Source of the DNA: Mariniflexile litorale
Lineage (GTDB): Bacteria > Bacteroidota > Bacteroidia > Flavobacteriales > Flavobacteriaceae
DNA: 64,000 nucleotides
Assembly: GCF_031128465.2 (NCBI RefSeq)
Contig: NZ_CP155618.1
Span: 877,501 to 941,500 of the forward strand
Reading direction: 5' to 3'
A model generated the notes under the pieces. That model searched no databases. It saw only the letters and a list, made by a program, of their open reading frames with translations, and was not told where the DNA came from. The number at the start of each line of letters is the position of its first letter. Position 1 is the first letter of the stretch. A program made the translations under genes and the position numbers. Of this stretch, positions 1 to 64,000 are shown in pieces.

Positions 1-1110
1 GTGACGTACTACTTTTACTCCCCCCGCTGTACTACCAGCAGAGCCACCAAGAAACATGAGTCCAAAAAAGAAAACCACCAAAAAAGGCGTCCATAAGGTA
101 TAATCTGCACTTATAAAACCCGTAGTTGTAATAACAGATAATACTTGAAACAGAGCATGCCTAAAAACACTTTCGCCTTTACCCCAAACCATAGGGTGGT
201 TTATGGTCGATTTTGACATATCTGCCTGAAAATAAATAACAAGTGCTGCTATAATGGTAAAAACAACCACAAACTTAAAGTAGAGTTTAAACTCCTCATC
301 TTTAATTATTTTTTGAACTTTTCCTTTAAATGCAAAATAACTTAATACAAAGTTTGAACCTGCCAAAAACATAAATAGTATGATTATGTATTGGATAATT
401 GGCTGATTATTCCAATAAGCTACACTTGCATTTTTTGTTGAAAACCCACCTGTAGATAAAGTTGCCATAGAGTGGTTTATGGCATCGAAAAAAGACATAC
501 CTGCCCATTTAAGCAACAAAGTTTCAGCTGCAGTGTATCCAAAATAAATAAGCCACAAACGTTTGGCTGTATCTGTAATTCTAGGGTGTAGTTTATCGCC
601 ACTAGGTCCTGGAGCTTCGGCAGCAAAAAGCTGCATCCCTCCTATACCCAATAATGGTAAAATAGCAATGGCGAGTACAATAATACCCATACCCCCTATC
701 CAATGCGTAGTACTTCGCCAAAACAAGATGCCTTCTGGCATTACTTCTATATCATTTAAAATAGATGCACCCGTGGTCGTATACCCAGACATGGTTTCAA
801 AAAACGCATTCGTAAAATTCGGGATACTATCTGTTAACACATACGGCAACGTTCCAGACAAAGACATAACAACCCAACCAAAAGCCACTACAATGTAACC
901 TTCACGTTTGTTTATTTCTTTTTTATGCTTTGTGGTAAGAAGCATGGTTACCATACCAACTATGATAGTAAAAAGACCTGCAAAAAATATTTGCAATGTA
1001 ACACCATCATTATAAATATAACTTACAAGCGATGACAATAGCATAAAACCACCGTTAAACACGAGTAATAACCCCAAAAAATGAAAAATGATTTTATAGT
1101 TAAGTTTCAA
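1..1110 (-). CDS. trkH: Trk-type potassium uptake membrane subunit (partial, C-terminus beyond left edge)
   Basis: This is the pore-forming subunit of a K+ uptake system in the inner membrane. 370 codons are visible and the frame is still open at base 1. The translation begins KLNYKIIFHF from a TTG codon; an in-frame TAG lies two codons upstream, so this is the only plausible start. The P-loop filter segments typical of TrkH/KtrB carriers can be read: SGYTTTGAS, ATLSTGGFST, ITTTGFIS, and GGSAGSTAGG close to the edge. Several long hydrophobic segments separate them. It lies 24 bases downstream of trkA on the same strand, so the two probably form one operon and one complex. Reading the complement of the first 1.1 kb is required, because this gene is cut by the window edge. 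Confidence 0.93.
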   Translation of the reverse strand, partial: MKLNYKIIFHFLGLLLVFNGGFMLLSSLVSYIYNDGVTLQIFFAGLFTIIVGMVTMLLTTKHKKEINKREGYIVVAFGWVVMSLSGTLPYVLTDSIPNFTNAFFETMSGYTTTGASILNDIEVMPEGILFWRSTTHWIGGMGIIVLAIAILPLLGIGGMQLFAAEAPGPSGDKLHPRITDTAKRLWLIYFGYTAAETLLLKWAGMSFFDAINHSMATLSTGGFSTKNASVAYWNNQPIIQYIIILFMFLAGSNFVLSYFAFKGKVQKIIKDEEFKLYFKFVVVFTIIAALVIYFQADMSKSTINHPMVWGKGESVFRHALFQVLSVITTTGFISADYTLWTPFLVVFFFGLMFLGGSAGSTAGGVKVVRH

Positions 1111-1134
1111 TAGCTAATTAAATTTATTTAGTTT

Positions 1135-2484
1135 TTAAAGAAATAATTTTTCCACTCTTTTTATAGATTTAAGTAAACAGCATACCACCACACGATCGCC
1201 TTCTTGAATTTTAAAATCACCTAAAGCAATCATACCAACACCATCTCTTATCACACCACCAATAATAGCAGACCTAGGAAAATCAATCGATTTAATTGTT
1301 TTATTACATACTGCCGATGTACCATTTACTTGAAACTCCAATAATTCTGCATTTAAATTATTAAGTTTGGTCATGGCAACAACTTCACCGCGACGTATAT
1401 ATCTAAAAATATTATTGGCCGCTAACAACTTTTTATTTACGAGAGTATCAATTCCTATAGAATGCGAGAGTTCAAAATAATCCATATTTTCAACTAAAGC
1501 AATGGTTTTTTTTATACCTTTAGATTTAGCCACCAAACAAGACATAATATTAGTTTCCGAATTTGCATCAACGGCAATAAAGGCATCCATGTCTCTAATA
1601 TTTTCTTCTTCTAGCAAATCCACATTACGTCCGTCGCTATTAATAACCAAAACCTTTGATAGAACTTCTGCAAGTTCGAATGCTCTATCTCTATTACCCT
1701 CTAACAGTTTTACATTAAACCCTTTTTCACTTAAATCTCTAGCGGTTTTAAACCCTATTTGACTTCCACCTAAAATCATTACGTTTTTTAAGGCTTTGTT
1801 TGGTTTTCCCGTAAGCCTGCAAAGTTCATCACCACCACCTTCCGATGTTATAAACACCACATTATCACCACGTTTAAACTTCGTATCTCCACGAGGAATA
1901 ATGGTATATTGGGTACCAAACCGCTGGATAGCAATGGGTACAAAATGTAATTCCGGGAAAATTTGGGCAGCTTCTTTAACCGTTTTCCCAACAAATGATG
2001 CCGATCTAGACAATGTTAACCCAGCCATAGTAAGTGCTCCATTTTCAAACTCGTAATTTTCATTAAAGGACGACTGTTTTAATGATAACTCAATTTCTGA
2101 TGCTGCTAAGGCTTCGGGTGAAATTAACTCATCAATTCCAAACTTTGTAAACCCTACTTCTTCTTTATGGTGTATAAATTCGGTATTGGAAATTCTAGCA
2201 ATGGTTTTTTTAGCTCCCAATTGCTTTGCTAGCACACATATGGTAATGTTAGTCGTTTCACTTGATGTTACAGCTATAAACAAATCGCACGTGTTAACAC
2301 GCGATTCTTTCAAAATAGCAATAGACGTAGCGTCTCCTCTTATAACTCGAATATCTAAATGAGTATCGGCATGGGCTAAACTTACCTTGTTGGGGTCTAT
2401 TAAAGTAATTTCTTGAGATTCGTAAGATAATAACTTAGCCAAATGAAATCCTACTTCACCAGCCCCTGCAATAATTATTTTCAT
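1135..2484 (-). CDS. trkA: Trk system potassium uptake regulatory protein TrkA
   Basis: This is the cytosolic NAD(H)-binding ring protein that gates the TrkH channel. The 449 residues hold two tandem RCK units. The first Rossmann fold starts with GAGEVGFHLA at residues 7-16, followed by a TrkA_C domain at about 141-225. The second Rossmann fold starts with LGGSQIGFKTA at about 238, with a second TrkA_C domain at about 367-449. Four-domain TrkA proteins of about 450 residues are the usual partner of TrkH in Bacteroidota. The gene is promoter-proximal in a trkA-trkH operon. The ATG start gives the canonical N-terminus MKIIIAGAGEVG with no extension. Confidence 0.96.
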   Translation of the reverse strand: MKIIIAGAGEVGFHLAKLLSYESQEITLIDPNKVSLAHADTHLDIRVIRGDATSIAILKESRVNTCDLFIAVTSSETTNITICVLAKQLGAKKTIARISNTEFIHHKEEVGFTKFGIDELISPEALAASEIELSLKQSSFNENYEFENGALTMAGLTLSRSASFVGKTVKEAAQIFPELHFVPIAIQRFGTQYTIIPRGDTKFKRGDNVVFITSEGGGDELCRLTGKPNKALKNVMILGGSQIGFKTARDLSEKGFNVKLLEGNRDRAFELAEVLSKVLVINSDGRNVDLLEEENIRDMDAFIAVDANSETNIMSCLVAKSKGIKKTIALVENMDYFELSHSIGIDTLVNKKLLAANNIFRYIRRGEVVAMTKLNNLNAELLEFQVNGTSAVCNKTIKSIDFPRSAIIGGVIRDGVGMIALGDFKIQEGDRVVVCCLLKSIKRVEKLFL

Positions 2485-2683
2485 CTATTAATATTCGTTT
2501 TTTAATACCTTTAAAAGGTCCTGCAATATACTATAATTTACACTTTTTTCATTAAAATAGGGATTACCTAGCGTATTAATCGTGTTGAAAAGCTAAAAAT
2601 CATTCCAGTATTTCTGTATTTAGATTTTAATTGATATTTTAAAGTAGAAATAAATTATGTAGGTTTGCTAAAAAAACAGAGCA

Positions 2684-3409
2684 TTGTCGAAAATTAAGCC
2701 TTACAAAAACAGCGATTTAGGGAAAAAAGAACAAGTAACTAAAATGTTTGATACTATTTCTGGAGATTACGACGGATTAAACCGTGTTATTTCTTTTGGA
2801 ATTGATATTAAATGGCGCAAAAAAGTAGTTAAATTAGTTAGAGAAAGCAACCCAAATACTATTTTAGATATTGCCACTGGAACGGGCGATTTAGCTATTA
2901 ATTTAGCAGAAACAAACGCTACTAAAATTGTGGGCTTGGATATAAGCAGTGGCATGCTTGAAATTGGTAAAGAAAAAATAAAAAAGAAAGCATTAGACAC
3001 TAAAATAGAGATGATTTTAGGCGATAGTGAAAACATGCCTTTTGAAGACAACAGTTTTGATGCTATTACCGTAGCTTTTGGTGTACGTAACTTTGAAACT
3101 TTGGAAAATGGACTCAAAGAAATCTACAGAGTATTAAAACCTAACGGAGTGTTTGTTATTTTAGAAACCTCAATACCTACAAAATTTCCTTACTTGCAAG
3201 GTTATAAATTTTACACCAAAAATATTTTACCTTTAATAGGTAAGCTATTTTCTAAAGACAGAAGTGCTTATAAATATTTATGTGAATCGGCGTCTCTTTT
3301 TCCTTATGGTGAAGCTTTAAACAATATTTTGCGTAAAATTGGGTTTATTAATGTTGAAGATTTTCCGCAAACTTTTGGTGTTGCGACAATTTATAAATCG
3401 TCAAAATAA
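2684..3409 (+). CDS. ubiE: Demethylmenaquinone/ubiquinone methyltransferase UbiE (MenG)
   Basis: This SAM-dependent C-methyltransferase catalyses the last step of menaquinone synthesis; menaquinone is the usual respiratory quinone of the family, so the MenG role is expected. The 241 residues are normal length. The UbiE signature [11 protein letters not shown] is at residues 29-39, the SAM-binding loop [10 protein letters not shown] at 61-70, and a second family motif with AFGVRNFE lies near 126. The start is TTG at 2684: the ATG further upstream is followed at once by a stop. A TAGGTTTG box (2660-2667) fits the Bacteroidota -7 consensus, but no TTG lies at the right distance upstream. The gene is followed after 4 bases by porT, a pairing I recognise from flavobacteria. 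Confidence 0.95.
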
Positions 3410-3413
3410 ATCT

Positions 3414-4142
3414 ATGAAGTATTTTACTGCATTCATCACATGTTTACTTATTAGTCAAATCTCTAACGCGCAGTTATTTAGGAAAGAAAAGGTAACCTAT
3501 GATGCAAATCAAGGAAGCGGCTCTACCGATAATGACTTATTACGCTGGGGGTATTTTTTAGGAATAAATAATTACGATTTCAACTTTGATTATAATGAAG
3601 ATTTACGCGATATTTATGTGAAACGAAGCCCAGGCTTTAGTGTTGGTTTAATAGGAAATTTACGCATCAACGAATTTTTAGATTTACGCTTAGAACCTGG
3701 TTTATTAATTACAACAAGAGAATTGTATTATAGCCAAACCTATTTTCAGGGCACAACAGTTACCCCATCCGATTTAATTCGGGAAGTAAAATCTACATAT
3801 ATACACTTACCTTTATTATTAAAAATTTCAACCAAACGTGTCAATAATTTTAAACCCTTTATTGTGGGTGGTTTTTCAACAGCATTAAACTTATCAAGTA
3901 ATGAAGAAAACCCAAACGACAACTCAAATGGGCAATTTAGAACTACCAAAAACAATATATTTTACGAACTAGGCTTTGGTATCGACTTTTACTTATACAA
4001 CTTCAAATTTACACCATCTATTCGAGGGCTTTTTGGAATTAATGATGAGCTTGTACGTGATGAAGATCCAAATAGTCCTTGGACTAGCAATGTAAATAGC
4101 ATGAAAAGTAGAGGCGTTTTTGTAAATTTCACGTTTCAATAA
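3414..4142 (+). CDS. porT: PorT/SprT family type IX secretion component
   Basis: This is an outer-membrane beta-barrel protein needed for type IX secretion and gliding. The chosen ATG at 3414 gives 242 residues beginning with a Sec signal peptide (KYFTAFITCLLISQISNAQ). The earlier in-frame ATG at 3339 lies inside ubiE and adds a non-signal extension. The mature part has alternating beta-strand patterns (SVGLIGNLRINEFLDLRLEP, YELGFGIDFYLYNFKFTPS) and ends in phenylalanine-rich FVNFTFQ, as expected for an outer-membrane barrel. Position directly after ubiE supports PorT rather than a generic barrel. Its presence matches the type IX cargo encoded at 18885-20162. Confidence 0.85.
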   Translation: MKYFTAFITCLLISQISNAQLFRKEKVTYDANQGSGSTDNDLLRWGYFLGINNYDFNFDYNEDLRDIYVKRSPGFSVGLIGNLRINEFLDLRLEPGLLITTRELYYSQTYFQGTTVTPSDLIREVKSTYIHLPLLLKISTKRVNNFKPFIVGGFSTALNLSSNEENPNDNSNGQFRTTKNNIFYELGFGIDFYLYNFKFTPSIRGLFGINDELVRDEDPNSPWTSNVNSMKSRGVFVNFTFQ

Positions 4143-4185
4143 ATGGTTTTTGCTAAGCTGTTTTTAAACTATTCGACTCAACAAC

Positions 4186-4905
4186 TCACTTCCTTCTAAA
4201 TTCACTCAATAAAATAGCGGTGGCGGTAGCTACATTTAAACTTTCAGTGGCTTGTAAATCGCCAAATCTTGGAATGGATATTTTATCTGTAATAATAGCC
4301 TCCACTTCTTTTGATATGCCATTAGCTTCATTACCCATAACCAAAACACCATTTTCAGGTAATGGTTCCGTGTAAACATTTTCTCCATCCATAAAAGCTC
4401 CATAGATTGGTAAATTAATAGACTTTAAAAATTCAGCCAAATCAACATAATTAACAGCCACTCTTGTGATAGAACCCATAGTAGCTTGAATAACTTTTGG
4501 ATTAAAACAGTCTACCGTTTCGTTACTACACACCAAATTCTTTACACCAAACCAGTCACACAATCTTATAATAGTTCCTAAATTACCTGGATCTCTAACC
4601 GCATCAATAGCTACAATAAGTCCAGTAAATTCTATAGGTTTTGGCAAAGGTATTTTAAAAATAGCTAATGCCGTATTAGGTGTTGTTAAAAAGCTAATAC
4701 GCTTTAAATCGGTTTCAGTAATTAAAACTTCATCTTTGGCATCAATATTGAATGATTCTGTCGTATATAACGCATGAAGTTCTAAACGAGATCGCAACAG
4801 TTCTTTTATTGTTTTAACACCTTCAACAACAAAAAAACCATGCTGCTGTCTATATTTTTTTTGCTTTAAACTCGTTATTAATTTTATCTGGCTTTTAGAG
4901 AGCAT
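4186..4905 (-). CDS. SpoU/TrmH family RNA 2'-O-methyltransferase
   Basis: This SPOUT-fold enzyme probably methylates a ribose 2'-OH in rRNA or tRNA using SAM. An N-terminal SpoU_sub_bind-like domain (KYRQQHGFFVVEGVKTIKEL, residues 18-37) precedes the catalytic knot. The three SPOUT motifs are present: DAVRDPGNLGTIIRLCDWFG (101-120), VMGNEANGIS (189-198) and IPRFGDLQATESLNVATATA (211-230). The total of 239 residues is typical. Target specificity (RlmB-like, TsnR-like or other) cannot be decided from sequence alone. The gene is convergent with porT and divergent from tamL. Confidence 0.9.
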   Translation of the reverse strand: MLSKSQIKLITSLKQKKYRQQHGFFVVEGVKTIKELLRSRLELHALYTTESFNIDAKDEVLITETDLKRISFLTTPNTALAIFKIPLPKPIEFTGLIVAIDAVRDPGNLGTIIRLCDWFGVKNLVCSNETVDCFNPKVIQATMGSITRVAVNYVDLAEFLKSINLPIYGAFMDGENVYTEPLPENGVLVMGNEANGISKEVEAIITDKISIPRFGDLQATESLNVATATAILLSEFRRK

Positions 4906-5002
4906 GACGATTTATTAATTAATATGATTTTTTTATAAAGAAATGAAAATACCATGGATTCAAACTCAAATTATTTAAATATTATTTTCAATGAAAATAA
5001 CG

Positions 5003-5010
5003 TATTTTTG
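5003..5010 (+). promoter_or_regulatory. Candidate -7 box (TATTTTTG) for tamL
   Basis: The octamer matches the Bacteroidota -7 consensus TAnnTTTG and lies 74 bases before the tamL start. No TTG element is seen 17-23 bases upstream, so support is only from the -7 half and its position. Confidence 0.35.
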
Positions 5011-5084
5011 AGTCCGCAAAGGTCTCGTTTTTTTAACCAAATAATGTATGAACAACCTTTAACCTGAATTAATTTTTATTTCAT

Positions 5085-7634
5085 TTGAAACTACAATTCT
5101 CAAAAATAACACTTTTAGTAATATTTACGGCACACTTAATATCTTGCGATGCAGTAAAACGAGTTTCCGAAAATGAACATTTACTTACCAATAATACTGT
5201 TTTAGTAAACGGTAAAAAAGACCAAACAGAAACAATAAATAATTTGTTATACCAAGAACCCAATAGTAAAATCCCCATTATTGGAACTCCTTTGCGTTTA
5301 CATATATACAATTTAGCACGCCCAAATAAGGATTCCTTATTTGACGTTTGGTTAGACAAAAACCCAAAACGAAAAGAACGATTAACTAAACGCTTATCTA
5401 AAAAACAGTTAGACAAATTAAAAGAGTCCTCACTAGGCTTTAATAATTGGCTGCGTAAAACAGGCGAAGCACCTGTAATTGTTAGTGAAGACAAAGCTAT
5501 AAAATCTGTAAAAAGACTGGAAGCTTACTATATAAATAACGGATGGTTTGATGTTGGAGCAACTTACAACATAAACAAAAACGAAAACAAACGTGCCGAT
5601 GTAGAATATCACGTTGAAACAGGCACGCCCTTTTCTTTAGATACAATTTCAGAAAAAATAAAATCGCCCATTGTTGATTCTATATACCAAAAAACAAAAA
5701 AAAACACTGTAATTAAGAGTCACGATCAATATAGATCTTCCAATTTTGCACAAGAACGCGAACGTATTTCTAACGAATTACGAAACTCTGGTGTTTATCA
5801 CTTCAATCAAGATTATATCACATTTGAAATGGATACTATTGGTACGCATAAAAAAGTAAATATTGAAGTTCAAATTCAAAATAGAGCTGTGAGAACACAA
5901 GATTCTGTTAAGCGTGTTCCTTTTGATATTTATAAAATTAAAGATGTTAATATTATAACCGATTACACTTTTGAAAACAGAAATAAACCTTTTCAAGATT
6001 CCATAATATATGAAGGTTACAAGATTTTTGGTTATAATAAAATAAAATATCGCCCTAAGGCTTTAACCGATGCTATTTTTATTACACCAAATACTATTTT
6101 TAAAGACAGCGACCGAACGTTAACTTACCGACATATTAACGAATTACGGACCTTTAAATATCCCAATATTGAATATATAGAAAATGAAGACAATACGCTT
6201 ACTGACACCATTAGATTAACGCCATTGAAAAAATTTAGTTTAAGTTTTAGTGCCGATGCTTCTACAAGTAATATTCAAAAAATCGGGTTTTCATTAAACC
6301 CTAGTTTGATGATTACAAATGTTTTTAGAGGTGCTGAAACTTTAGAATTCTCAATTATTGGAGCTATTGGCGCTTCAGTTGACAAAAACAACATTAACGA
6401 TCCTTTTTTTGATATCAATGAAATTGGTGCCGATTTAAAATTAACAATTCCACGATTCTTTTTTCCTTTTAATACTGAAAAAATCATCCCAAAATACATG
6501 TCGCCAAGTACCCGAATAAGTTTAGCAACAACCAGTCAAACCAATATAGGTTTAGACAAACAAACCTTTACGGGTATTTTTAATTATAATTGGCAACCTT
6601 CTGCTAAAGTAACCAACAGCCTGAATGTTTTTAATATTCAATATGTTAGAAATTTAAATATTGAAAATTATTTTAGAATATATGACAATTCATTTGATGT
6701 ACTTAATCAAATTGCTAAAGACATAAATTATATTGATGAGGATACGAAGTTAAATATACCAAACTCTGACAATTCTGTAAACGAAGCAGATCTTTTTATA
6801 AGTGATGTGTTAAATAATAACACTTCTTTAAATACAACTGATGATGATTATAAGTCCGTTTCTAGTATAAACGAACGCAAACAGCGTTTAACCGAAAACA
6901 ACTTAATATTATCTTCCAGTTTCAGTTTAACAAACGACGAACGCACTAATTTATTTGATGAAGATTTCTCGATTTTCCGTTTTAAATTAGAATTGGCAGG
7001 AAATCTACTTTCCAGCGCATCTGACCTTATCGGTCTTAAAAAAAACACCGATAACCGTTACGAACTCTTTAATGTAGCCTATTCACAATTTGTAAAAACC
7101 GAATTGGACTATGTTAAGCATTGGAGTTTAGGTAAAAAAAACATAATAGCAGCTAGAAGTTATTTTGGAATTGCGATACCATACGGAAACTCTAACAACA
7201 TTCCTTTTTCTAAAAGTTTTTTTGCTGGAGGCGCCAACGATAATCGAGCTTGGACGGCCTACCGCTTAGGCCCTGGAAGTTCGGAGTCTAGTAACGAGTA
7301 TAATGAGGCCAACTTAAAATTAGCCTTAAGCGTTGAACAACGCTTTAATATTTTTGGCAAATTAAATGGTGCTGTTTTTGTTGATGCTGGAAACATTTGG
7401 AATGTACTAGACGATGTTACCAATGAAAATGCCACATTTTCAAACTTTAACTCGTTAAAAGATATTGCTGTTGGTTCAGGTTTTGGTTTGCGCTACGATT
7501 TTAGTTTTTTCATATTCCGTTTTGATATTGGGTTTAAAACCTACGATCCTTCTTACCAAGACCAAAATCGTTGGTTTAACGACTATAACTTTTCTAATGC
7601 TGTTTACAACATTGGAATTAATTATCCTTTTTAA
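5085..7634 (+). CDS. tamL: TamL-type BamA/TamA-family outer-membrane lipoprotein
   Basis: This is an Omp85-superfamily barrel probably involved in outer-membrane assembly with a TamB partner, which is not in this window. Translation from TTG at 5085 gives 849 residues with a lipoprotein signal, lipobox LISC and Cys21 followed by Asp. An N-terminal lipid anchor is the hallmark of Bacteroidota TamL and separates it from BamA. POTRA-like repeats fill about residues 30-400. The C-terminal part is a barrel with an Omp85 loop-6-like motif (GGANDNRAWTAYRLGPGS, about 712-730) and a terminal aromatic residue (NIGINYPF). The barrel contains a long low-complexity insert near 6700-6900 rich in Asn, Asp and Ser. 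There is no other gene in its transcription unit. Confidence 0.85.
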   Translation: MKLQFSKITLLVIFTAHLISCDAVKRVSENEHLLTNNTVLVNGKKDQTETINNLLYQEPNSKIPIIGTPLRLHIYNLARPNKDSLFDVWLDKNPKRKERLTKRLSKKQLDKLKESSLGFNNWLRKTGEAPVIVSEDKAIKSVKRLEAYYINNGWFDVGATYNINKNENKRADVEYHVETGTPFSLDTISEKIKSPIVDSIYQKTKKNTVIKSHDQYRSSNFAQERERISNELRNSGVYHFNQDYITFEMDTIGTHKKVNIEVQIQNRAVRTQDSVKRVPFDIYKIKDVNIITDYTFENRNKPFQDSIIYEGYKIFGYNKIKYRPKALTDAIFITPNTIFKDSDRTLTYRHINELRTFKYPNIEYIENEDNTLTDTIRLTPLKKFSLSFSADASTSNIQKIGFSLNPSLMITNVFRGAETLEFSIIGAIGASVDKNNINDPFFDINEIGADLKLTIPRFFFPFNTEKIIPKYMSPSTRISLATTSQTNIGLDKQTFTGIFNYNWQPSAKVTNSLNVFNIQYVRNLNIENYFRIYDNSFDVLNQIAKDINYIDEDTKLNIPNSDNSVNEADLFISDVLNNNTSLNTTDDDYKSVSSINERKQRLTENNLILSSSFSLTNDERTNLFDEDFSIFRFKLELAGNLLSSASDLIGLKKNTDNRYELFNVAYSQFVKTELDYVKHWSLGKKNIIAARSYFGIAIPYGNSNNIPFSKSFFAGGANDNRAWTAYRLGPGSSESSNEYNEANLKLALSVEQRFNIFGKLNGAVFVDAGNIWNVLDDVTNENATFSNFNSLKDIAVGSGFGLRYDFSFFIFRFDIGFKTYDPSYQDQNRWFNDYNFSNAVYNIGINYPF

Positions 7635-7725
7635 TATCTAAATTATTCATTTCAAACTATAACGTTTTAGTACATTTTTAGTGTTTTCAAACAACCAAAA
7701 CACCAAAAATGTTTTAAAAATTGAT

Positions 7726-7733
7726 TACTTTTG
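7726..7733 (+). promoter_or_regulatory. Candidate -7 box (TACTTTTG) for fbaA
   Basis: The octamer is an exact TAnnTTTG match 30 bases before the fbaA ATG. No TTG is found at the usual upstream spacing. Confidence 0.4.
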
Positions 7734-7762
7734 GAACTTACAAAAATTAAAATTTAATAATT

Positions 7763-8830
7763 ATGGGACATAATATAAAACCAGGCGTTGCTACAGGAAA
7801 AGAAGTACAAGCCATTTTTAAACTTGCAAAAGAAAAAGGATTTGCTTTACCTGCTGTAAACGTAATAGGTTCAGACACTATTAATGGTGTATTAGAAACT
7901 GCTGCTTCATTGAATGCGCCTGTAATTATACAATTTTCAAATGGGGGTGCTCAATTTAATGCTGGAAAAGGCCTAAATAACGATGGTCAAAAAGCCGCTA
8001 TTGCAGGCGCTATAGCTGGAGCAAAACACGTACATACTTTAGCAGAAGCATATGGTGTTCCAGTAATTTTACATACAGACCACTGTGCAAAAAAACTTTT
8101 ACCTTGGATTGATGGTTTATTGGACGCTAGTGAAAAACATTTTTCTGAAACAGGAAAATCACTTTTTAGTTCACATATGATTGACCTTTCGGAAGAACCA
8201 ATTGAAGAAAACATCGAGATTTGCAAAACCTATTTAGAGCGTATGAGCAAAATGGGAATGACTTTAGAAATTGAACTTGGTATTACAGGTGGTGAAGAAG
8301 ACGGTGTAGACAACAGTGATGTAGACGATTCTAAATTATACACACAACCAGAAGAAGTTGCTTATGCTTACGAAGAGTTAAGTAAAGTGAGTGATCAATT
8401 TACTATTGCAGCAGCTTTTGGAAATGTGCATGGTGTTTACAAACCAGGAAACGTGAAATTAACTCCAAAAATCTTGAAAAATTCACAAGATTATATTTCT
8501 AAGAAATATGGCGTAGGCCATAACCATATCGATTTTGTATTCCATGGTGGTTCAGGTTCTACGGTTGAAGAAATCCGCGAAGGTATTAGCTACGGTGTTA
8601 TTAAAATGAATATAGATACCGATTTACAATATGCATTTATGGAAGGTATCCGTGATTATATGGGTGAAAAATCTGAGTATTTAAAAGCTCAAATAGGCAA
8701 CCCTGATGGTAGCGATTCTCCAAACAAAAAACATTATGACCCACGTGTTTGGTTACGTGCAGGCGAAGTTACTTTTGTAAATCGTTTAAAAAAGGCTTTC
8801 GAAGACCTTAACAATGTAAATACACTATAG
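7763..8830 (+). CDS. fbaA: Class II fructose-bisphosphate aldolase
   Basis: This zinc-dependent aldolase interconverts fructose 1,6-bisphosphate with glyceraldehyde 3-phosphate and dihydroxyacetone phosphate in glycolysis and gluconeogenesis. The 355 residues are the length of class IIA enzymes (E. coli FbaA is about 359). Diagnostic segments are the metal and catalytic block HTDHCAKKLLPW (near 109), the acidic stretch ELGITGGEEDGVD (near 171-183), a second metal histidine in GNVHGVYKPG, and the phosphate-binding HGGSGSTVEEI (near 268). It is monocistronic, with its own -7 box and a strong terminator. Confidence 0.97.
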   Translation: MGHNIKPGVATGKEVQAIFKLAKEKGFALPAVNVIGSDTINGVLETAASLNAPVIIQFSNGGAQFNAGKGLNNDGQKAAIAGAIAGAKHVHTLAEAYGVPVILHTDHCAKKLLPWIDGLLDASEKHFSETGKSLFSSHMIDLSEEPIEENIEICKTYLERMSKMGMTLEIELGITGGEEDGVDNSDVDDSKLYTQPEEVAYAYEELSKVSDQFTIAAAFGNVHGVYKPGNVKLTPKILKNSQDYISKKYGVGHNHIDFVFHGGSGSTVEEIREGISYGVIKMNIDTDLQYAFMEGIRDYMGEKSEYLKAQIGNPDGSDSPNKKHYDPRVWLRAGEVTFVNRLKKAFEDLNNVNTL

Positions 8831-8861
8831 TATATAATTCCTTGTATTTATCATATATAAA

Positions 8862-8885
8862 AATCCTGCTTCACGCAGGATTTTT
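8862..8885 (+). terminator. Rho-independent terminator of fbaA
   Basis: An 8-bp perfect stem (AATCCTGC / GCAGGATT) with a 5-base loop is followed by TTTTTC, 31 bases after the fbaA stop. Confidence 0.85.
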
Positions 8886-9128
8886 CATTTATAGATTTTA
8901 ATAATAAAACCTATAAAAACAATTATAACAATAATTCCTTTAATAAAAAAAGAATGGCTTTACTACTAAATTAAAATAAAGCCTTAATTTTGTAGTCAGG
9001 CTTTTTGCTTTAGTTTTTTAATTTCCACACTATGTGTTTCTTAAAAAGAATATAACAATAAGCTTTAACACAAATTATCGATGTAAGGTTTTTTAAACCT
9101 ATCGTAAATCTAAAAATTATAAATCATT

Positions 9129-9986
9129 ATGTCTTGGTTTAAAAGAAAAACAAAAGGAATAACAACTACAACAGAGGAAAAGAAAGATACCCCTAGAGGA
9201 CTTTGGTACAAATCTCCTACTGGAAAAATTGTCGATACAGAAGAGCTTGAAAAAAACTTTTATGTAAGTCCCGAAGATGGATATCACGTTCGTATAGGAA
9301 GTAAAGAATACTTCGAAATTCTTTTTGATGATAATAAATTTAAAGAACTAGATGCTAATTTAGAATCTAAAGACCCATTAAAGTTCATTGATACCAAAAA
9401 ATATCCAGATCGTTTAAAAGCTGCACAAGAAAAAACCAAATTAAAAGATGCCATTCGAGTAGGTGTTGGGAAATCTAAAGGAAAAAACTTGGTTATAGCT
9501 TGTATGGATTTTGCATTCATTGGTGGTTCCATGGGAAGTGTTGTTGGTGAAAAAATCGCTCGTGCCGCAGATTATTCTCTAAAAAATAATGTACCCTTGA
9601 TGATCATCTCTAAATCGGGAGGTGCTCGCATGATGGAAGCGGCATTATCACTAATGCAATTAGCAAAAACATCGGTAAAATTAGCACAATTAGCAGACGC
9701 CAATATTCCATACATATCATTATGCACCGACCCAACAACAGGAGGCACTACCGCTTCTTTTGCCATGTTAGGCGATATTAATATTGCAGAACCAGGCGCT
9801 TTAATTGGGTTTGCAGGACCTCGTGTTGTTAAAGATACTACTGGTAAAGATTTACCTGAAGGTTTTCAAACCTCAGAGTTTTTATTAGAACACGGTTTCT
9901 TAGATTTTATCACCTTAAGAAAAGATTTAAAGAATAAAGTCAATTTGTATTTAGATTTAATTTTAAATCAGCCTTTAAGGGCTTGA
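9129..9986 (+). CDS. accD: Acetyl-CoA carboxylase carboxyltransferase beta subunit, zinc-ribbon cysteines lost
   Basis: This subunit of the carboxyltransferase transfers CO2 from carboxybiotin to acetyl-CoA, the first step of fatty acid synthesis. Its 285 residues begin MSWFKRK as in E. coli AccD. The crotonase-like core is intact: [14 protein letters not shown] (about 132-145), [17 protein letters not shown] (about 161-177) and [12 protein letters not shown]. The N-terminal zinc ribbon, usually KCxxCG and VCPxCGYH, here reads KSPTG (28-32) and VSPEDGYH (46-53), so the four Cys ligands are absent although the flanking ribbon sequence is kept. The 298-base gap before it holds the fbaA terminator, a TAATTTTG -7-like box (8985-8992) and small hairpins; nothing else was seen there. 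Confidence 0.95.
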
Positions 9987-10009
9987 TTTAATATACCATA
10001 AAAATTCTG

Positions 10010-10043
10010 ACCTGCTTGTTTTTAAAATTAAGCAGGTTTTTTT
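10010..10043 (+). terminator. Terminator between convergent accD and PAS kinase
   Basis: An 8-bp stem (ACCTGCTT / AAGCAGGT) with a 12-base loop is followed by seven T. Five A precede the stem, so it could also work for the opposite-strand kinase gene. Confidence 0.7.
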
Positions 10044-10048
10044 ATGTT

Positions 10049-11164
10049 TTAAGCTATCTCTTTTTGTGTGTTTTTTAAATAAATTATAAATTCAGACCCT
10101 ATATTCACTTCACTTTTAACTTCAATTTTACCATCTAACGATTCAATTTGATTTTTTGTAATAAACAGCCCCACCCCTCGAGAATCTTTGTTTTTGTGAA
10201 AAGTTTGGTAAAGCGAAAACAACTTACTACCACAAGCCTCTAAATCCAAACCTAAACCGTTGTCTTTCACACTTAACACCACAAAGTCGGCCTCTAACCT
10301 AGTACTCAATAAAATATTACCATCTCTATCCTCTGACTTATATTTAATGGCATTTGTTAATAAATTGAGTAGAATACTATCTAAATAAGCTTCGATACCT
10401 GTTACAAGCAATGTGTCTTGTATGTTGTTTTCAATAACACAATTACTATTTCTAGCCAATGAACTTACATTACAGATAGCATTAACAGCAAAATCGTGTA
10501 AATTAAGCGCTTTTAATTCGGCAGTATCATATTTAGAAAATTTAGCTATTTCGGTTAAATGAGTTACGGTTTCTTGCAAATTACAAATAGCTTGTTTTAA
10601 AAATAAAAAACTATCATTTGTTGTAATTTCATCCATTTCATCTTCTACAAATCCTAACAGTGTCATTAAATTACCTCCATGTGTTTTTAAGTTATGAGTT
10701 ATAATTCTAGAAAAATTCAAAAGCCTTTCATTTTGTTCTTTTACAAAATTGGCTATTATTTCCTTTTCTTGTTCTTCTTGCTTTTGCTCTGTAATGTCTT
10801 GCACTTGACAGATAAAATATTTAGGCTTATTATTTTTATCTTTTACCAAAGACACCGATAATTGTGCCCAAACCATATTACCGTTTTTTTTAAAATAACG
10901 TTTTTCCATCTTGAAGCTTTTCACATCCTCTTTAAAAAGCTTGTTTAATTTTCTTAAATCAATTTTTAAATCGTCCTTATGTATTATTTCATCAAAGCTA
11001 AGTTGTAAAAGTTCACTTTCTGTATAACCTAAAATATCGCACAAACTTTTACTTACTAACAACCACTTACCATCCAACCCTACTACAGCAATACCGTGGT
11101 AAGCATTATTAAAAATATCTGGGAGTAAATTAGCATCTAATGCATCTCCTATTATTCTTTCCAT
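10049..11164 (-). CDS. PAS-domain sensor histidine kinase (cytosolic)
   Basis: This soluble two-component kinase has no membrane segment. A PAS fold covers about residues 12-125 (GIAVVGLDGKWLLVSKSLCD, then a PAC-like YFICQVQDIT at 116-125). A short coiled linker leads to the dimerisation helix with the H-box FSRIITHNLKTHGGN (151-165), phospho-acceptor His157. The box is atypical because the usual Pro of HELRTP is replaced. The HATPase domain follows with LLTNAIKYKSEDRDG (N box), VKDNGLGLD (G1) and SRGVGLFITK (G2). No response regulator gene is adjacent, so it is an orphan kinase and its stimulus cannot be told from sequence. Confidence 0.88.
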   Translation of the reverse strand: MERIIGDALDANLLPDIFNNAYHGIAVVGLDGKWLLVSKSLCDILGYTESELLQLSFDEIIHKDDLKIDLRKLNKLFKEDVKSFKMEKRYFKKNGNMVWAQLSVSLVKDKNNKPKYFICQVQDITEQKQEEQEKEIIANFVKEQNERLLNFSRIITHNLKTHGGNLMTLLGFVEDEMDEITTNDSFLFLKQAICNLQETVTHLTEIAKFSKYDTAELKALNLHDFAVNAICNVSSLARNSNCVIENNIQDTLLVTGIEAYLDSILLNLLTNAIKYKSEDRDGNILLSTRLEADFVVLSVKDNGLGLDLEACGSKLFSLYQTFHKNKDSRGVGLFITKNQIESLDGKIEVKSEVNIGSEFIIYLKNTQKEIA

Positions 11165-11224
11165 TGAAAAATAAGTAAAAATTATATTACGTCAATGTAG
11201 TGAAAATTTGGAGAAAAAGACGCG

Positions 11225-11254
11225 TTGCTAACTCATAATAAATTACTATCTTTG
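11225..11254 (+). promoter_or_regulatory. rpsO promoter (TTG-N19-TATCTTTG)
   Basis: The -33 element TTG (11225-11227) and the -7 element TATCTTTG (11247-11254) are separated by 19 bases, a full match to the Bacteroidota housekeeping consensus. Transcription is expected to start near 11261, which rules out the TTG at 11225 as a start codon. A 6-bp hairpin (CGAAAG / CTTTCG, 11260-11276) follows at the start of the transcript. Confidence 0.75.
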
Positions 11255-11308
11255 CAGTTCGAAAGAAAGGCTTTCGTGTACATAAAAATTATTTACAACA
11301 ATATTAGC

Positions 11309-11578
11309 ATGTATTTAGATCAAAAAGAAAAAGAAACTATCTTTACAAAACATGGTAAAGATGCAAAAGACACTGGTTCTGCAGAAGGACAAATTGCATT
11401 ATTCACTTACAGAATTAACCACTTAACTGGACACTTAAAAAAGAATCGTAAAGATTATAACACAGAGCGTTCATTAGTAAAATTAGTAGGTAAAAGAAGA
11501 AGCTTACTAGATTACTTAACTAAGAAAGATGTCTTAAGATATCGTGCGATAGTAAAAGAATTAGGATTAAGAAAATAA
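11309..11578 (+). CDS. rpsO: 30S ribosomal protein S15
   Basis: This primary 16S rRNA binding protein of the small subunit platform has 89 residues, which is normal length. The sequence carries the S15 core: KDTGSAEGQIALFTYRI, LTGHLKKNRKDY, and RRSLLDYLTKKD. The ATG at 11309 is chosen because a longer in-frame extension would begin inside the promoter and has no S15 homology. The gene is followed by a terminator and then pnp, the conserved rpsO-pnp order. A hairpin in the leader is a candidate site for feedback control by S15. Confidence 0.98.
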   Translation: MYLDQKEKETIFTKHGKDAKDTGSAEGQIALFTYRINHLTGHLKKNRKDYNTERSLVKLVGKRRSLLDYLTKKDVLRYRAIVKELGLRK

Positions 11579-11580
11579 AA

Positions 11581-11605
11581 AAAGAGGCTTTTCAGCCTCT
11601 TTTTT
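11581..11605 (+). terminator. Rho-independent terminator of rpsO
   Basis: A 9-bp perfect stem (AAAGAGGCT / AGCCTCTTT) with a TTTC loop and a run of T follows the rpsO stop by 2 bases. Confidence 0.9.
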
Positions 11606-11611
11606 GTTTTT

Positions 11612-11690
11612 GCGTTAGGGATTGTAGTGAAAATCCTTTTGCCTTTGCAAAAGATTGTAACGAAAAGCCCGACCTGAAAGGGTAACGCCC
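11612..11690 (+). repeat. Structured intergenic element, copy 1 (GCGTTAGGG...TAACGCCC)
   Basis: The element is closed by complementary ends GCGTTA (11612-11617) and TAACGC (11683-11688). Inside are three further pairings: GGATT with AATCC (11619-11635), CTTTTG with CAAAAG (11636-11653), and CCT with AGG in CCTGAAAGG. This gives a compact multi-branched fold. A second copy lies at 61252-61381 and shares GCGTTAGGG, the C(T)nTTTG/CAAAAAG hairpin followed by GAT, AAAGCCCG, and ACGCCC. I recognise similar sequences as common between genes in Flavobacteriaceae, but cannot name an Rfam family with certainty. It lies between rpsO and pnp; the strand is a guess. Confidence 0.7.
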
Positions 11691-11823
11691 ATATAAAACA
11701 ACTCTATCGAAAGGAGTATAAAAATTCGAATTGAAGAAGCTTATTATTGTTTTTCATTGGTCACACACAACAACTACACACAACAACGCAACGACCATTG
11801 TTTAATTAGAATTAAAAAAATTT

Positions 11824-14070
11824 ATGATTCCAAAAGTTTTTAAAGAGGTTATAGACCTTGGTGATGGACGCACAATTTCCATCGAAACCGGAAAATTAGC
11901 AAAACAGGCTCATGGGTCTGTTGTTGTACAATCGGGAAAATGTATGCTTTTGTGTACTGTTGTTTCCAACTATAAGCAAAGTGATGTTGACTTTTTACCT
12001 TTAACGGTAGATTACAGAGAAAAGTTTGCTGCTTCTGGACGTTATCCTGGTGGTTTCTTTAAAAGAGAAGCAAGACCTAGTGATGGTGAAGTATTAACAA
12101 TGCGTCTTGTTGACCGTGTTTTACGTCCATTATTCCCTAAAGATTACCATGCTGAAACACAAGTAATGATTCAGTTAATGTCTCATGATGATGATGTTAT
12201 GCCAGAAGCTATGGCTGGTTTAGCTGCTTCTGCTGCCATTCAGTTATCTGATTTTCCGTTTGAATGCGCAATCTCTGAAGCTAGAGTGGGTCGTATTAAT
12301 GGTGAATTTATTATTAACCCAACACGTGCTCAATTAGAAGAATCTGATATTGATATGATGATTGGAGCATCAGCCGATTCTGTTATGATGGTTGAAGGTG
12401 AAATGGACGAGATTTCTGAGGAAGAAATGGCAGATGCCATTAAGTTTGCTCACGAAGCTATTAAACTTCAAATTGCTGCTCAATTACGTTTAGCAGAAGC
12501 TTTTGGTAAAAAAGAAACTCGTGAATACGCTACTGCAGAAGAAAACGAAGAACTAGCTAAAAGAATACATGATTTAGCTTACGATAAATGTTACGCTATT
12601 GCTAAGAAGGGAACTTCTAAAGCAGAACGTGGTGAAGCATTCGCTGAAGTAAAAGAAGAAGTTAAAGCGTCTTTTACAGAAGAAGAGATGGAAGAATTTG
12701 GTCATCTTGTTAGCGGTTATTATAGTAAAGCTGAAAAAGAAGCTGTTCGTGAATTAACCTTGGCTGAAGGTTTACGTTTAGACGGACGTAAAACAGATGA
12801 GATTAGACCTATTTGGTCTGAGGTAGATTATTTACCATCTGTACACGGTTCTGCTATTTTTACTAGAGGTGAAACGCAAGCATTAGCAACCGTTACTTTA
12901 GGAACATCAAGAGAAGCAAATAAAATAGATATGCCATCTTACGAAGGTGAAGAAACATTCTATTTACATTATAACTTCCCTCCTTTTTGTACAGGTGAAG
13001 CGAGACCATTAAGAGGAACCTCTCGTAGAGAGGTTGGTCATGGAAACTTAGCACAACGTGGATTAAAAGGAATGATTCCTGTAGATTGCCCTTATACAGT
13101 GCGTGTCGTATCTGAAGTATTAGAATCAAATGGTTCTTCTTCAATGGCAACGGTTTGTGCTGGTACTATGGCATTAATGGATGCTGGAGTTCAAATGATA
13201 AGACCTGTTTCTGGTATTGCTATGGGATTAATTTCTGATGGGGATCGTTACGCTGTATTGTCTGATATTTTAGGTGACGAAGATCACTTAGGAGATATGG
13301 ACTTTAAAGTTACAGGAACTACAGAAGGTATTACAGCATGTCAAATGGACATTAAAATCAAAGGTTTGCCTTATGAGATTTTAGTGAATGCATTAAAACA
13401 AGCTCGTATTGGTCGTTTACATATTTTAGGTAAAATTGCTGAAACAATAACGGCACCAAATGCAGACGTGAAACCTCACGCTCCAAAAATGGTGACTCGT
13501 GTTATTCCAAACGAATTTATTGGTGCATTAATTGGACCTGGTGGAAAAGTAATTCAAGAATTACAAAAAGCTACCAAGACCACTATCGTTATTAATGAAG
13601 ACCCAGTTACTGAAGAAGGTATTGTTGAAATTCTAGGTACTAACCAAGAAGGTATTGATGCCGTTTTAGCTAAAATTGATTCGTTAATGTTTAAACCAAC
13701 TGTTGGTGGAACTTATCAAGTTAAAGTAATTAAAATGCTTGATTTTGGTGCTGTTGTAGAATATGCAGATGCTCCAGGAAACGAAGTTTTATTACATGTT
13801 TCAGAACTAGCTTGGGAACGAACAGAAAATGTTTCTGATGTTGTAAACATGGGAGATGTTTTTGATGTGAAGTATTTTGGAGTTGATCCAAAAACTCGTA
13901 AAGAAAAAGTATCTCGTAAAGCCTTGTTAGATAAACCAGAAGGTTATGTAGCAAGACCACCAAGAGAGAATAATGATCGTGGTGGACGTGATAACAGAGG
14001 TAGAGACAATCGTGGACGCGATAACCGTCGTGACGACAGAAAACCTAGAGAAGATAGAAAAGACGATTAA
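11824..14070 (+). CDS. pnp: Polyribonucleotide nucleotidyltransferase (PNPase)
   Basis: This trimeric 3'-5' phosphorolytic exoribonuclease of mRNA decay has 748 residues. Domain order is RNase PH 1 (about 1-145), linker helical domain (about 150-240), RNase PH 2 (about 315-545), KH (about 557-615; [20 protein letters not shown]) and S1 (about 625-695; [20 protein letters not shown]). A basic RG-rich tail with three DNRGRDN-type repeats forms the last 35 residues and probably binds RNA. The [12 protein letters not shown] and [11 protein letters not shown] motifs of the family are present. No clear TAnnTTTG box was found in the CA-rich 130 bases before it, so some transcription may come from rpsO readthrough. 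Confidence 0.98.
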
Positions 14071-14093
14071 GTTTTTTATAATCTTATAAATTT

Positions 14094-14127
14094 AAAGCCT
14101 CACAATTTTTAATTTGTGAGGCTTTTT
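14094..14127 (+). terminator. Rho-independent terminator of pnp
   Basis: A 12-bp perfect stem (AAAGCCTCACAA / TTGTGAGGCTTT) with an 8-base loop ends in TTTTT. Confidence 0.92.
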
Positions 14128-14193
14128 GATTTTATGAACGTTAAAGCTTGTTAAAAATTTGCTTTTCTCCTTATTTTCAGTATATTATAAGCT

Positions 14194-14568
14194 ATGATAT
14201 ACGAAGACAAGGCAAAATACACAGACATTTTAGAGAATTCTATCACTTATTTAGAAAACCACGGTTTTGAAAATATAAAAGCCGATACAGAAGGTTATGA
14301 AACACCTAAATCTTACAATAAAGCAGGAAGCAATATTAACATTACCCCTGATATTGTTGCTGAAAAAGAAGGCAGAAAGCATTATTTTGATTTAAGTTTA
14401 AAATCTGAGAAACCCAATCTATTAAAATCTAAATGGCTATTTCTTAACACCTTAAGCACTTTAAAATCGTCTCGTTTCAGACTTATTACAGCGCGAGGGC
14501 ACTATGCCTTCACTCAAGATATGCTAGAGTCTATCAATCTTAATAACAAAACATTAATCAAGATTTAA
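14194..14568 (+). CDS. Hypothetical protein, possible nuclease-like fold
   Basis: I do not recognise a named family. The 124-residue acidic-then-basic protein has no signal peptide or membrane segment. The centre reads NITPDIVAEKEGRKHYFDLS followed by LKSE. A PD, a short spacer, then a strand with D/E-x-K-like residues before a helix recalls the PD-(D/E)xK nuclease/Holliday-resolvase fold, but Ser-Leu replaces the usual acidic pair, so the active site would be incomplete. The later segment SSRFRLITARGHYAFTQDML also looks like a mixed alpha/beta core. It stands alone between the pnp terminator and rpoD. The ATG at 14194 is the only in-frame start near the pnp terminator. Confidence 0.6.
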   Translation: MIYEDKAKYTDILENSITYLENHGFENIKADTEGYETPKSYNKAGSNINITPDIVAEKEGRKHYFDLSLKSEKPNLLKSKWLFLNTLSTLKSSRFRLITARGHYAFTQDMLESINLNNKTLIKI

Positions 14569-14785
14569 GATAATATTTCAAAAAGATAAACTCAGCATTT
14601 TCTGAGGTCAATCATCTTTTTATTTTCTTTAGACATTAAAACATAATGAATAGCATAGACTCCATATGGTCTCTTTGTATTAAAAATAATGTAAAATAAT
14701 TAAAAATTTTTGTAACATTTTTTAATGTTCTTACGTATAACTATTGAATAACAATATTCATTTTTTAATTCACAGGAAACTTTAG

Positions 14786-15649
14786 ATGAGACAACTTAAA
14801 ATTACGAAGCAGGTTACCAACAGAGAAACCGCCTCGTTAGACAAATATCTTCAAGAAATTGGTAAAGTTGACTTAATTACTGCAGACGAAGAAGTAGAAT
14901 TAGCACAACGTATTAAAGCTGGCGACCAAGCTGCTTTAGAGAAGTTGACTAAGGCTAATTTACGTTTCGTTGTATCGGTAGCTAAGCAATACCAAAATCA
15001 AGGTTTAACATTACCCGATTTAATTAATGAAGGTAATTTAGGTTTAATTAAAGCCGCACAACGTTTTGATGAAACTCGTGGTTTTAAATTTATATCTTAT
15101 GCTGTTTGGTGGATTCGCCAATCGATTCTTCAAGCTTTAGCTGAACAATCACGTATTGTGCGTTTACCTCTAAACAAAATTGGTTCTATTAATAAAATTA
15201 ATAAAACATTTGCATTTTTAGAGCAAAGTCATGAGCGCCCACCAAGTGCTGAAGAAATTGCAAAAGAGTTAGATATGACTATTAACGATGTTAAGGAGTC
15301 TATGAAAAATTCTGGTCGTCACGTAAGTATGGATGCCCCTTTAGTTGAAGGTGAAGATTCTAACTTATATGATGTATTGAATAGTGGTGAATCTCCAAAT
15401 CCAGATAGAGAGTTATTACACGAATCTTTGCGTACTGAAATTGAGCGTGCTTTAGAAACCTTAACACCTCGTGAAGCAGACGTTATTCGTCTATATTTTG
15501 GTTTAGGAAACCAACACCCAATGACTTTAGAAGAAATTGGTGAGACTTTCGATTTAACTCGTGAGCGTGTACGTCAAATTAAAGAAAAAGCTATTAGAAG
15601 ATTGAAACATACTTCTAGAAGTAAAATATTAAAAACATATTTAGGTTAG
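14786..15649 (+). CDS. rpoD: Primary RNA polymerase sigma factor (sigma-70 family, short Bacteroidota type)
   Basis: This is the housekeeping sigma factor. At 287 residues it lacks the acidic region 1.1 and the long non-conserved insert of proteobacterial RpoD. Region 1.2 ([21 protein letters not shown]) starts near residue 16. Region 2 has [20 protein letters not shown] and the promoter-melting helix [15 protein letters not shown]. Regions 3 ([13 protein letters not shown]) and 4.2 ([19 protein letters not shown]) are complete. This form of sigma reads the TTG/TAnnTTTG promoters noted in this window. The 217 bases before it are A+T-rich with no convincing promoter match. Confidence 0.96.
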
Positions 15650-15728
15650 TAATTTTTCATTAACTATTACGACTAAATTACAGTAACAAACAGTTACACA
15701 TAACTGTTCGTTTTTTGATTGATGAAAG

Positions 15729-15760
15729 AACCCCCGGCTGATTACCGGGGGTTTATTTTT
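15729..15760 (+). terminator. Rho-independent terminator of rpoD
   Basis: A 9-bp G+C-rich stem (AACCCCCGG / CCGGGGGTT) with a 7-base loop is followed by TATTTTT. Confidence 0.92.
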
Positions 15761-15816
15761 TATCCCTCTTCATCCTAAATTTATTTTCTTTAAACTGTAA
15801 TTACTTTTTTTTATTA

Positions 15817-16218
15817 ATGATTAAAACAATCTGCTACATCAGTATATATACCCAAAACATCTCTAATTTAAAATTAGACATGTTGTTTCACAAAATTAGA
15901 TTACACAATAATAAGCATCATATCAAAGGGGTATTAATTGCTAAAAATGATAAATTTTTTCAAATATGAGAAGGTCCAGAAACCATTTTAGATAATCTAT
16001 ATTTTTCTATTAAGAAAGATCCCCGACACCAGCAAATTAATGAAATACTAAATACTACTATAAAATCGTATTCATTTAAAGATTTTGGCACTGGTTATAA
16101 CACCATTAAAAGCATCGACTCGTTATTGGGGCTTCAAACTTATTTGAATTCTCCAACAATTAACAGCTTTACTAATGCTGCCTTATTTCTAAAAACAATT
16201 GAGAATTTTTTCAATTAA
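15817..16218 (+). pseudogene. BLUF-domain blue-light sensor gene interrupted by one TGA
   Basis: Frame 1 from ATG 15817 encodes a 133-codon BLUF protein interrupted by a single in-frame TGA at 15967-15969 (codon 51). Before it: IKTICYISIY with the flavin-contacting Tyr7, a short helix, NNKHHIKGVLIA with the conserved Asn, and DKFFQI with Gln49. After the stop the frame continues EGP, then DNLYFSIKKDPRHQQIN and SYSFKDFGTGY. The intact motif would be FFQxLEGP, so TTA-to-TGA (one base) explains the break. The W-x-M region near the C-terminus is also degraded (DFGTGY). Everything else is in frame, which suggests recent inactivation, a sequencing error or readthrough. It sits between the rpoD terminator and rpe. 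Confidence 0.85.
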
Positions 16219-16253
16219 TTTATAATATTAGTAGCATTCGGTATTAATTAATT

Positions 16254-16261
16254 TATTTTTG
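16254..16261 (+). promoter_or_regulatory. Candidate -7 box (TATTTTTG) for rpe
   Basis: An exact TAnnTTTG match lies 25 bases before the rpe ATG and after the BLUF pseudogene stop. No TTG is seen at the expected upstream spacing. Confidence 0.4.
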
Positions 16262-16285
16262 CTTTAAAATTAAATTTTTTAAGAA

Positions 16286-16948
16286 ATGACTTCAAAATTA
16301 ATCGCTCCTTCTTTACTAGCCGCTGATTTCGGAAATTTGCAGCGCGACATAGAAATGGTTAACAAAAGTGAAGCTGATTGGTTTCATATTGATATAATGG
16401 ACGGAGTTTTTGTGCCTAATATTTCTTTTGGAATGCCTGTGCTTCAAGCCATAACTAAGCATACTAAAAAAACAGTTGATGTGCATTTGATGATTGTTGA
16501 CCCTGATAGATACATCAAAACATTTGCTGACTTAGGAAGCGATATTTTGACGGTTCATTATGAAGCCTGTCCACATTTACACAGAACCTTACAAGCCATT
16601 AAAGCTGAAGGCATGAAAGCTGGAGTTTCATTAAATCCGCATACAAATGTAAATCTTTTAGAAGACACCATTTGTGACATCGATTTAGTACTTATTATGA
16701 GTGTAAATCCTGGTTTTGGAGGTCAAAGTTTTATTGAAAACACTTATGATAAAGTAAAACAACTTAAAGAATTAATTACCCGCAAAGGTGCTTCGACCAT
16801 TATAGAAATTGACGGAGGTGTAACTACAAGTAATGCCAAAGCACTTGCTGATGCTGGTGCCGATGTTCTAGTTGCTGGTAGTTTTGTTTTTAAAAGCAAC
16901 AATCAAATTGAAACAATTAAAGAATTAAAAACTATTGCCAATTCTTAG
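16286..16948 (+). CDS. rpe: Ribulose-phosphate 3-epimerase
   Basis: This TIM-barrel metalloenzyme interconverts ribulose 5-phosphate and xylulose 5-phosphate in the pentose phosphate pathway. The 220 residues are the usual length. Family blocks are LIAPSLLAADFGNL (about 4-17, catalytic Ser and Asp region), FHIDIMDGVFVPNISFG (about 37-53, metal-binding His and Asp), VDVHLMIVDPDRY, MSVNPGFGGQSFI, and the second Asp in IIEIDGGVTTSNA. Its stop codon interlocks with that of the opposite-strand CBS gene (shared TTAG, 16945-16948). Confidence 0.97.
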   Translation: MTSKLIAPSLLAADFGNLQRDIEMVNKSEADWFHIDIMDGVFVPNISFGMPVLQAITKHTKKTVDVHLMIVDPDRYIKTFADLGSDILTVHYEACPHLHRTLQAIKAEGMKAGVSLNPHTNVNLLEDTICDIDLVLIMSVNPGFGGQSFIENTYDKVKQLKELITRKGASTIIEIDGGVTTSNAKALADAGADVLVAGSFVFKSNNQIETIKELKTIANS

Positions 16949-17373
16949 TATTGTTTTATATAGTAATTTAACAAATCGGTAGTTGTAACGATACCCACCA
17001 AAACGCCTTCATCTACAACTGGTAGTGCATGAAATTCTCTTTCAGCTAAAATAGTGGCAGCTTCTTTTATTGTAGTATCACTATGGATAGTTACGATGTT
17101 TTTACTCATAACCTGCTCTATTTTGAATGTATTATACACAATAGTATTTACATTATGTTCGTCTTCAGTTATTTCAGCAAGACTAATTTTTAATAAATCT
17201 GAAAAACTTAACATACCAATTACCACATCTGAACTAACTACGGGGATGTGCTTAATTTTATATTTATTAAAAAGCATTTCTGCTCTTTCTAAATTATCTC
17301 CTCTTTTTAAGGCTATAATGTTTTTCACCATTATCTCTGAAACTGGATTATTTTGGATCATATTATTCATCAT
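16945..17373 (-). CDS. CBS-domain pair protein (tandem paralogue 1)
   Basis: This 142-residue protein is made of two CBS domains and nothing else. CBS1 covers about 8-70 (VSEIMVKNIIALKRGDNLER, then IKHIPVVSSDVVIGMLSFSD) and CBS2 about 85-142 (VMSKNIVTIHSDTTIKEAAT, then HALPVVDEGVLVGIVTTTDL). Stand-alone CBS pairs usually bind adenine nucleotides and act as energy or ionic sensors; the partner is unknown. It is about 60 percent alike by eye to the next gene upstream and clearly arose by tandem duplication. The 9-base gap between the two suggests one operon. Confidence 0.9.
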   Translation of the reverse strand: MMNNMIQNNPVSEIMVKNIIALKRGDNLERAEMLFNKYKIKHIPVVSSDVVIGMLSFSDLLKISLAEITEDEHNVNTIVYNTFKIEQVMSKNIVTIHSDTTIKEAATILAEREFHALPVVDEGVLVGIVTTTDLLNYYIKQY

Positions 17374-17382
17374 TTAAATTAT

Positions 17383-17802
17383 TTAAAATTGTTTTAGTAA
17401 ATATTTTATAAGATCGGTAGTTGTTACAATACCAACTAGTTTGTTATTATCCACCACAGGTAAAGCATGAAACTCTTTACTTGCTAATATCTCTGCAACA
17501 TCTTTTATTGAATTTGAAGTTGAAACCGTTATTATATGCTTCTTCATTACTTGCTTTATGATAAACATATTATACACCATGGCATCGGCACCTGAATCTG
17601 AATTATCTGTAACATCAGCAAAGCTGAGACGAAGTAAATCGGTATAGCTTAACATACCCACAACAACGTTATCGTTAACTACGGGTATATGTCGTATATG
17701 GTGTTTTTTAAAAAGTCGTTCTGCTGTTTCTAAGCTATCCTTCTTTTTGAGTGTAATAACGGGCTCGGTCATTATCATTGAAATTGGTGCTTTACGTATC
17801 AT
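17383..17802 (-). CDS. CBS-domain pair protein (tandem paralogue 2)
   Basis: This 139-residue paralogue of its neighbour has the same two-domain layout: PISMIMTEPVITLKKKDSLE and IRHIPVVNDNVVVGMLSYTD in CBS1, VMKKHIITVSTSNSIKDVAE and HALPVVDNNKLVGIVTTTDL in CBS2. It is promoter-proximal. The variable linker between the domains (TDNSDSGADAMV here, TEDEHNVNTIV in the paralogue) is the main difference. Two nearly equal copies side by side may build a hetero-oligomeric four-CBS ring, which is inference. Confidence 0.9.
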   Translation of the reverse strand: MIRKAPISMIMTEPVITLKKKDSLETAERLFKKHHIRHIPVVNDNVVVGMLSYTDLLRLSFADVTDNSDSGADAMVYNMFIIKQVMKKHIITVSTSNSIKDVAEILASKEFHALPVVDNNKLVGIVTTTDLIKYLLKQF

Positions 17803-17883
17803 GACTTTTCAACTTTAGTTTTAACTGACACTAAAATTATAAAATGAGACCCTAAAAAAGTATGATAAAAATCATGTAAAGAA

Positions 17884-18753
17884 TTAATAGCCTGCTATAG
17901 AAAAATTCAGCATTTGTTTCACTTTACCATATACATAAGGAAACTGTGTTTTAAAGGTGTGGGGCGTCTCAATAAAGTTTTCAATAATTACAGCTAAGAA
18001 TTCAAACTGATTAGTAAATGCATACTTTCTAAAATAGTCTGACGCCATTAATTTATTTCTTAATGTTTCACTTTCAGAAATCATTTCAGACAATTCTTTA
18101 AATGAATCACTAAAAATAGTAGAACTAACATCCTGCTCTTTCATACTATTAATATGAATGGCATGTGTAAATTCGTGTATTCCTAGATTGATATTGTCTG
18201 TAGCGTTACTATAACCCTTTAAAAAATCTTCCCAAGACAGCGCTAACGTTTCAAATCTAGGGTTGAACTCCCCTTTATGATATGCTTTATTTGTGTTAGA
18301 ATAAAATGCTTTAGGGTACACAATAATTTTAGAAATAACACCTATGTAAAAATCACGAAAACCAAAAGTCAACATAACCGCAGTGGCTGATATTAAAACC
18401 TTTATCTCCTCATTGATGACCAATCCATCTCTACCTATAAAATCTTTATCAGCAATAAAGGATGATACTCTGTGATTAAAATGTTTTTTTTCTGTAGCAC
18501 TAAGTTTTTTATAGAAAGAAAACTGTTGTTGTAGAATATTTTTTTGCTTTTGATTTAAACGGTTTAACCGGAAGTATAAATGGTTATACAATGGTTTTCT
18601 TTGTTTCAAGACATAACCCATCTCTATCATTCTAAAGGCATAATAAAAAATAAGTCCGAGAAGCACAGCTAACAAAATTCCAAGAATAATTTTGCCCCCC
18701 ATAGAGGGCTCTTCAATTAGCAGTAAATTTAACATGAGATAAAAAACGTCCAT
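17884..18753 (-). CDS. Zinc-dependent peptidase, MtfA/M90 family
   Basis: This 289-residue protein has a hydrophobic segment at about 20-43 and a soluble metallopeptidase domain. The zinc motif is HEFTH at residues 193-197 within NLGIHEFTHAIHIN. The upstream LVINEEIKVLISATAVMLTF segment is typical of M90 (MtfA-like) proteins. In E. coli, MtfA acts in sugar-uptake regulation through Mlc; no Mlc or PTS gene is near, so the role here is open. A membrane anchor is common in Bacteroidota members. The gene is monocistronic, with A+T-rich flanks. Confidence 0.85.
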   Translation of the reverse strand: MDVFYLMLNLLLIEEPSMGGKIILGILLAVLLGLIFYYAFRMIEMGYVLKQRKPLYNHLYFRLNRLNQKQKNILQQQFSFYKKLSATEKKHFNHRVSSFIADKDFIGRDGLVINEEIKVLISATAVMLTFGFRDFYIGVISKIIVYPKAFYSNTNKAYHKGEFNPRFETLALSWEDFLKGYSNATDNINLGIHEFTHAIHINSMKEQDVSSTIFSDSFKELSEMISESETLRNKLMASDYFRKYAFTNQFEFLAVIIENFIETPHTFKTQFPYVYGKVKQMLNFSIAGY

Positions 18754-18884
18754 TATTAAGAATGAATTACATATATAGAATTTAAAAACATAAAACCGAA
18801 ACGTAAATTATTAAATTTTGCGGTCAGGTTTATAATAAAAAATTAGAAAGGCTATTAACAAAAAAAGTCAAGATAATTTCGATA

Positions 18885-20162
18885 TTATTTCTTTATGAAT
18901 TTTATCGATTCTCTACCTGTATTATTATGAAAATTTATTAGATAAATACCAGAAGTTAAGTCTTCAACTGGAAAGGCATATTTTTTTGTTGCTTTAGCCG
19001 AAACTTTATCTCTAGCTAGCTGTCTTATAAATTTAGCATTTAAATCGTATAGTTCAATTAGTAAATTGTCTACGGACTCAAATTCAATATTAAATTCCAA
19101 AACGGATTCAACGGGGTTATTATTTAATTTAATTTTTAAAGGAGTTCTATCTTTTTCTTCTAGGTTTTTTATACCTAAAACTTCTTCTGTAAACTTATAA
19201 AGAGAAGTGCCACTTGCATAAGCCAAAGTAGAATTTATAATAAAAATTCTATTCAAATTGCTTCCAATGTTTAAATTCGTCCATGATTGTCCACCATCTA
19301 AAGTTTCATAAAAACCCGTAGCATGGCCACCCATCCAGCCTTTGTTTTCATTAACAAAACCAACCGCTTGAATGTTTGTCTCGGGAGCGTTATGCGTAGT
19401 CCAAGTAGCACCACCATCTATTGATTTTACCAACTTTCCTAAGTTTGGAGACACCGCTGCTTGAATGGAGCCAAAAATAACATTAGGGTTGCTTTCTAAT
19501 ACTTGCATTTTCCAAAAATATTCTCCTTCCGTGCCCGAATTGTATAATTCGGTCCAAGAATCACCCCCATTACTGGTTTTTAATAAGGTTGCGCCATTAG
19601 CATTTCTTCCTGCAACAAAGCCTACTTGTTCAGTTAAAAAATAAATTTCTACAAGTGCATTTGCATTAGCAGACATGTCTATAAATTGCCAAGTAGCACC
19701 ACTGTTGGTAGATTTAATAATATGGGCTGGTGTAAAATATGCACCGCAACCATAAATTGTTGATGTGCCTACACTAGCTAAACCACAAATAGCAGCTGGG
19801 TTTGGCGATATATTTGTAACCTCTGTCCAGTGAGTACCGCCATCAATGGTTTTAAAAAATTTTCCTTCAAGAGTACCTAAAAAACCAATATTTTCATTTA
19901 AAAAATCGATGGTTCTAAAGTAATAATCACCGTTAAGCATAGATTCATTTAGCTGCATGGTCCAATTTTTACCACCATCTACGGTTTTGTAAACAGCGGC
20001 ATAAGCACCGTTGACGGCCCACCCTGTTGTTTCGTTAATAAAATGAATATCATCAAAACGTTGGAGGTTTATGTTCGATGTAATATTTGTAAGCGGTTGC
20101 CATGTTGCCTGAGCAGAAATGTTTAGGTAAAAAAGGGAACATATAATGATTAATACTCTCAT
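18885..20162 (-). CDS. Secreted YCF48/BNR-like repeat protein with type IX sorting domain
   Basis: This 425-residue secreted protein is a predicted type IX cargo. It has a Sec signal peptide (RVLIIICSLFYLNISAQA, cleavage near 19). Six or seven beta-propeller repeats follow, each with a WxxxxxGG..W core (VYKTVDGGKNWTM, FFKTIDGGTHWTEV, IIKSTNSGATWQF, LLKTSNGGDSWTEL, LVKSIDGGATWTT, FYETLDGGQSWTN). These resemble the YCF48/photosystem II stability factor propeller. A type A C-terminal sorting domain covers about 340-425 (NNPVESVLEFNIE, LYDLNAKFI, LTSGIYLINF, SIKFIKK). The substrate is not known. Confidence 0.88.
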   Translation of the reverse strand: MRVLIIICSLFYLNISAQATWQPLTNITSNINLQRFDDIHFINETTGWAVNGAYAAVYKTVDGGKNWTMQLNESMLNGDYYFRTIDFLNENIGFLGTLEGKFFKTIDGGTHWTEVTNISPNPAAICGLASVGTSTIYGCGAYFTPAHIIKSTNSGATWQFIDMSANANALVEIYFLTEQVGFVAGRNANGATLLKTSNGGDSWTELYNSGTEGEYFWKMQVLESNPNVIFGSIQAAVSPNLGKLVKSIDGGATWTTHNAPETNIQAVGFVNENKGWMGGHATGFYETLDGGQSWTNLNIGSNLNRIFIINSTLAYASGTSLYKFTEEVLGIKNLEEKDRTPLKIKLNNNPVESVLEFNIEFESVDNLLIELYDLNAKFIRQLARDKVSAKATKKYAFPVEDLTSGIYLINFHNNTGRESIKFIKK

Positions 20163-20251
20163 ACTTAATTTTTAAGGTTTAAAGATAAGTTTTATAATCT
20201 AACTTTTTTATAAAAGCAGGTTTTGAGTATTAAAGTTCATACTTTAAAGCA

Positions 20252-20284
20252 GTATCTCATAAACTGTGTAAGTTTATGAGATAC
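20252..20284 (-). terminator. Long inverted repeat downstream of the repeat lipoprotein
   Basis: A perfect 14-bp inverted repeat (GTATCTCATAAACT / AGTTTATGAGATAC) with a 5-base loop lies 61 bases after the lipoprotein stop on the minus strand. The T-run after it is weak, so it may be a terminator or an mRNA-stabilising hairpin. Confidence 0.6.
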
Positions 20285-20344
20285 CTGTCTTTTACATAAT
20301 ACTTAACTTAATAAACCAATAAGGAAAGAGATCTCTTTTTTCTA

Positions 20345-21823
20345 TCAATCATTATTAAATTCTAGAATTAATATTCTTTTTATTGCTCCTGTAGTACTAT
20401 AATCTTTCAATTCTATTCTAGTTGCTGTAGCTTCTTTAATTTCCCATCTCCCGTTTAGTAAGAAAAATGGAGAAAACAGATCACTAACTATGAATTGTAT
20501 ATCAAGAAATAATTTTTCTTCACTTCTATAAGCTAACCAAGAACCTGGTACAAAATAATCTGGACCAGCTTCTGGAGAGATTGCGTCCATATATCCATTT
20601 TCAATAAATTTTATTGGATATTCCTCAAAATGAACCGTTTGGTCATCATCTTCATAAATATAAGACGTTACTTTCCAACCTCCATCCCAGACTCCCCCCC
20701 AAGCTGAAGTTAGGTAATCATTAATTTCGTTTATATCCTCATCTCCATCTGGACAATGTGATTTTAAAATCATTTGGTTATTTGCGTTTTTTAATTTTAT
20801 TAGATTTGGCTCTAAAAACGTTATTATCCATTCTAGCTTTAAATTAGGTCTATTATCTAAGCTTATTTCTAAAAGAAAACCAATATTTTTTTCACTTATC
20901 TGATAAGTTCCTTCAACTAACTCGCCATTTACTCTAAGTTTCACAATATTATTAGCATAAAATTTTAAAGGTCTTCCTATATAATCTTTTTCATTATCTA
21001 AATTATCAACTGATAAGCGTGAAATTCTCCAATAGCATTGTTGCAAATAGTCTTCAATTTTTTCTTTAGTAAAATCATCATCACCATAATTATTATCGTC
21101 ATCTTCATCACAAGCATCTTTGGCTTCATTTATGGTTTGTTCTAATTCAATATTATTATTTACAACAATTTCAGATCCGTCAGCCAACTTCATTGTTAAA
21201 GGAAAATTCAAACTAGCAAATACCTCGCCTTGCTTTACTCGATTTATAAAAAGATATAATTGTTTGTCGTTTTCTATAGTTACTACATCTATTATTTGAA
21301 ATTCTGTATTATATACTGAAAACGAAATGGGGAATGCAAAATCGATACATTCAATATCGTCATCTAATGCATTTTCTTCTTTACAGTCTATTGCAAATTC
21401 GATAAATTCTTCTTTATTATTGATTACTATTTCTGTGTAATCTGATAAGATAATTTTAGCTGGAAAAATAATTTCAAGCTTATCATCATCGTTATCAAAC
21501 TCTTTAAAAATAGTCTCAATTGTTTTATAATCTTCTTCAGAATCTACAATAATCTCAAGATTATTAACTATAACTGTTACTGGCAACTCAACCGTTAGGC
21601 AACTTGCATTGTCTATAATATTATCTTTAGATCCATCTTTTTTAGAAGTAGCACTTATTAAAGCTGTAAGCTGTGAATTTGCAGAAAGCGTTTCACTTTC
21701 ATCAGGTGGCGTAACTTCAATAACTTCTTCTTGACACGAGGTAAATAATAAAAGGGCAAAAAAAGGAATTAGTAATAGTGTTCTCATTTTAATTTTCATT
21801 TTTTTAATTTTTGGGTTTAACAT
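20345..21823 (-). CDS. Surface lipoprotein with four short repeats and two C-terminal beta-type modules
   Basis: I do not recognise a named family. The 492-residue protein has a lipoprotein signal with lipobox LFTSC (Cys30 from the first ATG). In-frame ATGs at 21799 and 21787 are possible alternative starts. Four repeats of about 35-40 residues follow at 75-110, 116-150, 159-200 and 204-240, each with the pattern FP-x-(I/V)-x(6-9)-E(I/F)-x(3-4)-N/D-x-EE. They are separated by very acidic DDDD linkers, which could bind Ca2+. The C-terminal half has two modules opening with a W-containing strand (CYWRISRLSVD near 263 and GGWKVTSYIYED near 386), resembling lipocalin-like beta barrels. It is divergent from the ECF sigma gene and has the same promoter-like motif as fecR, so it is probably a co-regulated partner of the TonB receptor. 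Confidence 0.8.
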   Translation of the reverse strand: MLNPKIKKMKIKMRTLLLIPFFALLLFTSCQEEVIEVTPPDESETLSANSQLTALISATSKKDGSKDNIIDNASCLTVELPVTVIVNNLEIIVDSEEDYKTIETIFKEFDNDDDKLEIIFPAKIILSDYTEIVINNKEEFIEFAIDCKEENALDDDIECIDFAFPISFSVYNTEFQIIDVVTIENDKQLYLFINRVKQGEVFASLNFPLTMKLADGSEIVVNNNIELEQTINEAKDACDEDDDNNYGDDDFTKEKIEDYLQQCYWRISRLSVDNLDNEKDYIGRPLKFYANNIVKLRVNGELVEGTYQISEKNIGFLLEISLDNRPNLKLEWIITFLEPNLIKLKNANNQMILKSHCPDGDEDINEINDYLTSAWGGVWDGGWKVTSYIYEDDDQTVHFEEYPIKFIENGYMDAISPEAGPDYFVPGSWLAYRSEEKLFLDIQFIVSDLFSPFFLLNGRWEIKEATATRIELKDYSTTGAIKRILILEFNND

Positions 21824-21833
21824 AGCATTTTGG

Positions 21834-21870
21834 TTATAAAACAGGATACCTTTAAAAATTCCTACCCCTA
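21834..21870 (-). promoter_or_regulatory. Two-part ECF-type promoter motif, copy A (lipoprotein)
   Basis: On the minus strand TAGGGGTAGG (21870-21861) is followed after 16 bases by CTGTT and then TTATAA (to 21834). The same two parts with the same 16-base spacing stand before fecR at 22491-22526. The motif does not match the TTG/TAnnTTTG housekeeping consensus. It ends 10 bases before the first lipoprotein ATG. Confidence 0.6.
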
Positions 21871-21913
21871 TTGATGTTTTTTTTTAATTTAGCACAATAA
21901 AGCCCCATAATAC

Positions 21914-22429
21914 ATGAATAAAAATCTTCATGAAAATATTTGCGAAGAACATTTGTTTTCTTCCATATTTAATAAATACTCCAAAGATTTACACAATTTT
22001 TTATACTATAAGTATGGTGATTTACTGAATCCAAAAGATAAAGTACAAGAAGCTTTTATTAAACTTTGGGAGAATTGTGCTAAAGTGAGCCCCGATAAAG
22101 CAAAAAGCTTCGTTTTTACAACAGCCAATAATTTAATGTTGAATGAAACAGCTCACCAAAAGGTTGTGTTAAAACATCAACAAATTAAACCAAAAACCTA
22201 TACTAACGAAAATCCTGAATTTTTAATGCAGGAAACCGAGTATATGGATAAGCTACAGAAAGCAATCGCTAATTTAACCGATGCACAACGTGAAGCTTTT
22301 ATGATGAACCGAGTAGAAGGCAAACGCTTTAAAGAAATTGCAGAGATTTTAAATATTTCTACCAAAGCAGTTGAAAAACGCATTTATGGGGCTTTGGAAA
22401 AATTGAGAAAAGATATTAAGGAATTGTAG
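21914..22429 (+). CDS. ECF RNA polymerase sigma factor (FecI-like)
   Basis: This 171-residue group IV sigma factor has region 2 at about 18-85 (FNKYSKDLHNFLYYKYGDLL, KVQEAFIKLWENC) and region 4 at about 115-165 (LTDAQREAFMMNRVEGKRFK, LNISTKAVEKRIYGALEKLR). It is followed by fecR and a receptor with an STN domain, the arrangement of cell-surface signalling systems in which ligand binding at the receptor releases the sigma from FecR. The stop codon sits in a short palindrome (GGTTAG / CTAACC, 22429-22444) that could attenuate transcription into fecR. No housekeeping -7 box was seen in the 90 bases shared with the divergent lipoprotein gene. Confidence 0.93.
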   Translation: MNKNLHENICEEHLFSSIFNKYSKDLHNFLYYKYGDLLNPKDKVQEAFIKLWENCAKVSPDKAKSFVFTTANNLMLNETAHQKVVLKHQQIKPKTYTNENPEFLMQETEYMDKLQKAIANLTDAQREAFMMNRVEGKRFKEIAEILNISTKAVEKRIYGALEKLRKDIKEL

Positions 22430-22490
22430 GTTAGAAACCTAACCTTTATTTCTTTCGAGACTTTGGCTCTTTGAAACTTTTTTTCAAAAG

Positions 22491-22526
22491 TAGGGTAGGA
22501 AAAAATTAAAGTTAACTGTTATATAA
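22491..22526 (+). promoter_or_regulatory. Two-part ECF-type promoter motif, copy B (fecR-receptor)
   Basis: TAGGGTAGG (22491-22499), then 16 bases, CTGTT (22516-22520) and ATATAA (22521-22526). It matches copy A at 21834-21870 in both parts and in spacing. It lies 12 bases before the fecR ATG. Confidence 0.6.
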
Positions 22527-22538
22527 TTGAATATCGAA

Positions 22539-23438
22539 ATGATGAACAAAGAAGAGTTAATATCAAAATGGTTAAATAATGATCTAAATGATCAAGAACT
22601 TGAAGTGTTTAAAAACCTTGAAGACTATGATGATTTAGTAAAGTTAAATAATGGTTTGCAAGCTTTTAAGGCTGAAAATTATGATACTTCTAAAGAATTA
22701 GAAACTGTTTTAAAAACTATTAAAAGCAAAAAACAACATCAAAGTCATTGGTTTAAACCATTTATGCGTATTGCTGCCATACTTGCAATTTGTTTTAGCT
22801 TATATTATTATACCACAACATTAGATACTACAATACATACCGAATTTGCACAAAAAACAACTATTGAATTGCCAGATGCATCAAATGTGTCTTTAAACGC
22901 AAAATCGAGTTTAGTATTCAACAAAAATTCATGGAAAAAAGAACGCGATGTTAAACTTGAAGGCGAAGCTTTTTTTAAAGTTGCTAAAGGTTCAACCTTT
23001 AATGTTATCACAAAGTCTGGAACCGTAACGGTTTACGGAACTCAATTTAACGTAAAACAACGCGAAAATTATTTTGAAGTTATTTGCTACGAAGGATTAG
23101 TTGGAGTTACTTACCTTTCTCAAGAAACAAAGTTAAAACCTGGTGACAGTTTTTTAATTATTGATGGGAAAACAATTGCTAAAGAAAAAGATTACCATTC
23201 AACACCTTCGTGGTTAAATAACGAAAGCTTCTTTAAAAGCTTACCGTACAAAGAAGTCATTGCTGAGTTTGAAAGACAATACGATGTAGATATTACACTT
23301 TTAAATATTGATCCCTCCCAATTATTCACAGGTAGTTTTGCACACAATAATATTGATGTTGCTTTAAAGGCAATCACTTTACCCTTACATGTAACATATA
23401 GTAAAACAAAAAAAACTATCATACTAAAGCGTGAGTAA
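22539..23438 (+). CDS. FecR-family anti-sigma factor/transmembrane regulator
   Basis: This single-pass inner-membrane protein relays a periplasmic signal to its cognate sigma. The ATG at 22539 (299 residues) is preferred over the TTG at 22527, which follows at once on the promoter-like motif. The N-terminal cytosolic part (NKEELISKWLNNDLNDQELE) is the anti-sigma segment. A membrane helix is at about 74-91 (MRIAAILAICFSLYYYTTT). The periplasmic FecR domain (about 105-200) contains ELPDASNVSLNAKSSLVF, DVKLEGEAFFKVAKGSTFNV and TVYGTQFNVKQR. The C-terminal DUF4974-like part has LPYKEVIAEFERQYDVDI. The last codons overlap the receptor start by 8 bases, implying translational coupling. Confidence 0.93.
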   Translation: MMNKEELISKWLNNDLNDQELEVFKNLEDYDDLVKLNNGLQAFKAENYDTSKELETVLKTIKSKKQHQSHWFKPFMRIAAILAICFSLYYYTTTLDTTIHTEFAQKTTIELPDASNVSLNAKSSLVFNKNSWKKERDVKLEGEAFFKVAKGSTFNVITKSGTVTVYGTQFNVKQRENYFEVICYEGLVGVTYLSQETKLKPGDSFLIIDGKTIAKEKDYHSTPSWLNNESFFKSLPYKEVIAEFERQYDVDITLLNIDPSQLFTGSFAHNNIDVALKAITLPLHVTYSKTKKTIILKRE

Positions 23439-25752
23439 AAGAGGAATTTTTTCTGTTTTTTTATCATTGTTTTTTTTGAATGTTGCCATATTAAAAGCAC
23501 AAACCATTCAAAAAGAAAAACAACCACTTCTCACTATTTTAAAACTACTCGAAGTACGTTACGGCATTAGTTTTTCCTATGCTGATCAAACCATTAAAGA
23601 CAAAACTTCATCACTACCACATAGCGAAGGATCTTTAGATGACGCTTTGAAAGTTCTTAAAACTGAAACACAATTAGACTTTGAATTGTTAGACAGTCGT
23701 TTTGTTGTTATAAAAAAAACACCCAGAGTAGAAATGATCACTTTCAATACGCAACTTCTTGAAAAAGTAGTTATTAGCAATTACCTAACCTCGGGGATTA
23801 CTAAGCTAAATGATGGTTCCCTTACTATAACACCAAAAACCTTTGGTATTCTTCCAGGATTAATTGAACCCGATGTGCTGCAAACTATTCAAGCACTTCC
23901 TGGTGTTTTAAGTTCCGACGAAACCGTATCTAATATTAATGTTCGTGGTGGTACACACGATCAAAACCTACTGCTTTGGGATGGTATTAAAATGTATCAA
24001 TCGGGACATTTTTTTGGTTTAATATCAGCTTTCAATCCATACACTACGAAGCGGGTTAATGTTTATAAAAATGGCACAAGTGCTAAATATGGTGATGGTA
24101 TTTCTAGTATTATCGATATACAATTACCTAATGACATTGATAACGAATTTAAAGCAGGATTGGGTTTCAATTTGATAAATACTGATGGTTTTGTTAAAAT
24201 TCCATTAACCAATAAAACAGAGCTACAATTATCCACCCGACGCTCAGTAACCGACTTAATTTCAACGCCAACTTATAACCAATATTTCAAACGTGTTTTT
24301 CAAGATTCCGATTTAACAAACTCTAAAAACAATCGTAATTCTATTTCACAAAATGAACAATTTTACTTTTATGATATTAATATCAAATTATTATATGACA
24401 TCACTAACAAAGATAGAATCAGAATTCATTCTTTAAATGTAAATAACAAATTAAACTACGACGAACAAGCTACCATTAATGACAAAAATGAAAGTTTAAA
24501 TAGTAAATTGTCTCAACAAAACCTTGCTACGGGAATCACATATATAAGAGATTGGAGTAGTGAGCTTTCAACGACATCACAAGTTTCTATTTCAAATTAC
24601 GATTTAGATGCCACTAACTACGATATCACAAACAATCAACGTTTAATTCAAGAGAATGAAGTATACGACACCTCTGCTAAAATAGATATTAATTACACAC
24701 CAAAATATCAATTTAAAATGAATGCTGGTTATCAGTTTTCCGAAGTTGGCATAAGTAATTTAGAAGATGTTAATAATCCCGTTTTTAGAAGTTATATAAA
24801 AGAAGTGATTCGTAACCATGCCGTTTACGCAGAAACCAACTTATTATCAAACAATGCAAAAACGAATTTAAAAATAGGAGGCCGACTGAATCATATATCA
24901 AAGTTTAATCTATTTTTAGCAGAACCTCGATTAAGTTTTAGTCAGCGATTTTTAAATTATTTCAGGCTTGAAATTTTGGGTGAATTTAAAAGTCAAACAA
25001 CTTCACAAATTATCGATTTACAAAACGATTTTTTAGGTATTGAAAAACGTCGTTGGGTTTTATCTAATAATAAAAACATTCCTATATTAAAAAGTAAACA
25101 GGCCTCTATAGGTATTCATTACAACAAAAATAAATTACTTGTAAGTGCTGAAACGTATATAAAAAAAGTTGATGGTATTACTGCAAGAAGCCAAGGGTTT
25201 TTAAACCAATATCAATTTGTAAAAGCCATAGGTAGTTATGAAATAACGGGCATCGATGTACTTATAAATAAACAATTTAAAGATGTAGTTAGTACTTGGG
25301 TTTCCTATTCGTTCAATACGAATGACTATACGTTTAACACATTAAATAATGGCAAACCATTTCCTAACGAATCTGATATTAAACATGCTATTACTTTTGG
25401 AAGCACTTACACCTATAACAACTTTAAGTTTGCTTTAGGTTTAAATTGGCATTCTGGAAAACCTACAACGCTACCCGATAGAAATGATAACCCCTACGAT
25501 AATGAAATAACCTACTCCAATCCTAACGGCACTAATTTAAAAGATTATTTGCGTGCCGATTGTTCTACCACTTATAAATTTAATATTTGCCATACTACAC
25601 GAGCCACTGTCGGAGTTTCTGTTTGGAATATTTCAAACAAAAAAAACATCATTAATTCCTATTACACTTTAGATGATGAAAACCAAATTACTAAAGTGGA
25701 AAATCATTCCTTAGGCATTACTCCTAATGTTAGTTTTAGATTGCATTTTTAA
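23431..25752 (+). CDS. TonB-dependent outer-membrane receptor with STN signalling domain
   Basis: This 773-residue outer-membrane receptor starts at GTG 23431 inside the end of fecR. A signal peptide (to about residue 23, LKAQ) is followed by a secretin/TonB N-terminal STN domain at about 25-93 (LLTILKLLEVRYGISFSYAD), the module that contacts FecR. A plug domain covers about 140-225 (ETVSNINVRGGTHDQNLLLW, YGDGISSIIDIQLP), and a 22-strand barrel runs to the C-terminal TPNVSFRLHF. There is no carboxypeptidase-like domain and no SusD gene beside it, so it is not a classical polysaccharide utilisation pair. The ligand is unknown; the divergent lipoprotein may be the surface partner. Confidence 0.92.
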   Translation: MSKRGIFSVFLSLFFLNVAILKAQTIQKEKQPLLTILKLLEVRYGISFSYADQTIKDKTSSLPHSEGSLDDALKVLKTETQLDFELLDSRFVVIKKTPRVEMITFNTQLLEKVVISNYLTSGITKLNDGSLTITPKTFGILPGLIEPDVLQTIQALPGVLSSDETVSNINVRGGTHDQNLLLWDGIKMYQSGHFFGLISAFNPYTTKRVNVYKNGTSAKYGDGISSIIDIQLPNDIDNEFKAGLGFNLINTDGFVKIPLTNKTELQLSTRRSVTDLISTPTYNQYFKRVFQDSDLTNSKNNRNSISQNEQFYFYDINIKLLYDITNKDRIRIHSLNVNNKLNYDEQATINDKNESLNSKLSQQNLATGITYIRDWSSELSTTSQVSISNYDLDATNYDITNNQRLIQENEVYDTSAKIDINYTPKYQFKMNAGYQFSEVGISNLEDVNNPVFRSYIKEVIRNHAVYAETNLLSNNAKTNLKIGGRLNHISKFNLFLAEPRLSFSQRFLNYFRLEILGEFKSQTTSQIIDLQNDFLGIEKRRWVLSNNKNIPILKSKQASIGIHYNKNKLLVSAETYIKKVDGITARSQGFLNQYQFVKAIGSYEITGIDVLINKQFKDVVSTWVSYSFNTNDYTFNTLNNGKPFPNESDIKHAITFGSTYTYNNFKFALGLNWHSGKPTTLPDRNDNPYDNEITYSNPNGTNLKDYLRADCSTTYKFNICHTTRATVGVSVWNISNKKNIINSYYTLDDENQITKVENHSLGITPNVSFRLHF

Positions 25753-25831
25753 AAAAACGTTGACTTTTCTAAAATAAAAAACTGCTTGAATTTAATTTTA
25801 ATAAACGAAACAAACCATTTCTTATATTTGG

Positions 25832-27997
25832 ATGAAAAATATAAGGGTTATGTTACTATTAAACATTTTAGACACCTCACTTCCATTTACCAATCCGGTA
25901 CTAAAGTTTCTTATTATTTTAATAATTATTTTACTAGCCCCAATCATTCTTAACAAATTAAAAATCCCTCATATACTAGGGCTTATTGTTGCTGGTGCGG
26001 TTATTGGTCCTAATGGGTTTAATCTATTGTTACGTGATAGCAGCATCATTCTATCGGGCACTGCGGGCTTACTTTATATTATGTTTTTAGCAGGTTTAGA
26101 AATAGATATGAATGAATTCAAAAAAAATAAATTTAAAAGTTTGTTGTTTGGATTGTTTACGTTTTCAATACCCATGACTTTTGGTGTTTTAGTAGGCATC
26201 TTCATCCTGAAATTTTCTGTACTTACATCGGTTTTACTTGCCAGTATGTTTGCTTCTCACACCCTTATAGCCTACCCTATTTTAGGGAAATTTGGCATTA
26301 CAAAAAACCGAGCCGTAAACATTGTGGTAGGCGGCACCATGATAACCGATACCTTGGCTCTGTTAGTATTAGCCATTATTGTTGGCATGACTAAAGGTTC
26401 AGTAGGTAGTGAATTTTGGATTCGACTTTTTATATCTGTAATGATATTTGGCTTTATTGTCCTTAACATTTTCCCCATTATTGGCAGATGGTTTTTAAAA
26501 CGTTACCAAGATAATATTTCGCAATACATTTTTGTTTTAGTTATTCTTTTTCTAGGTTCTTTTTTAGCTGAAGTCGCAGGCGTAGAAGCCATTATTGGTG
26601 CCCTACTTTCGGGTTTTGCTCTTAACAGACTAATTCCTTCCACGTCTCCATTAATGAACCGTATTGAGTTTGTTGGAAACGCTATTTTTATTCCTTTCTT
26701 CCTTATTGGCGTGGGCATGCTAATCGATTATCGTGCTTTTTTTACAGACTTTGAAACTATCTTGGTTGCCCTTGTTATGACGGTTGCTGTAACATTAGCA
26801 AAATTTATAGCAGCATGGGCCACACAAAAATCGTTTAAATTTTCGGCAGATGAGCGACGTGTTATATTTGGACTAAGCATTGCGCATGCTGCTGTTACAC
26901 TAGCAACCGTTTCGGTAGGTTATAATATTATTATTGGTGAAACTGAAACAGGCGAACCAATAAGGCTGTTAGGTGAAAGTATTTTAAATGGTACTATCAT
27001 CATGATTTTAGTAACCTGCACCATTTCAACTTTTGTGGTTCAAAAAGGTGCTAGAAATCTATCGCTATTTCAATCTACTGCTAAAGACAAGAACAATGTA
27101 GTTAACGAAGAAAAAATATTAATTGCTATTAATAATGCCGATACGGTTGAAGAATTAATTAGCTTAAGTACCATCATAAAATCTAAAGAAAACAAAGATT
27201 CCCTATTTGCATTGCATGTTATAAACAATGACAACAACGATGTTCATGCTGAAACAAGTGCCATTAAAATACTAGACAAAGCCATAAAAATTGCAGCTTC
27301 AACCGATATTAAACTCAGTAAATTACTCCGTTATGATTTGAATATTATGAATGGCATTTTAAACGTTGCCAAAGAAAAAAAGGCTACCGATTTAGTTCTA
27401 GGCTTACACATTAAAACAAATATTTCGGAATCGTTTTTAGGAAGTTTAACCGAAGGTGTTTTATCAAAATGCAACGCTACCAGCTTTATATACAAAGCAT
27501 CTCAACCTATTGCGACTATAAAAAGACACATTGTTATTATGCCTAACAACGTAGAAAACGAAGTTGGATTTCCGTTTTGGCTTGATAATATTTGGAACAT
27601 CTCATATAATACGGGCGCTAAAATAATTTTTTATGGTACCGAACATTCCATAAAAGTTATTCAAAATATTCATTCAGAACATCCTATTGATGCCGATTTT
27701 ATAATTTTCAATAGTTGGAGTAGTTCCAAAGCACTATCTAGCAATATTAAGTTAGACGATAATTTAATTTTTATTTTAACCAGAAAAGACGAGCCTTCTT
27801 ACCACAAAAACATAAAAAATATTTCTATTTATTTAAATCGGTATTTTAAATCGAATAATTTTATTTTGGTTTGCCCGATTATGCAAACCCATATTCCTAA
27901 TGGAACCACCGATTTCAATAACCCTTCTTTATTAGAACCATTAGAAAAACTAGATGAAATTGGAAAAACTATAGCGAATGTGTTTCGTAAAAAGTAA
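25832..27997 (+). CDS. CPA2-family cation:proton antiporter with C-terminal cytosolic domain
   Basis: This inner-membrane Na+(K+)/H+ antiporter has about 12 membrane helices in residues 20-410. Family features are IPHILGLIVAGAVIGPNGF (about 47-65), SGTAGLLYIMFLAGLEIDMN (about 77-97) and the unwound-helix region GVEAIIGALLSGFALN. The remaining 300 residues are cytosolic and look like a duplicated UspA-like fold rather than a RCK domain. The ATG at 25832 gives 721 residues. However, a TATATTTG -7 box at 25823-25830 would start transcription near 25837, which makes the second in-frame ATG at 25850 (MLLLNILD) a plausible true start. Confidence 0.9.
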   Translation: MKNIRVMLLLNILDTSLPFTNPVLKFLIILIIILLAPIILNKLKIPHILGLIVAGAVIGPNGFNLLLRDSSIILSGTAGLLYIMFLAGLEIDMNEFKKNKFKSLLFGLFTFSIPMTFGVLVGIFILKFSVLTSVLLASMFASHTLIAYPILGKFGITKNRAVNIVVGGTMITDTLALLVLAIIVGMTKGSVGSEFWIRLFISVMIFGFIVLNIFPIIGRWFLKRYQDNISQYIFVLVILFLGSFLAEVAGVEAIIGALLSGFALNRLIPSTSPLMNRIEFVGNAIFIPFFLIGVGMLIDYRAFFTDFETILVALVMTVAVTLAKFIAAWATQKSFKFSADERRVIFGLSIAHAAVTLATVSVGYNIIIGETETGEPIRLLGESILNGTIIMILVTCTISTFVVQKGARNLSLFQSTAKDKNNVVNEEKILIAINNADTVEELISLSTIIKSKENKDSLFALHVINNDNNDVHAETSAIKILDKAIKIAASTDIKLSKLLRYDLNIMNGILNVAKEKKATDLVLGLHIKTNISESFLGSLTEGVLSKCNATSFIYKASQPIATIKRHIVIMPNNVENEVGFPFWLDNIWNISYNTGAKIIFYGTEHSIKVIQNIHSEHPIDADFIIFNSWSSSKALSSNIKLDDNLIFILTRKDEPSYHKNIKNISIYLNRYFKSNNFILVCPIMQTHIPNGTTDFNNPSLLEPLEKLDEIGKTIANVFRKK

Positions 27998-28137
27998 TAT
28001 TTTGATTAACAAGTAAACTTTAAATTAGATAATTCAAAACTACAAAGACTTAGTAAATAATCATTTTGATAGGAAATAAATTTGTTCATTTAGCCTATTT
28101 AATAAATAGCTTATATTTATTGGGTGTAAAAAAACCT

Positions 28138-28962
28138 ATGTATACTAAAAAATTTATTATTCTACTGTTCTTGCTCACAGCTTGTAAAAATCATAAATAT
28201 TTATTTAATTCAGAAGCCATTAAATCTGATGCAAAAAAAATTGAATCCATTAGCTATTCAGTTGATACAAATCACACTACCATCAAGACAGATAGTACTT
28301 CTATTAAATGTGAAGAATTATTTGACAAAAAAGGGAGAATACATAAAACTTTGATTTTTGATACAAAAGGAAATTATGATTTGTGGATTGACTTTAAATA
28401 TTCAAAAAAAGGGACTTTAATTAAAAAAAGCTGTTTTAATAATGATAGTACTATAAATTATTTTAGTACATATGAATATGGAAAAAACACAATCCGACAA
28501 AAAAACTACAATAAAGAGAAACAAGAAATCATAGAACGCCTTAATAAATATGACAAAAAAAGAAACTTATTAGAAATTAGTCAAATTAGTAATGATTCAT
28601 CAGTTATTACTAGCATTATATTTTTTGATAAAAAGGGTAAAATAACAAAAATCAAAAAATATAAAAACCCTAATCAATTGTCTTCCATCACGAATAACAC
28701 TTATGATACTAACGGTAATTTGATTGAAAAACTCAACAAGAACATTTCAATGAAAATAGCATATCAAAACATTTATAGTTATGATAAAAACGGGAATCAA
28801 ACCTCAATAAAAAACTATAAAATCAAAAACAATGACACTACTCTTCGGTTTATAAAAGAAATCGAGAACACTTACAATAAAAAACAAAAACTTATTAAAT
28901 CAACAATGAAATCCAATCAAAAAGCAACAACTTATATAAATGAATGGTTTTACTTTTATTAA
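28138..28962 (+). CDS. Lipoprotein with degenerate YD-like repeats
   Basis: I do not recognise a specific family. From ATG 28138 the product has 274 residues and a lipoprotein signal with lipobox LLTAC. An earlier TTG at 28066 adds a non-signal extension and is not favoured. The body holds repeated (F/Y)D-x-x-G-x-(I/L)-x-K units: FDKKGRIHKTLIFDTKGNYD, FDKKGKITKIKKY, YDTNGNLIEKLN, YDKNGNQTSIKNY. This is the sparse YD/RHS-like repeat pattern often seen in Bacteroidota surface lipoproteins. It is strongly Lys- and Asn-rich and the gene is richer in A than its neighbours, which may mark recent acquisition. Confidence 0.75.
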   Translation: MYTKKFIILLFLLTACKNHKYLFNSEAIKSDAKKIESISYSVDTNHTTIKTDSTSIKCEELFDKKGRIHKTLIFDTKGNYDLWIDFKYSKKGTLIKKSCFNNDSTINYFSTYEYGKNTIRQKNYNKEKQEIIERLNKYDKKRNLLEISQISNDSSVITSIIFFDKKGKITKIKKYKNPNQLSSITNNTYDTNGNLIEKLNKNISMKIAYQNIYSYDKNGNQTSIKNYKIKNNDTTLRFIKEIENTYNKKQKLIKSTMKSNQKATTYINEWFYFY

Positions 28963-29047
28963 TCAATTTTGAATGAAATCATTAATTCTTATCTCAAGTA
29001 CCAATGTACCAATGTAATTTTTAAGCAAACAAATACTCAAAATCCGA

Positions 29048-31744
29048 TTATCCCAAACTAGCTAAACTAGTTTTTATAGTTTCAATTTTAGCCAAAGCAT
29101 CTGCTTCTTTGTTTCGTTCGTTGGCAATAACCTGTTCGGGTGCACCTGCAACAAAACGCTCGTTAGACAGTTTCTTTTGTACCGATTTCAAAAAGCCTTC
29201 CGTATAACTTAACTCTTCAGTAAGTTTTTTAATTTCAGCTTCCACATCGATGCTTCCTGCCATTGGTATAAAATACTCATTCGATTTTACTCTAAAACTT
29301 AAAGCTCCTTCAACCGCTTCTTTCACATAAATGATGCTTTCAAGATTACCTAACTTGATAATAATATCGTCAAACAAAGTGCTTGATTTTTCATTATTAA
29401 TCACAGAAAAACCAATAACATCTTTAAACGCAATATTTTTTTCTTTTCTAATATTTCTAATACCGGAAATAACTTCTGAAGCAAATTCAAACTCTGTAAT
29501 CAAAGTTTCGTTTAATTCTTTTGCTACTGGCCATTTAGAAACTATTAAAGCTTCTTCTGGCGTGCGTTCTGCTATATAATGCCAAATATCTTCGGTTAAA
29601 AAAGGCATAAATGGATGCACTATTTTTAAGTTTTCTTCAAAAATTGAGATAATTGATTTATAAGTAACTCCATCAATTGGTTGTTGGTAAGCTGGTTTAA
29701 CCATTTCTAACAACCAACCACAAAAATCGTCGTAAATTAATTTATAAATAGCCATTAAAGCATCACTTAAACGGTATTTACTAAAATGATCTTCAATTTC
29801 TATTAATGCTTTTTGAAATTTCGATTCGTACCAATCGATAGCCATTTTACTTGAGTTTGGTTGCGGAATCGTATCATTAATTTCCCAACCATCAACCAAA
29901 CGGTAGGCATTCCAGATTTTGTTTCCAAAACCTTTTCCTTGTTGGCAAAGTGTTTCATCAAACATTAAATCGTTTCCTGCCGCACTACTTAAAAGCAGTC
30001 CAACACGAACACCATCGGCACTGTATTCTTCAATCAATTTTAAAGCATCGGGTGAATTCCCTAACGATTTACTCATTTTTCGACGTTGCTTATCACGAAC
30101 CAAGCCTGTTAAATACACGTTATTGAATGGTTTTTCACCTTTATACTCGTAACCAGCAATAATCATACGAGCTACCCAGAAAAATAAAATATCGGGGCCT
30201 GTTACTAAATCATTAGTTGGATAATAGTATTTTATATCGGCATTTTCAGGATTACGAATCCCGTCAAACACACTCATTGGCCATAACCATGAACTAAACC
30301 ACGTATCTAAAGCATCGGTATCTTGACGTAAATCGTTAGCTGTTAGTTGTTGATTATTAGCTTTATGTTTTGCTAATTCTAAAGCTTCTTCTTTAGTTTC
30401 TGCAACTACAAAATCCTCTTTTCCATCACCATAATAGTAGGCAGGAATTTGCTGTCCCCATAATAACTGACGAGAAATATTCCAATCTCGAATGTTTTCC
30501 ATCCAATGGCGGTAGGTGTTTTCAAACTTCTTTGGAAATAATTTAATTTCAGAATCTTTGCCTAAAACGGCTTTAATAGCTGGTTTTACTAAATCTTGCA
30601 TTTTTAAAAACCACTGATCGCTTAATCGAGGTTCAATGACGGCTTTGGTTCTTTCAGAAGTTCCTACCTTATTAATATGTATTTCAGTTTTAACCAAAAC
30701 ACCACTTGCTTCCAGTTCTTGAGCTATTTCCTTTCTTGCAACAAATCGATCTTTCCCTTGATAATGCAAGCCAAAACTATTTAAACTGGCATCGTCATTA
30801 AAAATATCAATAACTTCTAAGTTGTGTTTATCACCTAAATTCTTATCGTTTTCATCATGGGCAGGCGTCACTTTTAAACAGCCTGTTCCGAATTCAACAT
30901 CTACATACTCATCTTCTATAATAGGAATGATACGGTTGCAAATAGGCACAATCGCTTTTTTTCCACGTAAGTGCGCAAAACGTTCATCATTAGGGTTGAT
31001 ACAAATAGCGGTATCTCCAAAAATAGTTTCAGGACGTGTGGTTGCAATTGTTAAATATTCCTCCCCTAACCCCTCCGAAGGAGGAGAACTCTCACTCATA
31101 ACTCCTTCTCCTTCGGAGAGGGTTGGGGGGAGGATTTTATAATTTAAATAATATAAATTTCCTTGACGCTCTTCGTGAATGACTTCTTCATCAGAAAGTG
31201 TGGTTTTGGCTTCAGGATCCCAGTTCACCATTCGGTAACCACGATAAATAAGTCCTTTTTTGTGCAAATCAACAAACACTTTTATCACAGCCTCACTCAT
31301 GTCATCGTCCATGGTGAATTTAGTTCTATCCCAATCACAAGAACAACCTAATTTTTTAAGTTGTTCAAGAATAACACCTCCGTATTCGTGCGTCCATTCC
31401 CAAGCATGTTCTAAAAATTCTTCACGAGATAAATTATTTTTATCAATACCTTGCTCCTTAAGTTTTGCAACTACTTTAGCTTCAGTGGCAATAGAGGCAT
31501 GATCTGTACCAGGCACCCAACAAGCATTTTTACCTTGCAAACGCGCACGACGAATCAGCACATCTTGAATGGTATTATTAAGCATATGCCCCATATGTAG
31601 TACACCTGTAACGTTTGGTGGCGGAATGACAATGGTATACGGTTCTCTTTCGTCTGGCTCTGAATGGAAGTAGTTATGCTCCATCCAATAGTTATACCAC
31701 TTAGTTTCTACCTGACTTGCATCGTATTTTGAAGGCATTTGCAT
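29048..31744 (-). CDS. valS: Valine--tRNA ligase carrying a repeat-encoded insertion
   Basis: This class Ia synthetase charges tRNA-Val and edits mis-charged threonine. The start at 31744 ([17 protein letters not shown]) matches the family N-terminus; the upstream ATG at 31777 falls inside a TACTTTTG promoter box. The HIGH motif reads [13 protein letters not shown] and the KMSKS motif [10 protein letters not shown]. The editing domain ([15 protein letters not shown]), anticodon-binding domain and C-terminal coiled coil ([18 protein letters not shown]) are all present. About 24 residues at the start of the editing domain, between YYLNYKIL and [11 protein letters not shown], are encoded by a palindromic DNA repeat (31060-31133) and have no counterpart in usual ValRS, yet the frame is kept. 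Confidence 0.97.
31060..31133. repeat. REP-like palindromic element inserted in frame within valS
   Basis: Two inverted arms, 31060-31083 and 31108-31133, share CCTCCCC..AACCC..TCCGAAGGAG when one is reverse-complemented. Each arm also contains its own CTCC-GAA-GGAG mini hairpin. It is G+C-rich in an A+T-rich gene. The 72-base net insertion adds 24 residues ([10 protein letters not shown]...SEGLGEE) without breaking the frame. A degenerate relative lies at 55931-56055. Confidence 0.85.
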
Positions 31745-31774
31745 ACTTTGGAATAGTTTTTGAATAATGATTCG

Positions 31775-31782
31775 CAAAAGTA
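31775..31782 (-). promoter_or_regulatory. Candidate -7 box (TACTTTTG) for valS
   Basis: On the minus strand the octamer matches TAnnTTTG and lies 30 bases before the chosen valS start at 31744. No -33 TTG is visible at the expected distance. Confidence 0.45.
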
Positions 31783-31929
31783 CTTATATTTCTTTTTGTA
31801 TAAAAGACATAATAGAAATTGATAAAAGCAATTCTTGTTTTATTTTAACAATAATTAAGAATTAGAATATAAAAGATATATGTACTTTTAACAAGCTCCT
31901 TTGTACAAGGAAAGCATTTTGTCTATTAT

Positions 31930-31961
31930 TTTTGCTGTTTACAGGAATAATAAGTATGTTT
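31930..31961 (+). promoter_or_regulatory. Promoter of the DUF1573 gene (TTTG-N20-TATGTTTG)
   Basis: The -33 TTG (31931-31933, within TTTTTG) and the -7 TATGTTTG (31954-31961) are 20 bases apart, a full match to the Bacteroidota consensus. The predicted leader is about 90 bases. The rest of the 31745-32057 interval holds the valS promoter box and A+T-rich sequence with no gene. Confidence 0.7.
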
Positions 31962-32057
31962 GGAGTGAATTTTAACGCAAAAATAATATTTAAAACAGCT
32001 TAAATAACTGAGCTATTAACATATAAAGAATAAAACAACAATACAAATACAATAACA

Positions 32058-32483
32058 ATGAAAAAATTATTTACAATTTTATTTATCGGATTAGCAAGTT
32101 TAACTATTAATGCGCAAGACAAGGTTGCTAAAATTGAATTTAAATCGGATACCGTTGATTATGGAACCGTTGAAAAAGGCTCTAACGGAGTGCGTGTTTT
32201 TGAATTTACCAATACGGGTGATGCGCCATTAATAATATCTAATGTGACTTCTAGCTGTGGTTGTACTATTCCTAAAAAACCAGAAGGTCCAATTTTACCA
32301 GGAAAAACGGGTGAAATAGAGGTGAAATATGACACTAATAGAGTAAACCCTATAAGAAAAACAATTACCGTTATTTCTAATGCAGAAACACCAACTGTTG
32401 CCTTAAAAATAAAAGGAGAAGTTGTTGATACTAAAAATGCTAGTGTTCTTGAAAAGACAAACAAAAGCGTTGTACAGCAGTAA
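32058..32483 (+). CDS. DUF1573 periplasmic/secreted protein
   Basis: This 141-residue exported protein has a signal peptide (KKLFTILFIGLASLTINAQ). One DUF1573 immunoglobulin-like domain covers about 25-120: YGTVEKGSNGVRVFEFTNTG, LIISNVTSSCGCTIPKKPEG, LPGKTGEIEVKYDTNR and TITVISNAETPTVALKIKGE. The CGC pair in VTSSCGCT is the family hallmark, of unknown function. The family is very common in Bacteroidota, often in several copies, and is thought to be an ASPM/SPD-2/Hydin-like adhesive fold. It is monocistronic with a clear promoter and a strong terminator. Confidence 0.92.
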   Translation: MKKLFTILFIGLASLTINAQDKVAKIEFKSDTVDYGTVEKGSNGVRVFEFTNTGDAPLIISNVTSSCGCTIPKKPEGPILPGKTGEIEVKYDTNRVNPIRKTITVISNAETPTVALKIKGEVVDTKNASVLEKTNKSVVQQ

Positions 32484-32500
32484 AAATAAAATCAATTTAT

Positions 32501-32535
32501 AAAAAATCCCTAAGTACTTAACTTAGGGATTTTTT
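32501..32535. terminator. Bidirectional terminator between DUF1573 gene and PDZ protease
   Basis: A perfect 15-bp stem (AAAAAATCCCTAAGT / ACTTAGGGATTTTTT) with a 5-base loop is flanked by A on the left and T on the right, so it can end both converging transcripts. Confidence 0.92.
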
Positions 32536-32537
32536 AT

Positions 32538-33878
32538 TTAATATGGGTTTTCTAAATAAAAACTAAAACTCAATACTTTTCCCTTTCTATCTACTTTTAA
32601 CCGTATATGCTTTCCTGCATCATCAAAAAACTCGTGAATAACCTTTTGTAACGAAAATTCATGTGTTGCCTTATTATTTATTCTTAAAATGATATCTCCA
32701 ATAAGTAAGCCTGCTTTTTGAGCTGGAGAATTATTGCGTATTTCCACAATGGCGTATGCTGGTTTTAATGACATTTTATACTGGGTGTCGATAACAATTT
32801 TAGTACTATTTATGGCATCATCATTTCTTAGAGACCCTGATTTTTCTTTTAAAACCCTATCATCTATTTCTTTTACGAATCGTACACCATCATGAGCTAG
32901 TTCAATACCGCTTTTATTATACCCAAACTTTTCTTTAAAATAAGCATTCTTCTTAAGTCGGATAGTCGCTTTTTGATAGTCTAAAATAACATTAAATCGT
33001 TTCAAAACATTGCCTGCCAAACTACCATTTCTATCCTTATGCTTTAGAGCAAATAAAATAGATGCATTATCTGGATAGGCAACATTCGCATTTTCTAAAA
33101 CAAAACTTTTTAAGGATAGTACATCGATTTTAGAACGCTTTCCATAAACGCTTCCGCTCAAACCATGTCCTAGAAAATCATTAAAAAAAGTATTGCCTGA
33201 TTTAATTCCTAAAGAATCGTTTTCAAACAGCCATAACCCATCACTTCCTCCTGAATCTATTAAAAGTTTTACTGGTATTTTTTTATCATCAATAGTAACT
33301 TCTACATTTATATATGGCTTGTTGTTATAAAATTCTAAATTCAGAGTCTCACACTTTCTACATTTTTTGTAATGGTAAGCTTCAGGCTCGGTTAATCTTA
33401 AATAGTTCTTTGAATAATTTATTTCAACAATAAAATCGTTAAAAATATCATTTCCAATAATACCATGTACAGGAAACCCCAACTTTGGAGCTAAATTTAA
33501 ATTAACATCAAATATGGCGAAGATATCTTGTTTCAATTTTATAGCATCGCCTATTCTAAGAATATTATTGCTTGATTTTAATGCTTCAACCGACTCTCCG
33601 TCACCCAAACCTCTTAAAAAAATAGTTTCAGTATTTTTAATTTTTAAAGTATCGGAAACATTTAAAAAATTAAATATAATAGGCTTACTCACACCTGTAT
33701 CTAATAAAAAAGAAAGCGTAACACCATTAATTTCTACTGGAATAATAATTAAATTATTGATGAGCTTGAATCTGATTTTTGTTGATTTTTGTTTGTTTTG
33801 AATAGTAAAGCTCCCTTGTGAAAAACCAAAGTCATTTAACAAAAAAACAACCAATATAAAAATCACAAACTTTTTCAT
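32538..33878 (-). CDS. Retropepsin-like aspartyl protease with PDZ domain
   Basis: This exported protein of 446 residues starts at ATG 33878, where a signal peptide begins (KKFVIFILVVFLLNDFGFSQ); the upstream ATG at 33908 adds ten non-signal residues. Two aspartyl protease lobes are visible, with SFLLDTGVSKPIIF (about 56-69) and VKLLIDSGGSDGLWLF (about 207-222), each having a D-(T/S)-G catalytic motif. Each lobe is followed by a G-N-(D/V)-(I/L)-hydrophobic segment (GIIGNDIFNDF, GSLAGNVLKRFNV). A PDZ domain forms the C-terminus (VEIRNNSPAQKAGLLIGDII). The family is common in Bacteroidota and its substrates are unknown. Confidence 0.88.
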   Translation of the reverse strand: MKKFVIFILVVFLLNDFGFSQGSFTIQNKQKSTKIRFKLINNLIIIPVEINGVTLSFLLDTGVSKPIIFNFLNVSDTLKIKNTETIFLRGLGDGESVEALKSSNNILRIGDAIKLKQDIFAIFDVNLNLAPKLGFPVHGIIGNDIFNDFIVEINYSKNYLRLTEPEAYHYKKCRKCETLNLEFYNNKPYINVEVTIDDKKIPVKLLIDSGGSDGLWLFENDSLGIKSGNTFFNDFLGHGLSGSVYGKRSKIDVLSLKSFVLENANVAYPDNASILFALKHKDRNGSLAGNVLKRFNVILDYQKATIRLKKNAYFKEKFGYNKSGIELAHDGVRFVKEIDDRVLKEKSGSLRNDDAINSTKIVIDTQYKMSLKPAYAIVEIRNNSPAQKAGLLIGDIILRINNKATHEFSLQKVIHEFFDDAGKHIRLKVDRKGKVLSFSFYLENPY

Positions 33879-34003
33879 AGTAAACAACAACGCTTTACAT
33901 TCATTCAATTTACAAATCTTTATGACGTCAAATTTATTTTAGCAGCTTTTTTAAAAAAACTTTAAGATAATTTTCTCAACTTTGCGCCTTATAATTAATA
34001 AAA

Positions 34004-35194
34004 ATGCCAACTATATCAAGAAAGGGGCTTTTAATGCCCGAATCACCTATACGTAAATTAGTTCCTTATGCAGAAGAAGCTGCTAATAATGGAAAAATCA
34101 TTTACTATTTAAACATAGGACAGCCTGATATAAAGACCCCCGAAGTAGCCTTAAATGCAGTTAAGGAAAATGATATAGAAATACTTTCATACTCAAGATC
34201 TGAAGGATCGGATACTTACAGAAAAAAGTTAGCGACTTACTATAACAAGTATGATATTAAAGTATCTCATCAAGATATCATAGTAACCACGGGAGCTAGT
34301 GAAGGTTTATTGTTTTTATTTAGCAGCATCATGGATCCAGGAGATGAAGTTATTATTTCCGAGCCTTTTTATGCTAATTATATTGCTTTCTCAACCTCAT
34401 CAGGCGTTAACGTTGTCCCTGCTGTTTGTAGCATTGAAGATAATTTTGCTTTGCCATCTATAGAAACTTTCGAAAAACTAATTACACCAAAAACTAAAGC
34501 TATTCTAATTTGTAACCCAGGCAATCCCACAGGTTATTTATATTCAAAAGAAGAAATAGAAAAACTAGCTGCTTTGGCTATTAAACATGACTTATTTTTA
34601 GTTGCCGATGAAGTGTATCGTGAGTTTGTTTACGATGGCAACACTCACTACTCCATTATGCAAGTAGATGGATTGGAAGAACATGCCGTAATAATTGATT
34701 CGGTATCAAAACGATATAGCATGTGTGGCGCACGTGTAGGGTGTTTGGTTTCTAAAAACAAAACTGTTTTACAAACCGTATTAAAATTTGCACAAGCACG
34801 TTTAAGCCCTCCAACTTATGCACAAATTGCAAGCGAAGCTGCTTTAGACACCCCGCAAAGTTATTTTGATGATGTGATTGCCGAATATGTTGAGAGACGC
34901 AACACACTTATTAGTGAATTACAAAAAATTGATGGTGTTAAAGTAGCAAAACCAAAAGGGGCCTTTTATTGTATTGTTGAATTACCTATAAAAAACTCAG
35001 ACAATTTTGCTCAGTGGCTTTTAGAAGATTTTGATATTAATGGAGAAACGGTTATGGTAGCTCCAGCTGGTGGATTTTACTCCACACCTGGCTTGGGATT
35101 AAACCAAGTAAGAATTGCTTATGTGCTTAACAAAGAAAGCCTCATTAAAGCCGTACATATTTTAAAAGAAGCTCTTAAAGTTTACAAAGACTAG
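34004..35194 (+). CDS. Pyridoxal phosphate-dependent class I aminotransferase
   Basis: This 396-residue fold-type I enzyme probably transaminates an aspartate-, aromatic- or branched-type amino acid with 2-oxoglutarate. The motifs are YLNIGQPDIKTPE, TTGASEGLLFLFSSIMDPGD (PLP phosphate binding region), NPGNPTGYLY, VADEVYREFVYDG, the Schiff-base lysine in DSVSKRYSMCGARVGCL (Lys236) and the substrate Arg in LNQVRIAYVL. Exact substrate cannot be fixed from sequence. Its stop overlaps the first base of the murB GTG (TAGTG), so the pair is translationally coupled. Confidence 0.93.
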   Translation: MPTISRKGLLMPESPIRKLVPYAEEAANNGKIIYYLNIGQPDIKTPEVALNAVKENDIEILSYSRSEGSDTYRKKLATYYNKYDIKVSHQDIIVTTGASEGLLFLFSSIMDPGDEVIISEPFYANYIAFSTSSGVNVVPAVCSIEDNFALPSIETFEKLITPKTKAILICNPGNPTGYLYSKEEIEKLAALAIKHDLFLVADEVYREFVYDGNTHYSIMQVDGLEEHAVIIDSVSKRYSMCGARVGCLVSKNKTVLQTVLKFAQARLSPPTYAQIASEAALDTPQSYFDDVIAEYVERRNTLISELQKIDGVKVAKPKGAFYCIVELPIKNSDNFAQWLLEDFDINGETVMVAPAGGFYSTPGLGLNQVRIAYVLNKESLIKAVHILKEALKVYKD

Positions 35195-36207
35195 TGCAAA
35201 TACAACAAAACATATCTCTTAAACCTTTTAATACCTTTGGTATTGATGTAATGGCTCATCATTTTATTTCGGTTTCCACTATGGAAGAATTAAAACAAAT
35301 TCTATCTTTAAAGGAATACCCAAACAAACTTATTTTAGGTGGAGGTAGTAATATGCTACTTACAAAAGATTTTGAAGGACTTGTTATTCACGTCAATCTA
35401 AAAGGGATTGAAATAATTTCTGAACAAACAGATTTTGTACTTGTAAAAGCAAATGCAGGTGAAAATTGGCACGAGTTTGTACTTTGGTGTATTAATAATG
35501 ATTTTGGTGGTATTGAAAATTTATCATTAATTCCAGGTAATGTTGGCACCACACCTATACAAAACATTGGTGCGTATGGTGTTGAAGTTAAAGATACTTT
35601 TGTATGTTGTGACGCTATTTCTATAGAAAATTTACACACAGAAACTTTCAATAAACAAGACTGTCATTTCGATTATAGAAATTCTATTTTCAAAAATGAA
35701 GCAAAAGGTAAGTATATAGTCACTAGTGTGACGTTCAAACTTACTAAGCAAAACCATAAACTTCATATAAATTACGGTACCATTACATCTCAATTAGAGG
35801 TAATGAAAATTACAGAACCTACCATTCAAGATATTTCAAAGGCTGTAATTTTTATTCGTGAAAGCAAATTACCAAACCCTAAAATTATAGGCAATAGCGG
35901 CAGTTTCTTTAAAAACCCAGTTATTTCGAAAACAGATTATAATAAGCTGCTTAAAAATTTTGAAGATATGCCTAGCTATTCAGTTTCAGACAATGAAGTT
36001 AAAGTCCCAGCAGGTTGGCTTATTGAAAAAGCAGGTTTTAAAGGCAAACGTTTTGGAGATTATGGTGTTCATAAAAATCAAGCTTTGGTGTTAGTAAATT
36101 ATGGTAATGCCAAGGGTGTTGATATTTATAATCTTTCCCTTTTAATACAAGAAACCATTAAACGCCTTTTTGGTATTTATATAGAAGCCGAAGTAAATAT
36201 CTTATAA
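35194..36207 (+). CDS. murB: UDP-N-acetylenolpyruvoylglucosamine reductase
   Basis: This FAD enzyme reduces UDP-GlcNAc-enolpyruvate to UDP-MurNAc in peptidoglycan synthesis. The 337 residues begin at GTG 35194 (QIQQNISLKPFNTFGIDV). The FAD-binding type 4 domain contains LILGGGSNMLLT and GIENLSLIPGNVGTTPIQNI. The MurB C-terminal domain has GNSGSFFKNPV (catalytic Ser), VPAGWLIEKAGFKG and the terminal EAEVNIL. The length and order match the type I (E. coli-like) enzyme. An 8-bp inverted repeat follows the stop by one base. Confidence 0.97.
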   Translation: MQIQQNISLKPFNTFGIDVMAHHFISVSTMEELKQILSLKEYPNKLILGGGSNMLLTKDFEGLVIHVNLKGIEIISEQTDFVLVKANAGENWHEFVLWCINNDFGGIENLSLIPGNVGTTPIQNIGAYGVEVKDTFVCCDAISIENLHTETFNKQDCHFDYRNSIFKNEAKGKYIVTSVTFKLTKQNHKLHINYGTITSQLEVMKITEPTIQDISKAVIFIRESKLPNPKIIGNSGSFFKNPVISKTDYNKLLKNFEDMPSYSVSDNEVKVPAGWLIEKAGFKGKRFGDYGVHKNQALVLVNYGNAKGVDIYNLSLLIQETIKRLFGIYIEAEVNIL

Positions 36208-36233
36208 TACCAAAGAAATTTCTAACTTTGGTA
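36208..36233 (+). promoter_or_regulatory. Inverted repeat overlapping a -7 box before the ECF sigma gene
   Basis: TACCAAAG (36208-36215) and CTTTGGTA (36226-36233) are perfect inverted repeats 10 bases apart. The right arm contains the TAACTTTG -7 box (36223-36230). It could be an operator or a weak terminator of murB; no -33 TTG is seen. Confidence 0.45.
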
Positions 36234-36275
36234 ATAATTTTAAATTCAAGTTTTCACTTTTAAACCCTATTAATC

Positions 36276-36806
36276 TTGATTTCATCTATAGAAAAAGAAA
36301 TAGTTAGCTTATTGGAACGTGGCGACAAAAAAGCCATTACCATACTGTATGAAAACTATGCCGATGCCTTATATGGTGTTATAAAAAAAATAATAATAGA
36401 CGATGATACGGCTCAAGATGTACTTCAAGAGAGTTTTGTAAAAATATGGCGTTACTCAAAAAAATACGATTCTAGCAAAGCAAAACTATTTACTTGGCTT
36501 TATAGAATTGCTTATAATACCGCTATAGATAAGGTTAGGTCTCAAAAAAACAAAGATAGTAAGGAAGTCCAGATAGATAAATCTAGCGTATATAAAATAT
36601 CAGCGGACGAATTAAATCAGGATGTTATGGATATGCAAAAACACCTGAGTACTTTGGACGAGAAATATCAAATAGTAATAAATGCACTCTTTTTTGAGGG
36701 CATGACCCAACAAGAAGCTAGCGATGAACTCAATATTCCGCTAGGTACTATAAAATCGAGATTAAAAATTGGATTGCGTGAATTAAAAAAAATTTATAAT
36801 CCTTAA
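36276..36806 (+). CDS. ECF RNA polymerase sigma factor with adjacent anti-sigma
   Basis: This 176-residue sigma starts at TTG 36276. Region 2 (about 20-88) contains ILYENYADALYGVIKKIIID, DVLQESFVKIWRYSKK and LFTWLYRIAYNTAIDKVRSQ. Region 4 (about 120-172) contains LDEKYQIVINALFFEGMTQQ and LNIPLGTIKSRLKIGLRELK. It stands 11 bases before an RskA-like anti-sigma gene, the typical layout of SigK/RskA-type stress systems. It is separate in type from the FecI-like sigma at 21914. The stimulus is unknown. Confidence 0.93.
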   Translation: MISSIEKEIVSLLERGDKKAITILYENYADALYGVIKKIIIDDDTAQDVLQESFVKIWRYSKKYDSSKAKLFTWLYRIAYNTAIDKVRSQKNKDSKEVQIDKSSVYKISADELNQDVMDMQKHLSTLDEKYQIVINALFFEGMTQQEASDELNIPLGTIKSRLKIGLRELKKIYNP

Positions 36807-36817
36807 TTAAAACAGTC

Positions 36818-37606
36818 ATGAATGCGAAAATAACTACTTTTTTAAATTCTGGCCTACTAGAAAAATATCTATTAGGTGATACTACTTCTGTGGAAACAGA
36901 AATGGTTGAATCTTTTATTTCAAAATATCCAGAAGTACAGAATACTTACAATACATTACAATATAATCTAGAAATAGTTTCTAAAAGTAATGCTATTGAA
37001 GCCCCAACAAGCATCTTAAATAAGATTTTAGATGATCTTGATGAAGCACCTGTTGTAAAAATGAATCCTACAACAAGACAAAAATTATGGTACAAATTTA
37101 GTGTAGCTGCTAGTGTAGCTGCTTTAATATTTGCAGGAAACTCTTATTTCTTACACTTAAAGAATCAAAAACTAGCCGAAGAAAACCAAGTGGTAGTTGA
37201 TGAAATTTTTGATTTACGAAGTGATATTGATGCCAACAATAAAAAGTTAGACGCCATTATGAACCAATTTATGGAGCTTAATGATCCTAATACTTATAAA
37301 TACATTATGCAAGGCAATAGTCGGGCAAAAAACTTAAAAACTGTTGCCTATATAAATTCTAAAGAAAAAACATCGATGATAGATGTTGTTTCTTTGCCAC
37401 AATTACCAAAAGAACAATGCTACCAAATTTGGGCAGAGTTGCAAGGTAAAATGGTAAGTTTAGGCATTTTAACAGATGCTGACAGACAATTAAGAGCCAT
37501 TCCTTATACCGAAAACGCCTTAGGATTAAACATTACTATAGAACCAAAAGGCGGTAATACCACTGCATCTCTAGATAATATGGTAGCTGAAATTGATTTG
37601 CAATAG
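36818..37606 (+). CDS. RskA-like membrane anti-sigma factor
   Basis: This 262-residue single-pass protein is the probable anti-sigma for the gene before it. The N-terminal part (LLEKYLLGDTTSVETEMVES) is the short sigma-binding segment without the zinc-binding HxxxCxxC. One membrane helix is at about 91-109 (FSVAASVAALIFAGNSYFL). A coiled coil (about 112-150) is followed by the extracytoplasmic RskA domain (YQIWAELQGKMVSLGILTD, GLNITIEPKGGNTTASLD). Release by regulated proteolysis is known for the family; proteases for it are not identified here. Confidence 0.9.
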   Translation: MNAKITTFLNSGLLEKYLLGDTTSVETEMVESFISKYPEVQNTYNTLQYNLEIVSKSNAIEAPTSILNKILDDLDEAPVVKMNPTTRQKLWYKFSVAASVAALIFAGNSYFLHLKNQKLAEENQVVVDEIFDLRSDIDANNKKLDAIMNQFMELNDPNTYKYIMQGNSRAKNLKTVAYINSKEKTSMIDVVSLPQLPKEQCYQIWAELQGKMVSLGILTDADRQLRAIPYTENALGLNITIEPKGGNTTASLDNMVAEIDLQ

Positions 37607-37628
37607 ATTAATAACAAAATAATACCTC

Positions 37629-37668
37629 AAAAAAATCCTCATTTGTCATTTTCAAATGAGGATTTTTT
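37629..37668. terminator. Bidirectional terminator between anti-sigma gene and aqpZ
   Basis: A 16-bp perfect stem (AAAAATCCTCATTTG core / CAAATGAGGATTTTT) with loop TCATTTT, flanked by A and T runs, serves both converging genes. Confidence 0.93.
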
Positions 37669-37693
37669 AGTGCCTAAAATTAATTTAGATCTA

Positions 37694-38377
37694 TTATTTG
37701 TCAAATAAATTTTTATGAATTAAACCCGCCACAATGGCACCAGCAATTGGAGCAACCCAAAACAGCCATAGCTGAGCGGTAAATTCGCCTCCTGCAAATA
37801 ATGCCTGACTTGTAGAACGCGCAGGATTAACTGAAGTATTTGTTATGGGAATACTAATTAAGTGTATTAAAGTTAAAGCTAAACCAATAGCAATGGGTGC
37901 AAAACCTTTTGCTGCTCTTTCGTTCGTACTACCTAAAATTACTAATAAGAAAAAAGCTGTTAATATAAATTCAGCTACTAATGCAGACGTCATAGAATAA
38001 CCACCTGGTGATAAATTGTCATAACCATTAGCTGCAAAACCACCAATGTCCACAAAATCTGACTTTCCAGATACAATTAAATACAAGGCTCCAGCTGCTG
38101 CTATAGCACCAATTAGTTGAGAAATAATATAGCCTAATAAATCTTTAGCTTCAAACTTGCCTCCTGCCCACAACCCTAAAGATACCGCGGGATTAAAATG
38201 ACCACCAGAAATATGCCCTACTGCATACGCCATAGTTAATACGGTTAAACCGAAGGCTAAAGCTACGCCAGCAAAACCAATTCCTAATTCAGGAAATCCT
38301 GCTGCAAAAATGGCACTTCCACAGCCTCCAAAAACCAGCCAAAAGGTTCCAAAAAATTCTGCAAATAATTTTTTCAT
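37694..38377 (-). CDS. aqpZ: Aquaporin Z-type water channel
   Basis: This six-helix inner-membrane channel has 227 residues. The two NPA boxes are at 62-64 ([11 protein letters not shown]) and 184-186 (TSVNPARS). The residues around the selectivity filter are those of water-specific aquaporins: His172 in [10 protein letters not shown] and Arg187 after the second NPA, so glycerol transport is not expected. The N-terminus ([20 protein letters not shown]) is AqpZ-like. The gene is convergent with the anti-sigma gene. Confidence 0.96.
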
Positions 38378-38502
38378 AAGTTAATAGTTTAAATATTAGA
38401 TGTTTAAATGTACGAATTCATTTTAATTTTAAGAGACATAAATAAGAAATTAATTACATAAGTATCTTTTTAAACACATTATCAATTTATACTTAAAAGC
38501 AT

Positions 38503-38510
38503 TATCTTTG
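38503..38510 (+). promoter_or_regulatory. Candidate -7 box (TATCTTTG) for the small membrane protein operon
   Basis: An exact TAnnTTTG match 16 bases before the ATG of the 67-residue protein gene. No TTG is found at the expected upstream spacing. Confidence 0.4.
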
Positions 38511-38526
38511 CATAAAATAAAAAAAA

Positions 38527-38730
38527 ATGAAACTTCTTTTAATAACAATCGTTTTATTAGGATTGGGAATTGCAGGAATTGCCATAAAAATTTGGGCTAA
38601 AAAAGACGGTAAATTTGCAGGCACTTGCGCTAGCCAAAACCCCATGCTTAACAAAAATGGTGAAAGCTGCGGCTTTTGCGGGAAAACGCCTGACCAATTT
38701 AATGATTGTAACGAACCTCAACACTCTTAA
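38527..38730 (+). CDS. Small membrane-anchored Cys-rich protein
   Basis: This 67-residue protein has one N-terminal hydrophobic helix (residues 2-21, LLLITIVLLGLGIAGIAIKI) and a short soluble tail with four cysteines (GTCASQN, ESCGFCGKTP, NDC). CGFCG is a possible redox or metal site. I recall similar short proteins in many Flavobacteriaceae, annotated only as membrane or secreted. It is the first gene of a tight run with the glycosyltransferase (6-base gap) and the third ECF sigma. Confidence 0.75.
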   Translation: MKLLLITIVLLGLGIAGIAIKIWAKKDGKFAGTCASQNPMLNKNGESCGFCGKTPDQFNDCNEPQHS

Positions 38731-38736
38731 TTTTTT

Positions 38737-39849
38737 ATGAGTTTACTTGATTTTGTTTATTATAGTTTTATTACTGTAGTTTTTATTCAAGTTATTTATT
38801 ATGTTTTTTTGTTCTCTAAGTTTGCATTCATAAAACAGAAAAAAGAACGAACAAAAAAAATCCCTGTATCCATAATTATTTGTGCCAAAAACGAAGCTCA
38901 AAACCTTAAGAAATTTTTGCCTTCAATTATTTCTCAAAGTTATCCCGATTTTGAAATTGTTTTAATTAACGATGCTTCTACTGATGACACACTCGATGTT
39001 ATAGAAGCTTTTGCTGCAGAAAACAACAACATTAAAATTGTAGATGTTAAAAATATTGAAGCCTTTTGGGGAAATAAAAAATATGCTTTAACTCTAGGCA
39101 TTAAAGCTTCAAAAAATGATCACCTTTTATTTACCGATGCCGATTGTAAACCTGTTTCAAAATATTGGATACACAACATGAGTTCTCATTTTAATGATGA
39201 ACAAACCATTGTTTTAGGATATGGAGCTTATTCAAAAATTGAAAAATCATTTTTAAACAAACTTATTCGTTTTGAAACTTTAGTCACAGCGGTTCAATAT
39301 TTTTCATATGCCAAAGTAGGCATTCCGTACATGGGAGTAGGACGAAATTTAGCTTATACAAAAAAAGATTTTTTTAAGGCCAATGGTTTTATTAATCACC
39401 TAAAAGTACGTTCTGGTGATGATGACTTATTTATAAACCAAGTGGCAACAAAAAACAATACAGCCATCTGTTTTTCTAAAAATAGCTTTACCCAATCTAT
39501 ACCAAAAACAAGCTTTAAAGACTGGATCAAACAAAAAAGACGACATATTTCAACAGCCAAATACTATAAATTAAAACACAAAATTTTATTAGTATTATTT
39601 TATAGCACTCAATTACTGTTTTGGTTTTTGGCTCCCATACTTATTATAGCTACCTATAAATGGCCTATTGTTGTTATCTTAGTTTTAATAAGACTCATAT
39701 TACAATACACTATTTTTGGTTTATCATCAAAAAAATTAGGAGAACAGGATCTGATTATAATGCTTCCCTTTTTAGAAGTTTTTTTAATTATAACACAATT
39801 AACTATCTTTATAAATAATCTTATCTCAAAACCCAATTATTGGAAGTAA
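38737..39849 (+). CDS. Family 2 glycosyltransferase, membrane-bound
   Basis: This 370-residue GT-A enzyme has an N-terminal membrane helix (about 5-27) and two or three C-terminal helices (about 288-362). The catalytic domain shows PVSIIICAKNEAQNLKKFLP (about 42-61), VLINDASTDDTLDVIEAF with the sugar-nucleotide Asp, LLFTDADCKPVS (DxD-like metal site) and the acceptor-side GDDDLFINQVA. The QKRRH motif, in which Q-x-x-R-W or R-R-H follows, is typical of processive or transmembrane GT2. Sugar and acceptor are unknown. Confidence 0.9.
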   Translation: MSLLDFVYYSFITVVFIQVIYYVFLFSKFAFIKQKKERTKKIPVSIIICAKNEAQNLKKFLPSIISQSYPDFEIVLINDASTDDTLDVIEAFAAENNNIKIVDVKNIEAFWGNKKYALTLGIKASKNDHLLFTDADCKPVSKYWIHNMSSHFNDEQTIVLGYGAYSKIEKSFLNKLIRFETLVTAVQYFSYAKVGIPYMGVGRNLAYTKKDFFKANGFINHLKVRSGDDDLFINQVATKNNTAICFSKNSFTQSIPKTSFKDWIKQKRRHISTAKYYKLKHKILLVLFYSTQLLFWFLAPILIIATYKWPIVVILVLIRLILQYTIFGLSSKKLGEQDLIIMLPFLEVFLIITQLTIFINNLISKPNYWK

Positions 39850-40385
39850 ATGAAGCTATTAAACGTGCCAAGGAAAACGACCAAAAAGCATTTAATTTTT
39901 TGTTAGATACCTTCTGGGACGATGTATACGGTTTTCAATTAAAGCGAGTTCAAAATGAAAATGATGCTGAAGACATAACCATTCAAACATTTTCTAAAGC
40001 CTTTGATAAAATTGAAACTTTCGACAGTAATTACAAATTTAAAACCTGGCTAATAACCATTTCGAAAAATATTCACATAGATTTATTACGGAAGAAGAAA
40101 AACTCTATTTCTCAAATTATTTCTAATGATGACAAATCTATTTATCAAATTTTAGATGAATCACCATCTCCCGAAGACGAACTTATTACCAAACAACACT
40201 TAGCCAAATTACTTCGCGATATTAAAAACCTAAAACCGCATTATCAAGAAATTATAAATTTACGCTACTTTCAAGAGTTAAGTTATAAAGAAATTTCAAT
40301 TCAGCTTAAAGAACCTATCAATAATGTGAAAGTTAAGTTATTACGTGCTAAAAAATTACTATCCGAAATTATTCAGGAAAAATAA
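39840..40385 (+). CDS. ECF RNA polymerase sigma factor, no adjacent anti-sigma
   Basis: This 181-residue sigma starts at TTG 39840, ten bases inside the end of the glycosyltransferase gene. Region 2 (FNFLLDTFWDDVYGFQLKRV, DAEDITIQTFSKAFDKIETF, FKTWLITISKNIHIDLLRKK) and region 4 (LKPHYQEIINLRYFQELSYK, KEPINNVKVKLLRAKKLLSE) are complete. The gene downstream encodes an Nramp-like carrier, not an anti-sigma factor. This sigma is therefore regulated differently from the two others in the window, or its antagonist lies elsewhere. Confidence 0.92.
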   Translation: MEVNEAIKRAKENDQKAFNFLLDTFWDDVYGFQLKRVQNENDAEDITIQTFSKAFDKIETFDSNYKFKTWLITISKNIHIDLLRKKKNSISQIISNDDKSIYQILDESPSPEDELITKQHLAKLLRDIKNLKPHYQEIINLRYFQELSYKEISIQLKEPINNVKVKLLRAKKLLSEIIQEK

Positions 40386-41630
40386 ATGATTACTAAACTT
40401 AGAAACCTTGGTCCTGGTTTATTATTTGCTGGTGCAGCTATTGGCGTTTCTCACTTAGTACAATCTACACGCGCTGGTGCCGATTTTGGCTTAGGTTTTT
40501 TATGGGCATTACTTTTAGTAAACTTATGTAAATATCCGTTTTTTCAATTTGGACCGCGTTATGCAACCGCTACAGGTGAAAGCTTATTAGATGGGTACAA
40601 TAAGTTAGGTAAAGGGATTTTATCCACCTATTATATTCTTAATTTAGCCACCATGTTTACCATACAAACGGCAGTAACCATTGTAACTGCAGGTTTAGCA
40701 GCAAGCTTGTTCGGTGATTTTAAATCTTTTAGTATAGGAGCTAAAACAATAAACAGCACGGAAATTTGGACTATCATCATAATAGCCATCTGTTTAATCA
40801 TTTTAACTTTAGGAAAGTATAGACTTTTAGACAGGTTAATGAAAATCATCATTATTACTTTAACTATTAGTACCCTTTTAGCCGTATGTGTGGCTCTATT
40901 AAATAGGACTGAACCTGTAACTTTAAAACAAATACTCCCAAATAACAGTTTAGAAATAGGTTTTCTAATAGCATTTATGGGTTGGATGCCTGCTCCGTTA
41001 GATGTTTCGGTATGGCAATCACTTTGGGCTATAGAAAAAAATAATGAAACTAAACTATATTCACCTAAATCAGCTTTATTTGATTTTAATATTGGTTATT
41101 TAAGCACTATAATTATAGGCATTGGTTTTCTTCTTTTAGGTACTTTAGTCATGTTTCATAGCGGCGAAACATTTAGCACTTCGGCTAGTGTATTTTCTGG
41201 GCAATTAATAAATATGTACACTAAAAATCTTGGCAATTGGGCATATATTATAATTGGTATCGCAGCATTTACAACCATGTTTAGTACTACGTTAACAACC
41301 TTAGATGCGTCGCCAAGAGCCATGGCAAAAACAACTGGCTTATTATTTAAAAGGTCTTCAAAATTTAATTACACTTTTTGGATTGCTTTATTATCCATTG
41401 GAACGGTATTCATCTTTCTATTTTTAGCATCCGAAATGGGTTTGCTTATTAAGATAGCTACCATTTTATCCTTTATTACGGCTCCGTTTTATGCCATTAT
41501 AAATTATATCCTTATTTCAAGTAAACACACTCCAAAAGAATGGCATCCCTCAAAAAAGTTACACCTATTAAGCTTATTAGGCATTGCTTTTTTAGTAGGA
41601 TTTAGTGTGTGGTATCTCATCTCTTTATAA
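40386..41630 (+). CDS. Nramp-like transporter lacking the canonical metal-binding motifs
   Basis: This 414-residue carrier with about eleven membrane helices starts directly after the sigma stop. Overall it fits Nramp: GPGLLFAGAAIG...AGADFG in helix 1, and helix 6 in FLIAFMGWMPAPLD. But the helix 1 motif DPGN reads GVSH (20-23) and the helix 6 metal residues (usually A-x-x-MPH) read WMPA (200-203). The Mn2+/Fe2+ ligands Asp, Asn and Met-His are thus mostly gone, and a different substrate is likely. Only the Met and Pro of helix 6 persist. Coupling with the sigma upstream is suggested by the zero-base gap. Confidence 0.85.
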   Translation: MITKLRNLGPGLLFAGAAIGVSHLVQSTRAGADFGLGFLWALLLVNLCKYPFFQFGPRYATATGESLLDGYNKLGKGILSTYYILNLATMFTIQTAVTIVTAGLAASLFGDFKSFSIGAKTINSTEIWTIIIIAICLIILTLGKYRLLDRLMKIIIITLTISTLLAVCVALLNRTEPVTLKQILPNNSLEIGFLIAFMGWMPAPLDVSVWQSLWAIEKNNETKLYSPKSALFDFNIGYLSTIIIGIGFLLLGTLVMFHSGETFSTSASVFSGQLINMYTKNLGNWAYIIIGIAAFTTMFSTTLTTLDASPRAMAKTTGLLFKRSSKFNYTFWIALLSIGTVFIFLFLASEMGLLIKIATILSFITAPFYAIINYILISSKHTPKEWHPSKKLHLLSLLGIAFLVGFSVWYLISL

Positions 41631-41653
41631 GATACTTTTAAAAGAATACTTCG

Positions 41654-41661
41654 TATCTTTG
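41654..41661 (+). promoter_or_regulatory. Candidate -7 box (TATCTTTG) for lipA-gap
   Basis: An exact TAnnTTTG match 19 bases before the lipA ATG, with no -33 TTG at the usual spacing. Confidence 0.45.
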
Positions 41662-41680
41662 TGCTTTATTTTTTAAAGAC

Positions 41681-42562
41681 ATGGATTCAGAAACCGTTTC
41701 AAATATTTTACCAGAAGAACGTCAAGCTAAACCCAAATGGTTGCGTGTAAAACTTCCAACAGGAAAAAAGTACACTGAACTTAGAGGATTGGTTGATAAA
41801 TACAAACTTAATACTATTTGTACTTCTGGAAGTTGCCCAAATATGGGTGAATGTTGGGGAGAAGGCACCGCCACCTTTATGATTTTAGGGAATGTATGTA
41901 CCCGTTCTTGTGGGTTTTGTGGTGTAAAAACTGGCAGACCAGAAACTGTAGATTGGGATGAACCCGAAAAAGTAGCCCGTTCTATAAAAATCATGAATAT
42001 TAAACACGCTGTTTTAACCAGTGTGGATAGAGACGATTTAAAGGATATGGGAAGTATTATGTGGGAGGAAACAGTAAAAGCTGTTAGAAGAATGAACCCT
42101 GAGACCACTTTAGAAACTCTTATTCCAGACTTCCAAGGTATTGAACAACATATTAATAGAATTATTGATGTAGCTCCAGAGGTAGTATCTCACAATATTG
42201 AAACTGTTAGACGTTTAACGCGTGAAGTACGCATTCAAGCACAATACGACAGAAGCATGGGTGTTTTAAAATATTTAAAACAACAAGGACAACGACGTAC
42301 CAAATCGGGCATTATGCTTGGTTTGGGTGAAACCCGTGAAGAAGTAATTCAAACGCTTCTTGATTTAAAAGATAACGATGTAGATGTTGTAACTATTGGT
42401 CAATACCTACAACCAAGTAAAAAACACTTACCCGTTAAGCAATTTATAAATCCTGACCAGTTTAAAGAATATGAAGAAATTGGTTTAGAATTAGGCTTTC
42501 GCCATGTAGAAAGTAGTGCCTTAGTACGTTCTTCATACAAAGCTCAAAAACACATCAATTAG
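41681..42562 (+). CDS. lipA: Lipoyl synthase
   Basis: This radical-SAM enzyme inserts two sulfurs into the octanoyl group of lipoyl domains (pyruvate and 2-oxoglutarate dehydrogenases, glycine cleavage). At 293 residues it is normal. The auxiliary cluster cysteines are Cys47, Cys52 and Cys58 ([12 protein letters not shown]), the radical-SAM cluster CTRSCGFC (73-80), and the terminal SSALVRSSY has the conserved serine. The spacing of three bases to gap suggests one operon. Confidence 0.97.
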
Positions 42563-42564
42563 TT

Positions 42565-43563
42565 ATGATTAATATAGCTATCAATGGATTTGGTAGAATA
42601 GGTAGACGTGTATTTAGACTGCTACAAGATTACAAAGACATTCAGGTTGTTGCTATAAATGATTTAGCCGATGCTAAAACTTTAAGCCACCTACTCAAGT
42701 ATGATAGTGTTCATGGCGGTTTCAACGGCGTTGTTTCGCATGACACTATCAACATATTTGTTAATGATAAAAAGGTGACACTTTTAAATCACAAACATCC
42801 AAAAGATATTAATTGGAAACCTTTTGAAATTGATTTTGTAATTGAAGCTACTGGTAAGTTTAAAACTAAATCCGATTTACAAAACCATATAACTAATGGC
42901 GCAAATTGTGTTATTTTAAGTGTACCTCCACTTGAAGACGATATAAAAACCATTGTAATGGGCGTAAACGACGATAGTGTTGATGGTACAGAAACCATTA
43001 TTTCCAACGCCTCGTGTACTACTAACAATGCTGCTCCGATGATTGATGTTATTAATAGACTTTGTGGTATAAACCAAGCATACATTACAACGGTTCACTC
43101 CTACACCACAGACCAAAGTTTACATGACCAACCTCATAGAGATTTACGTAGATCGCGTGCTGCAAGTCAGTCAATAGTCCCTACGACTACTGGAGCAGCA
43201 AAAGCGTTAACCAAAATTTTTCCTGAACTTTCTAATGTTATAGGCGGATGTGGGATTAGAGTTCCTGTTATAAATGGTTCTTTAACCGATATCACTTTTA
43301 ATGTAAAAAAAAATGTATCTATAGAAACCATAAATAATGCGTTTAAAGAAGCTGCTACCAATCAATATAAAGGTATTATAGAATATACTGAAGATCCTAT
43401 CGTTTCTATTGACATAGTGGGCAATACGCATTCTTGTATTTTCGATTCGGATATGACATCGGTTATAGGAACTATGGTTAAAATAATTGGTTGGTACGAT
43501 AACGAAACTGGCTATTCCAAAAGAATAATCGATTTAGTGTGTAATTTATCGAAGAAAAAGTAG
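42565..43563 (+). CDS. gap: Glyceraldehyde-3-phosphate dehydrogenase, type I
   Basis: This NAD(P)-dependent enzyme oxidises glyceraldehyde 3-phosphate to 1,3-bisphosphoglycerate. The 332 residues contain the Rossmann loop NGFGRIGRRVFRL (about 7-19), the catalytic SNASCTTNNAAP with Cys151, the HSYTTDQSLHD region and DNETGYSKRIIDL at the end. Asp33 follows the second strand (AINDLAD), which favours NAD+ as cofactor. It follows lipA by two bases, and a TATATTTG box at 43583-43590 starts the next unit. Confidence 0.95.
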   Translation: MINIAINGFGRIGRRVFRLLQDYKDIQVVAINDLADAKTLSHLLKYDSVHGGFNGVVSHDTINIFVNDKKVTLLNHKHPKDINWKPFEIDFVIEATGKFKTKSDLQNHITNGANCVILSVPPLEDDIKTIVMGVNDDSVDGTETIISNASCTTNNAAPMIDVINRLCGINQAYITTVHSYTTDQSLHDQPHRDLRRSRAASQSIVPTTTGAAKALTKIFPELSNVIGGCGIRVPVINGSLTDITFNVKKNVSIETINNAFKEAATNQYKGIIEYTEDPIVSIDIVGNTHSCIFDSDMTSVIGTMVKIIGWYDNETGYSKRIIDLVCNLSKKK

Positions 43564-43582
43564 GTTTTGTCGATAAAATAAT

Positions 43583-43590
43583 TATATTTG
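43583..43590 (+). promoter_or_regulatory. Candidate -7 box (TATATTTG) for the hybrid kinase
   Basis: Matches TAnnTTTG 18 bases before the kinase ATG. A TTG at 43567-43569 is only 13 bases upstream, shorter than the usual spacing. Confidence 0.4.
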
Positions 43591-43608
43591 CTTGTAATAT
43601 TTATTTAA

Positions 43609-45846
43609 ATGTCAAAAATCAGAAACTATATTTATATTGCATTAATGCTCTTAAGCATGACGGTTTTCTCTCAAAAAAATATAGATGATGACCCTGAATT
43701 GCTTCAAAATAGCATTGACTATCACATTTCGCAATCACAAACCGAGTTGGAAAATTTCAACTACTTCAAAGCACAAAAAAATCTAGATGAAGCCTTAGGT
43801 TTAGCCGAACAATCTACCAACAAAAAAAGTATAGGCATTATTTATGCCATTAAAGGTAGACTCCAACTTAGTATAGATGAAAGTGATAAAGCTATAAAAT
43901 CGCTTACAAAAGCTATAGAAGTACAACGCTTAATTAATGACAACAAAAACTTAGGAAGTTCTTATAAAATATTTGGTGATGTTTACGTTGCCAAAAAAGA
44001 TTACAATCAAGCTCTGGATTATTACCGGTCTGCGAAGTCTAAATTTGAAGAAGAATCGTTAACCGCTGAATTGGCAGATGTTCTCTTGTGTGAAGGTAAA
44101 ACATACCTCAAGTTAAAAAACTATAAAAACGCCAGAGATATTATAGAGCAATCTTTAGCCTTAGCAAAAAAAGAAGATTTATTAAAAACACAAAGCGAGG
44201 CTTTAATAGCGCATAGTTTAGTGCATACTAAATTAAATAATAATGAAAAAGCCTTAGCCTATGCACTTGAAGGTGTTAAACTGGCAAGTAATAATAAATA
44301 CACAAGTGTTCTTAACAATGGTTATTTGGCTCTAAGTAATATTTATAATAATACCCAAGACTATAAATCATCAAGAGATTATTTAAATGCTTATGTTCAA
44401 CTTTCAGATTCTCTAGCTAATTTAAAGCGTGCTAATTCTTCAAAAGACCAAGAAACACAGTACCTTTTAAATGATGCTTTAGAGAAGAACAATGAAATGT
44501 TTGAAAAATTAGAGAAAGCGGAAGACGATAATAGTTTAAGCACATTAATCTCTATTTTAAGTGTAGCCTTAATTACCATTTTATCTTTATTAACGTTATC
44601 ACTTTACAAAAACAATAACATCAGGCTTAAAACGAATAATATGCTTCATAAAAAAAATGGAGAACTTATTATTGCCAAAGAAAAAGCAGAACTAGCATCA
44701 AAAACCAAAGCAAACTTCCTGTCTACGGTAACACATGAGTTAAGAACTCCATTATATGCCGTAACTGGTTTAAGCAATATGTTACTGGAAGAAAACCCAA
44801 GACCAGAGCAAATTCAGCATTTAAAATCGTTGAAATTTTCGGGCGATTATTTATTGACCTTTATTAACGATATTCTTCAAATTAACAAAATTGAAGCTAA
44901 CAAAGTAGATATAGAACCAGAACCATTCAATCTAAAAAAGAAAATAAACAATATTATTTTAGCTTTAAATAATTCGGCTCAAGATAATAATATTAAAATT
45001 CATTTAGATTTCGATAAAAATTTACCTGAAAACTTTATAGCCGACCAACTTAAAATCTCTCAAATACTTATAAACTTAATAGGAAACTCCATCAAGTTTA
45101 CTAATGATGGTGATATCTGGATTCGAATTTATAAAATTGAGGAACATGGTAAAATATATACTTTACGTTTTGAGGTTGAAGATAATGGGATTGGTATAAA
45201 TCAAGAAAAGCAAGACAATATGTTTGAAAGCTTTTCCCAAGGCTCTATCCAAATTAACCGAAAATATGGAGGTACAGGTTTAGGCCTTTCTATCGTAAAA
45301 GGTTTAATTGATATATTAAAAGGAAAAATTTACGTAAAAAGCACACTTGAAAAGGGCACCACTTTCTATTTTGAAATCCCTTTAGAGTATACTTCCATCG
45401 AAGAAGCTAAAGAAATCACAACCACATATTTTAGTGGTAATGCAAGTGATTTAGATTTAACAAATGTTAAAATTCTGGTTGTTGAAGACAACAAAATTAA
45501 TCAAATGATTACTAAAAAGATTTTAACTAAAATGTCTCTTAAATGTGATATTGTAGATAATGGCGAAGATGCTGTTGATATGATAAAAGCTGATAAGTAC
45601 GATATTGTTTTAATGGATATTCATATGCCAGGTATTAGCGGTATTGAAGCTACTAAAATTGTGAGATCCTTTGATACTGAACAAATTATTTTTGCCTTAA
45701 CAGCAGTTACAATTGAAGATAAAATGCATGAATTTGAAGAAGCTGGTTTTACGGATATTATCCCAAAACCATTTAAACAAGAAGAGTTTGAGAAAAAACT
45801 TTACAATGCATTAGCTTCAAAAAACATTAGTTCTGCAACAATTTAA
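43609..45846 (+). CDS. TPR-containing hybrid histidine kinase/response regulator
   Basis: This 745-residue sensor has a signal peptide (about 1-21), then five or six tetratricopeptide repeats in an extracytoplasmic region (about 30-275; SIGIIYAIKGRLQLSIDESD, YKIFGDVYVAKKDYNQALDY, EALIAHSLVHTKLNNNEKAL). A membrane helix follows at 312-333. The kinase core has the H-box VTHELRTPLYAV with His376, HATPase motifs (LINLIGNSIKFTNDGD, VEDNGIGI, GGTGLGLSIVKGL) and a C-terminal receiver with phospho-acceptor Asp670 (IVLMDIHMPG). There is no DNA-binding output. Its stop interlocks with that of lpxK. Confidence 0.93.
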   Translation: MSKIRNYIYIALMLLSMTVFSQKNIDDDPELLQNSIDYHISQSQTELENFNYFKAQKNLDEALGLAEQSTNKKSIGIIYAIKGRLQLSIDESDKAIKSLTKAIEVQRLINDNKNLGSSYKIFGDVYVAKKDYNQALDYYRSAKSKFEEESLTAELADVLLCEGKTYLKLKNYKNARDIIEQSLALAKKEDLLKTQSEALIAHSLVHTKLNNNEKALAYALEGVKLASNNKYTSVLNNGYLALSNIYNNTQDYKSSRDYLNAYVQLSDSLANLKRANSSKDQETQYLLNDALEKNNEMFEKLEKAEDDNSLSTLISILSVALITILSLLTLSLYKNNNIRLKTNNMLHKKNGELIIAKEKAELASKTKANFLSTVTHELRTPLYAVTGLSNMLLEENPRPEQIQHLKSLKFSGDYLLTFINDILQINKIEANKVDIEPEPFNLKKKINNIILALNNSAQDNNIKIHLDFDKNLPENFIADQLKISQILINLIGNSIKFTNDGDIWIRIYKIEEHGKIYTLRFEVEDNGIGINQEKQDNMFESFSQGSIQINRKYGGTGLGLSIVKGLIDILKGKIYVKSTLEKGTTFYFEIPLEYTSIEEAKEITTTYFSGNASDLDLTNVKILVVEDNKINQMITKKILTKMSLKCDIVDNGEDAVDMIKADKYDIVLMDIHMPGISGIEATKIVRSFDTEQIIFALTAVTIEDKMHEFEEAGFTDIIPKPFKQEEFEKKLYNALASKNISSATI

Positions 45847-46847
45847 GAGGTTATAAAATCTTTGATAAGTTTATTTATATCCTGCTCGTTATTAATAGTA
45901 ACAGTAATAGGTAAATAAAATAATTTATTCTTTAAACTATCATATTGTTTCAATCGCATAAAGTCTTTTTCTGTAGTTATAATAAGTTCTTTTTTTTCTA
46001 ACGCAAGTATATCCTCTTCTGTGAATTCATGATGGTCTTTAAAGTTTAAATGCTCAAATTGCAATCTTTTTTCATTTAAAAATTCAACTAAAGGATTTGC
46101 ATTCGCTATACCTGTCACCAAAGTGAAATTAGTTACGGTATCTAAACTTATTTTATTTTCTGAAGAAATAATATAATTTGAATAATTTATCGAACTAAAA
46201 AAAACATGTTGAAAGCTTTCGGGTGCAATGCTTATTAAAAATTTACTTTTTTCTTCATCACTTAAATTAATAGGACATTTGGTAACTACAATAATATCGG
46301 CACGTTTTGCACCTTTTCTGGGTTCTCGCAAATTGCCTGTTGGTAAAACATAATCTAAAAAATACGGATTATTATAAGTGGTAAGTAAAATATTCATGCC
46401 AGCCTTTACTTTTCTATGTTGAAAAGCATCATCTAATAAAACAACATCTGGAGCATTATCAAGTTCTCTTAATTGATTTATACCATGTGTTCTGTCAGCA
46501 TCAACTGCTACCAAAATTTCACTTTTAAACTTGTTATAAAATTGAAATGGTTCATCACCAATAGATTCTACGGTAGAAAATTTGTTTGCTAACTGAAAGC
46601 CTTTGGTTTTTCGTTTATAACCACGACTTAAGGTTGCCACTTTATAATCCTTTTTCAACAAACCAATTAAATACTCAATCATTGGCGTTTTTCCTGTTCC
46701 CCCAACACTTAAATTTCCAACACAAATAATGGGAAAATTATACGATGTCGATTTTTTTAGACCCAAATCGTACAAGCTATTACGTAAACTGGTTACCGCA
46801 TAATATACAGGCATAAAAGGAAAGGATATATTTCTAATTAATTTCAT
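45843..46847 (-). CDS. lpxK: Tetraacyldisaccharide 4'-kinase
   Basis: This inner-membrane-associated kinase phosphorylates the 4'-position of the lipid A precursor. The 334 residues begin with a membrane-contacting helix (RNISFPFMPVYYAVTSLRNS). The Walker A motif is ICVGNLSVGGTGKTPMIEYL (about 40-59), followed by SRGYKRKTKGF, DAFQHRKVKAGMNILLTTY and LREPRKGAKRADIIVVTKCP, all LpxK signatures. The gene is divergent from the Nif3-like gene. Confidence 0.96.
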   Translation of the reverse strand: MKLIRNISFPFMPVYYAVTSLRNSLYDLGLKKSTSYNFPIICVGNLSVGGTGKTPMIEYLIGLLKKDYKVATLSRGYKRKTKGFQLANKFSTVESIGDEPFQFYNKFKSEILVAVDADRTHGINQLRELDNAPDVVLLDDAFQHRKVKAGMNILLTTYNNPYFLDYVLPTGNLREPRKGAKRADIIVVTKCPINLSDEEKSKFLISIAPESFQHVFFSSINYSNYIISSENKISLDTVTNFTLVTGIANANPLVEFLNEKRLQFEHLNFKDHHEFTEEDILALEKKELIITTEKDFMRLKQYDSLKNKLFYLPITVTINNEQDINKLIKDFITS

Positions 46848-46958
46848 GTGTTTCTATTTATTCCTTTTCAATAATCACATACAACATCCATATAATCATT
46901 CTTCTGGCAGATTGAATTTTTAAGTTGTAGATGTTTCATCTTAGCGAAAATAATATTT

Positions 46959-46966
46959 TATCTTTG
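46959..46966 (+). promoter_or_regulatory. Candidate -7 box (TATCTTTG) for the Nif3-like gene
   Basis: An exact TAnnTTTG match 19 bases before ATG 46985. It places the transcription start downstream of the earlier in-frame ATG at 46931, so that ATG cannot be used. Confidence 0.5.
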
Positions 46967-46984
46967 ATACAAACAAATTTATTC

Positions 46985-48079
46985 ATGATTGTTCAAGACG
47001 TCATTAATCATTTAGAAAAATTAGCGCCTTTAGCTTATGCTGAAGATTTTGATAACGTAGGGCTTTTAGTCGGCAATAAAAACACTAAAATAACAGGTAT
47101 TCTAGTTACTTTAGATACACTTGAAGCCGTTGTAGATGAAGCCATCAACGAAAAATGCAACCTCATTGTAAGCTTCCACCCCATTATTTTTAAAGGTTTA
47201 AAAAAACTAACAGGTAAAAATTATGTAGAGCGCGTGGTAATGAAAGCGATAAAGCACGACATTGCTATTTTCAGCATGCACACTGCGTTAGATAATGCTA
47301 TTCAAGGTGTAAACGACATGATTTGCAATACCCTAGGATTAACAAAGAAACGCATCCTTATTCCGCAAAGCGGGACTATAAAAAAACTAACCACTTTTGT
47401 TCCAACAGATGAAGCCGAACAACTTAGAACGGCTTTATTTAACTCTGGCGCCGGTTCTATTGGTAATTATTCTAATTGTAGTTTTAATGTAGAAGGTTAC
47501 GGCACTTTTAATGGTAATGAAAACGCCACCCCCTCAAAAGGCAACAAAGGTGTTTTGCATACGGAAGCTGAAACCAAAATTACCATCACCTTCCCAAAAC
47601 ATTTAGAAACAGAAATCCTTCAAACTTTATTTAAAACACATTCTTATGAAGAAGTGGCATATGAGATAACTACTTTAGAGAATAAAAATCAGCATATTGG
47701 TATAGGTATGGTTGGCGAATTAGACGATTCTTTGAGCGAATTGGACTTCTTAAATTTTTTAAAAGATAAAATGAACACTAAATGCATTCGACATTCGGTA
47801 CTTTTAAATAAGAAAATAAAAAAAATAGCCGTGTTAGGTGGTTCGGGAAGTTTTGGTATAGAAGCTGCCAAAGCAGCTGGCGCTGATGTTTTTATAACTG
47901 CCGATTTAAAATATCACGATTTTTTTACCGCCGAAAACAACATTCTTTTAGCCGATATAGGACATTATGAAAGCGAACAATTCACAAAAAACCTTTTAGT
48001 AGCATATCTTATTAAAAAAATTACTAATTTTGCAATCATTTTATCGAAGACAAATACAAATCCTGTTAAGTATTTTTAA
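46985..48079 (+). CDS. Nif3-like dinuclear metal centre protein (YqfO type)
   Basis: This widely conserved protein of unknown reaction has 364 residues from ATG 46985. The NIF3 core is split by an inserted PII-like (CutA/YqfO) domain at about 125-230 (KKLTTFVPTDEAEQLRTALF, TKITITFPKHLETEILQTLF). Metal ligands are in LIVSFHPIIFKGLKKL, IFSMHTALDNAIQGVND and the C-terminal GHYESEQF. Members form hexamers and have been linked to GTP cyclohydrolase-like folds. It is coupled with the next gene (3-base gap), a pairing common in Bacteroidota. Confidence 0.93.
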   Translation: MIVQDVINHLEKLAPLAYAEDFDNVGLLVGNKNTKITGILVTLDTLEAVVDEAINEKCNLIVSFHPIIFKGLKKLTGKNYVERVVMKAIKHDIAIFSMHTALDNAIQGVNDMICNTLGLTKKRILIPQSGTIKKLTTFVPTDEAEQLRTALFNSGAGSIGNYSNCSFNVEGYGTFNGNENATPSKGNKGVLHTEAETKITITFPKHLETEILQTLFKTHSYEEVAYEITTLENKNQHIGIGMVGELDDSLSELDFLNFLKDKMNTKCIRHSVLLNKKIKKIAVLGGSGSFGIEAAKAAGADVFITADLKYHDFFTAENNILLADIGHYESEQFTKNLLVAYLIKKITNFAIILSKTNTNPVKYF

Positions 48080-48082
48080 AAT

Positions 48083-48865
48083 ATGGCTAAAACTAAAGAA
48101 TTAACTGTTGAAGAGCGTTTAAGAGCGTTATACGATTTACAACTTATCGATTCTCGTATAGACGAAATAAGAAATGTTCGTGGAGAACTTCCATTAGAAG
48201 TACGCGATTTAGAAGATGAAGTTGCTGGACTAAACATCAGATTAGAAAAATTAGTTTCAAGTTTAGAAGTAATCGATAATGACATCGTTTCTAAAAAGAA
48301 TCAAATTGAAGAGTCTAAGTCTTTGATTAAAAAGTATAGCGAACAACAAAAAAATGTTAGAAATAACAGAGAATTCAATTCTTTAACTAAGGAAGTTGAA
48401 TTTCAAGAGTTAGAAATGGAATTAGCTGAAAAGCACATTAAAGAATTTAAAGTACAAATCGAACAGAAAAAAGTTGTTATTTCTGAAACCAAAGAGCGTT
48501 TAAAAGAGCGTGAAAATCACTTAAAACACAAAAAAAGTGAATTGGATGCTATTTTAGCCGAAACAGAAAAAGAAGAACAAGCGTTGATTGGAAAATCTCA
48601 AGAATACCAAGAACAAATTGAAGAGCGTTTGGTATCAGCTTACAACAGAATTCGTAAAAATGTAAAAAACGGCTTAGCAGTTGTGGCTATTGAAAGAGGT
48701 GCTTCTGGAGGATCTTTCTTCACTATTCCTCCTCAAATTCAAGTTGAAATTGCAGCTCGTAAAAAAGTTATTACCGATGAGCATAGTGGTCGAATTTTAG
48801 TGGATGCACAATTAGCTGAAGAGCAAAAAGAAAAAATGGCAAAATTATTTACTAAGTTAAGTTAA
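48083..48865 (+). CDS. Coiled-coil protein of the C4 zinc-ribbon family with zinc ligands lost
   Basis: This 260-residue protein belongs to the zf-RING_7 family that usually pairs a long coiled coil with a C-terminal C4 zinc ribbon. The coiled coil covers about 10-185. The ribbon region reads GASGGSFFTIPPQIQVEI (206-223) and ITDEHSGRILV (230-240). The four cysteines expected at 208, 211, 232 and 235 are Ser, Ser, Asp and Ser, while the scaffold residues (G, IPPQ, GRI) remain. It follows the Nif3-like gene and is probably cotranscribed. The family may act in ribosome or nucleic acid processes, which is not established. Confidence 0.88.
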   Translation: MAKTKELTVEERLRALYDLQLIDSRIDEIRNVRGELPLEVRDLEDEVAGLNIRLEKLVSSLEVIDNDIVSKKNQIEESKSLIKKYSEQQKNVRNNREFNSLTKEVEFQELEMELAEKHIKEFKVQIEQKKVVISETKERLKERENHLKHKKSELDAILAETEKEEQALIGKSQEYQEQIEERLVSAYNRIRKNVKNGLAVVAIERGASGGSFFTIPPQIQVEIAARKKVITDEHSGRILVDAQLAEEQKEKMAKLFTKLS

Positions 48866-48887
48866 GTAATTACCAACAACATAATTT

Positions 48888-48916
48888 AAAGCCTTCATCA
48901 ACGTGAAGGCTTTTTT
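48888..48916 (+). terminator. Rho-independent terminator of the Nif3-ribbon unit
   Basis: A 10-bp stem (AAAGCCTTCA / TGAAGGCTTT) with a 6-base loop is followed by TTTTTT. Confidence 0.9.
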
Positions 48917-48983
48917 CATTTTATAATTTTGGTAGATTATTTTAAGGTCTTTAAAATTTATTCGTCTAATAGAAAAAACAAAC

Positions 48984-49640
48984 ATGAAAAACATCATTTT
49001 TACAGCATGCATTGTTATGTTGTTTAGCTGTCAAAACAGTGCACAAGCAAATAAAAATCAACAAGCGGTGATTAATGCAGACCCAGTAGAGGTTCCTTTA
49101 AAGAATGGAAAAGCCAAAGCTTATTTTGCAAGCGGCTGCTTTTGGTGTGTTGAAGCTATTTATGAACATGTTAAAGGTGTAGATGAAGTTATTAGCGGTT
49201 ATTCTGGCGGTCATACTAAAAACCCCACTTACGAAGCTAGTAATACCGGAAAAACAGGACACGCCGAAGCTGTTGAAGTTATTTACGACCCAAGTGTAGT
49301 AAGTTTTTCAACATTAGTGGATGTGTATTTTGGATCGCAGGATCCCACACAAGGAAATGGACAAGGAAACGACAGAGGTTCGCAATACCGTTCTATCATC
49401 TTCTATCAAAATGAGTCCCAAAAACAAATCATTTTAAAAAAGAAAGAGGCGCTTAGCAAAAAATTAAACACCAAAGTAGCAGCCGAAGTGTATCCCTTCC
49501 AAGAATTTTGGATAGCAGAAGATTATCATCAAAATTACGAACGTCTTCACCCAAATAATAGCTACATTCAAAATGTATCTATTCCCAGATTTAATCGATT
49601 TAAAGCTAAATTCCCTGAATTAGTAAAAGATAAACATTAA
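48984..49640 (+). CDS. msrA: Peptide-methionine (S)-S-oxide reductase, lipoprotein form
   Basis: This enzyme reduces S-methionine sulfoxide in proteins. It has a lipoprotein signal (lipobox LFSC, Cys16) so it is exported and anchored, probably in the outer membrane or periplasm. The catalytic motif is GCFWCVEAIYEH with Cys52; other family blocks are SGYSGGHTKNPTYEAS, GHAEAVEVIYDP and AEDYHQNY. The C-terminal recycling cysteine of cytosolic MsrA is not present, so reduction needs an exogenous partner. No msrB is adjacent. Length 218 residues. Confidence 0.95.
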   Translation: MKNIIFTACIVMLFSCQNSAQANKNQQAVINADPVEVPLKNGKAKAYFASGCFWCVEAIYEHVKGVDEVISGYSGGHTKNPTYEASNTGKTGHAEAVEVIYDPSVVSFSTLVDVYFGSQDPTQGNGQGNDRGSQYRSIIFYQNESQKQIILKKKEALSKKLNTKVAAEVYPFQEFWIAEDYHQNYERLHPNNSYIQNVSIPRFNRFKAKFPELVKDKH

Positions 49641-49690
49641 GTTAATTTCATTTAGGTTACTTGTTTTCTATCTTTACTAAAATCTTAGTT

Positions 49691-50338
49691 ATGAAGAAAT
49701 TAATAATCTCATTTATTATTTTAATAATTAGTATCTCTTGTAAAAAAAAGGAAGAAAATAAAGGCATTGAAACAGAACTTTCAACAGCAGAAAAAATAGC
49801 AAATGCTCATGGCTTTGAAAACTGGAAAAATGTTTCTAAAATAGCTTTTAATTTTAACCAAAAAAGAAGTTGGGAATGGAACCCTAAAACTAACGTTATT
49901 ACTTTAATCACTGATAATGACACCATCGTTTATAACAGAAAATCTATTGATAGTATTTCAGAAAATGCTGACAAAGGTTTTATAAATGATAAATTTTGGC
50001 TATTAATTCCGTTTCAATTGGTTTGGGATATAGGTAAAACAATTTCTGAACCTGTTAAAACTGAAGCTCCTATTAGTAAAATTGAAATGAATAAAATTAC
50101 TTTACTATATTCTAATGAAGAAGGCTATACACCTGGTGATGCTTATGATATATATTATAGTGATGATTACATTATTAAAGAATGGGCTTTTAGAAAAGGT
50201 AATAAACTCGAAGCAGGACTTGTAAATACTTTTGAAAACTATCAAGATTTTAATGGCATAAAAATAGCTTTAGATCATAAAAAAGCAGAAGGCGATTGGA
50301 ATCTTAAATTTACGGATGTAAAAGTAACTTTAGAATAA
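49691..50338 (+). CDS. Hypothetical lipoprotein
   Basis: I do not recognise a functional family. From ATG 49691 the product has 215 residues and a lipoprotein signal (IILIISISC, then KKK). The upstream ATG at 49661 adds ten residues before the signal and is not favoured. The body contains NAHGFENWKNVSKIAFNFNQ, SWEWNPKTNVITLITDND and AEGDWNLKFTDVKVT, a pattern seen in Bacteroidota proteins of unknown function that resemble periplasmic lipid- or heme-binding folds. It is followed by a strong bidirectional terminator. Confidence 0.75.
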   Translation: MKKLIISFIILIISISCKKKEENKGIETELSTAEKIANAHGFENWKNVSKIAFNFNQKRSWEWNPKTNVITLITDNDTIVYNRKSIDSISENADKGFINDKFWLLIPFQLVWDIGKTISEPVKTEAPISKIEMNKITLLYSNEEGYTPGDAYDIYYSDDYIIKEWAFRKGNKLEAGLVNTFENYQDFNGIKIALDHKKAEGDWNLKFTDVKVTLE

Positions 50339-50429
50339 TTTTTTTAGAAATTAAAAAATCCAATCATTGCATAAAAAACGTATATAAGGTATCGTTTTAA
50401 TATTCCGCATTATGCGTCTCTATATATCC

Positions 50430-50462
50430 AAAGAGCTTCCACTAATTAAGTGGAAGCTCTTT
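50430..50462. terminator. Bidirectional terminator after the hypothetical lipoprotein
   Basis: A 14-bp perfect stem (AAAGAGCTTCCACT / AGTGGAAGCTCTTT) with loop AATTA and T-rich tail; it also faces the opposite-strand CDGSH gene. Confidence 0.92.
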
Positions 50463-50466
50463 ATTT

Positions 50467-50886
50467 TTATCCAACAAATTGTTCTTTAATGTGCGTCCCG
50501 TCACAAAAAGGTTTATTGTTTGAAACCCCACACCTGCAAAAGGCCGTTGTTTTATTTTTGATTTCTTTACGACCATCTTTATGAGTTACATGAAGAGTTC
50601 CATAAACCAACAAAGGACCATTTTCCAATACTTCAACTTTGGTTTCTAAAACCTCAGCACTTTTATCAGTTTCATTATTCATATAAAAACTTAAAGCACC
50701 CGATGGACATGCTTTTACTTGCTTTATCAAAGCTTCTGTTTTTGCTTCATCAATTTTTATCCAAGGGCGTTCCCTGGGTTGAAATACCTCGGGCAACCCT
50801 TTAGCACAAATAGCAGAATGAATGCATTTTTCTGCTTCCCAAACTATGGTAACATTACCATTTGTATATTCTTTAATCTTACTCAT
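50467..50886 (-). CDS. Divergent 4Fe-4S ferredoxin fused to CDGSH iron-sulfur domain
   Basis: This 139-residue protein joins two iron-sulfur modules. The N-terminal half (about 8-70) is the Fer4_19/YjdI-like divergent ferredoxin with Cys21, Cys27 and Cys60 (KCIHSAICAKG, KACPSGALSF). The C-terminal half is a CDGSH 2Fe-2S domain: AFCRCGVSNNKPFCDGTH, with ligands Cys117, Cys119, Cys128 and His132. In many bacteria these are separate genes or a fusion of the same order, so the fusion is known. The role in electron transfer or cluster sensing is not established. Confidence 0.9.
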   Translation of the reverse strand: MSKIKEYTNGNVTIVWEAEKCIHSAICAKGLPEVFQPRERPWIKIDEAKTEALIKQVKACPSGALSFYMNNETDKSAEVLETKVEVLENGPLLVYGTLHVTHKDGRKEIKNKTTAFCRCGVSNNKPFCDGTHIKEQFVG

Positions 50887-50945
50887 TCTTTTAAGGTTTT
50901 AATAAGTTTAAATTATCCTTAAGTTTTTAATAAACTATAACTGTT

Positions 50946-52334
50946 TTAATTTTCATTAAGATTTGTTTTTATAGCAAACCAAAAAGTTGAACCAACACCC
51001 TCTCTACTTTCTAAACTTAATTCACCACCAAGTAATTCAGTATATGCTTTGGCAATAGCTAAACCTATTCCCGAACCATGCAACGCTTTTTTATTTTGAA
51101 TATCAACTTGATAAAATGGGTCAAAAATATGTTTGAAATAATCTTCAGGTATGCCAATTCCTGTATCTACTATATAAAATTCTAAATAGTCATTATTATG
51201 GCTTATACATTTTAGAGCAACATGACCTCCCTTATTTGTATACTTAATAGCGTTTTTTAATAAATGTTTTAAAATTGAAGTTAATTTATCTTTATCTGAA
51301 TTTATTATAGTATCATGTTCATTCATAAAATTATTGTTATTCAAAAAAAACAGCCCTTTTTCTTTTGCCAAAGGAAGCAAAGAAATGTAAATTTCGTTTA
51401 TAATTTCATTTATATTAAAAGTCGTAGTATCAACACTTATTAGCCCTGCATCAATTTTTGAAACTTCAAGAATATCTGAAACGACTTGTAATAATAGTTT
51501 ACCGTTAGACTCTATAATTTCAACATATTCTAAATAATCTTTTTCGCCTGTATTATATGATTTTAAAAATTCTGCACAACCTAAAATACCATACATGGGA
51601 GTTCTTATTTCGTGACTTATATTAGCTAAAAAAGCTGCCTTCAATTTATCAGACAACTCAGCTCTTTCTTTCTCTTTTAGTACATTTTTATGCTTTTCAA
51701 TAAGTTCCAATTGTAATTTATTTCCCTTTAACAGGGCTCGGTGTAAATGATCTATTAAAAAGGATACAGCAAAAACAATTAGTAAATTAAATAGTATGTT
51801 ATTTAATAAAATAACAAATAGTACTTCCACTTGGTACATACCAAAACTAGGTATATTTGCCAATTCAAAATAAATACATATAATTAAAAGAGCATAAAAT
51901 ATGGCGTTTATTAAAACCGCTTTTAAACCTTTTTCTCTACCACTATATAAGGTTATCATAATATTTAACATGAACAACAAAGTAGCTCCATTGCCTCTAA
52001 AACCTAGGTATAGAAATAAAACAAAAGACAATATAAAAATATTTATTGAAAATATTTTTTTTCTTAATCCCAAACTCATGCCTTTGTAAAAAGCAAGAAA
52101 CAACAATACTAAAACCGCAAAAGTATCTATATATAAAACAAACAATTCTCCTGTGTAAATAGATAACACGGCACTTGGCACATACGACACAAGACCTAAA
52201 ATATTAGTTAAAAGCAGTATAGAACCAAAGAGTTTATCTCTAAAGTAAGGCAAGCCTTCTTCTTCACTTCGCTTCGAAAACTCACTGTAATTTACATACC
52301 ATTCTTGGCAACGTTCCCATAATCTTTTCAACAT
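50946..52334 (-). CDS. Membrane sensor histidine kinase
   Basis: This 462-residue kinase has six or seven N-terminal membrane helices (about 35-195) and no large extracytoplasmic loop, so the sensed signal probably lies in the membrane. A coiled coil leads to the H-box AFLANISHEIRTPMYGI with phospho-acceptor His241. The HATPase domain has LLKNAIKYTNKGGH (N box), IVDTGIGIPEDYF (G1) and LHGSGIGLAIAKAY (G2). No response regulator is encoded nearby. Confidence 0.92.
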   Translation of the reverse strand: MLKRLWERCQEWYVNYSEFSKRSEEEGLPYFRDKLFGSILLLTNILGLVSYVPSAVLSIYTGELFVLYIDTFAVLVLLFLAFYKGMSLGLRKKIFSINIFILSFVLFLYLGFRGNGATLLFMLNIMITLYSGREKGLKAVLINAIFYALLIICIYFELANIPSFGMYQVEVLFVILLNNILFNLLIVFAVSFLIDHLHRALLKGNKLQLELIEKHKNVLKEKERAELSDKLKAAFLANISHEIRTPMYGILGCAEFLKSYNTGEKDYLEYVEIIESNGKLLLQVVSDILEVSKIDAGLISVDTTTFNINEIINEIYISLLPLAKEKGLFFLNNNNFMNEHDTIINSDKDKLTSILKHLLKNAIKYTNKGGHVALKCISHNNDYLEFYIVDTGIGIPEDYFKHIFDPFYQVDIQNKKALHGSGIGLAIAKAYTELLGGELSLESREGVGSTFWFAIKTNLNEN

Positions 52335-52443
52335 TAAATCTTTTTTTACATTTTGACTACACTCTAAAAATACAAAACTTTACTACATACAAAACAACAG
52401 ATATATTATTCTTTACATAATATTCATAATAAGATAAATAGCT

Positions 52444-52451
52444 TATTTTTG
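52444..52451 (+). promoter_or_regulatory. Candidate -7 box (TATTTTTG) for the kynurenine operon
   Basis: An exact TAnnTTTG match whose last three bases are the TTG annotated as the kynU start. If it is the promoter, translation must begin downstream, for example at TTG 52476. Confidence 0.4.
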
Positions 52452-53747
52452 TTTAAACTAGAAAATTTATTCAACTTGTTAAACTATCAATTAGGACTCG
52501 ATTTTGCTTTAGAACAAGACAAAAAGGATACACTAGCGTTATATAGAAATCTTTTTCACATACCAAAAGACACGTTTGGTAACGACTGTATTTACATGAC
52601 AGGTAATTCACTCGGGCTTCAACCGAAACAAACAAAATCTTACGTTAACCAAGAACTGGAAGATTGGGCAACCTTAGGTGTAGAAGGTCATTTTAATGCT
52701 AAAAACCCATGGTTAAATTACCATGAATCCTTAGGTGAACATATGGCAAAAGTGGTTGGGGCAAAACCTGTGGAAGTAGTTGTAATGAATACCTTAACAG
52801 CCAATCTTCATTTTATGATGGTTTCTTTTTACAAACCTACAAAAACACGCTATAAAATTTTAATTGAAGCAGATGCGTTTCCATCAGATAAATATGCCGT
52901 AGAATCCCAATTACGCCATCATGGATTTAACGACAAAGAAGGATTGGTTCTTTGGAAAGCCCGCAAAGGTGAAGAATTAGCTAATTACAGAGACTTAGAA
53001 GCTGTTTTAGAGACCCAAGGCAATAACATTGCATTAATATTGATTGGAGCTGTTAACTATTACACAGGACAGTATTTCGATTTAAAACGCATCACACAAT
53101 TAGGACATAAACACGGATGCATAGTTGGTTTTGATTGTGCTCATGGTGCTGGCAATGTTTCACTAAATTTGCATGATTCGGGAGCTGATTTTGCCGCTTG
53201 GTGTACTTATAAATATTTAAATTCTGGACCAGGAAGTATTGCTGGCTGTTTTGTACACGAACGTCATGCATATACTAAAAACCTCAACCGCTTTACTGGT
53301 TGGTGGAGCCACAACAAAAAAACCCGGTTTAAAATGCGAGATGAATTCGACCAGTTACCAGGCGCCGAAGGTTGGCAACTCAGCAATCCACCTATTTTAG
53401 CTATGGCTGCTATTAGAGCATCGTTGGATATTTTTAATGAAGTTGGTATGGAAAAACTGACTGAAAAATCTAAAAAACTTACAGGCTATTTTGAATTTTT
53501 GCTAAAGCAATTAGACGAAGATATCATTCGAATTATTACGCCTAAGAACCCTGATGAACGCGGTTGTCAACTATCAATAGCTGTAAATAATGCCGATAAA
53601 TCTTTGCACAACAAATTAACCGAAGCAGGCGTTATTTCCGATTGGCGAGAACCTAATGTGATTCGTTGTGCACCTGTTCCTTTATATAATTCGTTTCAAG
53701 ATGTTTATTATTTAGTGGAACGATTGAAAAATATTTTAAGTGAATAA
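52449..53747 (+). CDS. kynU: Kynureninase
   Basis: This PLP enzyme cleaves kynurenine or 3-hydroxykynurenine to anthranilate or 3-hydroxyanthranilate plus alanine. Motifs are FGNDCIYMTGNSLGLQPKQT, NTLTANLHFMMVSFYKP, GFDCAHGAGNVSLNLHDSGA, and the Schiff-base lysine in WCTYKYLNSGPGS (Lys255). From TTG 52449 the length is 432; the first nine residues are unusual for the family and overlap a promoter-like box, so the start may be TTG 52476 (423 residues). It overlaps kmo by 8 bases and leads the operon. Confidence 0.95.
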   Translation: MFKLENLFNLLNYQLGLDFALEQDKKDTLALYRNLFHIPKDTFGNDCIYMTGNSLGLQPKQTKSYVNQELEDWATLGVEGHFNAKNPWLNYHESLGEHMAKVVGAKPVEVVVMNTLTANLHFMMVSFYKPTKTRYKILIEADAFPSDKYAVESQLRHHGFNDKEGLVLWKARKGEELANYRDLEAVLETQGNNIALILIGAVNYYTGQYFDLKRITQLGHKHGCIVGFDCAHGAGNVSLNLHDSGADFAAWCTYKYLNSGPGSIAGCFVHERHAYTKNLNRFTGWWSHNKKTRFKMRDEFDQLPGAEGWQLSNPPILAMAAIRASLDIFNEVGMEKLTEKSKKLTGYFEFLLKQLDEDIIRIITPKNPDERGCQLSIAVNNADKSLHNKLTEAGVISDWREPNVIRCAPVPLYNSFQDVYYLVERLKNILSE

Positions 53748-55137
53748 TCAACAAAACATACTCATTATAGGTGCAGGTCTGTGTGGTTCACTCCTAGCCT
53801 TACGTTTGGGGCAACGTGGTTATAACATATCAGTTTATGAAAAACGCCCCGATTTACGTAAAGTAAATTCAGATTCTGGGCGTTCTATAAATCTGGCATT
53901 TTCAAATAGAGGTCATAAAGCCATGAAACTGGTTGGTATAGAGGATAAAGTAAAAATCTTATGCATTCCGATGAATGGTAGAATGCTTCACGATACAGAA
54001 GGGAATACCATTTTTGCCCCTTATAGCGGTCGAGAACACGAATACATCAACTCTATTTCACGCGATCAACTCAACGCTCTATTATTAAATGAGGCCGAAA
54101 AGCACAAAAATGTCAACATCTATTTCAATAGAAAATGTAAATCGGTAGATTTCGAAAAAACCACTGCACTGTTTCAAGATTACGAAACTAAACATGAATT
54201 CGTAGAAGATGCCGATGTTATCATCGCAACAGATGGTGCAGGTTCTGTAATGCGAAAAAGCTACTATTTAGGCAAAAAGTTCTTGTTTAGTTTTTCGCAA
54301 GATTATTTAACCCATGGTTATAAAGAATTATGCATTCTACCAGATAGTAATGGCAATTATAAAACCTATAAAAATGCCTTACACATTTGGGGTCGCGACG
54401 CTTTCATGCTTATTGCACTTCCCAATTTAGATGGCAGTTTTACCGTAACTCTTTTTTTAAGTTTTGACGATGGCGAATACAACTTCACGAATCTTACTAC
54501 CAAAGAACGTATTTTAGAATTCTTCAATACATACTTTAAAGATGCTTTAGAATTGATGCCAAACTTGGTAGATGACTTTCTGAAAAACCCTGCATCGCCT
54601 CTTGGCACCGTGAAATGCTCACCATGGCACTATAAAGGGAACACCCTTTTAATGGGAGATGCTGCCCATGCCATTGTTCCATTTTATGGGCAAGGGATGA
54701 ATGCCTCTTTTGAAGATGTTGTGGAATTCGACAAAGTTTTAGAGGTCTATAACGGCGATTGGGAAACCGTTTTTAAAACCTACGAAGCTTCTCGCAAAAA
54801 AGACACCGACGCTATTGCTGATTTAGCTATCGATAATTTTCATGAAATGAAAGGCCATGTAAACCAAGTCGTTTTTAGAGAAAAACGCAGCTTAGAAATG
54901 GCTTTAGAAAAACATTTCCCGAATGAATATGCATCCAAATATTCTTTGGTAACTTTCAATGACAACATAGGATATCGAGAAGCCATGATACGTGGTCGTG
55001 CGCAAGACAAAGCCATTTTAAATATGCTCACCAACAATCAATTAGACGTAAAAGACGATTTAAAAATCAGTTTAGACAAAATAAAGAAAGCAACCGAAAC
55101 CATTCTTGAAAACGATAGAATTTCGGGATTGAAATAA
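53740..55137 (+). CDS. kmo: Kynurenine 3-monooxygenase
   Basis: This FAD enzyme hydroxylates kynurenine to 3-hydroxykynurenine with NADPH and O2. It starts at GTG 53740 inside the kynU end, so it is coupled. The 465 residues have the dinucleotide motif ILIIGAGLCGSLLALRLGQR, the family-specific RSINLAFSNRGHKAM near the substrate site, and the FAD ribityl motif LMGDAAHAIVPFYGQGMN. The C-terminal membrane-binding helix of eukaryotic KMO is not evident. Confidence 0.94.
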   Translation: MNNQQNILIIGAGLCGSLLALRLGQRGYNISVYEKRPDLRKVNSDSGRSINLAFSNRGHKAMKLVGIEDKVKILCIPMNGRMLHDTEGNTIFAPYSGREHEYINSISRDQLNALLLNEAEKHKNVNIYFNRKCKSVDFEKTTALFQDYETKHEFVEDADVIIATDGAGSVMRKSYYLGKKFLFSFSQDYLTHGYKELCILPDSNGNYKTYKNALHIWGRDAFMLIALPNLDGSFTVTLFLSFDDGEYNFTNLTTKERILEFFNTYFKDALELMPNLVDDFLKNPASPLGTVKCSPWHYKGNTLLMGDAAHAIVPFYGQGMNASFEDVVEFDKVLEVYNGDWETVFKTYEASRKKDTDAIADLAIDNFHEMKGHVNQVVFREKRSLEMALEKHFPNEYASKYSLVTFNDNIGYREAMIRGRAQDKAILNMLTNNQLDVKDDLKISLDKIKKATETILENDRISGLK

Positions 55138-55146
55138 TAACAAAAA

Positions 55147-55929
55147 ATGAATTTAAACCTAAAAAACAAAAATGCCTTAGTTTGTGGAAGCACACAAGGT
55201 ATTGGAAAAGCAACCGCTATTGCCTTAGCAAACGAAGGTGTAAATGTTACACTAGTTGCCCGAAACAGAGATAAACTTAAACAGGTATTAGCAGAATTAC
55301 CAAACAGCGAAAACCACAGTTTTATAGTGGCCGATTTTTCTAACCCCAGAGAATTGCAGGAACAAGTTATCAAGTACATTGATAAAGATCATGGATTTCA
55401 TATTTTAATAAACAATACAGGCGGCCCAAGAAGTGGCGAAATTCTATCGGCTAGTTTAGATGAATTCGATAATGCTTTCACCATGCATTTAAAATGCAAC
55501 CATGTTTTGGCTCAAGCTGTAATACCTTTTATGAAAGAAGAAGGCTTTGGCAGAATTATTAATGTTATTTCTACATCGGTTAAAGAACCTATTCCTGGAC
55601 TTGGTGTGAGCAACACGATTAGGGGAGCTGTTGGTAATTGGAGTAAAACTTTATCGATAGAATTGGGGGCTTTTGGTATTACAGTAAATAATGTATTACC
55701 TGGATTTACAGATACCGAACGTTTAACTGAAATTATTAAAATTAAAGCAAATGCCGAAAATACTACCGTTGAAGAGATGACCGAAATAATGAAAAACTAC
55801 TGTCCTGCAAAACGTTTTGCGCAACCCGAAGAAACTGCTAATGTGATTACATTTTTAGCAAGTGATTGTGCCAGTTATGTTAACGGAATTAATGTTCCTG
55901 TTGATGGTGGGCGCACAAAAAGTTTATAA
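55147..55929 (+). CDS. SDR-family protein lacking the catalytic Tyr and Lys
   Basis: This 260-residue Rossmann protein lies inside the kynurenine operon, nine bases after kmo. The cofactor loop GSTQGIGKATAIA (14-26), Asp63 (VADF) and NNTGGPR (89-95) are intact, as is Ser142/144 (VISTSVKEP). But the Y-x3-K pair is S-N-T-I-R (155-159), so the proton donor and lysine are missing. I recognise this SN-x-x-R variant as a distinct SDR branch of unknown activity. Its place in the operon suggests a role with an aminomuconate or hydroxyanthranilate derived compound, but this is inference. Confidence 0.9.
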   Translation: MNLNLKNKNALVCGSTQGIGKATAIALANEGVNVTLVARNRDKLKQVLAELPNSENHSFIVADFSNPRELQEQVIKYIDKDHGFHILINNTGGPRSGEILSASLDEFDNAFTMHLKCNHVLAQAVIPFMKEEGFGRIINVISTSVKEPIPGLGVSNTIRGAVGNWSKTLSIELGAFGITVNNVLPGFTDTERLTEIIKIKANAENTTVEEMTEIMKNYCPAKRFAQPEETANVITFLASDCASYVNGINVPVDGGRTKSL

Positions 55930-55930
55930 G

Positions 55931-56055
55931 CCCATCCTAACCTTCTCTAAGGAAAATCAACTGAATTGTGTTATATTTATACATATAGAATTATTTAATC
56001 AAAAAAACTCAAATACCCCATTTTGAGTTTCTCCTTTTTTGGAGATTAAGAGGGG
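55931..56055. repeat. Degenerate REP-like element between SDR and haaO
   Basis: The left end CCCATCCTAACCTTCTCTAA (55931-55950) and the right end CTCCTTTTTTGGAGATTAAG (56031-56050, followed by AGGGG) are imperfect inverted repeats and resemble the arms of the valS element (31060-31133): CCTAACC-x-CTC-xxAAGGA. An inner inverted repeat, AAACTCAAA / TTTGAGTTT, lies at about 56005-56030. It occupies the only larger gap in the kynurenine operon (133 bases). Confidence 0.6.
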
Positions 56056-56063
56056 AATAAATT

Positions 56064-56588
56064 ATGAGTAACCTAATTTCGCCTTTAAATTTTAAAGCTT
56101 GGATTGAAGAAAATCGTCATCTTTTAAAACCACCTGTGGGAAACAAAGTGGTATGGGAAGATGGTGAAATTATTGTAATGGTGGTTGGTGGCCCCAACAA
56201 TAGAAAAGATTATCATTATAATAAAACACCCGAATTTTTTTATCAAATTGAAGGGGATATGATCCTTAAAATTATGGATGGTAACACGCCAAAAGACATT
56301 CATATAAACGAGGGAGACATTTACTTGTTACCTGCAAAAGTACCACATTCACCACAACGTGTTGCTAACACGGTCGGGTTAGTCATTGAATATCCGCGTT
56401 CTAAAAAAATGAAAGATGCCTTAGAATGGTACTGCGAAAAATGCAATAATTTACTATACAGAAAGAAATTTAAATTAGAAAATATCGAAACCGATATGCC
56501 CAAAATTTTTGATAAATTTTATAGCGATGAAGAAAAACGCACCTGTACCAAATGTACTTACGTTATGGAACCACCAAAAAAAGTTTAA
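56064..56588 (+). CDS. 3-Hydroxyanthranilate 3,4-dioxygenase
   Basis: This cupin enzyme opens the ring of 3-hydroxyanthranilate to 2-amino-3-carboxymuconate semialdehyde. Fe2+ ligands are His51, Glu57 and His95 (DYHYNKTPEFFYQ, KVPHSPQRV). A C-terminal rubredoxin-like site keeps all four cysteines (CEKC at 124-127, CTKC at 161-164), the bacterial type. The name nbaC or haaO is used for this family. Length 174 residues is typical. It is separated from acmsd by six bases. Confidence 0.95.
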   Translation: MSNLISPLNFKAWIEENRHLLKPPVGNKVVWEDGEIIVMVVGGPNNRKDYHYNKTPEFFYQIEGDMILKIMDGNTPKDIHINEGDIYLLPAKVPHSPQRVANTVGLVIEYPRSKKMKDALEWYCEKCNNLLYRKKFKLENIETDMPKIFDKFYSDEEKRTCTKCTYVMEPPKKV

Positions 56589-56594
56589 ATCTTT

Positions 56595-57677
56595 ATGACA
56601 CGCAAACTTCGTATTAATGGTCACTCACATTTACTACCTTATCCAGAAGAAATACCCGATTTTATGCGTGAAAAAGGTATTTTTTGGGTGGATAAAGATC
56701 GGAAATTCATGCTTCAGAAAGATTGGAGTCGACCTGTAACCCATTCTAGTTTCTTTCTAGATGAAAAGTTGGAATGGATGGCTCGCTTCAATATAGATCA
56801 TGCTGTGGTTCTAAACCTCTCACAACTCTATGGTAATGGGCTAAGGGTGGAAGAAATGAAACAGGCTTTACGTTTTCAAAATGATTTTAATGCCCGTATC
56901 CAAAAAAATAACCCAAGTAAGTTTACCTGTGGTTTTGTGGTACATCCTGGATTTGTTAAAGGTGCTTGCTGGGAAATTACACGTTGTGTAGAAGAACACG
57001 GTATGCAACTACTTTGTTTACCCACACATTACATGGACACTATAGGTACATGGCGCTGCATTTTTGATGAAGAAAATGAACCTATTTTTGAATTGGCGAA
57101 CACATATAATTTAGCCGTTGAAATTCATCCATACGATGGTGAAAAGTTCATTAAATTAGAAAATACGTCGTGGCGATTTCACCTTATTTGGATGTTGGCA
57201 CAATGTGCCGATGCTTACCATTTTTTAACTTTGAATGGCTATCAAGAAAAATACCCGAATATGCGCACTTGTTTTGCTCACGGTGGTCAATTAGCTCAAA
57301 TTAATTTAGGAAGACGTATTCAAGGTTTTGATGGCCGACCCGATTTATTTGAAGGTAAAAGTCACCCAAGAAAAGCTGTTGGACATAAAAATATTTTCTT
57401 TGACACCTTGGTACATGATACGGGAGGCTTACAATTACTAATCAAAAACCAAGGATCAAAACAGGTTCTGATGGGGCTAGATGATCCTTATCCTTTAGGG
57501 GAAATGGAAAGTACTGAACAATCATCTTATCCTGGAAAAATATTAGATTTGGCCGTCGAACAAAACATAGTAACTGAGATTGAACGCGATGCTATTTGGC
57601 AAGACAACGTGATACAATGGCTTTGTGGCGACGACCAAACTGCTAAACAAAAATTAATAAATAGAATTTTAGCCTAG
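56595..57677 (+). CDS. Amidohydrolase, 2-amino-3-carboxymuconate-6-semialdehyde decarboxylase type
   Basis: This metal-dependent TIM-barrel decarboxylase probably converts ACMS to 2-aminomuconate semialdehyde, directing tryptophan carbon to catabolism instead of NAD. Metal-site segments are NGHSHLLPYPE (His-x-His near 8-10), GFVVHPGFVKGA, EIHPYDGEKF, CFAHGGQL and the Asp in MGLDDPYPLGE. The 360 residues are the length of bacterial ACMSD. Its stop interlocks (CTAG) with that of the LytTR gene on the other strand. Neither the aldehyde dehydrogenase nor the deaminase for the next steps is in the window. Confidence 0.9.
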   Translation: MTRKLRINGHSHLLPYPEEIPDFMREKGIFWVDKDRKFMLQKDWSRPVTHSSFFLDEKLEWMARFNIDHAVVLNLSQLYGNGLRVEEMKQALRFQNDFNARIQKNNPSKFTCGFVVHPGFVKGACWEITRCVEEHGMQLLCLPTHYMDTIGTWRCIFDEENEPIFELANTYNLAVEIHPYDGEKFIKLENTSWRFHLIWMLAQCADAYHFLTLNGYQEKYPNMRTCFAHGGQLAQINLGRRIQGFDGRPDLFEGKSHPRKAVGHKNIFFDTLVHDTGGLQLLIKNQGSKQVLMGLDDPYPLGEMESTEQSSYPGKILDLAVEQNIVTEIERDAIWQDNVIQWLCGDDQTAKQKLINRILA

Positions 57678-58441
57678 CAGAACTTTAACCAATCTTTTAT
57701 TTCTTTTAAATAACTTCTGCCGGAAACAACCGTTTTTATTCCTTTATTATTTAGTTTGATAGAATAACGGCTATTAAAATACTTTTGAACCTCTTCAACA
57801 TAATTAGTATTAATAACTATAGCTCTGTGGATTCTCAAAAAATAATCGGGCAACTTAGTTTGTAATTGGGTTAAAGAATGTTCTGTAATAAATTGTCCTT
57901 TTGAGGTGTAAATTGTCACATATTTTTCTTCAGCTTCAAAATAAGTGATATCTCCCAGTTTTACAAAAATAAGCTTATCACCTTTTCTTACTGTGATAGA
58001 CGTCATAGGTTTATTATCCTTTTCTGCCGTTAAGGTTTTTACTAATTTTAAAAGATTGCTCGTTTCGTTTGCATGTTTTTTAAAGCCTTTTAACTTTTCA
58101 ATGGTTTTTTCTAAACGCTCTAAACGAACTGGTTTAACCAAATAATCAATACTATTAGTCTCGAAAGCTTTTAATGAATATTGATCGTATGCTGTACAAA
58201 ACACAATCATTGGCATGTGTTCAATAGCTTCTAACAACTCAAAACCTGTTAATCCTGGCATTTCTATATCTAAAAAAATAAGGTCTGGCTTTAAGGTATT
58301 GATCATGTCCCTCGCTTCAACGCCTGTTTGGGCTTCACCAATAATATGTATGTTTTCAGAAAAATTACCAAGCAGCTTTTTTAACCGCATTCTCGCTGGC
58401 GGCTCGTCGTCAATTATTATAGTAGAATATATTGTATCCAT
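57674..58441 (-). CDS. LytTR-family response regulator
   Basis: This 255-residue regulator has a receiver domain (about 5-122) with Asp11/Asp12 and phospho-acceptor Asp58 (LIFLDIEMPGLTG), and a C-terminal LytTR DNA-binding domain (about 150-255; TSITVRKGDKLIFVKLGDIT, YFLRIHRAIVINTNYVEEVQ). It is the partner of the kinase just upstream, with a 4-base gap. LytTR regulators often bind paired repeats in promoters; no obvious target is seen here. Confidence 0.94.
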   Translation of the reverse strand: MDTIYSTIIIDDEPPARMRLKKLLGNFSENIHIIGEAQTGVEARDMINTLKPDLIFLDIEMPGLTGFELLEAIEHMPMIVFCTAYDQYSLKAFETNSIDYLVKPVRLERLEKTIEKLKGFKKHANETSNLLKLVKTLTAEKDNKPMTSITVRKGDKLIFVKLGDITYFEAEEKYVTIYTSKGQFITEHSLTQLQTKLPDYFLRIHRAIVINTNYVEEVQKYFNSRYSIKLNNKGIKTVVSGRSYLKEIKDWLKFC

Positions 58442-58445
58442 CTGC

Positions 58446-60374
58446 TTAAGTCATCTTGTTAATAGTAATCATTATTTGTTTTTCGGGGGTATTTTGCCAA
58501 CTGAGTTCTGCTTGACCCCCATAACTTAATTGTAATAAATCGTAAACGGTTTGCAAACCATAACCACTTACTAATCCGTCTGGAAAATCTGGGCCATTAT
58601 CTTTCACTTTAATGACTATATTATCTTCAACTTTTTTGATGATTAAGCTTATACATCCTGAATTTTGGGTTTTTGATATACCATGCTTTATTGCATTTTC
58701 AATTAATGGCTGAATTAAAAACATAGGTATTTTCATGTTTTCAATAGCTTTATCAACTTCAATATTAAAATTTAAACGATCACCAAAACGAATTTGTTCT
58801 ACGTCTAAATAGTTTTTAACCATCTCCACTTCATCTTTTAATGTACTTTCCTTTTCTCCTTTTCTATTGATGGTATATTTGAATAAATCTGAAAGAGATA
58901 ATGCCATTTTTTCGGTTTTAACACCATCGGTTTGTGCTAAACTTGCTATAGAATTTAAAGCATTATACAAAAAATGTGGGTTTATTTGAGATTGTAACAA
59001 ATTAACTTCTGCTTGTGCATTTAACTCTTTTAGCTTGCTTAACTCAACATCTTTTTGCTTCACTAGGTTTTCTGAGAAATGATCGAGATACAATAAAAGA
59101 CTTCTTCCTAAAGTAAAAGCAAACATAAACAGTAAAATAGGATTTATTTGATACATTTTTTGATGCCATTCTGAATTATGATGACCTTCTAACAAATAAA
59201 CAACCACTAAAGGCGATAGACATACTAAAAGTGTAAACCCTGTTTTTAAAATCAACTGCGTAGTAAAAACCATGTCGCATTTAATAATATATTTATCAAA
59301 TAACATTAAAAACAATGCTGCAAAAGCTCCTATAATTACAAATAAAACATGAATACTAATATATGATCGCCAATGTTCAAAACTAGTGGGCACCGTTATA
59401 AAATGATACAATTTATACCCATACAAAACAGTTATCATAAAAAACAGAATGGGTAAAAAATAGTTTAGATAGCTATACTTAAAACTCTTTTTATATAGTA
59501 ACCCGAAACCCAATAAGCCTAAAATAATAATTAATGAAGTGCCCAACCAAGTTGCTAAAACGGCTGTTTTTTGCTTGTTTAAAAAATTACTTGCGTAACG
59601 CCAGGGATACGTTTTGTATAAATACGTTTTAAAATCTGTAAAAATATTTGGAGTGTAGAGTTTTTTAAAGATGAATCTTATTTCATCCATTCGCTCTTCA
59701 TTAGCGGTATATACTTCATACATATCCAACATTCCAAGAAATTCATTTTTACAAGCTAAAACTTTTATCAAACCAAATTCGATGATTCTTGTTTCAGTAT
59801 TTATACCTGTATTTTCTTTAAAATCAAAATACACTTTTGGTTTCCAAAGTCCTGAGAAATTAGGTTCTCCTTTATACCCTGCTAAATAAGTAAACTCTCT
59901 ATCGATACTAGTCTCAATTTCTTTTTTTTTCGATAGGTTTTTATTGATATTTAAAGAATCATTAAAATAGAGATTAATAGCGAATGATTCAAGCCCCCCT
60001 AAATTATAACCTTTAACTATAGTGTTTTTTTCATCGTAATTGGCACCAATACCCACTCCTGTGAAATCTTCAAAATAATTGATCTTTTTGTAGGGAAAAA
60101 GTGTTTTTAATTTTAAAATAGCTCTATTTACAAGCGCACTATCTTTAGGAGATGCATCGTGTAGAGAAATTAGAACAGGTCCATGATGTCTTTGTAGTAT
60201 CATTTTTTGATTGAAGCCGCTATTAAAAATGGTATTCTTTAAAATCTCCCAATTTTCATCTTTTGGTAAATCTGGATAATTGGAACCGTAATAATCATAA
60301 TCTTTACTAGTGTCTTCAATAACTATAATTGGAATAGCAATAACAATTAAAAGTAATAAGATAATTTTTTTCAT
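58446..60374 (-). CDS. LytS-type (HisKA_3-less) sensor histidine kinase with large extracytoplasmic domain
   Basis: This 642-residue kinase of the YehU/LytS class carries the His_kinase motif LLQSQINPHFLYNALNSIAS with His467, followed by HATPase (PLIENAIKHGISKTQNSG, VKDNGPDFPDG, GYGLQTVYDLL). A signal-anchor (1-20) and seven membrane helices (about 268-440) flank a periplasmic region at about 22-265 that I do not recognise with certainty; segments ILKLKTLFPYKKINYFEDF and INTETRIIEFGLIKVLACKN hint at a DUF2927-like fold. The pair with the LytTR regulator is probably one operon. Confidence 0.92.
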   Translation of the reverse strand: MKKIILLLLIVIAIPIIVIEDTSKDYDYYGSNYPDLPKDENWEILKNTIFNSGFNQKMILQRHHGPVLISLHDASPKDSALVNRAILKLKTLFPYKKINYFEDFTGVGIGANYDEKNTIVKGYNLGGLESFAINLYFNDSLNINKNLSKKKEIETSIDREFTYLAGYKGEPNFSGLWKPKVYFDFKENTGINTETRIIEFGLIKVLACKNEFLGMLDMYEVYTANEERMDEIRFIFKKLYTPNIFTDFKTYLYKTYPWRYASNFLNKQKTAVLATWLGTSLIIILGLLGFGLLYKKSFKYSYLNYFLPILFFMITVLYGYKLYHFITVPTSFEHWRSYISIHVLFVIIGAFAALFLMLFDKYIIKCDMVFTTQLILKTGFTLLVCLSPLVVVYLLEGHHNSEWHQKMYQINPILLFMFAFTLGRSLLLYLDHFSENLVKQKDVELSKLKELNAQAEVNLLQSQINPHFLYNALNSIASLAQTDGVKTEKMALSLSDLFKYTINRKGEKESTLKDEVEMVKNYLDVEQIRFGDRLNFNIEVDKAIENMKIPMFLIQPLIENAIKHGISKTQNSGCISLIIKKVEDNIVIKVKDNGPDFPDGLVSGYGLQTVYDLLQLSYGGQAELSWQNTPEKQIMITINKMT

Positions 60375-60563
60375 GATTGTAAATTTAAGTATTTATACCA
60401 CAAATAAACTTTATAGGTTTTGTAATTAAAATGAATTTCAGACGAACTGCTAATACACTTTACAAATTGCAATAAAGGTCCTTTTAATTAAAAAGAAGAC
60501 AGATGTTACAATGAATAAATAAAATGTAATACTTTCGAGTTTTAATTTTAAGGCTCGTTTAAT

Positions 60564-61205
60564 ATGTATTTTTTACCTGAAGATTTAGATGATTATGTTG
60601 TATCACACTCTGAAGCTGAACCAAAATTATTACAACAACTTACCCGTGAAACTTACCAAAAAATATTGCAACCTATTATGCTAAGCGGCCCTTATCAAGG
60701 ACGTGTACTAAGCATGATTTCTAAATTAATACAACCTAAAACTATTTTAGAACTAGGCACCTTTACAGGCTATGCTACATTATGTTTAGCCGAAGGTTTA
60801 AAAAGCAATGGAGAAATGCATACTATTGATATTAATGAAGAATTAATCGATTTTCAGAGAAAATATTTTGACAAATCTAAGTATGGGCATCAAATTTTTC
60901 AGCATTTGGGTAATGCTTTAGATATTATTCCAAAGCTAGACAAAACCTTCGATTTAATTTTTATTGATGCTGATAAGCCGAACTACGTTAATTACTTTCA
61001 TTTAATTATAGATAAGTTAAATCCTGGAGGCATCATTTTATCAGATAATGTATTGTGGCATGGAAAAGTGATTGAGCCTTTAGACCCCAAAGATGCTTCA
61101 ACAAAAGCCGTTTTAGATTATAATACGCTCTTAAAAGAAGACCCAAGAATTGAAACGGTTTTATTACCGATTAGAGATGGTTTGACTATTAGCAGGAAAC
61201 TATAG
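60564..61205 (+). CDS. O-methyltransferase, catechol/caffeoyl-CoA class
   Basis: This 213-residue SAM-dependent class I enzyme of the Methyltransf_3 family resembles bacterial YrrM-like proteins. The SAM loop is ILELGTFTGYATLCLAEGL (about 69-87); the metal-binding DxxxxxxYxxY region is LIFIDADKPNYVNYFHLI, followed by GGIILSDNVLWHGKV. Substrate is unknown; bacterial members act on hydroxylated aromatics or tRNA 5-hydroxyuridine (TrmR). It is monocistronic and followed by copy 2 of the structured element. Confidence 0.9.
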   Translation: MYFLPEDLDDYVVSHSEAEPKLLQQLTRETYQKILQPIMLSGPYQGRVLSMISKLIQPKTILELGTFTGYATLCLAEGLKSNGEMHTIDINEELIDFQRKYFDKSKYGHQIFQHLGNALDIIPKLDKTFDLIFIDADKPNYVNYFHLIIDKLNPGGIILSDNVLWHGKVIEPLDPKDASTKAVLDYNTLLKEDPRIETVLLPIRDGLTISRKL

Positions 61206-61251
61206 CTGAATAGATTATTTTTTTGAGAAGATTGTTGTTTACTGCTAAGTT

Positions 61252-61381
61252 GCGTTAGGGACTACTCATCTATTTTATTGTTAAATTTTTGAAATCGTGA
61301 ATGTTTCACATTTGAAAAAACATCTTTTTTTGAGGCACAAAAAAAAGATATAGTATAAAGCCCGCCCCTTGTGGTACGCCC
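61252..61381 (+). repeat. Structured intergenic element, copy 2
   Basis: Begins GCGTTAGGG (61252-61260) and ends GGTACGCCC. Compared with copy 1 (11612-11690) it carries about 50 extra bases after the first stem, including a GTGAA/TTCAC hairpin. The central hairpin is kept as ATCTTTTTTTG / CAAAAAAAAGAT with the following TATAAAGCCCG, and the end stem GCGT / ACGC. It lies between the converging O-methyltransferase and tatA genes. Confidence 0.65.
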
Positions 61382-61401
61382 AAATAAAAATTGAAAGTGT
61401 T

Positions 61402-61689
61402 TTAAAGTTTTCTCTTTACAGACCCAGTGAAGTCTCCTATATCATCTTTAACACTATCCAATTGTTTTTGAACATCGGAAACAATACTAGTATCGATGCC
61501 ATTTTTATCGGCAGTTTTTGTTATTTCGTGCTTAATATCGTTGGTAGCATCTTTAAGCGTGCGCATACCTTTACCTAAGTTACGTGCTATTTCAGGCACC
61601 TTATCGGCGCCAAAAACCATAACGACAATAAATAGCACAAAAGCTATTTCTGCACCACTAATAAATAAAAATGTAGCTTGTAGTATCAC
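61402..61689 (-). CDS. tatA: Twin-arginine translocase subunit TatA/E
   Basis: This 95-residue inner-membrane protein has an N-terminal helix (about 6-26; FLFISGAEIAFVLFIVVMVF), the hinge GADKVPEIARNLGKGMR with FG preceding, and an amphipathic helix (RTLKDATNDIKHEI). The C-terminal tail is hydrophilic. The FGxxKxPEIAR signature is that of TatA/B. It is downstream of the M1 peptidase gene with its own terminator between them, so it is a separate unit. Confidence 0.93.
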   Translation of the reverse strand: MILQATFLFISGAEIAFVLFIVVMVFGADKVPEIARNLGKGMRTLKDATNDIKHEITKTADKNGIDTSIVSDVQKQLDSVKDDIGDFTGSVKRKL

Positions 61690-61747
61690 AATGCAAATAT
61701 AGTAAGTTGTTTGATTACTTTTAAAAATTGCAGCGTTAAAAAAATAA

Positions 61748-61776
61748 AAAAAAACTAACTTAACGAGTTGGTTTTT
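61748..61776 (-). terminator. Terminator of the M1 peptidase gene
   Basis: On the minus strand, AAAAAACCAACT / AGTTAGTTTTTT with a 5-base loop forms a stem with one mismatch and is followed by a long T run, seven bases after the M1 stop. Confidence 0.75.
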
Positions 61777-61782
61777 TAAAAA

Positions 61783-64000
61783 TTATTTATTCTTAACTTT
61801 TTCTTTAAATTTATCAAAATCAGTCGTAACATCTGTTTTTGGCCAAGAATTATTAGAAGTATCAATATCGGCCGTTTCTAAATTAGGATCAATTTCAATA
61901 GCTGTAATTTCTTTTTCTGAAGCAATTGCTTTAGTAACTTCATGATCATTTAAACGCCATATTTCGGCTGGATAGGTTTCCATTGTTGAAGTACCATCTG
62001 CATAAGAATACTTTACTATAATTGGCATTACAAGACCTCCTGGTTTATTAAATGTGATGTTGTAGAAGTATTTTGGTTTTTTAATATTTTTACGCTCAGC
62101 TTCTGTAAAATTATCCATTAAATATTCTTTAAGTGGTTTAGAATTATCTAATAGAGAGCCCGTTTTCATGTTCTCTTTAAAATCTTCACTTCCTTCTTCA
62201 ACCATATAAACTAAAGGCACAATGTCTTTTATTTTTCGGTTATTTTTTTCTAAATAATCTTTTATGTATTGATTCGGTTCTGATGATACATAGTATTTTT
62301 TAACTTCTTTAATGCCTATATCTACCCAATCGGTGGTATAGAACCAACCTCTCCAAAACCAATCTAAATCAATGGCAGAAGCATCTTCCATCGTTCTAAA
62401 AAAATCTTCTGGTGTTGGGTGTTTAAACATCCAACGACGCGCATATTCTTTAAATGCATAATCAAACAACTCGTGTCCCATAATTGTTTCTCTAAGAATA
62501 TTTAGTGCTGTAGCAGGTTTACCATAAGCATTGTTACCAAATTGGTATACATTAAGACCTTTACTCATAATAGGTGCTATAAAATCTTGATTGCCTCCCA
62601 TATAAGGAACTATCATACGAGCAGGACCACGATCGGATGGAAACGTTTTATCTTCTGGGGATAATGCTGAAGGATATTTTTCTCCAAATTCTTGTTCGGC
62701 TACGTATTGGGTAAATGTGTTTAAACCTTCATCCATCCAAGTCCATTGTCGCTCGTCGCTATTTACAATCATAGGAAAAAAGTTATGCCCAACTTCGTGT
62801 ACGATAACCCCCATCATACCATACTTAACACGATCACTATAAGTACCATCTTCATTTGGACGCCCATAATTCCAGCAAATCATTGGGTATTCCATCCCTT
62901 GATTTTTAGCATGTACCGAAATGGCTTTATGGTATGGATAATCGAAAGTCATTTTTGAATACGACTCTAAAGTACTGGCTACAACTCTAGTTGACCACTC
63001 TTCCCACAGCGGATTTCCTTCTTTTGGATACATGGAAACGGCCATGATATCTTTACCACCAATTTTAACAGCCATCATATCCCAAATAAATTTTCTGGAT
63101 GTGGCGAAAGCGAAATCGCGTACGTTTTCGGCTTTTAGCTTCCACGTTTTAGTTTTATCTGAAAAGTTTTTTTCGGCAGCTTCGGCTTCGGCTTGTGTAA
63201 CAATCAAAACAGGTTTATCGTATGTTTTCTTTGCTAATTCGTAACGATCCATCATCGTTTTAGAAAACACGTCTTTTCTATTGGTTAATTCTCCTGTCCC
63301 ATCTAAAATATGATCTGCTGGCACAGTAATATTCACTTCATAATTACCAAATGGAAGTGCAAACTCGTCGCGTCCCCAAAATTGTGAATTTTGCCATCCT
63401 TCTACATCATTATACACTGCCATTCTTGGAAAAAATTGTGCTATTACATAAGCTCTGTTAGCATCTTTTTCAAAAAACTCGTACCCAGAACGTGCTCTAT
63501 CGGTTAGATGATTATTCACATTGTACCACCATTTAATTGAAAATGACACCTTTTCTCCAGATTTTAATATTTTGGGCAATTCTACACGCATCATTGTTCT
63601 ATTAACAGTGTATTGAAGATCATTGCCACTAGTATCTTTTACTTCTTGAATGTTAAAACCCCCATCAAAAGGATCCGTTAAGTAGTCCTTGACAAACTCT
63701 TCTGGTCTTTTTACCTGAGACACACTACTCTCTTCTATTAAAGGACTTTTAGAATCTTTAGCGCGTTTATTTTGATCTAACTGAACCCATAGATATTTTA
63801 AATCGTCTGGCGAATTATTAGAATATGTAATAACCTCAAAACCAGAAAGTTTTGTGTTTTTATCATCTAAAACAATATCCATTTTATAATCTGCTTGCTG
63901 TTGGTAGTATGCTGAACCTGGAGCTCCAGAAGCCGACCTATACATGTTTGGCGTAGCAAACTCGTCATACAACTGTCTAAATTTATTAGTATTGGTATGC
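61783..64000 (-). CDS. M1-family metallopeptidase (partial, N-terminus beyond right edge)
   Basis: This large zinc peptidase of the aminopeptidase N superfamily is open to base 64000: upstream of TTG 63972 the frame continues (HTNTNKFRQ). So the start is outside. About 739 residues are seen. Zinc site HEVGHNFFP (coding bases 62785-62799 for HEVGH) is followed 18 residues later by the third ligand Glu (TWMDEGLNTF). The GAMEN-like exopeptidase motif has the form KNQGMEYPMICW, close to G-x-M-E-Y. N-terminal beta domain (DKNTKLSGFEVITYSNNSP) is normal. This subfamily is usually exported in Bacteroidota; the signal peptide would be outside the window. Confidence 0.93.
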   Translation of the reverse strand, partial: HTNTNKFRQLYDEFATPNMYRSASGAPGSAYYQQQADYKMDIVLDDKNTKLSGFEVITYSNNSPDDLKYLWVQLDQNKRAKDSKSPLIEESSVSQVKRPEEFVKDYLTDPFDGGFNIQEVKDTSGNDLQYTVNRTMMRVELPKILKSGEKVSFSIKWWYNVNNHLTDRARSGYEFFEKDANRAYVIAQFFPRMAVYNDVEGWQNSQFWGRDEFALPFGNYEVNITVPADHILDGTGELTNRKDVFSKTMMDRYELAKKTYDKPVLIVTQAEAEAAEKNFSDKTKTWKLKAENVRDFAFATSRKFIWDMMAVKIGGKDIMAVSMYPKEGNPLWEEWSTRVVASTLESYSKMTFDYPYHKAISVHAKNQGMEYPMICWNYGRPNEDGTYSDRVKYGMMGVIVHEVGHNFFPMIVNSDERQWTWMDEGLNTFTQYVAEQEFGEKYPSALSPEDKTFPSDRGPARMIVPYMGGNQDFIAPIMSKGLNVYQFGNNAYGKPATALNILRETIMGHELFDYAFKEYARRWMFKHPTPEDFFRTMEDASAIDLDWFWRGWFYTTDWVDIGIKEVKKYYVSSEPNQYIKDYLEKNNRKIKDIVPLVYMVEEGSEDFKENMKTGSLLDNSKPLKEYLMDNFTEAERKNIKKPKYFYNITFNKPGGLVMPIIVKYSYADGTSTMETYPAEIWRLNDHEVTKAIASEKEITAIEIDPNLETADIDTSNNSWPKTDVTTDFDKFKEKVKNK

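Follow-up and report, generated by a model that had tools for sequence, protein, structure and literature searches.

A constantly linked lipoprotein gene shares a sigma-matched promoter class with a FecI/FecR/FecA-type signalling module in Flavobacteriaceae

The window analysed here, a 64,000-nucleotide stretch of the Mariniflexile litorale genome, carries four genes that probably make up a cell-surface signalling module of the FecI/FecR/FecA kind, in which a constantly linked, divergently transcribed lipoprotein, likely to lie at the cell surface, would act as co-receptor. The features concerned are as follows.

20345..21823, minus strand: lipoprotein gene (from the ORF list, alignments and structure models)
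21834..21870, minus strand: putative lipoprotein-arm promoter, TAGGGGTAGG-N16-CTGTTTTATAA
21885..21892, plus strand: TAATTTAG, a TAnnTT(T/A)G-like housekeeping -7 box, read from the sequence
21914..22429, plus strand: ECF sigma factor, 171 aa (Pfam Sigma70_r2 and Sigma70_r4_2 above cut-off)
22428..22445, plus strand: terminator-like hairpin where the sigma gene ends, 5' of the fecR promoter (2 found, 2.3 in shuffles)
22491..22526, plus strand: putative fecR-receptor-arm promoter, TAGGGTAGG-N16-CTGTTATATAA
22539..23438, plus strand: FecR-type sigma regulator (anti-sigma), 299 aa from ATG 22539 (Pfam FecR and FecR_C above cut-off)
23431..25752, plus strand: TonB-dependent receptor (Pfam Plug, residues 149-223, and FecR_C, residues 30-89, above cut-off)

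Open reading frames and Pfam matches confirmed the lipoprotein, sigma factor, FecR and receptor genes that an earlier note on this DNA had described. The FecR match (PF04773) reached 69.1 bits against a cut-off of 24. The ORF list starts this protein at TTG 22527, immediately 3' of the -10 box, but translation more probably begins at ATG 22539. The receptor gene overlaps the end of fecR by 8 nt. Its product had been called an STN receptor, and an N-terminal signalling domain is indeed present, but this was matched by FecR_C (PF16344, residues 30-89) and by no STN-named model. The receptor barrel had no Pfam match, and comparison of the receptor sequence with solved structures gave no match and hence no clue to a ligand. 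Since the number of hairpins does not exceed chance, the terminator is only suggestive. No Rfam match reached its gathering score between 19500 and 26500 of the window.

The two arms of the module are preceded by the same motif with identical spacing, in line with the earlier note. GGGTAGG-N16-CTGTTWTATAA matches without mismatch at 21834-21867 (minus strand) and 22493-22526 (plus strand); the minus-strand copy is longer than this core (TAGGGGTAGG, 21834-21870), and the 16-base spacer is identical in both. Across the 4.52 Mb genome, GGGTAGG-N16-CTGTTnTATAA has just two sites at 0 mismatches, one per arm, and the 7 further sites all carry 3 mismatches (backward control, 12). Shuffles gave 0.09 matches at 3 mismatches or fewer, and no shuffle gave 2. 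These shuffles, the genome-wide count and the orthologues rule out a chance likeness of the two promoters.

The orthologous comparison covered 110 loci with distinct sigma factors, and 107 for the fecR arm. The complete core motif was present in the lipoprotein arm of 102/110 loci and in the fecR arm of 101/107, so that the absence from orthologues that would have spoken against the earlier proposal did not occur. On the opposite strand the corresponding numbers were 1/110 and 0/107, and in shuffles 0.5 and 0.1. The 14 arms without a full core still hold 7 of its 8 letters. In 96 of the 101 loci the -10 box ends 10-16 nt 5' of the FecR start.

The -35 elements fall into three classes, TAGGA, CAGGA and TAGGGT, and the class is equal in both arms at 101 of the 107 loci; since the loci stem from related genomes, such counts are not independent events, and this agreement reflects a few class switches. 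Cross-arm similarity within a locus was 0.862, as against 0.577 when permuted and 0.827 when permuted inside sigma clusters only (0/5000 as high in either case). Moreover, the correlation with sigma identity was 0.72, with a permutation maximum of 0.20. The classes are told apart by 22 sigma positions, and 14 of these fall within residues 133-168, in or close to the region 4 match; residue 155 is Lys in class A sigmas and Tyr in those of class B. Because the -35 classes agree across arms and follow sigma identity, and with the motif present in nearly all orthologous loci, there is strong comparative evidence that the sigma factor encoded at 21914 would read both arm promoters, as had been supposed. 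The earlier distinction from the housekeeping consensus also holds: the boxes are unlike TAnnTTTG. A housekeeping promoter for both arms was rejected because the boxes differ from this consensus and track the sigma factor.

The sigma gene appears to be wired differently. The first base of TAATTTAG lies 29 nt 5' of its start, and a housekeeping-like box precedes the gene in 69/110 loci, compared with 6.4 in shuffles; it stands at -28 to -30 in 40 of these 69, and strict TAnnTTTG occurs in 28/110. By the pattern used, the box is absent from 41/110 loci. The arm motif was found on the sigma-sense strand in only 1/110. Judged by sequence, this is the arrangement expected of Has-type wiring, in which the sigma factor is not autoregulated and drives the anti-sigma gene.

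Gene order and strands (lipoprotein, sigma, fecR, receptor) were as in the window in all 59 loci fetched through the lipoprotein and all 23 fetched through FecR, so that the conserved synteny which the earlier note proposed to look for is present. Across these 82 loci the lipoprotein always lies inside one signalling module, and in 59/59 of those fetched through it sigma, FecR and receptor genes stand beside it. A phylum-wide draw returned sigma and FecR in 30/30 loci, some of them repeats of earlier ones. The description of the lipoprotein as a regulated, constantly linked component of a system without SusD is thus upheld by the 59/59 linkage, and no SusD family matched any of seven scanned proteins or 46 lipoproteins. 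The flanks are less constant. None of the window's flanking genes is shared with the 21 loci compared, although a gene near the module in 14 of these 21 is one that we take to be ffh-like, and no conserved transport or metabolic gene was seen beside the module. At megablast level the locus had no plasmid match that would indicate a mobile origin. The gene 3' of the receptor in the window is Na/H-exchanger-like; it was not found in the 23 long related loci. Among the matches listed, no publication on the four-gene module was recognised from titles and abstract openings, in a search that covered mainly open-access journal papers. PMC12596196, on Bacteroides regulons, and PMC12611786 yielded nothing that bears on it.

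The window lipoprotein has no match in Pfam or NCBIfam, yet relatives of it were present in 173 of the 249 genomes that were sampled from the flavobacterial family. It comprises 492 codons from 21823 or 488 from 21811, and begins with a signal peptide, a Cys and then a Q-E-E signal like that for surface export. A lipid Cys with at least two acidic residues at +2 to +7 was present in 98/98 lipoproteins (from 98 of the 110 loci), and these acidic positions accord with the surface-export signal described in the published work (PMC5080379, in the part bearing on this point). A surface location is likely. The predicted body consists of an N-terminal module of four beta-beta-alpha repeats followed by two lipocalin-like barrels. 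The N-terminal module has no Pfam or PDB relatives and no good structural match, so that a docking role for it is a guess. The best lipocalin-like fold pair gave TM 0.17-0.28. TbpB appeared only low in the fold search (TM-scores 0.10-0.13), and homology to it is not claimed. Within the genus the lipoprotein changes faster than any other member of the module, with 43-47% identity (best BLAST pieces) against 92-95% for sigma, 79-82% for FecR and 77-78% for the receptor. Its C-terminal part varies by locus, from lipocalin-like domains to Laminin_G_3 in L096; L050, L054 and L060 encode a 220-residue lipoprotein with no C-terminal part.

With a looser core (TAGG-N16-YTGTTnTATAA), a third exact site emerged outside the window, at G000:C1:2737406, ahead of a remote gene that encodes a membrane protein of 28 residues. 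Together with distant sites in several relatives, this does not support the earlier view of the system as self-contained. The site varies inside the genus, being missing in 2 of 4 module-bearing members and carrying one mismatch in a third. The core precedes the microprotein gene in 17/27 readable loci, weakly in one of the 17; this and the variation inside the genus led us to reject universal control of the microprotein. A second ECF-like element is present at the gene in most loci. Five microprotein loci compared with Rfam gave six weak matches, all below gathering scores. In relatives, 19 readable distant sites, partly chosen by eye, precede genes for secreted proteins, lipoproteins and a one-pass membrane microprotein, and no importer gene was recognised behind them.

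These results are consistent with a model in which a housekeeping-type promoter transcribes the sigma gene, and a signal at the receptor would cause FecR to release or activate the sigma factor. The sigma factor would then drive fecR and the receptor gene from the promoter between sigma and anti-sigma genes, the lipoprotein gene from its own promoter of the same class, and probably, in this genome, the distant gene for the 28-residue membrane protein. The lipoprotein would most likely be a co-receptor on the extracellular side, its conserved N-terminal module docking and its variable barrels binding ligand. The direction of signalling is our reading of the arrangement; comparison itself shows the fixed order, the two predicted promoters, the agreement of their classes with each other and with sigma, and how rarely the motif precedes the sigma gene.

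The nature of the distant genes lends something to another reading, possible but doubtful in our estimate, whereby the receptor imports no nutrient and the module serves as a sensor of cell-surface state, the receptor monitoring the lipoprotein or its correct export and the sigma factor then adjusting surface proteins. The 19 sites before secreted protein, lipoprotein and membrane microprotein genes would fit this, as would the second ECF-like element at most microprotein genes and the fast change of the lipoprotein. However, the sites were in part chosen by eye, rapid change also suits a protein that binds ligand or is targeted by phage, the receptor has a normal plug in a FecA-like order, and FecI-type sigmas usually report substrate. 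We regard as similarly speculative a family-wide version, in which receptor and sigma monitor export, assembly or occupancy of a dedicated surface lipoprotein, again with no nutrient import, and the system has a small surface regulon and insulated classes. If true, a lipoprotein-monitoring system would control a few surface proteins and the 28-residue membrane protein, and the three promoter classes would be insulated from one another because sigma region 4.2 and both module promoters had changed in step.

It is improbable that the lipoprotein is instead a negative element or decoy that traps ligand, phage or bacteriocin ahead of the receptor. Its separate transcript, its greater variability than the receptor and a C-terminal part that differs among loci or is missing are compatible with such a role, but linkage in 59/59 loci and a shared promoter suit a working partner better. 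Classical ECF promoters follow the pattern AAC ... CGT, to which the box letters here are not close, and the motif might then be the site of some other activator or repressor. We consider this very improbable, given the fixed 16-base spacer, the placement of the -10 end 10-16 nt 5' of the FecR start (96/101), a -10 box that holds TGT, and motif classes that agree with sigma classes; no further regulator was recognised among the genes common to the 21 compared loci.

The module, read as receptor and co-receptor under their own sigma factor, resembles known systems in part. It shares with FecIRA (E. coli ferric citrate) an ECF sigma, FecR, a TonB receptor with an N-terminal signalling domain, a housekeeping promoter for the sigma gene and, here as predicted, a sigma-dependent receptor gene, according to the section of PMC9249621 on that system. 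Here, in contrast, FecR and receptor would form one sigma-dependent operon, whereas E. coli fecIR has its own promoter (same section of PMC9249621), and the lipoprotein is a constant fourth gene where fecBCDE-type transport genes were not seen. Like HasISR of Serratia, as outlined in PMC9249621, the system would have a sigma factor that is not autoregulated and drives the anti-sigma and receptor genes, and it would include an extracellular partner protein; the partner here differs in being a divergently transcribed lipoprotein with no Pfam match, and not a HasA-type hemophore. A co-receptor role would be comparable, by analogy, to the part that BtuG, XusB or TbpB plays beside its TonB-dependent partner. 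In Bacteroides, BtuB-BtuG and XusA-XusB pair a TonB-dependent transporter with a non-SusD surface lipoprotein, as the present module probably does, but the present lipoprotein has no detectable homology to named Pfam families, and its own sigma and FecR are linked, a feature that the accounts of those pairs drawn on here do not mention (PMC10404256, PMC13142918). TbpA-TbpB sets a surface lipoprotein with an eight-stranded barrel beside a TonB-dependent receptor, much as is proposed here; the fold match is weak, the phylum is another, and the relevant part of PMC7857515 describes no sigma or FecR.

Each sigma class has a ready promoter signature, and regulons should therefore be predictable from sequence. 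The natural series of sigma/promoter pairs (TAGGA, CAGGA and TAGGGT), together with the matching sigma residues, offers candidate orthogonal switches. Finally, this genome also encodes a paralogous module, both arms of which carry a different motif of their own.

The module comprises a minus-strand lipoprotein gene and, divergent from it, genes for an ECF sigma factor, FecR and a TonB receptor; these and their immediate neighbours are laid out in the window as follows.

20252-20284: terminator-like hairpin of 14 bp, in the gap that separates the lipoprotein gene from the following gene on the minus strand
20345-21823, minus strand: lipoprotein gene (open reading frame), divergent from the sigma gene
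21914-22429, plus strand: ECF sigma gene (Pfam Sigma70_r2 and r4)
22539-23438, plus strand: FecR gene (Pfam FecR and FecR_C)
23431-25752, plus strand: TonB receptor gene (Pfam Plug, with a FecR_C/STN-like N-terminal domain), overlapping fecR by 8 nt
at 25832, plus strand: Na/H-exchanger-like gene (Pfam), next after the receptor and on the same strand

The window lipoprotein matched no Pfam or NCBIfam family, and no relative of the Na/H-exchanger-like gene was found in 23 long related loci. The mechanically called FecR reading frame begins at TTG 22527, immediately 3' of the -10 box. The ATG at 22539 is probably the true start, and would give fecR a leader of only a few bases, like most orthologues.

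The earlier note had claimed that lipoprotein and fecR share a two-part promoter with the same spacing, and this was borne out. GGGTAGG-N16-CTGTTWTATAA matches exactly at 21834-21867 (minus) and 22493-22526 (plus), where 0.09 matches were expected at ≤3 mismatches. Across the 4.52-Mb genome exact copies occur only at these two arms; seven other sites each carry 3 mismatches (backward control, 12). Relaxed to TAGG-N16-YTGTTnTATAA, the core matches exactly at three places in this genome, namely the two arms and G000:C1:2737406, and with one mismatch at eight (control, 8 in all). Related loci were searched for the motif, as the earlier note had suggested, by pooling 113 and removing three with duplicate sigma proteins (L041, L046, L112); 107 fecR arms could be compared, the remaining three of the 110 falling outside the stretch. 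The core AGG-N16-YTGT(T/C) was complete in 102/110 lipoprotein arms and 101/107 fecR arms, compared with 1/110 and 0/107 on the opposite strand and 0.5 and 0.1 in shuffles. Ties among equal cores went to the candidate with T or C ahead of AGG and with TA in its -10 box, by the same rule in the controls. The 14 arms with an incomplete core retain 7/8 core letters, L094 being doubtful. At 96 of 101 loci counted, 10-16 nt separate the end of the -10 box from the start of FecR, and the fecR leader would accordingly be only a few nt long.

The synteny of the lipoprotein with sigma and fecR, which the earlier note had also singled out, proved constant in the loci compared. Gene order and strands were as in the window in 23/23 loci fetched through FecR relatives in named records (all Flavobacteriaceae or Flavobacteriales) and in 59/59 fetched through the lipoprotein, one of the latter (L112) repeating one of the former (L057). 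The 59 were hand-chosen among those listed matches not already represented by a locus, from a search in which 173 of 249 family genomes matched, some matches, for example near contig ends, being omitted. Intergenic gaps vary; in L129, for example, sigma and FecR lie 3.3 kb apart. Of 395 genomes drawn from across the phylum, 49 matched the lipoprotein profile, 36 of these being Flavobacteriaceae; most matches outside this family span only the C-terminal lipocalin-like part. Sigma and FecR adjoin the lipoprotein in 30/30 loci returned from this draw, some being repeats and all ending before the receptor position. The first 29 related loci (L011-L039) had 1500-base flanks, which cut off FecR in a few.

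The -35 boxes fall into three classes, A (TAGG, as in the window), B (CAGG) and C (TAGGGT). The class is identical in both arms at 101/107 loci, counts that do not represent independent events since related loci have a common history. Five of the six discordant loci are one-letter variants of class B, and in the sixth a fecR arm of TAGG type is paired with a lipoprotein arm of TAGGGT type. When the letters flanking AGG were compared between arms of the same locus, similarity was 0.862, as against 0.577 with partners permuted (0/5000 as high) and 0.827 when permuted within sigma clusters (0/5000). Moreover, similarity between a lipoprotein arm and the fecR arm of another locus increases as the sigma factors become more identical (r 0.72, against at most 0.20 under permutation). 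Because the arms are different DNA, their likeness is not explained by common descent of either alone; the simple cause of the agreement is one common reader for both, changing along with the sigma factor. Within sigma, 22 positions separate the classes at ≥75%, 14 of them at residues 133-168 and the rest at 19-124. From the Pfam region 4 match (residues 112-164) and general knowledge of ECF sigma factors, we take residues 133-168 to be region 4.2. Class B changes include Thr149, Val152, Tyr155 and Phe161 (94-100%), and class C changes Glu146, Met157 and His158 (82-89%).

The sense strand of sigma is the opposite strand of the lipoprotein arm, where the motif was found at 1/110 loci, so it hardly ever precedes sigma itself. 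A TAnnTT(T/A)G box lies within 70 nt before sigma at 69/110 loci, compared with 6.4 in shuffles, and at -28 to -30 in 40 of the 69. It resembles the flavobacterial housekeeping -7 box, given as TAnnTTTG in an excerpt of PMC9723704; this strict form occurs at 28/110 loci.

The predicted lipoprotein structure (46 sequences; mean pLDDT 85.8, pTM 0.59) has four beta-beta-alpha repeats at about residues 72-233, followed by two barrels. Foldseek with the whole protein gave two lipocalin-like proteins as best matches (E 3e-7 and 7e-7) with a TM no higher than 0.17-0.28; lipocalin-like proteins with a single barrel gave a closer fit (target TM as high as 0.59), and TbpB entries lay far down the list (TM 0.10-0.13). 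The N-terminal module modelled alone (62 sequences; pLDDT 82.4, pTM 0.76) had no structural match better than E 0.07. Pfam gave a few weak lipocalin-like matches among the 46 members, one of which carries a Laminin_G_3 domain. In the window protein the lipid cysteine is followed by Q-E-E, and at least two acidic residues occur at +2 to +7 in 98/98 lipoproteins examined, the other 12 of 110 loci having short or misread frames. As the minimal export signal described in PMC5080379 consists of one positive or polar residue and then two acidic residues, the lipoprotein is likely to be exposed at the cell surface.

These features suggest a working scheme. Basal sigma, FecR and receptor would sense a ligand, and the receptor signalling domain would act on FecR, a contact known for Fox and Fec (excerpts of PMC11637429 and PMC9249621). 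Active sigma would then raise FecR-receptor and lipoprotein together. The position of the promoter, between the genes for sigma and anti-sigma, would let the response limit itself, an arrangement described for HasI and hasS (PMC9249621). A hairpin at 22428-22445 could set the sigma transcript apart; hairpins of this kind are no commoner in the region than chance. By analogy, we infer that the lipoprotein may be a co-receptor, after the pattern of BtuG and XusB, surface partners of TonB-dependent transporters in Bacteroides (excerpts of PMC10404256 and PMC13142918). The parts are of known kinds, and we file the module as a variant of FecIRA/Has-type signalling. Among the matches listed from the open-access literature without preprints, we recognised in titles and abstract openings no account of a constant orphan lipoprotein or of the promoter classes.

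Class A sites also lie away from the module. In 35 class A genomes the pattern (≤1 mismatch) gave 100 matches, as against 11 for the backward control; a hand count placed 65 of the 100 at the module and the other 35 away from it, 12 of these being exact. We fetched 20 of the 35, a non-random sample of all 12 exact sites and 8/23 one-mismatch sites chosen by eye, which may include chance ones. Nineteen were anchored; L165 was left out, its coordinates being shifted by a contig end. With names from Pfam for the L163 genes and otherwise by eye, the sites stand before genes for a one-pass membrane protein of 28 residues (six, including one diverged copy), for lipoproteins with DUF4382 (two), for lamin-tail-like (two) and PKD-like proteins (two, both in one genus), for a secreted protein of 392 residues and its relative (together two), for a lipoprotein family of 289 residues (two) and for three singles. 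Two distant genes in the window's own genome (G000, contig C1) concern us here, the second lying behind a motif of another module.

G000:C1:2737243-2737326, minus strand: 28-residue one-pass membrane protein gene (locus L170)
G000:C1 ~3154387-3154842 (L149:4388-4843): gene for an apparently secreted protein, His/Tyr-rich and 151 residues long

The class A site lies ~112 nt upstream of the microprotein gene, and a second, ECF-like element (CGCAACC...GCATCT) is closer to it. The microprotein is present in 35/37 genomes searched; at the 27 loci parsed of 30 taken, the upstream core was found at 17 (one weak), where the opposite strand gave 0 and shuffles 0.085. Of the six genomes in the genus, four have the module (G000, G250-252), and a close relative of FecR was not found in G134 (best match 33%) or G249 (no match). 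G000 carries an exact microprotein site and G250 one with a single mismatch; none was found in G251, G252, G134 or G249. Given this patchiness, the microprotein would be a frequent, not an obligate, regulon member. The downstream CGCAACC...CATCT element, kept in 6/6 genus members, resembles, in our reading, another ECF promoter.

The same genome, which has 13 FecR genes in all, contains a paralogous module at G000:C1 847.1-852.5 kb (L078:4104-9469), which lies ~25 kb before the window, with identities of 50% for sigma, 43% for FecR, 45% for the receptor and 30% for the lipoprotein. This twin has its own motif, GTAGGGTAA-N11-GTTGTCTWA, with four exact copies in the genome: one before the twin fecR, two upstream of the twin lipoprotein and one at 3154305; six more sites have 3 mismatches (control, 14). 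The twin would be insulated from the window module. Behind the copy at 3154305 lies the gene for the 151-residue protein, which matched no Pfam family and is possibly metal-binding.

In relatives, further genes adjoin the lipoprotein, some in a possible operon with it. Genes for tRNA_anti-like, DUF5777, haem-binding-like (CxxCH; Pfam score below cut-off) and YceI proteins follow it in 6/7 class B loci with long flanks, the exception being L062; families were named on L051 (L051:973-4110) and elsewhere by similarity. The distant one-mismatch class A site of L163 precedes DUF4382, tRNA_anti-like, plastocyanin-like and, by eye, DUF5777-like genes, and the gene sets indicated by two sigma classes thus overlap. 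At Aquimarina-type loci (L050, L052, L054, L056, L060) a fasciclin-type gene adjoins the lipoprotein in 5/5 (Pfam on L050); where the frame is readable (L050, L054, L060) this lipoprotein has 220 residues, that is, the N-terminal module alone.
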